Positions 1 through 64,000 of a stretch of DNA of 64,000 bases are shown here, piece by piece. The notes below the pieces were generated by a model. It worked only from the letters and a program-made list of their open reading frames with translations, had not been told where the DNA came from and searched no databases. This stretch comes from Clytia hemisphaerica. Lineage: Eukaryota; Cnidaria; Hydrozoa; Leptothecata; Clytiidae. The translations under genes and the position numbers were made by a program. The stretch is from positions 1,302,769-1,366,768 of the forward strand of contig CACVBU010000508.1 of assembly GCA_902728285.1 (NCBI GenBank), read 5' to 3'. The first letter of the stretch is position 1. Every line of letters starts with the position of its first letter.

Positions 1-605
1 CCACCATTTTGGATTTTCCAGCGTGAGACTGAGACTGAAAGATTATTTGAATTTGCCGCGCCCTCTCATCGACTTGAAAAAGGACTGGAATCTAGACAAT
101 TTTACTGCCACGCTATGAAAAATGACATAATGCTATCAAATACGGTGAGATGATTGGCTTAAGAGAGGCGGGAATGCTTAAAGATGGTAGACGAAATTAC
201 GCATGGTATAACCGTATAACAGGTTAGGTTTAGCTTTGTGTGCTTTTGCTCTTATGCAGCTCCGCTCACAGCTCTACTCTACCATTTTTGTTTTGATTTA
301 GACCAGTCAGGTCATTTATTTGAGGGCTATGCATGTTAACCTCCACTGATGCAAGTTACCCCATCTCACGGTATATCTGGCTTGCTGTTCACAATTTGGT
401 AAGGTCCATTCATTGATTTTTCCTACTCTGGCCTCCTGGGTCTAACCGACTGTCAGTCAATGCAAATACCTCCATTTAACAGTTTAAAGCATGTTAAAAG
501 TTGTTAAAAGTTCACAATAACAACTTTCTTTTTTCTACAGAAACCAAAAGAATGAGAGCAAGTCATTAAAACTAAAAGTCAGCGCTCTGTTCTGTGGTTA
601 CGGTG
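1..605. other. No gene recognised
   Basis: I see no convincing coding sequence or repeat structure here. The last nine bases (597-605, GTTACGGTG) are the left copy of a target-site duplication belonging to the element that starts at 606. Confidence 0.4.
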
Positions 606-802
606 CGGTTAGTTCGAAACACAGGTCACGGGTCACGGGGGACGACCCTCGACATGGCCCGAGAATTCTCGGGCCTCTTCGGGCCATGTTCGGGCCGAGA
701 GACCCTATCAATTCTTTTGGCCCGAACATGACCCGATTCATTCGGGCCATGTTCGGGCTTTCTTTTTCATAACGCTTTTAAGCCACGTGCGTTTGCGTAG
801 GC

Positions 803-1833
803 CAGACCCCCGCGCTCGATAGGATCGATCATCGGAACGGCTCGATGACGGATCGATATGTGATCGATGGATTACTTATCGATCCGGATAGGAGATCGAT
901 AGAGGATCGATACTCAAGATTTTTTTAAGCTTATGATTAGTTATCGATCTATCATCGATCTATCATCGATCTATCATCGATCTTTTATCGATCTTATCGA
1001 CCCTATCGACTCTTTCTAAAAATCGAGCTCTAATATTAATCGATCTTTCTCGCTATCGATTACCTATCGACACCTATCGATTACCTATCGACACCTATCG
1101 ACACCTATCGATTACCTATCGACACCTCTATCGATCCAATCAAAATATCGACCGTTTTTTATATTGATTAATCGATCCATATCGATCTAATGGCGTCAAA
1201 CTGGATTTACTTATCGGTACTTATCTGGCACCCGATGTAGAAATTTTCTTTCGACACGCTAAGCAAGCTCTGGGAATGGAAAAGGTCGGGGAAACTTTCA
1301 ACATCTGCTGGAAGGTTTAGATTACGGAATTTCGCCTGCTGAGCCCTAGCTCCGAACTTAAAAAAGCGGAGGGGCCCGGCTTAAAAATGGCCGATATGGT
1401 ACTCTCGGGTACCTAATATAATAAGCGTCCCCAACCCGCTAATTAATTTTATAATCAATGCATAATCGATTTATAATCGATACATACTCGATTAACGATC
1501 GATGACGAATCGATTAACGATCGATGACGAATCGATTAACGATCGATAACGAATCGACTAACGATCGATGACGATTCGATGACGAATCGATTAACGATCG
1601 ATGACGAATCGATGATGAATCGATTAACGATCGATTAACGATCGATGACGAATCGATATACTCGATTGAAATACTAGCTCGATAATGGATCAACGAAGGA
1701 TCGATACTCAAGACTTTTTAATGGCTGAATCTTCCATCGATCTCCTATCCGGATCGATAAGTAATCCATCGATCACATATCGATCCGTCATCGAGCCGTT
1801 CCGATGATCGATCCTATCGAGCGCGGGGGTCTG
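803..1833. mobile_element. hAT-like MITE with perfect 98-bp inverted repeats and ATCGAT-rich core
   Basis: Positions 803-900 and 1736-1833 are perfect inverted complements over 98 bp, beginning CAGACCCCCGCGCTCGATAG. The 8 bases outside are GCGTAGGC (795-802) and GCGTAGGG (1834-1841), a 7/8 match as expected for a hAT-type 8-bp duplication; CAG ends also suit hAT. The core (900-1735) is dominated by ATCGAT, TATCGAT and GATCGATGACGAATCGATTA tandem motifs. No protein is encoded; short open frames here merely translate the repeat. Confidence 0.8.
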
Positions 1834-2503
1834 GCGTAGGGTAAAATGGCGAAATGCGAAAATCGAATTTGGCAAAAAAATTTTGAAAAATGACCCTACA
1901 AGATTTGACTATATCTTTTTATTCCATGAAGAGATTACTTTCAAATAAAAAATGTATTAACAATGAATGGGTAAGCTTTCTAGAAATCCAAACATAAATT
2001 GCATAACTTTTACCAAAAAATAGCACTTCAGGATCAGAAACAGTCAAAAACCAGCTTTTTCCAATTTTCTTCGAGTTACAGGAATTAATTCCTTGTTTGT
2101 TTTGATCTGAAATTTTCAGTAGGGGTGGCCAACATGGTCCCATTGCTCATATCAGAGGGGCCCGAGACGGGGGTAAAAGAATTAAAGTTTCTAAGTGAAA
2201 TCTTAATTATCACCCAAAAAAGTGCCTTTTTTTGTCCATATCTTTTAAATAGATAGTCCCAGCCTTATCCCTCTTTCAGTAAAGCTTCCTATACCTTTTG
2301 TCCTTCAGAAAAACCAAAAATATTGGCCTTAATTGTTTTTTTTCAGTTCCTGTAGCCAGTAGTGTGACCCCCTGTATTTCTATTTGTGACCCCCTGTATT
2401 TCAAGCGGGTTTTTAATAGAGATGTCACATGACTCAAATCCTGCAGTCTTATTGGACTAGAGAAAGCGAAAGTGAAATCGCGCGATCTGATTGGATGAAA
2501 AAA

Positions 2504-4597
2504 GACCGCGGGAGGGGTTACGACACTTCTTGGATCCCCAAAATGGAACACCTTTATGGACCCTATTATAGACCCCATTATGGAACACCAAAATACGCGG
2601 CAGCCGAGCCGATAATTACGGCAGCCGAAACGACGATTTGAATAGCCGTTTTTCCGATTTTCCGAGGGATAATTCAATACTAGAACAAAAGACGCTAGCA
2701 AATAAACTTATTTCATTTTATCCAGCAAACTTAAAAACGATTCACGTAAAGTTTGTGCGGGAATTGCAAGAGAAATGAAGTTGAGATAGACTAGCACCAG
2801 AAGCTTCGAAGCTTTCAAAATGGAAGCGAAGTAATTTGATCAGTGAAATGTTTATATTTTTACCACTGATTAAATATACTTTTAGGTGTCTATAACATGT
2901 TAATATTATCAAAATCAGAAAGTGTTTTTATTCAACTATCTTTGTGCAAAGTTTCAATGTTTATTTTTCTATGATGCTGAAGATACAAGAAGATATTTAA
3001 TATCAAGGTTGAATTCTTTTGCTAACCAATTTATACAGAACTATCTTTTCTCTTGCTTCTTTCAGTTAAATAACAATGTAGTCAATTTTGAACACTCAAG
3101 AGGAGAAAGAGATTTCTATTTTCTCTCGAAAGTGTGCATATGGATCTGAGAAGTGAAATGAAACTCATCAACAAGACAAGAAAGACTTGTTCATCTCTCG
3201 AAAGTGTGCATATATGGATCTGAGAAGTGAATGAAACTCATCAAGACAAGAAAGCCTTGTTCAAAGAAGATTTTCATGGTTCGTACTTCAAAATATGGGA
3301 CATTTTTGTTCATCCAATGACTTGAAAAATCAACTCTGGAGACTGTAGTCTACATAACTTCAGAATACTTCGATAGAATCATGGAACGCGGATATTATTT
3401 TCTCGATAAAAGCACTGTATCATGAGATTTTGCACAAACCAAATAAAATGAAGTGAAAAGTAACTCTACGATGAACGAAAAACTCTGGTTCTGAGCATCA
3501 TATTGTACTGATTTGGAATTTTATGAAATAATGTAGAGGAAGTAGCAGTAGGACACATTGATTTGATTAAATTTAAAATCCTGTGACTATCATTGAAAAT
3601 TAAGATCAAACCACTTTGTCTTCTTGTGCTTCTGGCATGGTTCGACTCTGAAGCTACATATCTCTGCACCCTTTTTGAAAGTCCTCATACATGCTATGAT
3701 TTGGGAACAGTTGAACATATTTTTCATGTACCAGTTTGTTTCGTGATGGATGGACATAGCTGCATTTTTTACAGTGGTATGGATATGCTGCTGTAAGAAG
3801 AACTGTTTACATTTTATTTACGTTGTTAACTAGAGTGAATGTGGAATATTGTGACTGATGTTGTATGAAGTGACGACAAATACATATACTCAATGATAAA
3901 ATTTTTAAAGATATTAAAAACATTTTCTGCTAAAAAAAGGAATTATTTTTTACCAACAGTTTTGACAAAATTTTATTTACTAGGCAACTCCCTATGAAGT
4001 GCTACTGTGTGAAAAATTCTGAGGGTGCTTTAATTGAGAATTTATTTTGAATGGAAAGAAATATTTTGGAAGGCAACTTTTCACTCTTGATAAAAGTGAA
4101 GCCATAACGAATTTGTAAATACTTTATATAGTTTTCAAAATCCAAATGTATATACAGGAATTTTGTAATTTTTTATATTTACTATTTGTTATTTTGTTCA
4201 TCTGCTCTTGATGAAACACAAAGAACACAGGAAAACAAAAAAGAACTGTTTAAATCTTCTCATCTCACAATCTCTTTGTGTATAGAAAAACTCTTGTGTA
4301 GTATTTACATTTGTGAATCAATTTTGGCATAGCAAAACAGAAAATTTCCTTCATATAAGTATGATACAGGAGAATTACACGAAAGATTTTTCATTCCCCT
4401 CCCAACTTCGAACTATTTTTGGATTATCCCTTTAAATTTATTCTCGAATACTTATTCCGTATAAAGAATTACATCATGTTTCTTGAATATTACGCAATCG
4501 TAACGGGTCCATAATGGGGTCCATAATGGGGTCCATAAGAGGGTCCATAAAGGTGTTCCATTTTGGGGATCCAAGAAGTGTCGTAACCCCCGCGGGA
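2504..4597. mobile_element. Inverted-repeat element of about 2.1 kb
   Basis: The left end (about 2506-2590: CCGCGGGAGGGGTTACGACA, then CTTCTTGGATCCCCAAAATG and TATGGACCC repeats) is present inverted at about 4510-4600. GGTCCATAATG-type units are repeated several times at the right inner edge and fewer at the left. The interior is AT-rich and has no recognisable gene. I could not define a clear target-site duplication. Confidence 0.6.
3122..3265. repeat. Two-copy tandem duplication, period about 72 bp
   Basis: TCTCTCGAAAGTGTGCATAT followed by GGATCTGAGAAGTG occurs at 3122 and again at 3194, with small indels between the copies. It lies inside the 2.1-kb inverted-repeat element and has no coding meaning that I can see. 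Confidence 0.75.
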
Positions 4598-6105
4598 GCT
4601 GGAAACGAATGGAATTCTCTAGAATTCTCATTCGCAAACAAAATGGCGGCGAGAAAAGCACGTCTTTTGCTTTGGACGAAAGGTTGTAAATTCTGGTTGA
4701 TTTCAAGGTTTTATCTTATCTTATCTCATTTACTTTAATTAGTAGAGGCTTCTTCAATGTTTGGGGAAGGTAAGTCTGTAAAAGTTATTTGTTTTTCGGT
4801 GGAAAAAAGTGTTTAAAAAAGCATTTTTTGTGCTCAAGGTTTATTTTTCTTCGCAAATTTTTGTCTTCAATCTTAAATAGCTGAACGAGTATTTGACTGA
4901 TGCTTATGATTTTTTCATAGAACATAGTAAAACTATTCAGGAACTTAGACCTTTTTACAGAATTTCAAAAAATCTGTTAGTTCTGGAGATATATTGAAAA
5001 GTTTAGACATGGGTAGTTTGCGTTCGTGTTTCGCGTTCCCAAACCAAACGCACGTGAAGCCTGTCTGGCTGGGTCCATTGAGTCTAATCTAAGTACGGAG
5101 ACTTAAAATGTAAACTGATCAAACTATACCTTTGTGTCTGCGTCAGGAGATTCCATATTTAAATTGATTCAGCATGTCCAGTCAAACAAAATAGTACAAA
5201 ATAAGATTTGTCTGTTTTGTTTATATCGCTCAAAAAAACTTTACGGGCTTCCCGTGGACACGCTTCAGTTTAAAACCAGGACCAGTTTACTAGTAAATAA
5301 TTCCATCCTAAGTATATTTATAACTATGTTTTCATACCAAATAAGACATTTAATATTTATATGAATTTACAACATTCATATATTTAATATAATTAAGAGA
5401 AACCAAGTTTTTCTCAAAGAAAATGTTTAAAAAATTCAGTCCTGAAATTACACGCCTGTTTAAATCATGTTTTCAAAAAATTGGCCCGTGCGTGGCCCGC
5501 GTGTGGCCCGAACAGTGGCCAGCTCGGGCTATACTCGGGCTTTACGCGAATTCCAATAAAAGTTTTGGCCCGAGAATTCTCGGGCCATGTCGAGGGTCGT
5601 GTCACGGGTTACTACGGGCACTACTATGTTTACAAACATTCCCTCTCCAAGTTGAACGATAAACTATTGCTAGAACATCTAACAAGATAGCTGTAATGTC
5701 AAGATGTCAATTAATGTAATTAAAAAGTGCGAGTTGTAAAAATGATTACCTTACCTTTTATTCTGGATCAGTTGCTCATGTTTAAAACGATAACAGTTTT
5801 GTAATAAAAGTGACTTGTGCGGGAAAAATACGACAACTTGGACTGGTTTCCATCAAGAAACAAACAGACTAAATTGTAAAAATGGCGCGAAGTTGAAAAA
5901 AGGGCGGATGCAGTAGCACTAATTTGAATAACAAACATCGAATCAATGAGGTGGCAACTATCAACGCCCTCTTTACAACCTTTAAGTCCGGATGTTTATT
6001 TACGAAAGGCCCGCAATCGGCCAGCTCTTCATTTAAGTGTACTCTTTGACGACATATATTATCTTTACTAGAATAGGAGCAAGGTGTCATGTAATACATA
6101 ATAAT

Positions 6106-6440
6106 TGTAATATACGTCGTGTATTTGTATTCTTATCATGTAATATATAATATAATGTAATATGAGGTGAATACAGACGCTCTCGTATTGTTTTCTGACC
6201 AGCCACCAGAACCGTTGGAAAACCAACGGATCCGGCGAGACTCGAACTCACAACCATGCCATTCGCGGGCATTTGCTCTACCATTGAGCTACGGGTCCAT
6301 GTGGAACCCGATGACTCAATTGCCACTTTGTAGAGCTGGAAGTGAATTCTTGTCTACTGACTGGTCAGAGACGATGAATTGGGAGAAATCCATCTCCACA
6401 TTATTCATGAATAATGTAATATACGTCGTCTATATGTATC
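6106..6440. repeat. tRNA-derived repeat flanked by a GTAATATACGTCGT duplication
   Basis: GTAATATACGTCGT plus about 20 similar following bases occurs near 6107 and near 6416, bracketing the tRNA-like segment at 6228-6298. The arrangement suggests a SINE-like unit or a segmental duplication around it. The downstream body on the minus strand has a short hairpin (CCGTTGGTTTTCCAACGG). Confidence 0.5.
6228..6298 (-). tRNA. tRNA-like sequence, probably a tRNA-derived SINE head or pseudo-tRNA
   Basis: Read on the minus strand it folds as a cloverleaf: acceptor GGACCCG with CGGATCC (one mismatch), D arm GCTC-AATGGTA-GAGC, anticodon stem ATGCC/GGCAT, and T arm GTGAG-TTCGAGT-CTCGC. The internal A box (TAGCTCAATGG) and B box (GAGTTCGAGTCTC) of an RNA polymerase III promoter are visible. 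The anticodon loop reads CGCGAAT, with G where tRNAs have the invariant U33, and the acceptor stem has a mismatch, so I doubt it is a working tRNA. A tRNA-derived retroposon is more likely. Confidence 0.6.
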
Positions 6441-8220
6441 CTTACACAAAGTCGTAACCCCTCAATCAACCCAAGTGCCAGTGTAAAGTAATAGAAACCA
6501 GGCTTGATTATGTAACGTTTCAAAACGAGCACGCTCGTACACAGACCTCTTTTATATGTTCGTGTGCTTTGGAAAATCAAAACATCTTGTTACTTTTTAT
6601 GATGCTGTTACTAACTGTTGTCATTTATGACGTTGTGCATATTGCAATAAAAAAATATGTTTTGTTATAAGAAGCAATTATTGTTATTTGGTTCAATGTA
6701 TCAAATCTCTCAGTTTAGTTGACACTTTGGTATCTTTGGAAAGACCCCATCGGCTTTAGGCTGGGCTGTCAGCTTTAGGACCTCTCACGGTATTATCATA
6801 AAATTTTTTAAATAATATGTCACCCACAAATTTTCACAAAATTATATTGAATGACAAAAATATTGTCAAAATCATGAAATATAAGGCCTCTGAACCAATT
6901 TACAGCAAAATGTTTTTTCATACTCAATAGGATACTAATCATGTGACTGGATATAGATTGACATGTTTTTATAAAACGATTAAATGCTGCAAGACAGTGT
7001 AGACCTAACTCTTCATACAAAAATTACGGGAAACGCATATTTGGACTTTGTACCCTATGCTGCACTCAAGCACTTGGGCCAAAATCCCGCAAAGGCAGGA
7101 CAAAAATCAGTTTTTTGAAGTTTGCAAAAAAACGCCACATAGAAGATCTTTCAAATTCAGTATGTGAATAGAGCAGTAAAAAATAAAACTTTTCTATTTT
7201 TCCTTTTTTTTGCAAAAGTTCTAGTAATAAAAATAAAGGGATAATGATAATTGAATACTATCCATTGATGATCCGCGGCACTATCGTAAAGCTAAAATCG
7301 CTTCGCGTACTCTTTGCTTGAGAAAATGATTGACAGATTGAAGTTTTTCATCCCCGCGGTGCGCGCCACGCGGGAGCTTGGGCGCTCTGCGAGAGTTCTC
7401 GGCTCAATCTTCGGACCGCGCTAAAATGGTAGACTGAGCTGTGATAGATCATTTCGATGGAAGTTGTTGGAATGTTTACAAGGCTCTTGACAGAATATTG
7501 TTTGTTTTATTGTCAATGATGACAGTGCCGTTATAAATTTTGTTAGATCTGACAAATTGATGTTTGTAAGTACACTTTATAGTTTTGATTCCCATTGAAG
7601 TATCATATTCTGGTTTTCATGTTATTAGATGCTGTTTTAGAGCTTTAGAGCTACACTGCAAGATAGTGGTTTTAGAGATAAGAGTATAATTAAGTCATTT
7701 TTATTAAAAATTCATAATTTAATGGTAGGTGGAAAATATTGACACATTTATAAAATACCATCATTTCTACGTTATTATCCATTAAAATTATATTCATACT
7801 CAAGGTGATGGAGGGGATATAATGAGATATGATTTAACAATTGCCGTACTATCATTTTCTTGAGAAAGCTCGCTTTTCAGGCGATGGGAATTGTAATATG
7901 TATATTACATAACATATAAAATGCATATAACACTAAAAGTGTATTATTGATAATATAAGCTTATTATATGTATGTAATATGTTGCGGTTTTTTCTGGTCT
8001 GCATTATACACGATGCAAACTTCGAAAGCACGTGGAAAGCACGTGGTTAGGTTTTAGCGTTTTAAATAGTTGTACGTGGATAAAATACCTCGAAATTGAT
8101 TTTCTCGATAATTTTTAGTGTTTTTTAACATTTTCTGTTTGAATTACTTTGATCTGAGCTGCCCCGTCACCCCGTAACCCGTGCCCCGTGACCCGTGTTT
8201 CGAACTAGCCGGTTACGGTG

Positions 8221-9546
8221 TAAGTTTTGTAATCGATAAACATCTTCCTCGTAAAAAGTGTCATATTGAAATAGGCGGCAATCTAAAATATGTTGTGTTC
8301 GGGTCGTCCGACCGACTGTTTATTTACAAGAAAACCCAATTCGGAAAGTCGGTAAAAATGTCGGGTTTTTTGGGCGCTGTTTGCAGGTTTGGATCTTTCC
8401 CATAATGGTGGGCACGGGCGAACGGAGCATGTCTTTGAATCATTATTCTTTGTTTACTTAACCCACATTGAGTCCTGTTCAAGTTTTTTCATGTACCCTT
8501 ATTGAAATTTTCATGTCAAAATTCAGCAACGCGGCCGGTAGGGCCAATATCCTGGGGGCCAAAAATAAGGGCTGCTTTAAGGTTAACATTTAGTTTGGCA
8601 AATTAAAGATCGGCAGGTCCAAAATGCATAAAACATAATGCATATTGCATAATGCATAATGCATAATATTTGAAAAATGTCAATTTTAGAGGCTATATAA
8701 TATAGAGAACTAGCCGGTACCCGGCGTTGCACGCCGGTTTAGCTGTTGCTGAACGCATTTTACGCATTTTCAAAGTTTGACTCTGTCCCTCCCAGGTCAT
8801 GTATCTTTTAACCATATTTTGAAAAAGATTTTTAAATTGTTGCAAAAATGATCAGAAAGGGCGTTATTCAAACTATACCATACCGGCGACCTGCGACGTC
8901 CGAAAAGGCTTTGCAATTAGATTTTTTTCTTGCTTCGCTCGCTTTACATTTGCCGTACTTGTTGATGATTAGGAAAACTTTGATGTCAAGATAAGAGGAG
9001 TGAAATTATAGACATGACACGAGATTCGTCGAAAAAAGGCAGCCCGTGGGTACTTAGGCAAGAGAAGGATACGGGCATGAGCCGTTCTTAAGGATGCCTT
9101 TTTAAAAATGGCAGTCCCTGTAAGGGTTGGAAAAATCAGAAAATCAAACTCCAGTCCCACTAAGAGTCGGTAAAAATAGGGAAAAAAATTCAACTTTTTA
9201 CCCCCAGAAAGATAGAAATTTAATCAAAATTAGTCCCAATAAGGGAAGTAAATTTCACAAAATTTCGCTTGTTTCTTCTTCTCTCTAGTCTCGCTAAGGG
9301 TCCGAGGGCCAAAAGTCAGGCAGCTAGGCACCTTCGTCATAACTTTTCGAATTCAACAATGAATTGAAATATGCTACAACACGCTTTGCTCTGAAGGTCA
9401 GACATATTTTAATATATATTGGTACGCTCCTTTAGAGCTTTAGCGTGGGCGGCCGCCTATACGCCATCGGAATATCAGATATAGTCAACTCAGGTAATCG
9501 TTACGCACTTTTCAGAGAAAGGCAGAGAAAGGTTGATTTTGCAGAT
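8221..9546. other. No gene recognised; simple and degenerate repeats
   Basis: It contains TGCATAATGCATAA short tandem units (about 8620-8670) and a GCCGGTACCCGGCGTTGCAC-like segment near 8713 that resembles a common dispersed-repeat motif. No open frame here looks coding. Confidence 0.4.
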
Positions 9547-9906
9547 AATTCTTGCGATTAAAGGCTAGTTGAGCTATTTTTAGATAGCTAAAGCATTTTC
9601 CAACCTTTTTCATTCATATAAGCTATCTTTGATAAGCCAAAATTCACTAAACAACATTTTTCAACTGCGTAATGATTAGGTGTCAAATCTGCAATTATTC
9701 CGAATTTTTCCCTATCGATTCCGCGCATGCTAATTCTTGCGATTAAAGGCTAGTTGAGCTCTTTTTAGATAGCTAAAGCATTTTCCAACCTTTTTCATTC
9801 ATAAGCTATCTTCAAGAAGCCAAAATTCATTTAACAACATTTTTCAACTGCCTAGTGATTAGGTGCCAAATCTGCAATTATTCCGCATTTTTCCCTATCG
9901 ATTCCG
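9547..9906. repeat. Two-copy tandem duplication, period about 184 bp
   Basis: The unit begins AATTCTTGCGATTAAAGGCT and ends with CCCTATCGATTCCG. Copy one starts near 9547 and copy two near 9732, with few differences (for example GAGCTATTTTTAG against GAGCTCTTTTTAG). Confidence 0.85.
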
Positions 9907-10119
9907 TGGATCGGAAAACTGTTAAAAAAACCAATTGGCTATTAAACTGTGTTGAAAAGATATTACTTGAAACATTGTATTGGCGACTTTAAGCTTGAAT
10001 GGTAACTTGAAAAGTGCCTAACGATTGGGCTACCCTCGTAAATTTTACGCACCTAATTGATCCGAGGCTCTAGTTATTTATCAAGAAAAAACATTTGGTG
10101 GGATAAAACGTACTTGATA

Positions 10120-10906
10120 CTCTAGGGGCTGAGTTAGGTCCCTTATGCGCATCGGCGTATAGTCATTTTTTCTTTTGATCATGAAAGTATAGTCCTTGAA
10201 GAGTCAGAAAACGTGTGTGGCGTTATTTAGATTTTTTTTTTGACTTTAAACATACACATATTATATACCAATCGATCACAAGTTTTATGCTAATTAAGAA
10301 AAAGGTCAGAATCATGGTCTGAAAATTTCGTTATCTGGAGATATGAAGCACTTTCGATTTCAATTTTTTGAAATGACTACTTTTGGTTCCAGATTTGCGT
10401 GGCTGTAACATTAGATTGGCTTACTTAATTTACTTGAAATTTCCGGAGGGTCTTGCCTACCGTTCAAATAATGAAATTCAGGAAAAGTTTTTTTTCTACA
10501 TGAATTTCGAAATCCATAATGGCGGATTCAAAACTTTCTTTCGTCACATTGGCTCTTAGGCTCTGCTAGCCTAAGAAAAATATTTTTTTGAGCTTAAAAC
10601 CCTGCATACTATATACCAATCGATCAGAAATTTTATGTTGATTAAGAAAAAGGTGAGAACCATGGTCTGAAAATTTTGCTATCTCGAGCTATGAAGTATT
10701 TTCGTTTTCAAAACTTAGAAAACATAAGTACTTCGTATCTCTTGATTTTTGGGTTGAAGATCTAAAATCCGCCATTATGGAAATTTGTGCCTGATCCAAA
10801 TAACGCCACACACGTTTTCTGACTCTTCAAGGACTATACTTTCATGATTAAAAGAAAAAATGACTATACGCCGATGTGCATACGAGACCTAACTCAGCCC
10901 CTAGAG
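10120..10906. mobile_element. TA-flanked MITE with about 110-bp inverted repeats and internal duplication
   Basis: The ends read CTCTAGGGGCTGAGTTAGGT and its complement ACCTAACTCAGCCCCTAGAG, with TA directly outside each (10118-10119, 10907-10908), as in Tc1/mariner-like elements. Inverted similarity extends through GTGTGTGGCGTTATT at the inner edge. The interior contains two direct copies (about 10240-10350 and 10600-10705) of a segment with TATATACCAATCGATCA and ATGGTCTGAAAATTT. There is no transposase. Confidence 0.8.
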
Positions 10907-10908
10907 TA

Positions 10909-13900
10909 TGAATAGGCTGCTTCTTAGCAACAACCATTTGCGCGCTATCTTGTACCCAGATCTCCTCAGTTCAAAAGTTACCTCATCCTTCTAAAATATC
11001 AAAATGGTATCGCCACAGCGCATTTTCTTTGAAACGAATTTTGGCGAGCGGGAAGTCAAAACAGAAACAAATTATTGGTACAAAAGGTAGGGAAATGTTT
11101 TGGCTTTCATAATAATTTTACTTCAAGGTTAGAAACCAAGTATATCATGAAAATATTGGCGATTCAACTAGCCGTATTGTATAAGGGTTGCGAAGCACCA
11201 TTTAACAGCAAAATAAACATTTAAAACCGAAGAACCACTGCTTAGATTGCTTAGATGCGTGCCGCCTCAATTTGATCAAGTTCAGATTCTAAGTCCGTGT
11301 TTCGGCTTCGGGTAATTTTGTTGCTGTTCACTGTTAGGGTACACCATTTTAAAACAGCATTTTTCGCAGTCCTAGCTACCAAACCGAGAAAGTTTTCGTG
11401 GCTTCAAGCCAAACCATTCAAGGTCATTTTGATAAAATCATCGGTTTGAAGATGTGATTTATATAGCAAATTTTATAGCAAATTTTCGCTTGGGATAGAA
11501 AGGTACGTGAACAATATAGCAAAACTGCTTCGCTCATAAATTCGCTTCGCAAAAAGTGCGTAAGAATTAGGAGTCCATAAGGATTACCTGAGTTGACTAT
11601 AATTATTCTGGGTTTTCTCAGAGATCTTTTCGAACAATTGCTAATAAATTTCAACGGGTTTTCCCTCCTACAAAGCATTGTTAGATAAGTCAATATCTAG
11701 CCAATATAAATTAAAGAGCTTCATTCGAAAGCTAGAATGTTCATGCCCTGTTTATGTGTAACCTTTTTTGAGAAATCAAGAAGGGAGAAACCTTTCTGAT
11801 CTGTTGCATCTTCTTATTATTTAGGCTGACGGAAAACCCTTTGTTGTTATGATTCTAATATTCTCTCTTTTGTTCGGATTCGAAAACCAGGGGCGGGGCA
11901 CTCAATCTGAAAACGACCATAATCAAATCGGACCCTGACAGTGCAGTGAATTTCCATGAAAAATCATACCCTTACAGTGCACTTTTTCAAAATTTCTCGG
12001 CCGTAAGGGCGAAAACTTTTGCAGTTTTCCAAGAAAATGTGGAATTTTTCCTCCAAAATTGACCAATTTTGTGCCAATTTTACCAAAAAAGTGGCCTTTT
12101 ATCACAATTTCCTACCCTTACAGTGCAGTTTTGTAATTTCCTACCCTTACAGTGCACTAGCTGAACTATGAAAAAGCTACCCTTAAGGGCCGAACGTCTG
12201 GTAGGTCATTTACCTTGAGTGCCCTCCTCCCCCGGGTTCGAAAAGTAATCATGTCTGGGGGAAATCCCTCTGTTTGGAATGTTTACTTAAGAAACTCTTC
12301 TAAAGAGGTTTTCGCGGACCGACCGACCGACCGACCGACCGACCGACCGACCGACCGACCGACCGACCGACCGACCGACCGACCGACCGACCGACCGACC
12401 GACCGACCGACCGACCGACCGACCGACCGACCTACTGGATTTTGAAGATGTTTTAGGACCCGAATGGAACATATTTTTTATTACCGCCATACCTTTTTTG
12501 ACAGAATACTAAATCGTTTAAATGCAATATCTTCCTTGTACAAAAAAATGAAGTGAGTGCAATCTTAAATGAATAAGTAGCGAAAAGGCGTTTTTTAAGG
12601 ACAGGCACCATCCCGTTGTTACACCCCTGCAGCAACTCAGCAGCTGACAATTTTTCCTTCACTCTCCATCGGCACACTTTACAATAGAAAGACAAAAATT
12701 CTAAATAATGTTCTGTGTGTGGTGTCAACGACAAATAATTATGCAAATTATGTGAGTTTACGTTATCCCTCGCCGCGAAATTTGAATTGTCGTTGTTGTC
12801 AGTTGATAAGCTACCGAGTTTACTGTCCCTAAGCTAGTTATTCTACACTACTTCATGACAGATTAAAAAGACAATTAGAAAACGAAAGCTTCTTCGTTTT
12901 TCATTTTCGCATTCATGGGGAAGAATGAAATTTTCGGAAGACGCTTTAATTGTAGGATTCCCAATTCCGTAAAATCGTGATTCCCCATGGTTGCGAAATG
13001 GTGGCTATGGGTAATTCCTTTGTTCTTTTGCTATTTTCTATTGTTCTATGTGACGTAAAGACAATTCACAAATCGATGTACTTGCACTAACTGACTCTCT
13101 ATCTAACTGAAGTAAACATTAAAAGGTACTCACATTCCAGGATTTGTCTGTAACAGGGGGGCGGAAGACACAGGATTTCAGAGGGCAAAAGTTTTCACTA
13201 AAATTCAAAATTTCCAAGGTTAGAGAAGAAAATGTATAAATTTCCAAGGCGATTGAATTAAAAAAAGCAAAAAAGAGTGGAATTTCCTATGCATTTTGCA
13301 CAGGGGGGGGGGGTTGGTAGTAAAATCTCGAATTTTGTGCTTCAGAGATGTCGACTCAATCAATCTGGACATCCAGGGTGCAGAACTTGCAGGGTGCTGA
13401 TGAGTCTCAATAAGGACAAAATGCTTACACCTGCTCTGCAACCCAAATCTCCTGAGTGAATATAGTTTGACAGAAATTCTGTTTTCTTTACATATTTTAT
13501 AGTGAACTTTTTTATTATTTCAGTGAAAAACAAAGAAATGAAAAATTATTAGAAAGAAAACAGCTGAAAAAGGGAAACTTGGAATGGTTCTATCGGGCTA
13601 TTAAAGCATAATGATATCAACATTAATTGCTCATTTGAAGAGTATTGTCAACATTTTAAATCATTCACAAGCTTCAATTGTTGATGTTATTTCGTAGCAT
13701 ATTACAAAGGTAAAAATGAGTATTTAGGACTCAATTTCTTTTTGTCTGGTAGCAACATGACCAACTGATGCTCTTATTATTATCATCTTATGGTTTATTT
13801 GAATCAATTCTTTTTCGTTCCACTTTGATCTAAATTTTAGGCTATCCTATCAACCCTATCAACTATCATCATCTTGATTTAATTTGATTCTATTTGGTTT

Positions 13901-14056
13901 TCAAAATTATTTTCAAGCCCATATAACACTCTATCGTCAGATTTTTATTGTTTTGTCAAAGTTGCCTTTCTCCTCGAATTCATTTTAACTTTGAATATTT
14001 TTAATTGTCTCTCATGCATTGAACGAACAACGGAATAGAAATATATTCAAGATCAA
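10909..14056. other. No gene recognised apart from a microsatellite
   Basis: Open frames in this stretch are short. The apparent Arg/Thr/Asp-Pro or Val-Gly-Arg-Ser repeat proteins are translations of the GACC microsatellite. A G-run lies at about 13302-13313. I see no splice-consistent exon set. Confidence 0.4.
12317..12432. repeat. (GACC)29 microsatellite
   Basis: It is a perfect tetranucleotide array of about 29 GACC units. It is open in all reading frames on both strands, so long translated stretches across it are not evidence of a gene. Confidence 0.98.
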
Positions 14057-14194
14057 GGCTCGAAATAACTATTTCAGGTGGGTCGGACAAAATGTCCGAT
14101 CAGGGTTGCTTTAGCTTGAAAATTATGATTTTTGGGTCGGACATGAAGCTATTTGGGTCGGACAATGTCCGATGTCCGACCGTTATTTCGAGCC
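14057..14194. mobile_element. Short foldback/MITE with GGCTCGAAATAAC termini
   Basis: GGCTCGAAATAAC at 14057 is matched by GTTATTTCGAGCC ending at 14194. Inside, GGGTCGGACA and TGTCCGA motifs recur in both orientations, making a compound hairpin of about 138 bp. Confidence 0.75.
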
Positions 14195-14998
14195 CTGCAA
14201 GATGTTTGACATTGACTCTGATCGACTTCATAAATTTTGTTCTCACTAGTATCTAACCGAGACATCAATGTGAAGAAATCAAGTAAAGATTAATCAACAA
14301 TTCTTTAATAATTGAGTAATCAGAAGATGTCAGTGTGAATAGTGGAAAATCCACCACCTTGCGCAATGATGTGAGAAGAATCTTTTAAAACACAAAAATT
14401 TCCAATTTGAACAATCCTCTCAACTCCCTCATCACAAAATGACAAGTAATTGTACTACATCCCTGATTTGTATGCAGTATTTTGATTAGTTACTAAGCAT
14501 TCTTCAATTAATTAGAAAAAAGCATAAACCTTAAGTAAACGGTATCTTTTCATGGTTTTTAGAGGCTGCAGAGAAGGGGAATTAGACTATTTTAAATTAC
14601 TTCTCTTTCTTTTAGTTACATTGATACCCTTTGATTCTGGACGACGGCTTTTGCTTCCTAAAAAAATCAAAGAAGAAGTTTGCCTTGGCCAAGATGATTT
14701 TTGATATTTGGCTGGCAGTGGGTATGATAGAAAATAACCAATTGCATCAACATGAACCTGAATTTATCAGCAAAAAGTATTTGGGTGTTGGCTTGTGAGT
14801 TTTGGATTTCTTTATTTTTTATGAATGTCTGTGTTTTTAAATTTAGAGGGTTGTGTGTTTATGATAAAGCATAGCTGGTAAAAGTGATAAAGTGAATTTT
14901 GCACTATAAATTTATCTTTTATCAAGAGTTCCTCTCTGGTTCTCTTGAAAAAGAAGTGACTGCAGAAAATAGTCTTCGACAATATTAATCAATCTACC

Positions 14999-15780
14999 TT
15001 AAATATTCTTCCAATCAGCTATAACCATGTTATTTTTAAAAGGCTTAGCCCTTGCATTTGATCTAGAAATGTTGAGTTTTGCTACATTATCATTCAAAAT
15101 AACAGGTGCCTCCATTAAATTCATCATAAGTTTAGTAGAATTATCCGTATGTTTGGTGTAGTGCCCGCTACAAATGCTGGAGATAGCACATGCAGTGGTG
15201 TTTTGGTCGGTCCCAGTTAAAGGGTATTCGCCTGTTTTGACATAACTCAACCAACTCTTCTGGTTCAATTGTGACGGTAACATGATTACAAAATTCCTCG
15301 TACGAGTTTGACTGCGTTGGCCATCGCAAATAGCCTGTTAAAAGTGAATGTGAACCGGTGACAAGATAATTACTCGGCTTTTTTATGTAATAGTAATGTT
15401 ATTTTGTTTATGATTCCAATGGGAACCCAGGCAACAAATCTCTCTGTTCTTTTCTTCCAGTACCTCTCGTTTCAATTCTTTCCCAACAAGATGTAAAGAG
15501 TTCTCTAGGGTTTACATCAGGGGATCTAGCATTGATTCACAAATAATTGTTCATCAAACCGTCCAATTGCTCTTTTGCCGCGACTGGAATTTCCAACAGG
15601 ACAACAATCCTGTAAGATGTGCTTGTCCTTTGGGTTGTTGTATAAGTTGAACGCAAGAGGAAAATCACATCATCCTTGCAAACTTAACCCATTCAGGTTA
15701 AACTCAAATTCCTTGCACATCACCATCCCTTTATTGTCAGATATTGCTACAATAGATTCTTCTGAGTTGTAACCTCTTTT
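14999..15780 (-). pseudogene. Decayed unidentified protein-coding sequence
   Basis: On the minus strand several protein-like stretches follow one another in different frames: a segment reading SEESIVAISDNKGMVMCKEF near 15770-15710, another with FNLYNNPKDKHILQDCC near 15640-15600, then SYEEFCNHVTVTIEPEELVE near 15315-15250, and a 94-codon open frame at 15283-14999 containing TACAISSICSGHYTKH. In-frame stops and frame changes separate them. I do not recognise the family. The composition looks like once-coding sequence, probably a transposon-derived gene, but this is inference. Confidence 0.35.
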
Positions 15781-15899
15781 TGATCCTTAGTCGTGTATCC
15801 AAAATTTAATGAAATTAGAGGGTTTGTTTAAATGAGATATGAGGTAGGAATGTCTTCTAAGAGATCTTCTTAAAAATAATAATCAATTTCGAGTATGCA

Positions 15900-16050
15900 A
15901 TTTGATTAATGATTGGCTTATTTAAGCGGTTGAATTCGATTATTTAGGCAATTGAATTCGATTATTTAAGCGAATTATGACCCCTTTTGAATTCGATTAT
16001 TATAGCGACGATTAAATAATAATTCGATTATTTAATCGAATTCTCAATTT
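15900..16050. repeat. Degenerate tandem GAATTCGATTATTTA units
   Basis: Several imperfect copies of (T)GAATTCGATTATTTA(G/A)GC occur head to tail, ending in ATTCGATTATTTAATCGAATT, which is self-complementary. Confidence 0.6.
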
Positions 16051-16403
16051 TGATTAATTAAATTTGCACCAATTCTCCAAATTCACTCGATCGAGGCAAT
16101 ATATCAGAATATATCATGAATACTAATATTCTACATAGCGATTAAAACTACTATACCCTGTTCTCTATAACCATATCTTTGCTACACGCTACCTGAAACA
16201 AGGCAAAATATATAAGGTGTAATCTTACACATTGTTAAGCTCTGTGTTTCCAGTGCAGTAGCTCCATAGAAATTATTCAACTTTATAATAAATGATTCGT
16301 ACCTTTGAAAGTTTAAATGCTTGAGAAAATTCGACTTTTATAATCAATAAAAATTTCTGTCTTCCAAAATATTGTACAACTTGCTCTTTCTCTCCTGTCT
16401 TAC

Positions 16404-16555
16404 TCGATCACCAAGTTTTTTTACACCAAGGTGTGTAAGATCTTCATGGGATGCTGAAGTAATCACATTAGCATCAACTTTTTCATCCTTAAGTTTTTGT
16501 ACAACTACAAGATATGCCAAACCTACTTTGACCAAAGCTTTCTCAATTTCTGGAC
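16404..16555 (-). CDS. SAM-like domain exon, downstream copy
   Basis: On the minus strand, an exon preceded by an AG acceptor (GAGGTAG) and followed by a GTAAGA donor encodes about 50 residues: PEIEKALVKVGLAYLVVVQK, then KVDANVITSASHEDLTHLGV and ending KKLGDR. The pattern (helical start, a D/E-rich turn, then HEDLTHLGV..LGDR) matches the C-terminal half of a sterile alpha motif, a protein-protein interaction domain. A near-identical exon lies 1.6 kb upstream at 18009-18154. Sequence 5' of the exon is a GGAC/GAAC simple repeat that reads as Arg/Thr-rich peptide and is probably intronic. The rest of the gene was not assembled with confidence. Confidence 0.5.
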
Positions 16556-17203
16556 CTACCTCGGAGGTCCTTTGATTTAACTTTGTTCGTGCGTCCGTCC
16601 GTCCGCTCGTTCGTCTGTTACCAGCTTTTCTCGGGATTGGCCCAATATTTTTTTCTATTTTTTTGCATAGTGATGCAAAATGACAGTACCAAAAAAGTGA
16701 CAGAGCCTGATTTTCGAAAAAAAAATTCTTTGGGGCAAGTTTGGGCAAATTTACTCTTCAGAAGGGCGTTTAATATTTTGCCAACCACACGTATGTTCGA
16801 CTTTCAGGTGATTTAAACGAAAGGTCTATCGGCTGCCATTCTGGTTGTGGGTGACACCATGGAATTTTATGTATATGTCAAAAAAGATAAAGAAAAAGTA
16901 GTATCTTTTAAAAATATTTACAATAATTTCAAAAGTTTTCTACATTACAAAACACTATAAAAATGATGTCAATTATAGGATATGTACAGGGTGTCCTAAA
17001 AAGAAAAATACATGTGAAGCGAATTTCGTGACTCTTCGATTCGAGAAAATCAAAAAAGTTTATTATTCGCAAAGATTTTTTCTCCCAATAATGCTCAGCT
17101 ACCTTATCCCAGAAATACGGATGATAGTACCAATATGCTAGACCCCATACTTATTGACAATCACAAGTTAGCCAAAATATACATGTCAATGTGATTTGCT
17201 GAC

Positions 17204-17570
17204 TTTTGAAGGAACGATTCACCGCTGAGTAACGGTGTGCCGCCAACTCTTGCTCAGAGAAAGAATTCTGAAGTTCTTTTTTATCATCCGTGTGGCTTTG
17301 TTTGTTTTTCGCTTTTTCATGAGGGAGGGTGGCATCGGGCGGAGAATTTTCTTCCACCTTAGTTCTTGTTTCTTCCATTTCTTCTTCTTCCACCGCTTCT
17401 TTTTCTTGTGAACTTTCTTGCAACTGAGGAAACAACTCCTCATCCGTCATCAGTGACACGTAACTGATGTTTTCTTCAAAGAAACTGTCGACTTGACTCT
17501 CTTGACTTGAAATTAGTTCTTCGTTTCGAACTATATTTGTGTTTGGTTGTGTTTGTTTTTCCTTCTCTTT
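17204..17570 (-). CDS. Acidic exon ending in the start of a BEN-like domain
   Basis: The minus-strand frame is open from about 17565, past the internal Met at 17459, to a possible donor at 17204/17203. It encodes a Glu-rich, low-complexity segment (EKEAVEEEEMEETRTKVEEN) followed by DDKKELQNSFSEQELAAHRY. The last part matches FTETDLACHRY of the BEN ORF at 22176-22748, so it is probably the first third of a BEN domain, a DNA-binding and protein-interaction module of chromatin factors. The remainder of the domain was not found downstream. Either an intron splits it or the copy is truncated. Confidence 0.4.
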
Positions 17571-17615
17571 TTAAGGTATGTATATTCATCTTGTCTTATA
17601 TTGACATCTTCTAAT

Positions 17616-17885
17616 CTAATATAGTCTCCTTTCCAACAGAAAATATTTCCTAGTGCTTATTTCAAGCTCGTCCATTTCTTCGTTTAGTGCAATGTCTCCA
17701 GTTGCAATTTGATGGAGGTCTCGTGGGTTGACAACTTGATCTTTTGACAATACTCCACTGGCTAGGTCATCCAATATTGTCGCTTCGTATGTTGAAAAGT
17801 CCTTCTTAGGTTTATCCTTATTTTTTTTTTTCCTCCTTTTGAGTGAAGTGACGAAGGCTTGTATTGCATATAGCTTTTTTTTCAT
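17616..17885 (-). CDS. Unidentified exon, basic N-terminus
   Basis: An 89-codon open frame lies between the SAM-like and BEN-like exons on the same strand. It begins with a Lys/Arg-rich stretch (SLKRRKKKNKDKPKKDF) and continues with EATILDDLASGVLSKDQVVN and NPRDLHQIATGDIALNEEMD. The composition is protein-like, but no family is recognised and the exon borders are uncertain. Confidence 0.3.
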   Translation of the reverse strand: MKKKLYAIQAFVTSLKRRKKKNKDKPKKDFSTYEATILDDLASGVLSKDQVVNPRDLHQIATGDIALNEEMDELEISTRKYFLLERRLY

Positions 17886-18008
17886 CTAGAATGTTTGAGC
17901 TCATGGTATAACGTACAACTTCTTCATATGATATTTTTATAATGTTAACAATTAGAACATAGAAAACATGCTGTAGATTTTCTAGTGATTGATTTCTTTC
18001 AGTTTTAC

Positions 18009-18154
18009 TCGATCACCAAGTTTTTTTACACCAAGGTGTGTAAGATCTTCATGGGATGCTGAAGTAATCATATTAGCATCAACTTTTTCATCTTTAAATT
18101 TTTGTACAAAATATGCCAAACTTACTTTGGCCAAAGCTTCCTCCATTTTTGGAC
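18009..18154 (-). CDS. SAM-like domain exon, upstream copy
   Basis: It is a second copy of the 16404-16555 exon, two codons shorter (YFVQK in place of YLVVVQK), with its own AG acceptor (CATGTAG-like) and GTAAAA donor. The shared core KDEKVDAN and ASHEDLTHLGVKKLGDR is kept, and both copies are open in frame. The duplication includes the adjacent GGAC/GAAC simple-repeat tract, so it is a segmental tandem duplication. Confidence 0.5.
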
Positions 18155-18628
18155 CTACATCAGAGGTCCTTTGATTTAACCTTTGTCCGTCCGTCTGTCC
18201 GTTCGTCTGTTACCATATTTTTTTTCAGATTTTTAGCATAGTACGGTAGTCTAGATGTATGAGAAAAATCACACGGAGCTCTTCATTCCGCATTTCTAAA
18301 AACTTTTTTACAAAACCTTTCATTATTCACGAGAAAAACATACAGTCAAGATTCAGGTGACAAAAAATTGGTATTGTACCCGAAAACTATTTGCATGTAG
18401 AACTTCGTCCCAAATTTAGAGCAAAAAAGTTGATAACTGAGTGAAAAATAGTTTGGCGTCACATTTTTCCAAAAAAATACCAATTCTCATTTGGTGTGCA
18501 AGACTTGCTAAATTTTCAAGTCCATTTGAATATTTCATATAAGTCATCAAAATATTTCGTTTGAATCGTTTAAAGCCCGAACCAAGATGCACGAATGGTA
18601 GGTCTGCTCTAAGACTCGGAAGTAAACC

Positions 18629-19070
18629 TCACTCCTTCAATTGATTTAACTTCTTTGTAGTGACAGTTTCTTCTGCACCATTCTTATTCACGAAGGTGAT
18701 CAATTGTTGACTGGCAGCTCGACTTTTCGAAGGTGGTGTCACCTTGGTAGGTCCATTTTGTGTGGGTGGAATGGCGTTGGGCGGAAGTAAACCGCACTCT
18801 TTCCATTGATTAAACTTCTTAGAAGGGACAATTACTTCTGTACCATTCTTATCCACGAAGGTGATCAATTGTTGGCTGGCAACTTGACTGTTCGAAGGTG
18901 GTTTCACCTTGGTAGGTCCATGTTTCAAGGGTGGAATGGCGTTAGGCGGAAGTAAACCGCACTCTTTCAATTGATTAAACTTTTTGGAAGTGACTGTTAC
19001 TTCTCCACCATGCTTATCCACGAAGGTGATTATTGAACTTGCTTCTCCATGGGACTGGTTTGCGTATTAC
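18629..19070 (-). CDS. Exon encoding 55-residue tandem protein repeats
   Basis: The minus-strand frame opens after a stop near 19076 (possible acceptor CAAACCAG) and ends at a stop at 18629. It holds about 2.4 copies of a 55-residue unit: ITFVDKNGTEVIVPSKKFNQ, then KECGLLPPNAIPP, then a variable (Q/H)GPTKV.PPS linker and ASQQL. Copies differ at scattered positions but keep frame, which suggests selection or recent expansion. The upstream part AHGEASSIITFVDK-like is a diverged repeat start. I do not recognise the family. It lies just upstream of, and on the same strand as, the SAM-like and BEN-like exons, so all may belong to one gene or gene family. Confidence 0.45.
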
Positions 19071-19076
19071 GAAGTT

Positions 19077-20634
19077 GAGTCATTCTCCCCTTGGTAATAT
19101 TGTTTTGATTTCGTCTCACGATTTCTTCGCATGAGTTTTTTCGGGAGGAAGAATGTTACTATACCTAAACTAGAATGTTACTGCTTATTGCATGTCTTTG
19201 CAGTCTTGCTTGTTCGCTCCAGATCAACTTCGTAATCGACAACTGTTTTCAGCCATCTCTCTTCTTGTCTGCAAACTCGGTTTGCTTTCAATGTTGACAC
19301 TATTTTCACACTTATTATTTCACTTTGTAAAATTAAAACTTTTCACCAATAAAATCAGGATCAGAACTAAATCTGCATACTCTGAAAAGGTTTTTGTTTC
19401 AATATGGAAATTTAAATAAAGTTTGAACTTTCATGTGTCATTTTTTATTTGACGTCAATTATATGTATCTACGTCAAATGTTTAGGACGCTTGGTTTGCT
19501 CTGCGCAAATTCGGGGCATCTTCCAGCTTTATTTCCTCGCTATTCAATAAAGATTGAAATCAACTTTTTTACCGCCTTGAAAAGAAATCTGCAAATAGTT
19601 TCCTGTGTGCCATGCGCAAGGAAATTTCTCCCACTATTTAAATCAGATAGAGTATTGAAATACCTTGAAAACCTTAGAACTAGGAACTAAAACAACCCAC
19701 CGTCCTTTTGAAATGTAGATTTTATGCATTAAGTCTGTATTTACACTCTACCTCTGGTTATGTTTATTCTGAACAATTTTACTCTGCATATATATTAGGC
19801 ACAATTATGTTCTCTGTCGTCATACTAAATGAAGCTCTGAGTCGAAATTTGACCTAGGTGGTGCGACCGCGAGCTCATCGCTTCTGGTCTACTAAAAATT
19901 ATACACATGATATTTACAGGGCCCTAAAACACTTTGAAAATTAATCCTTAAATATTGAATACTGCGAAGACGTTAAATTTCAAGGGAAAGCAAAGTTCCT
20001 TAAAAATCTGTATAAAAAGCATGATTTAATATTATCGTGAATTTGTTGCTTCGCCAGATAGGTAGTTCGTTTTTCTCACTCGATGTAAATGCATGACTCT
20101 TTAGTAAAGCAAACAATTGAATTTGACTAAATGATGGCAAGCTGGTGAGATTTTATTTTTGTTGGGAATTGGGTAAGTGCATTTAGATGAAAAAATGCAT
20201 CTAAAATTCTATGAAAAATCTTGCGAACTCTTAGTTACGTCAATAATGGCCGCATAAATTATGTCGGAAATGTAAACAAACAAGAAAACAAAAGTGAAAC
20301 GCATCGTAAAAAGAACATAACTCAGAAGCAAAAGAAGAAGTAAGTCAGAAGTCAATAACAATAAATAATAAACATTTGATTTTTCTTTTCCTTGTCGAGA
20401 ATGATTTTTGCCTGAAAATAAATAATATAAATTAATAGAAATAAACCAGCTGCGCTGGAAGGTCAGCCCAATAAGCTTAAAACGATAGAAAGAAGTACAA
20501 TCAAGAAACCTAATTCGTTGTTCAAGTCAAAGAGGTTGAAAAGCTCATTTTGACTGAAACTTCAGACGAAAAAATGTTTAACACAAAGTTGGATTTGTCC
20601 AAAGTGGACATATAGATGATGTTGGAATTTCACC
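19077..20634. other. No gene recognised
   Basis: Short open frames on the plus strand (19192-19690) have no domain-like content, and I see no convincing splice-linked exons. Confidence 0.35.
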
Positions 20635-20959
20635 TGGGGGGTACTAGGTTTACGAGGTGACGGGTGTCCGAGCCGAAAATCGACCCTTTGAGAGACAAAA
20701 TTTTGATGATTTTGGGACCCTTTGAGAGACTTTCCTAAAATTTTGGTAGATTTTTCCAAATTTCGGTTTGATTTTCACCAAATTTCAGTCAAAATTTCTG
20801 GAAATCGTGTCCTTTTTAGAGAAAATTTTTCGATTTTTGTGATTTTGGGACCATTTAGAGACTAACTTATGAATTTGTACCCCTCTGAGAGACTTTTGAG
20901 GCCTGAAAAAAGGTACCCTTATGGTTCGCATCCATTTTGCCTAAGTAAACCCCCCGGGA
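20635..20959. mobile_element. MITE with 9-bp AATTTCACC target duplication
   Basis: AATTTCACC occurs directly outside both ends (20626-20634 and 20960-20968). The ends are G/C-run inverted repeats, TGGGGGGTACTAGG on the left and TCCCGGGGGGTTTACTTAGG on the complement of the right. The interior has repeated GACCCTTTGAGAGAC-type motifs. It is non-coding. Confidence 0.7.
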
Positions 20960-20968
20960 AATTTCACC

Positions 20969-22175
20969 TAAATCTGTTCGTTAGAATGTCTTAAACTTGT
21001 TCGTTAGAATGTCTTAAACGATGTTCACTGTTCACTGCAGCTTTCGTCACATTTGTCAGATTGATTTAAATTACGTGTTGAACCAAGTAGGCCCCTAGTA
21101 TAATGTGAATGAGTAGGGGCATTTTATATTGAGGAAGCTGCGTCGAAAATTCCGTCCAGTTTCGATAACTCAATCAAAAGTTTCCACACTTTGACGTTCA
21201 TTTCTCTGCTTTCTTACACACAAAAACTCTCTCCAGACAAGAAAGCCTCAAACGACCAATCATAAAAAACTTTCTTTTATACTCCCTATTTATTTACAAT
21301 GCATTAGCTTCTTTCAATTTATTGAATAAACAAAAAATTTTCATTTTTACTACTTTCTTCTTTTATATAGTGTTCTTTTATTATTCTTATATTATGCGCA
21401 AATCTTAATAAATGAAGTGACATGTTTCTTTTCTCTTCCAATAGAAAATATTTTTCGCGCCAAAGTTTTACCGATAACTTGTTTTCCGAAAATAATCCGA
21501 AATCGGATTTAAAAAACAAGTCCAAATGCGCTGCGGATGCTGGAAAAAAAATCGTGGAACCGATTTGAAGGGTCACCGGGGCTGACCAAAAAGAAGTACA
21601 GGTTTTTTTACAAGAATAATAATCACCATATTTGTATCAAATTCACCCTGGAAATATTCTTATAGAAGTCTATGAGACAAAAGTTAGATAGAGTACTCCA
21701 CCTTATCAAGAGATTTTTGCATTGATTTGATCATCTCTGTGCTTTTTTTGTTTTCTTTTCTCTTTTTTGTTTTTCTTTTCTTTTTTTGTTTTTCGCTGGA
21801 TGAATCCAGTTTTTGTTTATAATTTTCCACAATGTAATTTGGAACATTGATGCGAATTTTAAGGTTTTCAGCATATTCTTTATGCTCGCCCCCCCCCCCC
21901 AAAAATAAAATTTGACCAAAAAGGTCAAAGTTTTTCCAATGGAGTGTGAAGGTCTGTAGTTTTTGTGACTACATTTGACCTTTTAAAGGCCTTTTTTAGC
22001 TGTTCGTGACTATTCTTAGACCAAAGTTTTCGCCTGCGGCAAGGTAGTATAAGGTAGTAGGTAACTTGAAATTGAGTAAAAAATGTTTGCCAAAATTGTT
22101 AAACATGCATGTACGTTTATTAAGCACCCGAGAGTAGCGATTTAGTATCTATTCGTTATCGTTATTAATTTTCTT
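20969..22175. other. No gene recognised
   Basis: It holds homopolymer and T/C-rich low-complexity tracts (21740-21800, C-run at 21890-21900). AGCACCCGAGAGTA at about 22123 matches the end of the MITE at 23933-24370 and may be a solo remnant. Confidence 0.35.
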
Positions 22176-22748
22176 TTAAACTTTTCGACATTTCGAATTG
22201 AATGTCTCTGCCACACCACCTTTTTGTTGTTTTAACTTCTCATAATCATGAGGGTGAGCCTTTGATGCCCTTTGCTCGATCCTACTCACGCGAGTAGGAG
22301 AAAGGGGTTGGTAAATTTTCCTTTGGCCATCTTTGTTCGATTTTCTCGACTGATATGTGTAGCGATGGCATGCTAAATCAGTCTCAGTGAAGACCCTCTC
22401 CAGTTCTTTTTTGATAAATGTTTGGGCCCGGTTAGCTGTTCTTCTTTTTTTCGCAGGTGGGAGAGGGCTTTCATCTTCGATTTGTAGATTTTCATTTTCA
22501 TTATTTTGATTATCTGAGAAAATTGATATGTCTGGTGACAGTAATGGGCTCAAATTAATATCAATATCAAGAGGTGGGGTTTGACTTTCTACATCATCAC
22601 GACATTCTACCAGGATATCTACATTAGCCATTGGCTCCACTGGCTGCTGACTACCACTACCACTGCATACGGATTGGGAATGGTTTTGATGGGGTTTGTT
22701 GTTCGGTTTTATTGGTGATGTTGTTTTTTGTTTTTGTTTTTTAACCAT
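22176..22748 (-). CDS. BEN-domain protein, interrupted host gene (3' part)
   Basis: The frame runs from the Met codon at 22748 (MVKKQKQKTT) to a stop at 22176, 190 residues. The N-terminal part is polar and low complexity (Asn/Gln/Ser), with PPAKKRRTANRAQTFIKKEL as a likely nuclear-localisation stretch. The C-terminal part, FIKKELERVFTETDLACHRY through PLSPTRVSRIEQRASKAHPH to the stop, matches a BEN domain (LxxVFxxxxLAxxxx...L.P.RV..I). BEN proteins bind DNA and recruit chromatin repressors. The frame is also open upstream of this Met to the border of the inserted element at 22777. Excising the element with one CG copy continues the frame into the exon at 29937-30046, so the Met is probably internal and the gene is disrupted or now uses a new start. 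Confidence 0.65.
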   Translation of the reverse strand: MVKKQKQKTTSPIKPNNKPHQNHSQSVCSGSGSQQPVEPMANVDILVECRDDVESQTPPLDIDINLSPLLSPDISIFSDNQNNENENLQIEDESPLPPAKKRRTANRAQTFIKKELERVFTETDLACHRYTYQSRKSNKDGQRKIYQPLSPTRVSRIEQRASKAHPHDYEKLKQQKGGVAETFNSKCRKV

Positions 22749-22773
22749 TATTAAATTTTTTATTTCTTTCACC

Positions 22774-22803
22774 TCGCACCGAATGGGGTTTCCTAATTTT
22801 GAC
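22774..22803 (+). repeat. Left terminal inverted repeat of the 7.16-kb element
   Basis: It begins TCGCACCGAATGGG; over 30 positions 26 match the complement of 29910-29939, with differences at single scattered bases. If the flanking CG is a target duplication, the element proper starts at CACC (22777). Confidence 0.85.
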
Positions 22804-23524
22804 GTTCGAATCATAAACGTCAAAAAGACGGGGGTAAAACGTTCGAAATCACGTCAGAAATGGCGCGCGGGTGATATTTAACGATTTAACCCACTGTAAT
22901 ATCACTTTTTTAGGTGTTTATAATCACTCTTATTTATGAAATATATATATTTCTGAAAAATACAATAATTTGTCTACAATTTGGTTTTTATTTGAACTCT
23001 TTATTCCAAAGATTTGTGTACTACTACAGCCTCTGAACTTCACTGACTTTTTTAACAAAAATCTGAAATTCTATCGTGTTCCAAGGTTTACAGTGAATCA
23101 TGGCAGTTTTATCTTTTAATAGTGACAATCGTTTCTGAAAGTTCAGGCTTAGGGCTATTCAAAAATGTATAATAACAATATACTTTATGGTCAACATTCT
23201 ACAGAATTTTCGTTTTGAAAATGTTGCATGTTTTACGTCGAAAGCTTCAATGTTTGTTTACAAGTCAGGGGAAAACCCGTTTTTAGCCATATAGAATAAT
23301 TAGAGTGACAAAACATTCGAAAAGTATAAACAATGGGCTTTCCAAATATGTATGACATCATAGGGGTTTTTTGTGAACAATATACAGAATTTCCCTGTAG
23401 AAGAAGTGACATAAATTATGCGATGTCAGTTTCTTAGGAGTTTGAGTAAACAAACAGGACGTCAATTTTTTTTCTTGGAGATTTTCATCGGAGGGAGAAA
23501 TTTTCGACGAACGCCAAAATTAAA

Positions 23525-26500
23525 ATGTCTTTCTTAAGCTCTTTCAAATACATTCCATCTTCGCAAATTAACAATACGGAAGATACATTTGAAATGAAAG
23601 GAGAGCTAGTTGTTTATTTGAGCCAGCTAGGTTTTGCAGGAGCTAAAACCTATGTAGAGGACCTCCTGTTAAAGTCTGGTTGGAATGGCTCTTATGAGGA
23701 ATCAACCCATAAATCAATCAAAAAGACTGGCGACAGGGTCAAGCAAAAACTGAAGAAATGCTGTTCTACACAGCGGTATGAAATTAAAGGAAAATGGCAC
23801 AGTTTTCGCACTACTGTTGCAACAATTCAGGTACGACACGAATTTATTCTTTTCATTCATTTTCTTCCCCCTCCTTCGTCATAACAATTTTTTTCATCGC
23901 CAAAGTTTGTATTAAAATATATATTGTTATTACTCTCGGGTACCTTGGAATAAGGGGAGGGGGGGAGGTGGTAGAAAAATCTCAAAACTAAATAAGCGCG
24001 GGGGGGGAGGGTGGTGAATTAAATTGTCTTGGGTGAAAAAATTGGAGAATGAAGCTAATACAGAAGAATTAAGACAAGAGGAAGGTACTCTTAGGTGTTA
24101 AATAAACGGTCCCCGCTTGTTAATTTTTCGATTTTTTATTAACCACCCCCGGACCTTATTAGGAACCCCCCATTTATCAATTTTTGAAAAAATTCCCAGC
24201 TACAAAAAGTAAAGTTCCTTGTTTTATTCTAAAAAGCCTACATTTAGTCTATTTTGAAAAATTTTTCCAACGCCCCCCCCCCATTTATTTGGCACCTAAG
24301 AGTACTTGAAAAGTATTTTTCCAAATATTATTAAGCGGGGAGGGGGGGGGGGTAATTAGGTACCCGAGAGTAAGCTATTTCTTTAACATGATATTTACTA
24401 TTTTTGTTTTACTATACAATACTTTTTTTCTAGAGTCAACCCTCAACACAAAGCACCCGTCAAGCGAAACCATTTGAAGAATTAGGACAACGTCAAAAAT
24501 ACCGACGCCTCACTCAAGTCCGGTAAAATGTTTATATACTTGATTACAAAAATGCACATATAAAATATAATTTCAATAGTCGAGTAGCTACACTAGAAAA
24601 ACTCAAATTAATTGGATTTATAATATGTCAAAATTGCGAGAGGTAGCCAGGATCGGTAAAACTGCAGTATGATAACATATATATGGGAAACGGCAATATT
24701 ATGCTTTTATTTAGGGAAAGCGTGACCAGATCCGTGGAGAAGTTCGGCTTTACAACAGCGCAAGTCAAATTAAAAACCAAAATGGCGACTAAAGTCACAG
24801 TTTCTTGCGAAAAAGGTAAATTAGTTGGCATGAAATTCGGCAGTTCTTCTTCTAAATTGTTTTCAGGAGAAACATTTACAACTCCCAAGGATTTTCAACT
24901 TGCTTTAATGCAAAGAAAAAAGTATCTAGTGTCTCTAGAAAATTATATAATATACATTATATATCATTTAGGTTCATCTCTGTGGTCGGAGTCGAGTACT
25001 TCATCTTCCCAAGGATCTTCGGAATCTTCACAGCTATCTTCGGAATCCTCGCAACAATCTTCGCAACAATCTTCAACAGAACCATCCAGCGAGTCGTCAT
25101 TTCAATGGAAGACAGGTAAAACGAATAAAGTTTTTGTATAAGCGAAAGTAGATGGCTGGAACCGAAGTTTTTTCGCAGCAAATGATGCGCTTGCAACAGG
25201 TAGGTTCCGAATATCGCTCTTGACATGGTTTTAAATTTTCTTCTCCAGGCTGTGACATGACTGAAATGGAAAGGGCAAAAGCTGTAATTTACGTTCTCGA
25301 TCGGTATACCGTATCTGTGAAAGCATATCACGAGCTATCGCAAATTGCTTTTGGGCTCCCAAGAACGCATTTGGTGGAAAAGACACAAAAACGCATTTCA
25401 GGGAGCTTCGATATTGAGCCGACTCCTGGAGAAACGATTGGTGCTCAGATGAGACTGATGGGTCAATTAGAAACCGACCTAAGGGTGAAAAAAGCTGAAA
25501 AGAAAATTATGGTCAGTCTCATTATATGGATCTTCTGTTATTCTGAGAAAAAAAAATCTGCTTCCATTTCTCAGAAAAGAATATTTCTTTTTTTATAAGA
25601 AAACAACTTGCCTTCTTTCCCTCAGATAAGATATCCCTTAATTTTTCTAAGGAAACTTGTTTTTGAGAAAAGAAAGTCGCACTCGTTTTCCGAGAAAAGT
25701 TTTAAAAAATTGCTCCATTATTTTCTGAGAAAATGTAAAGCCTTCTTTTCTTCTTGGCTTGACCCTGTGAGACTAAAATGGTTAATTTCTTGCTAAAACC
25801 AATACTTTTTTTTAACCACAGCTTAAAGTCAGTGGTGATGGCACTAAACTGACTCGAAAATCGAACCTTGTTGTGTTGTCCTACTCGATCATTGAGGAAT
25901 CTGGTTCATTTTACAATGAACTCAGTTCTGGTGAGTAAACCAATTCTCTGATTCAAAGAGATAATAAGAATTGGCCTGAAAAACTGTAAATATTGTGGCT
26001 GTACGCAATTTTGTACATTTGTGCATTAGCTGAATGCACAAATGTACAATCTGAAGATAAGATTACATTTCTATGTAGGAAACAATGCTATTGGAGTTGG
26101 AATGGCCAGTGAATCATACGAGTGCGTAAAAGAATGTTTCAAAGACATAATATCAGAAGTCGACGAAATCGCTAAAAATCCTAAAATTTTGGTTGGTGGC
26201 AAAGAGTTAGATGTTGAATTGTTAATTGGTGGAGACTACAAAGTAAGTGTAGTGATATCTAGTGCTTGCTCATGTATTTGGAATTATCAAGGCTCTCTCT
26301 TCTTTACCAATTTTGAAAATCAACAAATGCCTAACAAAAACCTTCATCATCAAAAAAAAGGCTCTAGAAATTTTTGATCAACACTACTAAGCCATCCATA
26401 CATTTATCTCTCAAGGTAAAAAACTTGACTTTTAAACAGCTGAGAATTGATAAAATTGTATTGTTTTTATTACCTTTTCTGAAGTTTCTCCTGATGATTC

Positions 26501-28360
26501 TTGGGATGAAGCAAGCAACGTCAGACAACGCGTGTATATATTGCGACATTACAAGGGAGAAGAGGTGAGCATGACAACCTAAAATTGATGTGATAAATTT
26601 GCTTATAATATGTAATCTTTCAAAAACAACCGACATAAATCATTAATTTGAGGTTTTGAAAAACATGAAAATTGCTAAACTTTCAAAGAGACCGCTAAAC
26701 AATTGAATACAGGGAAATAAAGCTTACATTGATTGAAATTATAAATTTTGCTAACCTTTCTCTCAGACAAGATCCAACATTTTCTGGAAAAAAGCGAACC
26801 ATGAATGCAAATTGGTCCAAGCAACGTGGATGCAAGGAAGAACCAATTTTAAAAGATGTGCCAATCGAGCATTATTGTGTGGATGAGCTCCATCTTCTGC
26901 TTCGCGTGACCGATAGATTGGAAGACGGGATGTTTCACTCAATCTTTGATCTGGACGAGGTATTTGCCACTCTGTTAAACATGAGAATATGAAAAGTCAC
27001 TCATAGCTTGTTTGGACTAGTGTCTGTCCCAAAAAAAATTGACAGTCAGCACATTTTCATTCATTGCACTCAAAGGATTCAAGATAATAGTTAAAGATTT
27101 TTAAATTTAAAGGCTTTTAAATCTTACAAAATTTCCACTAAAATTGCATTTTACAGAACTAATTTTCGTGGTTGATACTCATATATTTACTCCTTCAAGA
27201 GCAATGTGTTGAAATGTGTGGCATTTTTTATTGGAACAGACTTAAGTATTAAATGAAAAGCGGAAAAAGTTAGTGATTTGACATTCCTTCAATTTTGGGG
27301 TATTGTGGGGGTGGGGATGTTGATAGTGTAGTTTTCACTTATAACATACCGGTTTCATTATTTTTAGAAAAATGGAAACGAAGAGATGCGTTCAAAACTG
27401 ATTGCGGCAATGAAGAAGATAGGCATCTCGCTCAAATTTTGGACAAACAAGAAGAACAAATGGGAGTGGACTTCATTGATGGGTAATGACAAGAAACGCA
27501 TGTTGGCAAAGTTACCAGACCACTTTGAAGAATTTTTGCCAGACAATCAAGTTGGTCCTACGAGACAGTTGTGGAAGGTAAACACCAAACCATTCTAAAT
27601 TACAGTTTCCTTAAATTTGTTGTGACAAAAATTATGCCATAATGCAAAATTCTTAAACATATTTTCTTACCATTCCAGGCTTTTGAAGAGCTTTACACAA
27701 CAATGAATAAGCCAGAATTGACAGACGCTGAGATCGACGACTTTGAATCGAAGGTAGGCTTTTTCCATTCATTACCACTGAATATTTGCGTTGAATGTGT
27801 GTTTACAATGAAAATTCTGTGACTGCAAACCTAAAAGAGATTTATTTTGTATACAGTAGGCTAAATAAATTACAATGAAAATTCTGCGACTGCAAAACTA
27901 AGAGATTTATTTTTATATAGGCTATAGCATGGGTTTACAAATTAAAGAAGATGAATGGCTGTGGTTATGATTGGTCGTTCCCGGTAACCCCATACATCCA
28001 CATAATGGTGAAGCATATACCAGACATATTAAGAAAGTACAAAACTTTGAGAATATTTTCTGGCCAAGGTAAGAAAATTTCTAGCATCGCCACTTTAACT
28101 GTAAGCTATCCTGACTGACATGCAACCTACCTTATCTTACAGGCTTGGAAATATTTCAAACTGTACTTGTTTTAAACTGCACTTGTTTTATATTTGTAGG
28201 AGTGGAGAAGAAGAATGACGAATTCAGAAAATTTTTTCACTCGAAAATAAATCGGAGAGATGCATGTGTTGATTTGTTGGGTGTAGAGAAAAGACTGCAA
28301 ATGCTCCAAGAAAATGGGTTTGAAAGACAAAAGAGATCTTACCATCGGACAGAAGAATGA
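23525..28360 (+). CDS. Spliced RAG1/Transib/CMC-like transposase (about 14-15 exons)
   Basis: Predicted exons are 23525-23830, 24434-24522, an uncertain one near 24580-24650, 24715-24815, 24972-25115, 25179-25199 (21-nt microexon), 25249-25511, 25822-25930, 26079-26242, 26485-26564, 26767-26959, 27368-27577, 27679-27753, 27921-28068 and 28200-28360. All have AG/GT borders, and phases agree from 24715 to the stop, giving about 700 residues. A Ser/Gln-rich linker (24972-25115) precedes the core. Candidate catalytic residues are D in SGDGT (25837), D in GGDYK (26234) and E in GQGVEKKND (28205). Zinc-type ligands are CIYC (26533, 26542) and H....H in YIHIMVKHIPDIL (27999, 28014). Spacings D-19-C-3-C and H-5-H-20-E equal those of RAG1. 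The family fold is an RNase H-like DDE cut-and-paste transposase acting in the nucleus. No stop or frameshift was seen in the core. Confidence 0.75.
23933..24370. mobile_element. TA-flanked MITE (CTCTCGGGTACC ends) in intron 1
   Basis: The ends CTCTCGGGTACC and GGTACCCGAGAG have TA outside each (23931-23932, 24371-24372). G-runs follow the left end. A second MITE (24088-24302) is nested within it. Related end fragments occur at about 1399 (ACTCTCGGGTACCTAATATA) and 22123. Confidence 0.75.
24088..24302. mobile_element. TA-flanked MITE, CTCTTAGGTG family, copy 1
   Basis: The ends CTCTTAGGTGTTAAATAAACG and CCATTTATTTGGCACCTAAGAG are inverted, with TA outside (24086-24087, 24303-24304). It is the same family as the element at 37183-37485. 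It is nested in the intron-1 MITE. Confidence 0.8.
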
Positions 28361-28583
28361 TCTTGGAAGGTTCTCAGCCACATAAAATTGTAAATAGGAA
28401 CTGATTATATAAAGCAATCATATACCTCAATTTTTACAGTAAAACAACAAATCAAGTAGCCTCTCGTACACTACTGTATCTGTTTAAAACTTCTCAGCTA
28501 ACCCATGCACTTTCTTGACTTTGATCTGCAGAAACTTGCAAGATCAGTATATATATATTTCATTACATAAGAATCTACATACA

Positions 28584-29692
28584 TTAAAAATTTATAGTAT
28601 CCTTGAATATGGAGACAGAAATCCTTTGAGACAAACGCTGCTTTCGGTCTTTCACCTCACCAGCAGTACTAGAAGTTTGATAAAGCTTTGGAGACTTGGA
28701 CAGAAAGCAACGGATAGTGATAGGAAATACTATCTCTCTTTTTGTCCCTCTCTTGTTTATGAGACTTGAATGCCAATTTTTGGGAAACCAGTGAGGGTCA
28801 AAGTCATGTCTGTAAAGTAACTTTGATCCTCTTGCTATGTCCTCCCCCCTCCCGTTAAAAAGATACCTGAAAATGGCAACTGGAAAATCTAGCTGCTTTA
28901 CACTCTTCAACCGTTCTTTTAGGGAAGCCTCAAAACAAGTGAGAAGACGTTCAACAAAAAATTCAACTTGCCTCAAGTCTACTTCTGGTTTCTCCCAAAG
29001 TCTATAAAATAAATAAATAGAACTAAATTCCTTGTAAAGAATAGACCTAATTTTAACAAGATAAGTTTGAGAGACTGTGAATTAGTTCAATAAAGCTTAA
29101 GAGAATAAATTCTAAAATCTAGCCAATCAATTAAGCTTCAACCCCAGTTTGAGGTATACTTGACAACATTAACAAAAGAACTGTATATATCTTAACTTAC
29201 TGCAGTAGCCGATCATCCAGCAGATTTTCTCGTGGCTCCCAAGTGCAGTCTTCAGTTCCCCAACCAGCCCACTTCACCAAATAATAAGAAGACTTTCCAA
29301 TCTACATAATCAGGGAAAAGGCTCAAGAGTTAGCAAGAATTCAAGAAAAGTCAATAAATACATCCTCCAGAACTCTATGAATAGTTTCCATTAGGTAATT
29401 GCCTTAAAACCCACAAATATTGCAGATTTATGTTCTCAGAGTCATGCCTTAAATCTTCACCCATCTGTCTGATTAGTGTAGTGTGAGCCAATTTAAGACA
29501 GAGTTTTTGAAACACTACAGAATTCATAGTCAGAAGAAAAACACTGACCTTTTTCTCTCCAAATATGTGCTCAGCATTAAATACGTCTTTTCCTCTTTTT
29601 TTGCGACGATCCATCATAATTTCATGCTCTGAAGCACTCGAACGATTGTTGAAGGAAACATAATGAATGTTGTTTCTTCTTCGACTTTCCAT
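28584..29692 (-). CDS. Chromodomain protein, three exons, convergent with the transposase
   Basis: Exons on minus are 29692-29549, 29301-29201 and 29001-28584, with GTCAGT and GTAAGT donors. Phases agree (0, then 2) and the product is about 220 residues. The chromodomain spans roughly residues 37-82: [33 protein letters not shown], then [14 protein letters not shown]. The aromatic cage residues (F/Y, W, W/Y) and the VKW.GW...TWEP core are of the HP1/Polycomb type that reads methylated histone H3. The C-terminal 135 residues have no recognised domain; a helical part ([20 protein letters not shown]) may mediate dimerisation. The gene lies inside the transposon and ends about 220 bp from the transposase stop, so it probably travels with it and could bias insertion or excision towards particular chromatin. 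A captured host gene is the alternative. Confidence 0.75.
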
Positions 29693-29909
29693 TTCGATAA
29701 TTTGATGGTACTTCGTCAAGATCCAATTTCCAAATGAAAAGGCGCGCACATTTTGCCCACGTGAAAAAAAATTCTGATGCAATATTCATTCAATTGTTCT
29801 TTTGACCAATCACGCGCGGAGAAAAAGATGCGAGAGCCAATCAAATCGTAGTAAACAAACATAGAAAAGACGGGGGTCGTGTCAATCATGCGTCAATCAA
29901 ATTCTACAT

Positions 29910-29939
29910 GACAAGATTGGGAAAGCCCATTCGGTGCGA
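29910..29939 (-). repeat. Right terminal inverted repeat of the 7.16-kb element
   Basis: Read on minus it begins TCGCACCGAATGGG, matching the left repeat at 26 of 30 positions. The next sequence inward is unrelated to the left side except for the shared AAAAGACGGGGGT motif. Confidence 0.85.
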
Positions 29940-30046
29940 TGATCTCTTTGTAAATTTTTGAAAGGTTGTCGTTGGCGAATGTTATAGATTTTTTGGAGTG
30001 TTTCCATTGATTTTTTGATGCTCTCGACATCTTTTTGTAGAGTTTC
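29937..30046 (-). pseudogene. Host-gene exon cut by the transposon (5' side of the BEN gene)
   Basis: Minus-strand sequence after a strong acceptor (TATTTTATCAG) runs into the right terminal repeat. Two frames are open. One reads ETLQKDVESIKKSMETLQKI and looks like a coiled coil. The other ends NDNLSKIYKEII and, joined over a single CG to GAGGTGAAAG (22775 downward), continues as EVKEIKNLIMVKKQ into the BEN frame. The second frame also fits the phase of a possible 38-nt upstream exon (30742-30705, IGRTESGGSGK). If the coiled-coil frame is the true one at the exon start, a one-base change in the A6 run near 29995 would link both. Confidence 0.5.
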
Positions 30047-31070
30047 CTGATAAAATAGAACAATTAAGTTTACTTTTTCCCCGTTGCTGAAAAATGTACT
30101 TTAATGTCAAAATATTTTGCGACTAGAAAATTCTCGACTTTAGAGGATTTTGGGGATTATGGGTCTAAGTGTGCTATTCTTGAGTATTATATGGTGAATC
30201 ATGTAAACTTACCAAAACGGTGTTTTCTGAATTTGAATTCGGTGGAAATAATGTATCGTCTTTTTCTAAAAAAAATTTATTGGTTTACATGTTTTTTTTT
30301 TATAAGCATTGCACTTATAAGCATATCTAGGCTCAGATATGGGAAAAAATTAAGCATATGCTGAGCATTACAGCTACTTTGTTTTTTTGTGAAGCCATTT
30401 CAAAGCAAATTTCCCCCTTTCTCCAGTCTCGTTTGTTCTAACTAGGCAAATTTAAGCATATTTTGTGCCTGATTCACTATCTTTTGTAAGCATCCTCGAA
30501 AAATTTATGTTAGGATATAAGCATAACTCAAGCATTTTTTCAGCCTTATTATAGCTCTCAACCTAAGCATCTCTGAGCCTGTTTTCGCATGCTTATAAAA
30601 AAACATGTAATTCTATAAATTCCAAGACCTGATCTTCTTGGGATATTTCCTTTATAATCCTATCCTAGGGTACTACAAGAAAACTACAATTGATTTGAAA
30701 TTACCGTTTTCCACTTCCACCAGATTCTGTTCTTCCGATGTCCTGAAAGTTGATGGTATTTGTTTTTATGTTTCCTGTAAATAAGATGGAAATTAATTTT
30801 AATGAAAAAAAAAAAATCGAATCGAAGCACTCTCCTGAAAAGTCTCCCGAAAGAAAGTTTCTAAAAACTAGATTCGTACCATAGGTTTTCGCCCCATTCG
30901 GAAGCTATCAGAAAAATTTGTTTTAAAGTGATGAATTTTGAAGAAAGGGTAGTTATCAACTTCAGTTGAGCTAGAATCTGAGGCAGGGGCAGTCTGGAGA
31001 CTTGAGATTGAGTCTGAAAACTCAATATTTTTATTTTGATTTAGAATGGAAGTAAATTAACATGTCTTAC
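30047..31070. other. Intron-like sequence
   Basis: Apart from the possible 38-nt exon at 30705-30742, I see no coding sequence. Short AAGCAT-rich stretches occur at 30340-30600. Confidence 0.35.
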
Positions 31071-34000
31071 ATTGCTATGCATTTTCACAAATTTTCTGTT
31101 TGTTGATGCTCCATCTGAAACTGTTGAAACTACTTTCAAGTTGCAAGATAATTCCAAGATCTCAACTGCTTTCCAAAACAAACCATAAATTTCTGAACAC
31201 ACTGCTCCATCAGTTGCAAAATTTGCAAAACTGTAGGATAGAGGGTTTTTAACACTCTTAACCATAAATACCATAACATGTGTTGCTAGTTTGTCCACAT
31301 CATTCAGCAGCATGCTTTCATTCATGACTGCATCTCCAAAGTCAACAAATCCAACAAGATTTCCTGAATTTTTGTCAAAGACAAGATCCTCTTGGACTTT
31401 CATTTCATCAATCAAAATGGAATCATAACGCTCTGACTCTGAAAAGTTCTTTGTTCTTTCTGTCAGATCCTTTACAATTTCAGGATTGAATCCTTGTTGT
31501 GGCGTTATAACATTGCGATATCTCCGTAGAGTCCTTTGACTTGGGAGCTGTAAGATTCCAGTACCGTCCTTCGAGTCAAGCCTCAACTGTTCATAAGCGG
31601 ATGAAGACTTCGCTGCTATGGAGAGACAATATTTGATAATAGCTGGATGGTAGCGGATTTGTCGATTGTCACTGGTCCTCAAGTATCGTTGCTGCTCCTC
31701 CCAAAACAAACGCAAAAATGGAGGGACTTTGTCTTTCGGAATACCTGATAGTAAAGTAAAAAAAAGATTTTAAAAGTTATTTATTCTCTCATTTCTAACT
31801 AGTCTTATATACCATCAAGAAAGATTTTTAATAAAGGGAAACTTGGCATGTATCAATATTTTTAGTAGGCAAATCATATCTACAGTTCATTTTCCTCACC
31901 TTTAAAGATATCAACAAAATCTTGACCAATTTCATCATCAATAGTAACTGAATCTTTCTCCAAGGCAGTTTTGAGCTTTTCACTGAGCTCAACATTTTTT
32001 TGTTCAAGAAGTTTGTTGATTTGTCGTTGCTCTTGTACTGTTGCTTGTAACCGTTCAGGCGATGTCATAGATAACGGTGCATTGGGCTTCACAGGTTCCA
32101 TTGCTAATTTTCGTTTAGCATTATGTTGTGAACGCAATCAAATTTCCTTGCTCTGACAATTAGTGCATTTTCCAGATTTGATCAATAATGGGCAGCATGA
32201 AGCACGAAGATATTCTGACTGGAAGAGGGGACCAGAAATGGTGTCAATAGGGAATGTAAAGTTCTTGGAAATCATGTGATGTTGTAAATCAACGGCTTGT
32301 CTGAATTCAACAAGGTTCAGTCCTAAAAGATAATTGAGCAGGTATTAGTCTAAAAAAAAAAACCTCACTAATCATGGCACCTTAGCACTAAATAGACCTT
32401 TCAGTAAGGATGACATGTTGAATAAATATTGAGTCCAGTAGGAAAACATTGATACATCCATTCATGATTATGAAAACATATATGATGCTGAAATTATGCG
32501 TAGAATGCATATATAGACAAATATAATTATTCAACATATCCTCCTTATTGACAAAGGTATATGAAAAACAAATTGATAACTGGATGAAAAAGATATTTTA
32601 AACATATTTCATTTTCTAGCTTTTGTTTGCCATTCAAGAATAGACATAAAACAATAGGTGATTAAGCACAGTATGGATACAAATTAAAATATGCCAATAT
32701 CCCCAAACCCTAACCAATTCCATACAATAGACCTTTCGGATAATGCTGCAGCCATATTGAAAGATAGGCAATAAAATCCTTTAGTATTGACTACTTTCGC
32801 TAGCAATTAAAGTCTGTCCAAATATAATTGGCAGTGGAAACAAAAATGCCTGTAACTTTTGATAGTCAAATATAATTATGGAAATTTCTTTTGCTTGTTT
32901 CAGAGAATCAAAAGCGCTATATTTAAATGTATTTTCGGTTGAAAAATTCGCGATTTTTATCGGTTAAATTTGCGATTGTAAAAATTGAGCTTTTTTTCTA
33001 CTTATGCTATAACGGTCATTTTTACACCAGTGGTAGTTCAACCTTAGATTAAGAAGTTTGTTAAATTTCAAGGCAAACAGAAAAGTCCTTCGGAAGATAT
33101 GGGACCCGAAATACCCCTTGGTAGCACTTTTCAGTGAAATATCAAATCTCCAACTTATTACTAAAAACGGGGGTAGTGATATGATTGATAAAAGAGTTTT
33201 TCGATCATAACACATCAATACACGATCTCTTTAATGACCTCATAGCCAAACTGTGTTTAGTGTTTTGGGAATTAGCAAAGTTCTTTAGACTTAAAAATAA
33301 CAAAGGCAATATAAGTTCATGCTTATCTTTTCAATAAAAACAATTACACTGTGATTTCACTTTGTTTTGAAATAATCAATGATACCAATAATACCAATGC
33401 ACCAACACTTAACACTTTCCAACTTTTAGTTGCACTGTTCAAAAAATATAACATAACCCCCGTTTTCAGTAATAAGTTGGAGATTTGATATTTCACTGAA
33501 AAGTGCTACCAAGGGGTATTTCGGGTCCCATATCTCCCAAAGGACTTTTCTGTTCGCCTTGAAATTTAACAAACTTCTTAAGCTAAGGTTGAACTACCAC
33601 TGGTGTAAAAATGACCGTTATAGCATAAGTAGAAAAAAAGCTCAATTTTTGCAATCGCAAATTAAACCGCTAAAAATCGCGAATTTTTCAACCAAAAATA
33701 CATTCAAATATAGTGCTTTTAATTCTCTAAAACAAGCAAAAGAAATTTCCATAATTATATTTGACTATCAAAAGTTACAGGCATTCTTGTTTCCACTGCC
33801 AATTATATCTGGACAGACTTTATTAAATTGTACAATTGTACAGCTTACCTTCACAAAGATTGAATTCCTTGAGAAGTAAGATGAATTTACTGAAAGTCAT
33901 ATTTTTGAAGGATCCACAAGCATCATGTATGGGATTTTGGCTTGGTAGTAACCAGCCATAACATCTGATCTTGTATGTTAAATCATCTTGAATAAATATT

Positions 34001-34936
34001 TGGTACTTTGGAATAATGTACTTTGAATCTTTGTAGCTTCGCAACATAATCATTGCTTTCGCGCATCTGCCAATTGGAATCAAGTTTCAACTTTCCAACA
34101 CGTATTTTGAATTCGTCAAGTCCACTGTAGCAGGGTGCTGGTTGAGGTACTGGAATTGAGTCCAGTGCTTCTTGATATTCTGCTCGTTTGTCTATTGAAG
34201 ACATAGATCGTTCCACAACCGATGTTTTCCTTCCAATTTTGGAAGGTAGATTCAATGTTGGCAAACAATTTTCACGAATAACAGTGTTTCGCACATGTGA
34301 ACAATAAAAATAGAGAAAAAACTAAGTTTCGTGGCCTTCAGTTCAGAAGAACTTTTATATGGTCTAATGATCAGTTAGAAAGTCACAACCGCCACTGAAT
34401 TTTAATGCTCTTAGCAAACAAAGTCATCCACATTACAAATGGCTTGCATTAACAAATAAAATAAGCCATTACACTTCCACTTCCAAGTAAGCCTCTTAAT
34501 CAACAGGAACTGATTAAAATGCAATTTTCCTTTCAGGAGAGTGGGAGGAAGTATCACTTAAACTTTGAGACAGCAATCTACCAAACACAGGCAGTGCAAA
34601 AATACAGAAATGTTTTTGTCGTAGTGAAAATAAAAGTAACAAGTGAAAATAAAAACAGTACAGTGAAGCAATGGTACACTTACAGTGATATAAATCTTCT
34701 TCTCTGAAATGCAGTCCACAAATGAAGACATTATTTTTTTCAATCATTGCTTGAAACCTTGCATCAACAACTCTATCTTTCGTTATGATGTTTAACATAT
34801 CTTTCCTCCATTTCTCCTGTCCATGTTTCTTTCCACTTGGTATTCTCATAATAGGAATATCTTTTTCGTTGCCATTTTTCTTGTTTTTGTTTCTGGATGT
34901 AGTACATCCAACAATAGAACAGTTTCCTCCAGTCAT
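31071..34936 (-). pseudogene. THAP-domain P-element-type transposase gene, decayed and lacking the C-terminal half
   Basis: Exons on minus: 34936-34684 begins with MTGGNCSIVGC and ends in VFICGLHFREEDLYH, a C2CH THAP zinc finger. A second spans about 34294-33849 (LPTLNLPSKIGRKTSV, then IPKYQIFIQDDLTYKI and RCYGWLLPS). The third, 32322-31900, has CTNC, SMTSPERLQA and a leucine-rich coiled coil. The fourth, 31744-31071, has FWEEQQRYLRTS, RYHPAIIKYCLSIAAKSSSA, ILIDEMKVQEDLVFDK and SDGASTNRKFVKMHSN: the RNase H-like core with the first two acidic positions. Lesions: a frame change near 34035 between KVHY and IIPKYQ, an in-frame TGA at 32140-32138, and no clear acceptor for exon 2. The C-terminal part with the last catalytic acid was not found, so the protein cannot transpose DNA. 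The THAP part may still be expressed. Confidence 0.75.
32809..33821. mobile_element. 1.0-kb foldback element with about 360-bp arms in a THAP-gene intron
   Basis: The arms (32809 to about 33170 and about 33462-33821) are inverted complements with a few differences. The ends read AAAGTCTGTCCA and TGGACAGACTTT with ATT outside both (32806-32808, 33822-33824). The central loop is about 290 bp. Open frames containing NYHWCKNDRYSISRKKAQF appear on both strands because of the palindrome and are not evidence of coding. Confidence 0.85.
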
Positions 34937-35509
34937 TTTGATCAATATATGCCAATTTTACTTCAAAACATCACACAACTTCCACTGAAGTCCGCCATTT
35001 TGAAATTTTCTATCCCACTCGCACGGCCTGGGCACTAATAAATTCAAATTGAAAGAGTTCGCGGGCCGGAAAACAATAGCGCTATTGTTCGTTTCCAGAC
35101 TAGTGTTTCTTTCATATGACTATGATTTTACATATTCTCACCCATGCTGAATTGAACCTTTAAATCAATAGAATGTTTATAATGTCGAAAAGATTTGGCT
35201 CACAAACTGTACAGTTTTTAGTTCTTGTCTACTCTTGCGCAAATGAAATTGGTATACTTCTTGAAATGTTCTTGAAATACAAATAACATAACTTAAACAC
35301 AAACTGAAGTGACCTTTTCCAAATTTAAATTAATTTTTAATCGACAGCTAATTATTGAGTAGTCGCGATTGTAAATGACATTACAGTACAGATTTCTGTA
35401 ATGTCATTTACACTCGAGACGACTATTCAATCTGACGATTAAAATGTCATTAAGATTTGGAAAAAGTAACTTCAGATTGTTTTGTGTTAAATAAAAATAG
35501 GAAAATAAC

Positions 35510-37574
35510 CTGGAGTTTTTGAATTATCTTGGGAGGCCCTTTTTTCTTCCCTTTCGTCATGATCATTTGTAGGTTGTTCACAACATGACTAAGCTTGCAG
35601 ATTTTACCTATGATAGAAAGAAAGAAAGGTATAAAAAAACTCTGTGTTGCTCTCATTAAAGGTGTTTCAAAACCATGCAAGTTTTCAAAGAAATTGCAAA
35701 TTGTATTTTGAAATAAGAGCCCTTTTTAGGTTTATTGGTCAAAATTTGAATTTTTTTCTCAAAGATTGAGAACTGACTCCCTAATAATTTAGCACATAAA
35801 GGTTGGAATGAAACGTTGAATTAAATAGGATTTTTTACCTGGTGGTTTACAATTCTTTTTTTGTATAGAAAAATAGATGACAGGATCAATAATCGAACGC
35901 AGTTTTGAATAACATAATCGAAGAGTATATGAAGAATAATTTATTACTAAGATTGTAAAGTACTTTTTATGAGCAAACAACCTCCTTTTAGGGCATTGCT
36001 GGAGGCTGAAAAAGTTGGTCCCAGGTTGCTTACTCTTTTGTGCTTAAATTGTAGAAGGGGGATCATTTTGCAATTATTGGAAAAGAAATCACCCCATATC
36101 ACTTTATAATGACCCCACCCCTATTTTATGACTTTCATGCTACGAAGTGCCGAAATTGGTCAAAAGCCTTTATTTTCCTTGGGATTTTTAGCAAAATCAG
36201 ACCAATAACACTTAATTATGACCCCCCATTTTATTGATTTTTATCTGAAGTACCCACGCCCTTCGTTTATTCCACCCCCTAGTTAAGCACAAAAGAGTGA
36301 ATCCAAAAGGAATCAGTTAATTTATTAAAAAGGTTTTTTAAAATCATGATGATCATTTTAAAGTTTCTCAAGATTTTATTTTCTTGAAATTTTTCCCTGT
36401 AGGGGTCAAAATATATTTTTCTTGAAACGAGAATAACTTTCCTTTCAAATCAATAAATTTCTCAAAACCAGAAAACCTAAATCTTAAACTAGAAATATTT
36501 TTCCGACCGTTTATATTTTCTCAATAAGAGATTGTGAATTCTTAAAATAAGAATCATCTTCCTATGTAAGAATTTTTACAGTGTGCCATTCAAAATTTTT
36601 GAGACAACCCACTCGCGCAAAGCCATCTGCAATTAAAGAGTCTCTTGCCCGTTCGTAGTCCAGTTCCTTGTCATAATAATCCCTTGGCAAAGATTTCCCT
36701 AAGGATTGCATTGAAATTACAACCTTTGTCTAGCAGAATTGAAGAGCCAGAGCAAGTTTAACAAAGATAATAACAAGACAGAGATCATCAAAATATTTCT
36801 AACAGAAAATTAAACTAGAAAAATCAAAAGCTTTTAAGGACTACAAACTATATACCTATGTTTGGAAAATGCACACCCAGAAGTGAAACTACAAAAATTT
36901 TATCACTTACTCGAATTCGTTGAGTCTGAACCCAAAGCAAACTTGCGTGAGGTGTTAGAGTATCGAGGTTCTTGTGGAGTGTCGAGTTGGTCACATTCTA
37001 GAATATATAATTTAATATGTTTAGGAAATGGAACTGGGGCATAATTTTGGCTTCTGTCAAATTATACCTAAAAATTGTTCAACCAGTCGCCATCAAAGAA
37101 ACCTTAAATGAATTCACCAACATAAAATTTGATTTGATGAAAGTATGAATTTTGACATAGAATATTAAATAGATAATATGTACTCTTAGGTGCCAAATAA
37201 ACGGGGGGGTTCGAATAAACGGGGGGTTGGAAAATTTTTGAAATTTCAATAAACGGGGGGGACCTAATTGCCGGGGGGTTGGAAATTGTACTTATAAAAA
37301 CCCAAAAATAAGGTAAATATAGGCTAAAATCAGGCTTTTTGGAGCAAAATAAGGGGACTTCTTTTAGCCAACTGAAAATATTCTTTAAAATTAATAAACG
37401 GGGGGGTCCTAATAAGGTCCGGGGGGGTTGGAAAATTTTCGAAAAATTAACAAGCGGGGGGGACCGTTTATTTGGCACCTAAGAGTAATAGTGTGTTACC
37501 TTTAAGTTTATCTTTTATTTCTCTTTCATACTCTTCCTCGATTTCTTTGTAATCGGCTTTCTTCTTCAATTTGT
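35510..37574 (-). CDS. Unidentified multi-exon gene (five candidate exons)
   Basis: Candidate exons on minus are 37574-37500 (KKKADYKEIEEEYEREIKDK), 36997-36911 (CDQLDTPQEPRYSNTSRKFA), 36729-36580 (SLPRDYYDKELDYERARDSL, then ADGFARVGCLKNFEWH), 35998-35839 (QCPKRRLFAHKKYFTILVIN, then LRLCYSKLRSIIDPVIYFSI) and 35607-35510 (KICKLSHVVNNLQMIMTKGK). Phases agree between exons 1-2 and among exons 3-5; the 2-3 junction does not, so an exon may be missing. Composition and splice sites look real. I do not recognise the family. The 5' end and 3' end are not defined. It lies head-to-tail upstream of the THAP gene and might be another transposon-derived gene. Confidence 0.45.
37183..37485. mobile_element. 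TA-flanked MITE, CTCTTAGGTG family, copy 2
   Basis: The ends CTCTTAGGTGCCAAATAAAC and TTTATTTGGCACCTAAGAG are inverted, with TA outside both. The interior repeats AATAAACGGGGGG in direct orientation, giving poly-G runs. It lies in an intron of the unidentified minus-strand gene. GTTTATTTTGGATCCCAAGAGTA at about 39419 may be a solo end. Confidence 0.85.
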
Positions 37575-38497
37575 CTAGATAAAGTAAAAGGTTTTATCTT
37601 ATTACTTTTCGCATGTTATTTACATCCTTACGAAGTCCTTCTAAAGTGTCCCGTATTTATACTATCGTCCTAAGACGCGTAAAAAGAAAAGGCTTTCAAT
37701 AAGGTGCACAAAAAATTTCGGCCGAAAATTTGGAGATAAACATGATTTGTTTATTTGTTTATTTTGTGTTCATGTGACAAAAATTTAGGGTTAGGAACAT
37801 AATTTTGAGCATTTTAAAGGCTCTTTCGACGTAACACAGTTTTGAGGTTTTGGAAACTCTCAAACTCTCTCCAAAACAATCCAGATGCAAAGCAGAAGTG
37901 TTTTTGTGTTTGACTAAACCTCTCCGGGACTTTCAAAATCCTGGAAAACCACTATAAACGACTTGAGAAAGCGTAATTGCCGATTTTTCAAATTTTAAAC
38001 CATGTTTGATGCCAAAATACCTTCCTTAAATTAAGGACGTAATGTATATTTTGTAATTCTATGATAAAACAACACAATCTTTGTTTTGCTTATTTTAAGA
38101 AGAAACATTCTTGATTTAGGAAAATATTGATCTTTCATGAAAATAGGAATTTGCTGTGTAGAAAATTTTTGTACATAGATAACAAAAAAATTATCACAAC
38201 TTTTACCGCTTGAGATAAATGACAATCACTAAGGTTGAGTACATCCCTGCTTACACTGCTGTTTGATGAACATTGGTTTTTGTTCTACAAAAAATAAATC
38301 AATGAAACATCAAAATCGAAATGGACCTGTATAAATAAAAGACTAATTTAATCAGATTAATTTTCGTAAGATCAAAATTCCTTAGCCAAAAAAATTTGTG
38401 CAATTTCTCCGAAGAGTTTAAAAAACTTTTGGGTGGTGGACTTAGTTTCATGAATTAATCCAGTTTAAGTAGTATTTGCAGAGCAGTACCTTAAATA
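37575..38497. other. No gene recognised
   Basis: AT-rich sequence with short open frames only. Upstream exons or the promoter of the unidentified minus-strand gene could lie here, but none is evident. Confidence 0.3.
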
Positions 38498-39178
38498 CAG
38501 TGTGTTCCGCAAAAAAGTATACTCAAATAAATAAAGTCAACTTTTGAAATAAATGATGATCTGTTTTGAATGATTTTTAATACTACTGAAAGCACAGCTA
38601 TTCAGCTTTTTATACTGTCCAAATTTCATTTCGAAAAATTCTGCTTTAGTGAGATATGACGCTTTTACTACACCCTGTTGGAGTTTAAAAAAAGTCGAGA
38701 TGCACCATTTTTATTACCAAAGAGTTAATTAATTTTTGATTGACAGGTCTGTTTTTATGTCAATTTGATGAAACTTTGCATTTTGAAAGATTAACCTAAT
38801 GCAGCTTGGAAATTAATTATCTCATTAACAAAAGGCTTTTCCAAATGAATTCTTTCAGCAGTGGAAGGAAGAATGATTTTTCTTTCTTTTGCATTGAAAA
38901 TGTTTTTTTTTAAATCTTTCTTCCAATTTGAAATGAACGTTACTTTTTAGTGAAGTAATTATGAAAAAATTTACTTGATCTCGATGTTTAAAATCTACAC
39001 CTTTGCTTACTTATGACTTGATATCTTTTAAATCGAAAATTCTCTTGCAATGAATTTTCGACCACAAAAAGCTTGATGGTTACGCTTTTAGCTTGTTTAA
39101 AAATTAAGCTTAATATATAGATAGTTTTTTCAGAGCTACACTTTACTTTTTGAGTATACTTTTTTGCGGAACACACTG
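38498..39178. mobile_element. Mariner-like non-autonomous element (681 bp)
   Basis: Ends are CAGTGTGTTCCGCAAAAAAG and its complement CTTTTTTGCGGAACACACTG, followed inward by TATACTCAAA / TTTGAGTATA. TA flanks both ends. The CAGTGTGT-type end is typical of mariner. No transposase frame remains. Confidence 0.85.
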
Positions 39179-39749
39179 TAGATTATGACAAGCATTACAG
39201 AGAAACATAAAATGCCTCACATGATTGTAATTTTGAATGGCATTGAAGACAAGAAGACACTTTTTGAGGTCCTTTTTGTCTGGGAAAATTGTATCTTTCA
39301 ATAGATCAAACGTAATTTCCATTAAGTCCTCATCCTCTTCATATCCATGTTTTAAATAAATTTTAATTGTAGTTGAAATTTCAATAGAGCTGTGGGGGCT
39401 TGATGCTTATCTTGCCCCCCGTTTATTTTGGATCCCAAGAGTAGTCTTGTTTGAAAAGACATTCAGTGGGTCGTGATATTGCATCATCGTGGATAGTACA
39501 AACATACTTTTGAAAAAGTTTTAGGTGTCAATCACATACTAAGTTGTGTTTGCATCATTTCCAGTCCCCAAAAGTGAGTCAGTTGGTTGGCACTAAAATC
39601 CTCAGAAAGAAAAACAAAAAACAGTTGCATAGCGCTTTTTAAAGCAAAAAAAAATCAAAATGCTTTCCATCTGCAATTTCTCAAACACTGGATGATCAAA
39701 AATTGGATTTATTTCCCCATTTTTTCGAAAAAGCTTTCTCCTGGAAAAG

Positions 39750-40119
39750 CAGGGTGGCCAGTGATAATGGAAATACTTGAAAATACTTGAATATACTGGA
39801 AAAAAAATTGATACTTGATTATACTTACTATACTATATACTGGAAATGAAAATCTCTAGTACTGGAATATACTTGATTTTATCATTCATGATGCCGCGGT
39901 GGTCAAATCTTGGATTGGTGTCCAGCGCGGGATGACTCACCACCATTTTTCTTTACATTGTTTGTGAAATCTTAGTCGAGTATGTATTTGAATATACTTA
40001 TTTTTCTTAGTCCAAGATACTTGAAAATTTTGAAAATATACTTGAAAAAATGGAAAAAATGTGTAAAAATGTACTTGATTATACTGGAAATTGGATTCCC
40101 GAAATCGCTCGCCACCCTG
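39750..40119. mobile_element. hAT-like MITE, CAGGGTGGC ends
   Basis: The left end CAGGGTGGCCA and right end TCGCCACCCTG are inverted. The interior is built from ATACTTGAA and ATATACTGGAA units. The 8-bp flanks (TGGAAAAG, AAAAGGGA) are not identical, so the target duplication is unconfirmed. Confidence 0.6.
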
Positions 40120-40490
40120 AAAAGGGAAACAGATATTTCGGGGAAATGGGCTCGTTGGCTGCTTCTGTGTACATCATTCATTATAAACACCCAAATACAA
40201 GCTATATTTTCAAAAATGTGTCTGCAAACAAAAAGGGAATCAAAATAAACATAGAATTAGATTAGTAGACCAGCCAGACTCTCACATGATACAATTAATA
40301 ACTTTTTCCAATCGATGACCAAACAATAACCAATCCATGACCAATTCACAACCAATTGATAGATTGTAAATCGATTGATTCCAATAAGCAATAAGCGATA
40401 AACGATAAGCAATTGATAATAGGGTTTTAAAAGGGAGGCTCGATTGCCTTAATCGATTGATCGATTATTCATCCTTCGACTCTAGCTTCT

Positions 40491-40763
40491 TCAGAACATG
40501 CTCTCCACCTTTGTTTTTGAACAAGATTCACGACATGCAAAGGTGAACCCAGTAATTTTTGGGGTATATCCTTGTAGAGTAATATTGGACGGTGTCAAAT
40601 GATTATGCAAAACCCCCTTTGAAAATAGGTGATTGATACCATCGACAAGACCATTAATTCTTTCACGGAGTTCTACAAGGTGATCAACAACAATCAAAGT
40701 ACTCAATTGGCTATCAAATCTTTGAAGGGTTGTTAAGAAAGTGACCGAATACTCACAAATCAT
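40491..40763 (-). pseudogene. Protein-kinase-like fragment lacking catalytic residues
   Basis: A 90-codon minus frame contains ELRERINGLVDGINHLFSKG, VLHNHLTPSNITLQ and PKITGFTFACRE. This resembles the kinase catalytic segment (helix E, HRDLKPxN, DFG): H-N-H replaces HRD (residues 53-55), TPSN fits KPxN, and TGF (71-73) replaces DFG. With both aspartates missing it could not phosphorylate by the normal mechanism, so it is either a pseudokinase exon or a decayed copy. The N-lobe and substrate lobe were not found nearby. Confidence in the kinase assignment is modest. Confidence 0.35.
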
Positions 40764-40799
40764 TTTGGTACTTAAAATTTGATTGCTAATTGATAAGTG

Positions 40800-42305
40800 G
40801 TCATTCGATTACTTTGATTATTACCGAGATTTTACTTTGTTTATTGAATTTATTGCTTTAGAACCGTCTAAACAGTGAGGATTAGAAGGTCTGTATATAG
40901 ATAGACTAGCACATAGTCTCTTTTAGAATGCAGATCGCAACATAGATTCACAAAAACAAAATTTGCTTCATTAGGTTGAAGAAAACCTTTCATACCAGAT
41001 CATGCCTACTTACTGAATGTTGGGAGCTAGAGCAGCAGTAGATAAAGACCCAAGAACTGAAGAAATTCTAACCGATTCCGTATGAATTGCAAGGATAGAA
41101 ATCTAGTGTATTTTAGAAATATTATGTTTGGGAATATCTGAGCTTGATATTCCATCTCAAAATGAAGCATCGAAATTGTTATTAATTTTTGAACAAACAG
41201 TTGAATACCTTGAAAACATCTTGTTTTTTGTCTTGATCACAAATGTTTGTCTCCATATCGATCGTTTGCAAATGCCCCCCCTCCCCAGTGGAGGTTTTCA
41301 AAGGGGCAAAGGGTGCAAAAAGACACCTCTAATTACTTATTTCGGCGCCCCTTTGCTCTTTTACACCTTAGTTGTGGCAGTTTTCGGCCAAAAAGAGAGA
41401 AAATACTCAAAAAATTTCGTCCTTGCTTCGCTCGCGTTATTTTTAAAAAGAAATTTACTTTTCATAGGGGGCGCCAAAATCAAAATCTTCTAAAATTGCC
41501 TCCCCATGCTTAGTCGACCCACCACGCTAGCTATTGGCTTTGTACTGATGAACTTATTTTAAAGGTATGACGTTGGGCAGTTTTCGAAGCTTCTTTGATT
41601 TTCACCTTGTCTTTGAAGCTTCCAATCTTTCTTTTCTTCATAAAGAAGAGTTTGTACTTGAGCTTCTTACTCTGTAGCAGAAATCATGTAAATTTTGAGT
41701 CCAATTGTAGACATTTCGTCCAAATTTGCCAAAGCCTATTTCAACAATGGTTTTTATTTTAGTGGTAAAACAACCCTTTCAAACTGACGGTGATGCTGAT
41801 TGTGACATGTCTTTCCTTTTCCGGTGTTCTTTGTTTTCTCTTGGGTAATTGAGCTGAATTGAGTTGAGCGAATAAATCAGGTTTTGAGGTGTAGTTTAAG
41901 GAATATTAGATTCTTGATGCATTATCTTGTTTTTCGGTACAGTAATATCTTTTTCTCCAACTTTAAGACGCACTTGGAACGCAAACTTTTGTTTATTAAG
42001 TAAAAAGGGCAATTCGAGCCATGTAATGGTTTGTAAAAAGAACCGCCGAAAATACACAGTTAAAATGAATTAAAAAGAGGTTAAAGTTTTACTGAAACTA
42101 AACCATTTTAAATCATTGTATGTAGTGGGTGCCAAACGAAATAAATTTTTCATTTGCCAGCTATGCTTTAATCCAAACAATCTGTATTTAGGCAATCCAG
42201 AACTTGACTTAGTCTTAACTAAGGAACTACATGCACTTCTTAAATTTTCGGCTTTGTACCGAAGTATTAGTTGAAGTCAATATCATTTGCAATGTTAAGC
42301 AGTTA
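40800..42305. other. No gene recognised
   Basis: Open frames overlap CGCCCC/GGGGC-containing repeat-like sequence at 41270-41500 and have no recognisable domain. Confidence 0.35.
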
Positions 42306-42436
42306 TTGGACAAAGTCGAATCCAATATGCAAAAATATTGGGCGTGCGAGAAAAGATATTGGACGAGGCTTCGCCGAGTCCAATATCTTTTCTCGTAGCC
42401 CAATATTTTTGCATATTGGATGAGACTGCGTCCAAA
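42306..42436. repeat. Near-perfect 130-bp palindrome
   Basis: TCCAATATGCAAAAATATTG at 42321 is matched by CAATATTTTTGCATATTGGA ending at 42420, and GCGAGAAAAGATATTGGACG by its near complement. The centre is near GAGGCTTCGCCGAGTC (about 42365-42380). It could extrude a cruciform or be a small foldback element. Confidence 0.85.
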
Positions 42437-44968
42437 TAAATGGTTTATTATCCGTTCATCGCTAAAATATTTCTCGTTTTCAAACATAATTCCAATTTAT
42501 AAGCTCGTAAATCTGGTTTCTTGGTAGTTTTTTATTCAAAAGTCTTATTTTTATTTTGTGACGTAACGTCAAAAAGAAGATGCTCAATTGTCATTGAACT
42601 CGTTGTGTGACGTCAATTTTTGAAATATATAGCCCCCATGGAAGCTATATATTCAAAAATATTGGACAGCAAAGAAGCCAATCAAATGTCGCTATTTACT
42701 CGCGTCGGATAATAAATGTGATTATTAGGTAGTAAATTTTGACCTGTAAAATATTTGATGCTTTTGTTTTTTAATACTTTGTATTTCTTTTAATTTTATA
42801 ATTACGTATTTTTTAAATGATAATAAATTATGTTTTTTTCTCTAATTTATTTTTGCAGGCCAATCCTCAAAATCCTTATCGATTGTATCGTTCTACTTTC
42901 ATTTAAATAGCAGGCAATTTCTACTGACGTTCATATATTCATTTTTTAAATATTTAATTTCAGAAAAATAACAAGAAATAATCATAATAAAATAATGTGG
43001 TGTCCATAGAAGGATTTGATTTAAGGAACAATGATTTGTGGAAATGATGGTAAAGACCTGGAGACGCATTCTTTGGCATGTCAACTCCGTTGTGAAAAGT
43101 ATCATCATTTGTTTAATACGATTGTTTGTTCTACTGGTGGTGTCTATCATTCTACAGTGTGATGGTGTTAAAATAGGTAAACAATTCTTCAAATACTTTG
43201 AATTTTTTTTATTATTGTGAATTTGGAGCAGTGAATCTTGGTCTTTTATTCATTTTTCTTATTAACATATTGATAGCATTTATGTTGATTTATAAAGAAT
43301 GAAGATCTTGAAATGAAGTCATTTAGAGCATGAATTTGAGTATTATCTTTTATCCCTTCTTTCCTTAGGTTGGCCTACCCATTTGGTTTAGTAATATCTA
43401 AAGAAACTAGTTTTTGCTGTTTCGATTGCTGCTCTTTTGAGTGCTGTTTTGAAAGTGAAGAACCAATGAAAACGTTCATAATGATCTTGTTTTATAACTT
43501 CCATGGAAAAAATGGTAGGTGTCCCAACTAATGCTTTAAAAATTTTTATCCTGAAAATACGAAGGAAGAGAGTGATAATGTCACGGGGAGAAAGGGGATT
43601 GTCTCTTGAATAACAATAGATTTGTATTTGGGATCGAATCTGGAACCCAACGCTGGAAGAAGGGGAGAGCCTTTTGGGCATTGTAGAATTCAGGGCACAA
43701 GCATAAACTGACACTAGATGTAGTTAGCGACAAATTCGTTGTTGACTTCTTCAGTAATTAAAACATAACAATTAGCGATTGAAAATGTATTCAAATACAA
43801 TGTAATGTATTACTAGTTATTATTTATAATTGTAAGAAAATTACATGAGACTTTTTTGCCTAGCAATAAAAGCTGATGTTTCTCTCTTTATTCCCTCAGA
43901 TTAATAGATTTTTGTTCTCTTGGACGATGACCTTCTGGATCGCATTCCATTATCTCAGTTAAAGTCATAAATTGAAGAAATTGAACTTAGCTCAATATTA
44001 TACACATATTTGATACTTGGCCAGACTTGGTAATCGCTTGGATTATTGGAAAATATGGTTACGTCTTTAGTGTCATCCACACCAATGATGAATTTGAATC
44101 TAGCCTGCAGAAGAAAGCATGCTCTGGCATTATTGAATTTTGGTTTTGTAAGTTGACTTTGGTTTATCAACTAGGAATTTTTATATTCTGATATTTTAAT
44201 GTCCATTGGGCATTGGGAGATTGGGCTGAGCTGAAGGTTATTTTCTTTAAGGAATACAAATAAGGTACCGCTGCTGTAGTGAAAAGTTAATTACGTCTAA
44301 TCGAGTCCAAGTGATGGTTTTTCATAATCAGAAATTTGGAACATCGAACCAAATTAGCTTGCAAGTTCTAGTACGTTTTGGCTACTTGACAAATGTGGGG
44401 AAGACCAGTAGTGAGGTTACAATATAAATTAAAAAGGAACTAATTCGTAATGAATTTAAATATTATTTTATCTTGGATATCCTGCTAATGTTTCGACCCT
44501 CGGATTATCCATTGCCTATCTACCATCTGTTTTCTTGATAAAAACTTCACCGTGTGCTTTTGTTGAATAATTCTCGTTAGCCTATCATTAAGGTTCGTTG
44601 TTCGTTGTAGAAGCAGATATCAATTATTGAGTAAGGTCAGAAATCTCTTAAGATCAGAATTTTCTCTTGACTTAGCGAACTCTACTCGTGATTTTGCATG
44701 ATCATTTAATTGAAACCAAATCATCAATTGCAAAGTGTTTTACGGTTAGACCTTCCCTAAATGTCGGAAACTTCATCAAGAGGACTTCACTTTCCCATTC
44801 ACACCAATTCCTCCAATCAGAAGACGTAGAGGGATTAAGTATTAGACAGCTTGTACATCTTGCACCTTTTCTGATCGCCCTGTCTTCACCAGGGCAAAAC
44901 ATGCACCAAGTTCGTTTGTTGCCGCTCAACAAACATTTTGGCACAAAGAATTTACCCTTCCCAACTGA
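42437..44968. other. No gene recognised
   Basis: Several open frames of about 60-140 codons occur on both strands, but none carries a motif I recognise or clear splice-linked partners. Confidence 0.3.
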
Positions 44969-45680
44969 AATAATTCAATTATTCTACCTATTTTCAGTTC
45001 GATTAAGTCTAGTTTTTTTGTTTAGTTTTGCATTGTCTGAATGTTGTCGAAGATCATGTTCGAACGCCTTTCAAGGTTTTCTTTCTTTCGTCTTTTTATC
45101 CGCTCAAACTTAAATAATTCAATTATATTACCTATTCTCAGTTCGAAGTCTAGTTTTTTGTTTAGTTTTGCATCGTCTGGATTTTGACAAAGGCCAAGTT
45201 CAAACGACAACCTTGCTTATTCAAGGTTTTCTTTCTTTTATCTTTTTATCCGCTCAAACTTAAATAATTCAATTATATTACCTATTCTCAGTTCGAAGTC
45301 TAGTTTTTTGTTTAGTTTTGCATCGTCTGGATTTTGACAAAGGCCATGTTCAAACGCCAACCTTGCTTATTCAAGGTTTTCTTTCTTTTATCTTTTTATC
45401 CGCTCAAACTTAAATAATTCAATTCTATTACCTATTCTCAGTTCGAATTCTAGTTTTTTGTTTAGTTTTGCATCGTCTGGATTTTGACAAAGGCCATGTT
45501 CAAACGCCAACCTTGCTTATTCAAGGTTTTCTTTTTTTTATCTTTTTATCCGCTCAAACTTAAATAATATAATTATCTTACCTATTCTCAGTTCCATTAA
45601 ATCTAGTTTTTTGTTTAGTTTTGCATTGACTGGATTTTGACAAAGGCCATGTTCGAACGCCAACCTTGCTCGGGCGATGA
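44969..45680. repeat. 150-bp minisatellite, about 4.7 copies
   Basis: TCAAGGTTTTCTTTCTTT recurs at 45072, 45222, 45372 and 45522 (period 150 bp), with partial units at both edges. Each unit includes CTCAAACTTAAATAATTCAA and TAGTTTTTTGTTTAGTTTTG. Units differ by few substitutions, so the array is recent. Confidence 0.95.
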
Positions 45681-46878
45681 ACCGTCTTGCGTTGTGGACA
45701 TACAGGATTTGCAAATCGGTACTGTATGGAACTGGGTACTACCTCCATCACTCCAGATACGCAGCTCAAGGTTTTGGTTGCTAGGTTGGTCGTTTTTTTC
45801 TATCATGCTACAGTAGTTTTCACGATGCAAGTATGAGCGGCAATGTGTGAGTGGTCTTTTGCTTCCCACACAAAGTTATTATTTGACGATGCCCCTTGGT
45901 ATCTAATGTAAATGGCGGCGGTGAAAAAATTGAAGTTGGTGTGGCCGAAATAAGCCGATTGGCACTCGTCTTGTTGCTTATTTTCATAGCTTTCCGCGTA
46001 GTTAACATGAAGAAGTATGGCATTTTTTAATTGATTGTAAACTTTATACTGCTCATTCAGGCTCATTGCGTACCAGAATATAAAGTTTTAACTCGTTTAC
46101 TTTGGCCTTAAATTTATCTTCAACATCTTTAAGAGGAGTCGAAACCAGAGCTTTGATAGCCTTCCCATCAACAGAAAGCCATTGGTGTACTTCAATTCCG
46201 AAACTACTCCCTATTGAGCTGTATCGGATCATCAGAAGAAGTTGATCTTTATTTATAAATTTTGGCTTGTCACGAACAAAATAAAACCAAAGCATATTTT
46301 GACTGAAACCAACAGCCCCATGGCATGGGCCATACTTTTGTCTACACCAAATTTACACGACTAGGATTGAATTGAGATATCAAGATATATTTTGCGTCCA
46401 TTTGCTTCAATTTTCTTGTCTTGTTTACGTGATTCCAAGTTAAAATTTGTGGATAAAAACTTTCATTTTTGTTGCTTGTGTCAACTTGAATGTTTTTTTT
46501 CCTCACAATTATAGCTTTTGAAAACATTTTGAGCCATCCCAGTTGCTTTTTGTGCATTTGCACTGTCTTTTCAAGTTTAACCCTTTCTTTCTCTTCTAAA
46601 TCCAAGAATCCAAGAACTCCTTTTTTCATCCCTGTTCGCCCATGTAGGTTTTTAGACAAAAACCTACAAAAAACGTAAAAGTGCGTTCTTGGGAAAAACA
46701 GGGAATAATTTCTGAGCTCTTCCATTTGAATAAAAACACGAAAAACTTGTACAACCTGATGATTCGTTCACCATCACCGTATCTTCGAGCCTCTGTAAAT
46801 ACAATGACGACTTGCATCGTAAACACGAATTCACCAAACCAATTCAAAAACATTTCTCCCAACAAAACACGTTTTTAG
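45681..46878. other. No gene recognised
   Basis: Overlapping minus-strand open frames (45803-46865) show no recognisable domain. TTTCTGAGCTCTTCCATTTG near 46708 is similar to the leader of the ORF1 element at about 47251. Confidence 0.3.
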
Positions 46879-47242
46879 TATGCAGTTCGAGATTATTTGC
46901 CGTCATCCTTTCAAATTTATGAAAAACCTTGTAAAATCATCGCACTGCTCGATCATTATTTTTCATTTGATTGGCATCATCAATACGTTTCAAGCATGTT
47001 TGCGATTTAAATGTCAGTACTCTTATTGGCATGCGATCAATTATTTCCTCGTGTTCTCTCATTTAGACCTGGTTTCACGCACATCGTTGCGAAGAGCAGA
47101 GATTTTCTACATTGGAATTCTGGTGTGGCGATCAATAATCCACTTTAAAAATGTGTTAATTAGAGCATAGCTTTTCCAGTACCACTGGCACAACTAGCAA
47201 ATTTTATCTCCCTATCTGTTTTTGACAGAGCGACAACAGCGG
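46879..47242. repeat. Dispersed repeat of about 365 bp, copy 1
   Basis: It matches 53186-53549 in direct orientation from TATGCAGTTCGAGATTAT to TTTTTGACAGAGCGACAACA, with scattered substitutions and small indels. It ends just before the leader of the LINE ORF1 element. Confidence 0.8.
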
Positions 47243-48470
47243 GAATCTTTACTGAGCTCTTCCATTTGGATCACTTTGCAACAAAATGGCGAAAACTTCT
47301 GAAAATATTAACACGGAAATTTCATCAAAATATGGATCCTGCACCCCAAATGAATGCTTTATAAATGAAATAATACGGGATAACGATGTCTTGCAGTGTA
47401 GGAAGTGTCAAAGATTTGTTCATTATGCCTGTTCGGAGCTTCCAGCCTACCAAGTACAGATTTGCCTTCAGTACAAAGCAAGGAGATTCGAATGTGCGAA
47501 ATGCATCACAGTCACGCCAATATTATTAGAGAAGTTCAAAACAAGTAAACAAAGAACGACCAATAACAAGGCAACAAATACTGGAGGTAAAGAGAAAGAT
47601 CAAGATGAGCAATGTGTTTTCGCTAGACTGGATAGACTGGAGAAGAAGATCGACGATCTTGTAAACAAAGATGTTGTCGTTAAAGGATCCAAACAACAGC
47701 AGACATACGCTAGCATCGCTAAAGATGAGCTAAAGAAAAAAGACCACGATATAGAATCAAAGCAACAACAGACATACGCTAGCATTACTAAAGATGAGCT
47801 AAAGAAACAAGAGGTAACGATCAAGAATTTCATCAAAGAAGAGAAAGAAGAAGAACGATGGTTAAACTTAACAAAGTACAATATCATTGTTCACAACCTC
47901 GGAGAGAACAAACATGAAGACCTAGATGAACAACGTGTAGGTGATAAGGATTATGTTGAAGAAGTTGTACAAAACCAAATGGGATTAAAGGTAAACATCG
48001 TCAGCGCAGAAAAGAATAGGAGCTCGGAAAGGACGAAATGTTCAAAACAAAAAGATGGCGACCCTTGAAAGTCGTGCTAAAGAACGAAGAAGAGAAACGT
48101 CCTATCTGGCATCAGTCCACAAATTAGAGAAAGACGAATTTTAGAGTATCCGACGATTTTTCGAAGAAAGAACGCGAAACCATCAAAGAGTGGCATAGGA
48201 AGGCAAAGGAGAAAACAGAATTACAAAAGGATGGCAGCTGGATATATAAGGTTAGAGGAAGTCCTCGGACAAAACTCTACTTTAAGAAGATCTGTAACAA
48301 ACCCGTTACTGAAAATGAAATATTGTAAAGACGACTGGTTAAGAGGCCCACCGTGCGCCTACTACTGTAAAATTGTAAAATGTTAAGCATGATTATTTCA
48401 TAGAGGTCGATAGACCTGAGAAATATATTACTGTAAATTAAATTAAATTAAAAAATTAAATTAAAAGCTT
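47243..48470 (+). pseudogene. ORF1-only LINE-type retroelement (half-LINE) with A/T-rich tail
   Basis: The frame starts at 47286 (MAKTSENINTEISSKYGSCT). It has a PHD-like zinc finger (C..CRKCQRFVHYACSELP...FECAKC), a coiled-coil/linker with a duplicated QQQTYASI(A/T)KDELKK unit, then LTKYNIIVHNLGENKHED, the conserved RNA-binding segment of LINE ORF1 proteins. The frame shifts near 48018; the ORF1 C-terminus continues as ELGKDEMFKTKRWRPLKVVL, PIWHQST, a stop near 48125, then KKERETIKEWHRKAKEK and WIYKVRG up to a stop near 48328. There is no reverse transcriptase. A short 3' region ends in AAATTAAATTAAATT-type repeats, as at LINE 3' ends. ORF1 proteins bind the retroelement RNA; such half-LINEs rely on another element's enzyme. 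Confidence 0.75.
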
Positions 48471-49346
48471 TGAACTGTTGAATTGTTCTGCAAGCTCCAG
48501 AACATCAGCTTTCCAATCATGAGTTGTTTGTTTCCCAGATGGTTTTGAAACATTGGCTTCCGAATCGAATTTTCTAACCACCTCTCTTATTTATCATAAG
48601 ATATGCTAACTCTTTCTATCGACTGGTCGGTTAGCTTTCCCTGAAAATGTTGTCTCCTCTTTTGCGTACTTATTATGATGTTCGAGCTCACGATTACCTG
48701 AGGATGAGGTATGAAATGAAGAGCAAATATTTCGAGTGCACAATATATGTTCACAGACTTCAGACATGAATAACAACAACATTCCTTGAAATTTGATGAA
48801 TTCCAAGTGTCAGCATTAATCTTTGACAATATTTCTTTTACTGGGCAGTCTATAGAATGTCCCTTTGCGTGGATTATTGAAAGAGCAGGTTTGATTTTTG
48901 TCTTGATCGATGTATCATCTCGAATAATGAAAGGCCAAAGTTTGCACATGACATCAGCAAAACAGAAATTGGTACAATTTTTAATCATGCACTCTTTTAT
49001 GAGAAAGTAAGGATAGCCAAACACCTCACCTCTAAACATGTTCAGAGATTTTTAAGCCAAAATATGTCTGCAAGTGGCAACCTCGTGGCCCGTTTCATTG
49101 TGCTTTGCCATTTTTCTTGAAGCATTCTGTGCTGCAGACCAAACTCCACCACAAATCGAATTGCTATTTTCCTGTTGAGGAAACAAAAGGAAATTCTACA
49201 AACGATACAACACTTACAATATGATGATCGATGATGAGATTGAACCGTATGAGAAAATTATAACAATATTGCAGCTTAAATCTAAATTAATACTCCAAAT
49301 AAATACTAAGATTTTGTATGTATACCTTCTTCGACTTTTCGTTGTA
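48471..49346. other. No gene recognised
   Basis: Minus-strand frames at 48587-49039 contain cysteines in CCCYSCLKS-like arrangement, but I cannot assign a domain. Confidence 0.3.
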
Positions 49347-52258
49347 CCGGGTGACCCACGAAAAAATTCAGACGTTTCTCGACATCTTGAGGCAGAACAA
49401 ATGTCCTAAAGTGTTTGGAGTTTAGATATTTAGAAAGTAGATATCCTAACTTAAAATTTGAGCTATCACTTTTTAAATTTGACCAATTTGTTCTCTACTT
49501 ATGAGCTTTTAAAGTCAAAATTCACTTTTCGGAAAGTGTAAAAAACACGTAAAAAAGGGGTATCGCAAATTTGGTATTTTTAGACGTTTTTGATATACAG
49601 TTTTTGAAAAAAATCTGAAACATCTACAAAAGCGCCAATTTTTATAGAAACTAGTCTTGTTTTAAACAAAAATAAACCAGCCGAGGCTGGAAGGTCAGCC
49701 AATAGAGCTTAGCTAGATAGCTTTAATAAGTGGGTTAACAGATGTAAGAGATGTACTGCAACCAACCCCCCCCCCCCCCCGAGAAGATCAAAGTATGGAG
49801 ACAATATCCATATGTCAGATATACAAAGTGTTATCTAGAAATAAATAAGAAAATTGCCAAAACGTCAGAACCAAAATAAAGATATCCATCAAATATACAT
49901 AGAAACTGTACTTTTTGTTTTACTTGATAAAACTCCAATAACACTTTAAACTAACAAGCTACAAAACTTTAAGTCACAAAGCGCAAACTCCAGAAAAACA
50001 CAATTTGCATCAAAATCTTTGCAAAACGTAGTTCATTTTTATAACATTTCAACAGGAACTGTATTTTGGTAGACTTGGTCAAATTACAGAAACCATTTGT
50101 CAGTTGTCTGCAAGGCCAATGAGGTACGTAAAAACTGACTGCTATTCAGTGAAAGCCAAAATTTGGCAAGGTCAGAAAAACATAATTTACATCCAGTCTT
50201 CGTAAATAAATTTGTAGTTTAGTACCGTCAAGTTACCACCAACATGCACACAACCATCTTGAAGACTTTGCTTGTCGCAAATGATAATCGAAAGCAAAAC
50301 TTAAAATTCATAACTATGCAGAGAAGCTCATTTTCCCCCTATTTTGCTTTAAACTCCCTTTTGAATGGTCTATGAATTTGGGCGATCGCTTTACCGCCTT
50401 GGCGGAATAAACACACGACCATAATAAATAAATTAAACAGGGCAACGGAGTAGCAATTAATTTCAACTGGGATTCCTCTCTTCTGTGCCAAGCACTGGTA
50501 GTGTTTTTTAAACTTTAAAACAATGTTAAATGAAGACCAGATGGATCTGTTTGTTATAACTGTGCAAGTTGTGACGAGAGTGTGCATGTTGTGTAACTTG
50601 ACGGTATAATTCATTAAATTCTAGAAACCATTTTTCATAACTTTCTGCAGTCCGCTTTCTGCAAGTCTGATAAGAGATATGTATAAACTGTTATCGCTAT
50701 TCATTCCATTCCATCATTCAGTCAAAACGTGCGCCAAGGTTAGAAAAGGTTAGAAAAACACTATCTGCGTCCGGAACTGTGTGAAAAATAGTTTGATCAA
50801 TTTCAACAAGAACTGTATATATTAATGTTAATATAATTGATCAAATTCCAAAGACTATTTGTCATAATTTTGCAAGTCCAATAATAGGAGATGTGATGTC
50901 ATCATTTGGTTCCTGTCATCTGACCGCCCCTGATTTACGGTCAGCAGGTAGAGTTGGAGAGTCGGAAAGCTTTTCCGCTGCTTTGCTGGATTTCCACTGT
51001 CGACCTCTGCACGCTCTGTGTTTACAAGTTTTCAAATCGAAGTAGCGAGCCGCATGCTAATGGAGAGTAAACCGAAAACCAGTTTATCCACGGTTTCTCA
51101 ATTTCTTAATTCAGATCAGTCCACACGGGTACGGATTCCCTTTCAACAAGATGTATATAGCTGCTTCTTGAACGAAAAATATTTTCGACAAACCGACCCC
51201 CACTTTTTAAAGTAGAAATGACAGGAACCAAACAATTTTTTGCGATTCACCTTATCAAACACGTCCAAGCAAACCAAGTCCAAAAAAGCACGATTGCATC
51301 CAGTCTCTATCAAATTTAGACAGTAGCTGTACTTTTGTAAACTTTATCAAATTCCAATAACATTATAACACCATCAATCCCACCTAGAGGCAAACAAGAA
51401 AAATATGTTTTTATTGCAAAAACTAATAAAAAGCAGCAATAAAAAGTATCAGAAAATTCAACATAAACAAAAACTTGAGCAAACGGCTTTAAACCTTCAA
51501 AAGGTGTAGAAAAAGAATCCCCTTGATGAAAATCATGTGTTTGATTTGCCGAGTTAAAAAAATAAATGACAGAAATTGAAGCTTGCAACAGATTTACACT
51601 GGAAATACTTTGGTTACAACACTGACTTATCGCTTGAGCCGCCATCTTGAAACACCACATTATGATCTGTAAAAACAACGCACGCTAAAAGTACCCAAAA
51701 AGTTAACCCGATCGGAACAACACTGACTTATCACATCTGACTTATCGCTTGAGCCGCTATCTTGAAACACCACATTATGATCTGTAAAAACAACGCACGC
51801 TAAAAGTACCCAAAAAGTTAACCCGATCGGAAGAAAGTTTAAAAATCAAAGTGAGATCGGGAAATCGGATTTTTTTTTTGCCGTCTTATGATGATGGAAG
51901 AAGAAATGAATTTTACGGATTTGAATGCTCAGCTTAGGCTGACCAATTACTTTTAAAGGTGTTTTAATTAATTATTAATGTCATAAAACTCGTTAAATAA
52001 GTCAATTTGTAAGTGATTTTCTAATTGATTGCATAAATTTAATACCTCTTTTTTACGTGTTTTTTACACTTTCCGAAAAGTGAATTTTGACTTTAAAAGC
52101 TCATAAGTAGAGAACAAATTGGTCAAATTTAAAAAGTGATAGCTCAAATTTTAAGTTAGGATATCTACTTTCTAAATATCAAAACTCCAAGCACTTTGGG
52201 ACATTTGTTCGGCCTCAAGATGTCGGGAAACGTCTGAACTTTTTCGTGGGTCACCCGG
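49347..52258. mobile_element. 2.9-kb TA-flanked element with about 215-bp inverted repeats
   Basis: The left arm begins CCGGGTGACCCACGAAAAAA and is inverted at the right end (TTTTTTCGTGGGTCACCCGG with one change), extending inward through AACAAATTGGTCAAATTTAA. TA lies outside both ends (49345-49346, 52259-52260). No transposase frame is visible; the interior is AT-rich with a C-run at 49767-49780. A related end (GCGCACCCGGTA) occurs near 57784. Confidence 0.85.
51617..51832. repeat. Two-copy tandem duplication, period about 115 bp
   Basis: CTGACTTATCGCTTGAGCCG through AAAAAGTTAACCCGATCGG is present twice in tandem inside the 2.9-kb element. Open frames here have no domain. Confidence 0.85.
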
Positions 52259-53185
52259 TATAATCTGTCAATGAATTTCGAAACAGATTCGTTTGGTATA
52301 ACAAATCTTCCTCCATAGAATGATTCTTGCTGCCTTCTGAAGAAGAGTCACTTGAAATAGTTAATTTCATCCCCAATGAAATAATTTTTAATCTAAACTT
52401 TGAAGCGTTCATTGCATATCAGTGTTACTGCACTGAGTTGATATAAGATATCGAAGTTTTTGTAATATTTACTTACACTCATCGCTTATAACGATACAAC
52501 TTCGAATTCCCATCTACGTTACAACTATGAGGATGAGGATAGCAAGCTGGACATTCCATCCAATCTTTGGATTGAATCAAATCTTTATGATCCAACCACA
52601 AACACCATTCACGAAACGCCATTGAAAAGTTTGTTTGGTTGATGGTAGCTTTCTAAAGAAAATGCATATTGGAAAATTCAGTATATACTTGTAATCGTTA
52701 ATCAACGGCGTGCTATTCCGTCACTTTTAGATGATTCATTTTCTTAAGCCTCTTATTAAAAGAAAGCTTTAAGTCTATGGTTTTAATCCTTTGAGCCCAA
52801 ACGCATCAGATTTGGTGTGTTAAATAAAACGAAGGCATATAATTATCCTAGGCAAAGCCATGGGGTAAGTAAAAACTTTATTTCGGTTTCGCACAAACGA
52901 AACCAGAAAGATGATTGAAACACAAAAAAAATTAAAAATTTGCGAGTCTTATCCTACAATTATCATCTGATATTGCATTTAGGAACTTAAGAAACGCCCT
53001 TTCGGAAGAGCCAGGCATAAACTTTCGAAAATTGTCCCACAGTTGAAATACTTCTTCTTTAAAATGGTAGTTCAAACTTTTAGGAGATTACCAGGCCAGA
53101 AACCAGAGGTAAGCAGTACACCAATCGTGAATGGATCTGTCTGTGCATCACATCAAAACAATCAAAACGACCGTTACGTTTTCCG

Positions 53186-53549
53186 TATGCAGTTCGAGAT
53201 TATATTTGCCGTCAGCTTTTCAATTTTACGAAAGACCTCGTAGAATCATCGCACTACTCGATAATTATTTTCCATTTGATTGGCAGCAGCAATACGCTTT
53301 AAGCATGTTTGTGATTTAAATGTCAGTTCTCTTAGTGATATGCGACCAATAATTTCTTTGTGTTTCCTCATTTAGACCTGGTTTCACGCACATCGTTACG
53401 AAGTGCAGAGACTTTCTACTCTGGGATTATGATGCCGTGATCAATAACCCATTTTAAAAATGTGTTAATTAGAGTATAGCCTTTCCAGTACCACTGACAC
53501 AAATAGCAAATTTTCTTTCCCTATCTGTTTTTGACAGAGCGACAACAGC
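53186..53549. repeat. Dispersed repeat of about 365 bp, copy 2
   Basis: It is the partner of 46879-47242, in the same orientation, about 6.3 kb away. The sequences diverge right after GACAACAGC. Confidence 0.8.
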
Positions 53550-53791
53550 CCAGCGACATTTCCTTTTCAAGCTATCGCCAATTACAGTTTTCACACAAAA
53601 TATATTATTTTCTGACTTCGAAAATGAATCTCTCCTCCGTAAATTGTTGTCCTATAATGAAGTGCATTTTAATTGATGTAGATTTTCGACAAAATAATTT
53701 TGTGATTTTCTCATTGTATGCCTTGAGATTTCGACCATCCATCGTCATATTCGTTTCAGCCACGGGTAGCTTTTGATCAGCAATCATACAA

Positions 53792-54640
53792 TCATGAACG
53801 AAAATTGTGAGACAAGAATATAAGCTTCACCCTCTCCCCAGAGTTAAACAGGTTCTCTATAGGATTGAGGTCAGGAGATCTCGCTGGTATCTTGAAAACT
53901 TTGATCTTGTGTTTGTCGAACGCCTTCAAGAAAATCTTGGAAATTTGCCTGGGGCAGCCGTCTTGAATGATCCTCCTTGTACGAGGAGCAACTCTTCTCT
54001 CAACTGCCGGAGCCATACATTGTTCCGTGATCTTTGCACACTTTGCTCCACTGATCGTTCCGTGATATTGTTGGACGGTGTTGCCATAACTTATACCAAC
54101 CATAAAGTTTGCATTACGCGTACCCTCCTTCTTACCCTTCATAGTGACCTTCAATCCCTCCGACTCGAGGCTTCATTCCCTTGCCGAGGGGGGCGTTTGC
54201 CTTGTCCAATGGTTTAGTTCTGAACTCAAAGCCAACACCGCCCACATACATTGATACATACTTTTATCCAAAACTCTGCGCATTTTAATTCCTTGACTTT
54301 ACGACAAAATTTTATTCAGTTTTCTCTGTCTTCTGCGGTCATTAAGCCCTTCTTGTGGGATTGTCGGTACCCATACCCATGCCTGTTAAGACAGCACCTG
54401 ATTGTCCTGTTGCAGATGTTCCCTGTGAGATCGGCTTGATTTGAGATTCTTGTTGAAGTGAAACTCGTTACGTCATTCACGAACTGATCTCAAGATTCTT
54501 TGCTCGTCTCTTTGCGACAACTTCCTTGCCCTTCCTTTGCTGTTGACACGACGGTCCGATCTTGTCGGCTGCCCCAGGCGAATGTCGGTGGGAAGGCCGT
54601 TCGCACTAAACATTTTTTTTCTGCTCGCACCAAACCATTT
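53792..54640 (-). pseudogene. Tc1/mariner transposase pseudogene
   Basis: On minus, the N-terminal helix-turn-helix region survives as GRARKLSQRDEQRILRSVRE (about 54545-54486), followed by a stop. The catalytic part is open from 54154: MVGISYGNTVQQYHGTI, IIQDGCPRQISKIFLKAFDK and KIPARSPDLNPIENLFN. The D of QDG and the last acid of PDLNPIENL are recognisable. Frame breaks and a stop after IENLF show that it is dead. Fragments opposite to it on plus are shadows. Confidence 0.75.
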
Positions 54641-54799
54641 TTTTGTCTGTTGTTGGATGTTTAATTATGTTGTGTGTATTGTTTTCGAAGTATCCAAGGA
54701 CTCTGACTTAGACACTTTTTAATGTTTCCTTATTGTGGAGTTTGTCACCACGATAGAGTAGATAGCAGTCACCTTTTCAAATGCTCAACCTTGTATATC

Positions 54800-56000
54800 G
54801 ATAATGCTGTTATGTCGACATTAACGTGTGAAGTTTAAAGTCATTTTCTTCAACAGATGATCGTGACGTCAGACCATACATCTCGGATCGTTCGAATCTC
54901 TCGCATATTGTGTATCAGGAACCCTGACCGCAGTCGACGGTTTGGGTACTCGAACTCCATAAGAATTCGCATAATTTTTGAATATGCAAGACACTGTTTT
55001 TCAAATAACAGTCATCTTCATCTGATTCCCTACAAAAAGTTCTTGAAATCCACTGTAAATCAGCTTTTTAATGTACTTGAATAAAAATTCATTGGCTTTC
55101 AAAATCTGCTCCTCACCAGAGTTCATGATTTTTAGGGGTCAATTTTCGCTTAGTAGCCTATCTTTGAGACGCTGTATCTTCAAAAATACGTGAGATATCA
55201 AGGTAAAACTTTCAGGGTCTTATTTTCTTGTGTGATAGATCATTTGGTCAAAATTTCATCAAAATCCAAGAGGATGAGGTATCACACCCTGAAGACTCTT
55301 AAAAAAATGGCTCTTAAAGTTTTATAGATTTCACGAAATTCTCTACCACCAAGGCGATAAGTCTTTCTGTTGTTTCTTGTCTGTAACGCCAGCTGCAACG
55401 ATGTAAACATCCAATTCTTCTTTCCACAAAAACCAATATTTGTGTAAATTTTCTCCTTCAGTTATCTTAAATGGTTCCACACAGGAAACAAAATTTGATA
55501 AAGCTTTTGCCATTTCTACACAGTTTGTGTGACGAGAAAGAAATTTTCACCTTTTTTTTTGAAGAAAAATTTCAACTTCGTTGCCAGTGTAACAAAGTGA
55601 CGTGCTTACTGCACGGAGTTTGATGTAAAAACTGATCTTTCGATATAAGATTACGGCTCTATACAAAATGAATAAAATGCAGACCAGAGCGGTCTTTATA
55701 ATATATCACACATGCATTTTACTTGAACTTTGGTGGCCTATTACTTTTAAAATTTCATTATTTGGAAACTATGGAAACAGTCTTAAAACTAAGCTGAACT
55801 TAAATTAAAATGTCACGAAAAAAAAAACAGTGGAATAAATTTCAAAATGTTAATAACAGAATAATTGACACACTCATTTTCTCCCCAAAGTTAAAGAATT
55901 TCAGGATTTTTGCTGCTCACCGACAAAGTCCCCTTTATGCAATGTAAAATATGAAAGAAGATACAAAAGTCTATGAACAGCATTCTAAATATTTCCAAAT
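54800..56000. other. No gene recognised
   Basis: AT-rich intergenic sequence without domain-like frames. Confidence 0.3.
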
Positions 56001-56170
56001 TTAATGGTTTTGTTCTTCAAAAAACACCCTTTTCGGTATGTTCTGGCCGCTTTCGTGGAACCAATCTTTGCACTGACAACATATTGCCATGTACTTGCCA
56101 CCCTCATCATCAGAATCATCTTTAAAAAACACATCGCGGCACACACAAAACAAATCAAAAAAAAAGAGAA
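56001..56170 (-). pseudogene. PHD-finger-like remnant
   Basis: A minus-strand frame reads DLFCVCRDVFFKDDSDDEGG then KYMAICCQCKDWFHESGQNI. C.C, C..C, W.H spacing matches a PHD zinc finger (C4HC3), but the cysteine expected after WFHES is glycine and the final cysteine pair is missing. It is probably a decayed exon of a transposon-associated or chromatin gene. Confidence 0.35.
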
Positions 56171-56329
56171 AGAGCGTGAGATTTTTTGATTCGCTTCTTG
56201 TTCTTTGGGAACGAAGAAAATTCTTTGGTTTAATTTCCAAATGCGTCGTTCATCTGGGTGGTGGGGAAGAAGAGTCGAGTGAGACATTTCACTTAAGTCT
56301 GGCATTGACATTATTTGGCTAACCCATAA

Positions 56330-58829
56330 TCAGTTTTTGGGAAAATTTAGTCCCCTGCTAGTGATAAACTAACATAAACTAGATTTAGGGTCGCCGGCAA
56401 CCAATATCTCTAGGGTGGGAGAGAGGTAACACTTTCCGAGTCTTGAACACCGCCATCTTGGACGTTGTTTGTGCTTTCATACTATAGCCAATACCGTACG
56501 GAAACAAACTAGAAGTAGCACTACTTGCAAGGCGGGACACCCCGTTCGTTAATGATTTAGACGATTTAAACTATTAAATAATAATTGAATACATCTCAGT
56601 AAATGCCTTCTCATTACTGTTTGGATCAAAAGATGAATTAAAATTACAATTTCCAATAAACAGAAACTAAACAGCTTTTGCAATCGCAAGAACCCCACAA
56701 TCAACTAAATTTGATTATTGCTGAGTGGAAACAACTCTCAATTTCATTGATTCTCTTGAACATTGACTGTGAGATTTTTTAATTCGCTTCTTGTTCTTTG
56801 GAAACGGAGAGAATTATTCGGAGCTCAGTAAATACCTTCTCATTACTGTTTGTATCAAAAGATGAATTAAAATCACAATTTCCAGTTGTGCTTATTTTTT
56901 TAGCAATTTTCAGCCTGAAATGTTCTTAGATGCGTTCTTAAATTTTCAGACTACTCTAAATCGACAATATCATGCAAAATAAAGAGAACTTAAAATTGGT
57001 AAAATTTGGACAATATTTGACTCTCGATTTAGAAAATCCATTCCTAAGTTTGTTAAAACTGCTTGAAAAGAAGAAAAAATTGTAGTTTCTTGTCATTTTT
57101 TTCCAAACTGAGGCTGGGCATGTTCTTACGATGTTCTTAATTTTTCGACGAATTTCAGCCTCAATGCTCTTACAAACTGGGTTCTAATAAAAGAAAAAAC
57201 GTGTATGTTACTACGTTTAATAAGATTCAACAAGACGACTTAAAGTCGAAAATTTCGCATACATAATATTAGAAGATTAACAACGAAGACGCGTGAAACG
57301 TGACTCCGGCAGCATTATGGATTTTGAATGAAGCGTTACACAAAATATACACATTGTATTGTACACACAGGTCGTAGGTAGATCCAGTCTTACATAGACT
57401 TTATCCAGTCAAGCACCATAAACCTGAGGAAAATTTCGGTAAAAGTAAATTAAATTGATTTTGAAGATTTTAAACCCTTTTGACCCTTCAGTTTCAAAAT
57501 TTATGTGTTTAGTTACTGAAAAACGCTCTTAATCATGTAAAGGCTAATGCGATTGCCAAATTTAAAATAAAAATTTGATAGGTCGATTTTTAACGTTTTC
57601 GAGCACTTTCTGAAAATAAATTTTTTATTCAATTGAGCATAACTTTTGATCTAATGAATCGAATTTAATAAATGACCCATCAAAATTTAAGTTTATCTTT
57701 CTTCTTTCCAATGGAAAAGAAATGGTTCTTTTAAAATTTTTAGATTTCGAGAAAATTAGTTTCAAAGAGAGAAACTTGGCGTGGCGCACCCGGTAGAAAA
57801 GACCAGAAAACATGATAAAAATTTATATAGCTGCAGCAAGTTTCAAAAGCATGTGCTATCAAGCAGCCATTAAAAAGTTCTCACGATGAATGTTTACAAA
57901 GGCTTGGTTACACTTTTTGCACTAGCGTATTTTAATTATCAAGAAAAGCGCTGTTTTTTATCTTTTTGAGTGAGTCCACCTTTAGAATATTGGCCGTAGT
58001 ACGCCCGCAGCCGAACGCCCAGGTCGCCCATGCCATAATTTGCGCCCCAAAAATTTTCTCGCCACATACATACATACACACACACATACACGGACGACTA
58101 ACGTAATACTTTCGTCATGTGAAATTAATAATCAATTAAAAAATTATATTTCTCCTCTCTACTATATTCAATAATTATACATTTTTTTCTCAACAAATTC
58201 ATTAATTAAAATTACTTTCAGGAGAGAAATCACAAATGAAAATAACAAGTATTGCAAAATTAACTAACGTAGTATCGTGCAAATGACAAAATAAAGCTTT
58301 TCCTTCAAATCAATTAATTCAATTTTGTTTAGTCGTGATCTTACAAAATCTTTCTAAATAAACAAGTATACAAAAATTTGTTCAGATAAAACAGCGGCTA
58401 TCAGAGATCTCGGTAGAACCTCCAGTGTAAAAGTTTTTTGATTCCTTTCGACCTTAATTTGTTGTTTTTTTGGTTGCTTTACTGTTTAGGTATTGAATGA
58501 CTGAAAAGAGAATTGTAAATTTATTTCAAATATTCTAAGCGCAATTTAGATAATGAGTTTTGAGGATTTAACTTTATTTGAAAAATGTGTCCACCTTTTT
58601 GAGACACACTGTAGGTTTAAACATGTGTTTCAGCAAGCGTATTTCTCTGAGAACTCTTTTTGTTACACTTAGTATCTGTTAAATTATTTAGACCAGCATC
58701 AAACAAAAAAGAAATTCACACATTTCTATTTCTTTCATATTCAGAGAAGAAGAAGAAGAAGAAAAGACAAAATTTTCACTTCATACTTTCTGTACTTGGC
58801 TTTTTTTTCAGAGAAAAATCAAAAGGAAA
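56330..58829. other. No gene recognised; transporter upstream region
   Basis: It contains a duplicated segment (GATTTTTTGATTCGCTTCTT at about 56179 and a similar GATTTTTTAATTCGCTTCTT at about 56771), a (CA)n-like ACATACATACACACACACAT tract at about 58060-58090, and a possible mariner end TTTTTGAGACACACTGTA at about 58597. A pyrimidine-rich tract with AG at 58810-58811, 19 bases before the MFS start codon, could be a 5'-UTR splice acceptor or a trans-splice site. Confidence 0.4.
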
Positions 58830-60295
58830 ATGGCGTGGTATAATATCAGTAGAAGCATGATTCCTTGTAAAATTGCGTATTTCTTGTTAATTGCAAAAGA
58901 GTTAACAATTCGCATTAACTTAGTATTATTTCTGTTGAGTATCGGTTTATCGAAAAGTCAAGCTGGATTAATTGTTGGCTTACGGTTGGTCAGCGTTATT
59001 GGGTTTTCTCCATTCATCGGAATGATATCGGATAAATATCGGGTTCATCGACTGACGATTGTGCTTTGTTCCATTATCACTTTCATTTTCAACGCCATGC
59101 AGCCTTTCCTTGCTTTCAAGTTCGGCTCCAAAACATTCCTGTATTGCTCAGCAGGAAATGAGGAGAACCGAAACTCGACAACATCACACCTGAACACGAC
59201 CTCGTCATTCAGTACAGAATCTCACACTAGTACTAGTCCTCCTGATCAGCAAGTTTTGTTTTGGGTGATGTTTGCTGTCAATTTAATCCAATCGCTATTC
59301 GATGGCTCCTTAGATGCTTTTATAGATACTGGAGTCATGTTACGAATCAAACAATCCAATGAAAATGGCGAGAAAAATAAGTATGGACCTCAACGGATCT
59401 TCGGCGTCTCGGTCAATTGGTTGGTCCTATCATCGGGAATTATTGGATCGCATTTTTTCCGAGTGATCACGTGACTTGTTATACCGGTGTGTTTATTTTG
59501 TACGGATTTCTTTCCATTTGTTATATGCTAACCTTGCTTTGGTTGTTCCAAGGACTGAAGATTGAGGTTCACGATTTGAAGGATAGCGAAGAAGAAGCTC
59601 CACTTGAGGAGAAAGGAGAAAAAGAAAAGCTTGGACAACCGTTCCGGACAGTTTTATTTCGGACACTTTTTGAGGAGGAGATGTTAGTCATGGTATTGAC
59701 GTTATTCGGTATCGGTTGTTTAATGTCGGAACTTCTTTATTACAGTTTTCCATACCTTAAAGATCTGAAGGCAACTACCATGGACTTGAACTTATACCTC
59801 ATTATTCTTGCTGTTGGAAACTTCATTGGTTTTCTGATAATCCCGAAGCTGGTGCGTCTCGTGAAAGGTCCATTCCCCACCATATTTATATTGCTGATCG
59901 TGTTAGTGTTGCGGTTCAGCCTGGTGGCTGCTTTCAGTAACCCAAAAATAATCAGCGTTGTTCAGATTCTCTCGATTTTCGATTTTCCAATCACAGAGAC
60001 GGTCAGCTTGGAGTTTGTTTTAAAGAAATCTCCGAAACTTGTTCTTACAAGTATGTACGGAATCATCAATGCTGTTCAATATTCACTTCCCGAATGTGTG
60101 GGCAACACCCTGGGTGGATATATTTATGAAAAATTTGGTGCTAAAGTGTTGTTTTATGGTTGCTCAGTGGTCGCTGCTACACTCTCCCTCGCCCTTGTTT
60201 TATGGATTGTCAAAAGACAGATTCAAGAGACCAAACGAGTTCGAGAAAAAAATGGACAAGAATTAACTCTTGTTGAAAAGGAGTATGCGCTTTGA
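58830..60295 (+). CDS. Major facilitator superfamily transporter, MFSD6-like, with one frameshift
   Basis: The frame starts at 58830 (MAWYNISRSMIPCKIAYFLL) and shows membrane segments plus a motif-A-like loop GMISDKYRVHRL between helices 2 and 3. After an extracellular-looking Ser/Thr-rich loop, YGPQRIFG leads into the next helix, but this frame dies after GSHFFRVIT. The continuing protein is in another frame from about 59420 (VGPIIGNYWIAFFPSDHVTC) through six more hydrophobic helices to EKEYAL at 60295. A single missing base between 59403 and 59428 would join both parts into about 485 residues. No intron fits there. QR(I/L)FG at the start of helix 6 suits the MFSD6/MFS_1-like group of plasma-membrane carriers of unknown substrate. 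A sequencing error is as likely as a true mutation. Confidence 0.75.
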
Positions 60296-60651
60296 TGTTC
60301 TTATGTCTGTTAGATTTATTCCAACCATTTTAACCAAATTTGGTTCCTATTTTTATTCATTCTTTATACCAGGAATGAAAGACCAATTGAGACTCAAAGG
60401 GTCGCTGTCTATCAAGGACTTTGGATAGTTTAATGTTTTCTACTAAGGAATTCAGACTGCGAGTGACGTCGAAATTTTCTACTAGAAATTTAGAAAACCG
60501 ATGGATTTTTGTATGTTTCCTTTTCATTTCATTTCTAACATTTAGCGGAGTCAGGTTGTGAGACTTGAAAATCTAAACGAATCATCAACTCTGCCATCGT
60601 GTTTAGCATAATTTCGCTGTGTTTTTAGGCTACACTTCTTTTATCGAATTG

Positions 60652-60789
60652 GGCTTTTCCAGAAAAGAAATTTACCCCCACTGTTGAGGATGTTGATGTT
60701 TCTAAGTATCGTACTTTATTAGTAAAGAACCCCTGGATATCTGATATCCTCAACATCCTCCCCCGACCCGGACTATTTCTGGAAAAGCC
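60652..60789. mobile_element. Small MITE with GGCTTTTCCAGAAA ends
   Basis: GGCTTTTCCAGAAA at 60652 and TTTCTGGAAAAGCC ending at 60789 are inverted; inside, GAGGATGTTGATG / CATCCTC-type sequences are also partly inverted. It lies in the 3' flank of the transporter gene. Confidence 0.7.
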
Positions 60790-61559
60790 TATTAAAGGTA
60801 ATTTTGGTGTGATCGCGTTATTTGCAATTTTAAGGTAAAACGCAAAAGATATTGCAATTTCTAGTTATTGGCATATTAAATCTAAAGCTATAAGAATATT
60901 GTCTTGTGAATTAGTTCTATTCTTTGTAAGTGTAATTGCAGACATTTTACAGCAGTTTACAGACGTCTACGCATTGCAGCCGTCTGGAAGACACATCAGT
61001 GTAGCCTTAGCTGAACATCAAGTAACTGTAGTAAATGACAAAACTGTTGTTGGCCATATGATGCATTGAAGCCTGATGAAAGGCGTACCAGGCCCCAAAA
61101 TTGTAAGCTTTAGCAAATTCGAAATAATCGTTGATAACGGATTAGCATAAGAGGACAGAGGAAAAGGCAAATTCTCACAAAAATTGTCTATTCAAGGAAC
61201 CAGGACTGTTACCTTGAACTTTAAATTCCTTTTGGTGTCGCCGTTTTCGTTGTTATTTTGTCCCCGTCGATCAAAAAAGCTTTGAGGGCTTTCTTGTCCT
61301 TATAATTGATAATTTGGTGCAGAGTTAATGCATTGTTCAAAACTCGAGTTATTTATCAGATGTTCGCTTTAGAACTCAATGTTTTCGGTTTGTTGCAAAT
61401 TGTATGCCAGTTTGTTAAACAAACGATTCTCAAATCTCGTTGTTTTGATCGAAAGGGGTTCAAATTACTGTTTTAATCTTTTTCACTCCCACGTGTACTT
61501 GAATTGGCTTTCTCTAGTTTTGGCTCAATTTTCAGTCTCTCGCATAATTGTTTCAAATA

Positions 61560-61665
61560 CCTTATCGGCCCTTTTTACGCCGGCCCTAATTTAACACCGG
61601 GCCTTATTACGGCACGAGCGCAAAAATAACGCCAAAAAAGACCGGTGTAAAAAGCGCCGATAAGG
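61560..61665. mobile_element. 106-bp TA-flanked MITE
   Basis: CCTTATCGGCCCTTTTTACG and CGCCGATAAGG (preceded by GTGTAAAAAG) are inverted, with TA outside (61558-61559, 61666-61667). The centre is GC-rich. Confidence 0.8.
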
Positions 61666-61667
61666 TA

Positions 61668-63015
61668 TACGAACAGATGCTCCGATGTCTACTAGAGAGT
61701 TTACTTTTTTACCAAGATCACAGATTCAAATTTTTCGCATTTTTGATTCACTGCCAAAGCTCGCACGTCAGACATATTCTCAGTAAGTGGAGGGCTAGAG
61801 TTCTCATCACACACAACCTCAATTCTCCATTAATACAGTTCCTTCGACTTTGATATTAAACAGCAGTTTCAACAGTGATTCCATCGTATCAAGAAAGTTT
61901 TTGAACGCCGTTGGTTGAGCTGTTAAGAGTATTCCGTTGAAATTTTAACCCCTACAGACTGCTGCAAAATGATTTATTTTATGACGCTTGTTACACGTCT
62001 TCCCTTTTGTTGGGCATCGATTTTTTGTTTGGAAACTTCCCTCAACATTTATAACAGCTTTTTTGACTAATACTCATTCCATGTCGATTGAATTTCTTAC
62101 TATCTGATTGGCTTTTTCTATTCGTTTTCTCTTGGCGTAGAAAATATCTTCATCTGTTACGCGTTTGTTTCTCATTGGTGAGGGGGGGGCAGAAAGGGGT
62201 GCTACAGGCTAAAGGAGCTCTAGCCGGCGCCCGGGACGCAGGATCACTCGCAGGACGAGACGCAGCGCACTCGGTAGCTGTTTCATGAATTGAATTTGTA
62301 GATATAGGTCAGATTACTAATAATCTGATACTTTAACAATTGAGCCATCATATAAGGCCGGTAAAAAATAAAGATGTCGTAAAAAAAAGTCCATGCCATG
62401 AGCCAAGTATAAATTTTAGTAATCTTTTGCTTGTAAGTATTGGAGTCCGTCGCCCCTTTCCCCATTCTCACGGTAAAGGCTTAGCTGATCTCCGTCGGCG
62501 GTGAGCTGGAGTGAGGCCATATCCCTGCTTAAAGTTCTGGGGGAAGGAGTGAATTAAAATTAGCGGGCTGGAGCTAGTGGTGATGCCGTGTTGTTCGTAT
62601 GTTGTTGTTGATCTTGAGTTACCATTATGGATGGATCCGTGGTAGAAACTTGTATCGGTAGCCGAGATTACAGTGCAGAAGACGTGGTTGGAACAGAATT
62701 TGGTGGTAGAAGAGACTAGGCAGGAGCGGAAAATTGGAGATGAGATTGCGGACGTTGTGTAGTATTGGCGCGTAATTTGAGTTGCTGTTGTTGCTGGAGT
62801 TGGAGGACTGCTGAGTGACGAGGATAAAAGAAGCCAGAAGGGCCAGCGACGAATGATGTAATAATGTTAGACGTTAGAGGAGTAGTTAGAGAAGCTGATG
62901 CCAAAGTGGTACGACGAGTGGTACCTTGATTGGGGACTTGGTTTCGTGGCTGAGTGTCGTACCTTGTTAAAGTAGTAGGCCATGACCAGTGCCACCAAAA
63001 CGTTTCACTTTTTTT
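61668..63015. other. No gene recognised
   Basis: A Gln-rich minus frame (62716-63102, QLQQQQQLKL) overlaps a repetitive GTTGCTGTTG-like tract and a foldback, so I do not call it a gene. Confidence 0.35.
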
Positions 63016-63220
63016 CAAAATGTCCTTGACCAAGCTTTTATCATTGATTTTGTAAATTTGAGGGTGCTGATTCAAGCGTGAAAACCCGCAGTTTTTGCGC
63101 AAAATCGCAAATTACGCAAAAACTGCGGGTTTTCACGCTTTGTAACATTCAAATTCGGATTTACACCCTCAAATTGACCAAAATCAATTGTATTGCCAAA
63201 GCTTGGTCACAGACATTTTG
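63016..63220. mobile_element. Foldback element of about 205 bp
   Basis: CAAAATGTCCTTGACCAAGC at 63016 is inverted near 63200-63220 (GCTTGGTCACAGACATTTTG). CGTGAAAACCCGCAGTTTTT and its complement form the inner stem around 63108-63115. Confidence 0.85.
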
Positions 63221-63901
63221 AATTTTTTCATTATTTTTGAACACGGCCACGGCCTATAGTGTTGGTTGGAATATTGTTTGGTACGAAGGTTGAATGATTT
63301 TGTTGTCTCATGGTGTGATGGCACAAAGTTGTTAGTGGAGACAGTTGGTTGTGGAGGTTATTCCTGTAGCTCCAGGATGCATTGATGATGTTGAATTATC
63401 CTTGCATTAACGGGTCATGGGAATAGCCAAGCAGGAAGTTGTCGTATGATACTGGTCAGCAGGCGTATCAACCAATGAAGATAAAGAAAAAACTGTTCGC
63501 CGTGACCTTTCTTATCAAACTCGGTTTGATCTTAAGACCTTTTTCTCTCTAATCTTTGACGTAGTTTTGCTACCACATTTTCTTCCTTGTTCAATTTAGC
63601 TTCGACAATAGTTTTGGTTTTGTCTTGAAGTTCTTGATCACCCTTTCTTGCCAGACTTAATTTACCTCAGCTTGTGCCTTTCTGCAAATGCGAGGACCGT
63701 CAGAATCGATAAAAGCTACCATTTTCAATATTTTCGATGTAAGCGCGCACCTTGCTCCACTCTGCGTAAGATATATTTTTACTGGATCATATGCAGTTGA
63801 CGGTATCCTTGGTTAAATTGTGGACCAGTGGGTTTCACTGGTCCATTTGTAATCCAAATAACTTATTTTGACCAAAATTTTATTTTACAGACCAGACTAC
63901 C

Positions 63902-64000
63902 ACTGGTCCACTATTTGCCCCAAATCCTTGACTGGTCCACTATTTGCCCCAAATCCTCGACTGGTCAACTATTTACCCAAAATCCTCGACTGGTCCACTA
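63902..64000. repeat. 29-bp tandem repeat running off the window
   Basis: ACTGGTCCACTATTTGCCCC plus AAATCCTTG repeats at 63902, 63931, 63960 and 63989 with small changes. The array continues beyond the window. CAGACCAGACTACCACTGG just upstream may be a degenerate unit. Confidence 0.95.

Follow-up and report, generated by a model that had tools for sequence, protein, structure and literature searches.

A putative transposon of 7.16 kb occupies positions 22777..29936 of a 64-kb stretch of Clytia hemisphaerica contig CACVBU010000508.1, which we refer to as the window. Two spliced genes, one encoding a transposase and the other a chromodomain protein, are arranged convergently, 223 bp apart, and both lie within terminal inverted repeats (TIRs; Table 1). 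The initial annotation had described each of these components, as well as a CG on either side of the element, and all were recovered in our analysis with both reading frames unbroken.

Table 1. Positions of features in and around the element (window coordinates).
Feature	Position	Strand	Remarks
Left-flank CG	22775..22776		Candidate 2-bp target duplication
Left TIR	22777..22801	+	25 bp; begins CAC; tip CACCGAATGGGGTTTCCTAATTTTG
Subterminal motif, copy 1	22823..22835	+	AAAAGACGGGGGT; 46 bp inside left tip
Transposase gene	23525..28360	+	13 exons; 680 codons + stop; GT/AG borders; unbroken
Transposase exons 1-7	23525-23830, 24434-24522, 24715-24815, 24972-25115, 25249-25511, 25822-25930, 26079-26242	+	
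Transposase exons 8-13	26485-26564, 26767-26959, 27368-27577, 27679-27753, 27921-28068, 28200-28360	+	
Presumed first catalytic Asp, D307 (SGDG)	25837..25839	+	D in 38/40 aligned relatives, 2 gapped
Presumed second catalytic Asp, D390 (GGDYK)	26234..26236	+	D in 40/40 relatives
CxxC motif, C409 + C412	26533..26544	+	40/40 relatives
HxxxxH motif, H605 + H610	27999..28016	+	38/40 relatives, 2 gapped
Presumed catalytic Glu, E630 (GVEKKND)	28205..28207	+	E in 38/40 relatives, 2 gapped
Chromodomain gene	28584..29692	-	3 exons (29692-29549, 29301-29201, 29001-28584); 220 codons + stop; unbroken
Subterminal motif, copy 2	29865..29877	+	AAAAGACGGGGGT; 59 bp inside right tip; direct repeat of copy 1
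Right TIR	29912..29936	-	25 bp; reverse-strand tip CACCGAATGGGCTTTCCCAATCTTG
Right-flank CG	29937..29938		Other half of candidate 2-bp duplication

The two TIRs are identical at 22 of 25 positions, including all of the outermost 11, and the element ends in CACC..GGTG, and is thus of the 5'-CA..TG-3' type. Together with the flanking CG/CG and one further complementary base, the inverted pair extends to 28 nt (89%). When 22500-30200 was shuffled 200 times with preservation of dinucleotides, no shuffle contained a 28-nt inverted pair with three or fewer mismatches and a spacing of at least 500 nt, compared with one such pair in the real sequence. Exact matches to CACCGAATGGG are found only at the two element ends within the window, and with up to two mismatches the sequence is not enriched (8 places in 64 kb versus 7.2 expected). 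The subterminal motif similarly occurs at just two places in the 64 kb on searching both strands. We found no second copy of the element in the remainder of the window. The only part of the element with a match elsewhere in the window is an intronic segment, at about 1310-1530 in element coordinates, which corresponds to 37180-37487. With a single copy examined, gene linkage, empty site, and duplication length all hang on one insertion. The flanking CG pair could be either a 2-bp target duplication or a palindromic extension of the inverted repeat, and is weak evidence for duplication because 2-bp matches turn up in 4 of the 13 symmetric registers around the ends of this copy; no 4-, 5-, 6-, or 8-bp duplication is present at the copy in any register within six bases of the ends.

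The transposase model can be compared with other predicted proteins, including Clytia P0001, which is identical to residues 155-680, and P0002, which aligns from the first residue to the last at 76%. In both, ..SCEKG runs straight into SSLWSES, which marks 24816-24971 as an intron, and a 732-aa version of the transposase in which 24715-25115 is one open exon was rejected. A D, D, E triad was labeled by reference to what we take to be the catalytic residues of RAG1. D307 was assigned from its motif and the fold, independently of any residue alignment to RAG1; in HMMER profile alignments, D390 aligns with ..GYDEK of RAG1, in a weak stretch, and E630 with GNE of RAG1 and RAG1L. The CxxC (also in a weak stretch) and HxxxxH motifs, which sit between the second D and the E, likewise align with RAG1 or RAG1L. 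The D of VDELH, conserved in 39 of 40 relatives, was considered as the second catalytic Asp and dropped, as the RAG1 alignment, weak as it is here, favors GGDYK.

Fold searching predicts a RAG1 core fold covering most of the catalytic core, with about 15% identity to RAG1 and RAGL over the match. HzTransib was also recovered by the fold search, and we therefore do not read absence into the PDB profile search, in which no hit up to E 1 was a Transib chain. The sequence likeness of the window transposase itself to RAG1 is weak: a PDB phmmer search gives a RAG1 match at E 0.071, P0001 matches Pfam RAG1 at E 0.034, and the 732-aa model has no Pfam RAG1 match to E 1. Across 40 relatives, Pfam reports RAG1 in seven and DUF1280 in five (best 4.3e-5); P0001-P0004 have no DUF1280 match to E 0.1. 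NCBIfam yielded no matches for five proteins, and alignment-based searches of viral contigs identified no relatives of the transposase or the chromodomain protein (none of the pattern matches, 44 and 51 in number, was confirmed). Transposase relatives are present in stony corals, and none of the 52 found carries the name Transib or RAG1L. The initial description of the transposase as RAG1/Transib-like is thus sustained at the level of the RAG1 superfamily, but the narrower Transib-like assignment is unsupported, because a 5-bp duplication is absent at this copy and the relatives are not so named.

The partner protein consists of a short N-terminal motif, a CBX-type chromodomain (about residues 34-88; Pfam Chromo, 3.2e-12), and a conserved C-terminal region (89-220). 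Its chromodomain is closest to that of CBX2 (2e-10), followed by SUV39H1 (4e-8), Polycomb (6e-7), and the HP1-type CBX1 (7e-5), and an aromatic cage (F/Y, W, W/Y), at what we take to be the cage positions, is kept in all seven rows spanning it. Chromodomains of the CBX-type class read repressive marks, H3K27me3 or H3K9me3. Pfam finds Chromo in the window protein and six of seven relatives; in the same proteins there is no kelch or PHD match, nor any match beyond Chromo below E 0.1. The C-terminal region is the most conserved portion of the protein and has no known relative, with Pfam blank for 9 of 9 members. A methyl-CpG-binding domain was considered for this region and rejected (phmmer E 0.63 only; no profile matches to E 10). 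The structure predicted for chromodomain protein P0053 has a pLDDT of 38.5, too low to be of use. Protein searches indicate that the chromodomain gene does not stand alone: several Clytia members of its family are listed as ordinary predicted proteins.

The ends, the two unbroken genes, the conserved presumptive triad, and the CBX-type chromodomain with its cage are evident in the sequence itself, and the element very probably belongs to the RAG1-Transib-Chapaev-CACTA (CMCT) superfamily. On balance, we favor the explanation that it is a cut-and-paste DNA transposon of this group with two genes of its own. The transposase would pair both 25-bp ends, cut them in the fashion of RAG1, and insert the element through a short staggered break, possibly at CG. 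Less certainly, the conserved C-terminal region might tie the chromodomain protein to the transposase or to the element ends, and the chromodomain might dock the complex onto H3K27me3- or H3K9me3-marked nucleosomes; such docking could direct insertion to silent chromatin, or permit activity there.

We consider it probable that the chromodomain gene is an inherited component of the element. The gene is unbroken and begins just 244 bp from the right tip, the C-terminal region is its most conserved part, and its relatives are divergent and from few named species, in a search that reaches relatives sharing short words, unlike a widely conserved single-copy gene. These features argue against the gene being a passenger, that is, a host CBX-type family member trapped in one copy of a real transposon and having no role in movement. 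We regard a passenger as unlikely, with the caveats that one copy alone was examined, that its Clytia relatives are listed as ordinary predicted proteins, and that stony corals carry the transposase but provide no named row among 26 partner relatives (18 of which lack an organism name).

An alternative sharing the anatomy of the favored explanation is that the chromodomain protein acts on silencing of the element, either attracting or preventing it, and would thereby tune the element's own expression and reduce harm to the host without targeting insertion. The repressive-mark reading presumed from its family would suit such a role, which we consider rather doubtful. There is a precedent in the TET/JBP DNA-methylation modifier on DNA transposons of several fungal lineages, including CMCT elements (PMC12730594). 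A strictly RAG-like element of the ProtoRAG type, in which a chromodomain protein has replaced the RAG2-like one, would account for the CAC..GTG ends, the RAG1-core fold, and the convergent partner gene, but is very improbable given the missing 5-bp duplication, the low transposase identity, and a partner devoid of kelch or PHD matches. The likeness to ProtoRAG drawn in the initial annotation holds for the convergent gene pair inside TIRs; Pfam shows no RAG2-like kelch partner. Returning to the two-gene CMCT transposon, participation of the chromodomain protein in transposition or targeting is quite plausible, if short of probable. More tentatively, we propose a RAG1-fold transposon lineage in which a CBX/Polycomb-type histone reader encoded by the element serves the transposition complex as a dedicated second subunit. 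Such a lineage would independently parallel the pairing of RAG1 with the histone-reading PHD of RAG2, using a chromodomain plus a novel C-terminal domain instead.

Among the full-text literature matches listed, a scope outside which subscription papers and Repbase Reports fall, none describes a chromodomain gene on a transposon of the RAG1 type or the CMCT group. The presumed ancestor of RAG1 and RAG2 is a two-gene transposon with a RAG1-like transposase and a partner that is able, in many lineages, to read histone methylation. If our proposal is true, another element of RAG1 fold whose convergent partner is an unrelated histone reader would suggest that coupling of transposase to chromatin mark was selected more than once, and the service of a chromatin reader to a RAG1-type transposase would become testable in a laboratory jellyfish.

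A 5-bp target duplication is typical of Transib and RAG-like elements, and RAGL duplications are almost always 5 bp. The Clytia element shares with RAGL/ProtoRAG the RAG1-core transposase fold, a tail-to-tail gene pair within TIRs, and, with many of them, a putative histone-reading partner (there through a PHD), but differs in its chromodomain partner, a flank duplication of at most 2 bp, and its modest transposase identity over the fold match. The PHD of sea urchin RAG2L, the RAGL transposon partner, binds methylated H3K4 and amphioxus RAG2L lacks a PHD (PMC7204232), so a histone reader is not universal among RAGL transposons. From Transib, the element differs in its second gene, the absence at this one copy of a 5-bp duplication, and the PDB profile matches noted above. 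Chapaev and Chapaev3 (Pfam DUF1280) resemble it in their CAC..GTG ends and in the DUF1280 matches of some transposase relatives, and RAG1 and DUF1280 share one clade in the work of Majorek et al. (PMC3985635); the differences are a duplication given as 3-4 bp in PMC4079192, versus at most 2 bp here, the chromodomain second gene, and the lack of DUF1280 in P0001-P0004 at the threshold used. The CMCT clade, including ESTA, is described in PMC12730594 as having CA..TG ends, 2-5 bp duplications (TA for ESTA), transposases with RAG1 likeness and CxxC plus H(3-4)H between the second D and the E, and, in certain members, an additional chromatin-level enzyme gene, TET/JBP. The Clytia element has comparable ends, a RAG1-like transposase, CxxC and HxxxxH in the same interval, and an extra chromatin-related gene; it differs, in a comparison by description rather than by transposase sequences, in its animal host, CG rather than TA, and a chromodomain reader rather than TET/JBP. 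Chromodomain-bearing Ty3/Gypsy elements, in which the chromodomain is associated with targeted insertion (PMC12477816), are likewise mobile elements bearing a chromodomain, but are retrotransposons with the chromodomain fused to integrase, whereas here it is encoded by a separate gene next to a DDE-type transposase; if our proposal is true, chromodomain tethering, known from LTR elements, would extend to a DDE-type DNA transposon in the form of a separate gene.

The initial annotation's terminal inverted repeats with a CG on each side are borne out: the pair returned by a repeat scan, cut back to its CAC tips, delimits an element whose 25-bp ends are identical at 22 of 25 positions, and CG flanks the exact ends on both sides. 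A 28-nt pair with at most three mismatches and at least 500 nt apart occurs exactly once in the real stretch and in none of 200 dinucleotide-preserving shuffles (0/200), which served as the null. The subterminal 13-mer AAAAGACGGGGGT is present at only two places in the whole 64 kb, both in direct orientation on the same strand, and this pair is a second mark of organised ends; the motif is a candidate binding site. At this single copy the flanks share no 4-, 5-, 6-, or 8-bp match up to 6 bases from the ends, whatever the register. The CG is a palindrome, and 4 of the 13 symmetric registers show a 2-bp match, so at this one copy it is at most a possible 2-bp duplication.

Coordinates of the element, its parts and neighboring features
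Feature	Position	Strand	Detail
Element, trimmed at its CAC tips	22777-29936		7160 bp
Inverted repeat pair	22774-22801 / 29912-29939		28 nt, 89%
13-mer AAAAGACGGGGGT	22823-22835		46 bp inside left tip
13-mer AAAAGACGGGGGT	29865-29877		59 bp inside right tip
Transposase gene	23525 (ATG)-28360 (stop end)	+	13 exons, 680 codons
Chromodomain gene	29692-28584	-	3 exons, 220 codons
MITE-like hairpin	24085-24305		in second intron region (23831-24433) of transposase gene
Stretch resembling the hairpin	37180-37487		about 78% similar, 13 kb distant
Reading frame	22748-22176	-	element 28 bp upstream of first ATG
THAP/P-element-type transposase gene pieces	31041-34957	-	immediately right of element
THAP domain (Pfam)	34517-34957	-	5.6e-5
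TNP-like RNase H N-terminal domain (Pfam)	31044-31769	-	9.5e-26
Inverted repeat	32808-33822		375-nt arms, 95% complementary, 265 nt between
Open frame	47256-48068	+	weak hit to a PHD finger (E 0.0023) that falls short of the Pfam threshold
Major-facilitator-type transporter	58692-60295	+	spread over two open frames that overlap; likely a host gene
tRNA-Ser gene	6226-6299	-	anticodon CGA

The transposase gene is unbroken, with GT/AG exon borders. An uncharacterized protein of Clytia hemisphaerica (P0001) is contained without a mismatch in its spliced translation over 526 residues, and the window is accordingly assigned to this hydrozoan. The first exons, which P0001 does not cover, are supported by a second Clytia protein (P0002, 667 aa), 76% identical and aligned from first to last residue. 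The ends, the two unbroken genes, and the conserved motifs are directly observed; the transposase fold is a prediction. Residues 266-732 of the first gene model found 52 relatives, those with names coming from what we take, by species name, to be Clytia, stony corals, octocorals, a sea anemone, and a sponge, and many others being environmental. A tree was built from the 40 matches that reach 480 aa or more; in it the four Clytia transposases form one group (support 100/100), with Desmophyllum P0004, Oculina P0007, and environmental P0006 as its sister (100/97). A SAP domain was matched in 6 of the 40 relatives in alignment A1; none was found in Clytia P0001-P0003, each scanned singly. The element has the reading frame on its left and the THAP/P-element-type pieces on its right, and may sit inside or close to another mobile element.

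Pfam assigns the partner a single domain, Chromo (3.2e-12). Its best solved-structure matches are CBX2, CBX6, CBX8, and CBX7 (2e-10 to about 1.5e-8), followed by CBX4 and SUV39H1 (4e-8), Polycomb (6e-7), and HP1-type CBX1 (7e-5). At the presumed aromatic cage positions, taken from CBX7, F/Y, W, and W/Y occupy all seven covering rows, the eighth being gapped. Chromodomains of CBX type read H3K27me3 or H3K9me3, and the protein here may do the same.

A search with the C-terminal region (residues 89-220) found no known relative. Among partner relatives, identity to the window's protein in this region and in the chromodomain, respectively, is 89% and 80% (P0053), 73% and 65% (P0054), 69% and 62% (P0055), 67% and 55% (P0056), 66% over only 83 of 131 C-terminal residues and 65% (P0057), 49% with an apparently frame-shifted end and 65% (P0058), and 61% and 44%, the latter over only 9 chromodomain residues (P0059). 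The first partner search gave seven relatives (54-83%), of which three are Clytia by name, two bear a transcript-type name alone, and two are environmental. A profile search gave 26, several having only the chromodomain in common; the named rows comprise four Clytia, one Paramuricea clavata, and one catfish CBX6, two have transcript-type names, and the other 18 carry no species label. The partial Paramuricea P0067 keeps the N-terminal motif, chromodomain, and C-terminal region, and P0073, from a long contig, keeps the C-terminal region and part of the chromodomain. The splice model is supported by environmental P0066 and P0070, which read through at the intron-1 donor, and by P0059 and P0060, which start a few residues ahead of the exon-3 border. 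Stony corals have the transposase, yet none appears among the named rows of the 26; the pairing may therefore have arisen later than the transposase family, or may be patchy. The case for a two-gene transposon is based on one complete copy and two protein families, each with several Clytia members.

RAG1-type action comprises end synapsis, nick and hairpin cutting, and strand transfer. The transposase would synapse the ends in this fashion, cut by nick and hairpin, and transfer the strands, with short-stagger insertion perhaps at CG. Speculatively, the chromodomain protein might dock the complex on silent chromatin, as has been suggested for the chromodomains that certain LTR elements carry (PMC12477816); it might alternatively manage the element's own silencing.

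Transib and RAG-like elements generate duplications of 5 bp (PMC4411706, PMC7204232), whereas the element here has no 5-bp match within 6 bases of its ends, and the label "Transib-like", strictly taken, is not supported at this copy. The element is neither Transib nor ProtoRAG (a RAG-like transposon with RAG1-like and RAG2-like genes) in the strict sense. A PHD finger is not in every RAG2-like protein, amphioxus being without one (PMC7204232). The parallel to RAG1 with a histone-reading RAG2 lies in the design and does not extend to the descent of the partner.
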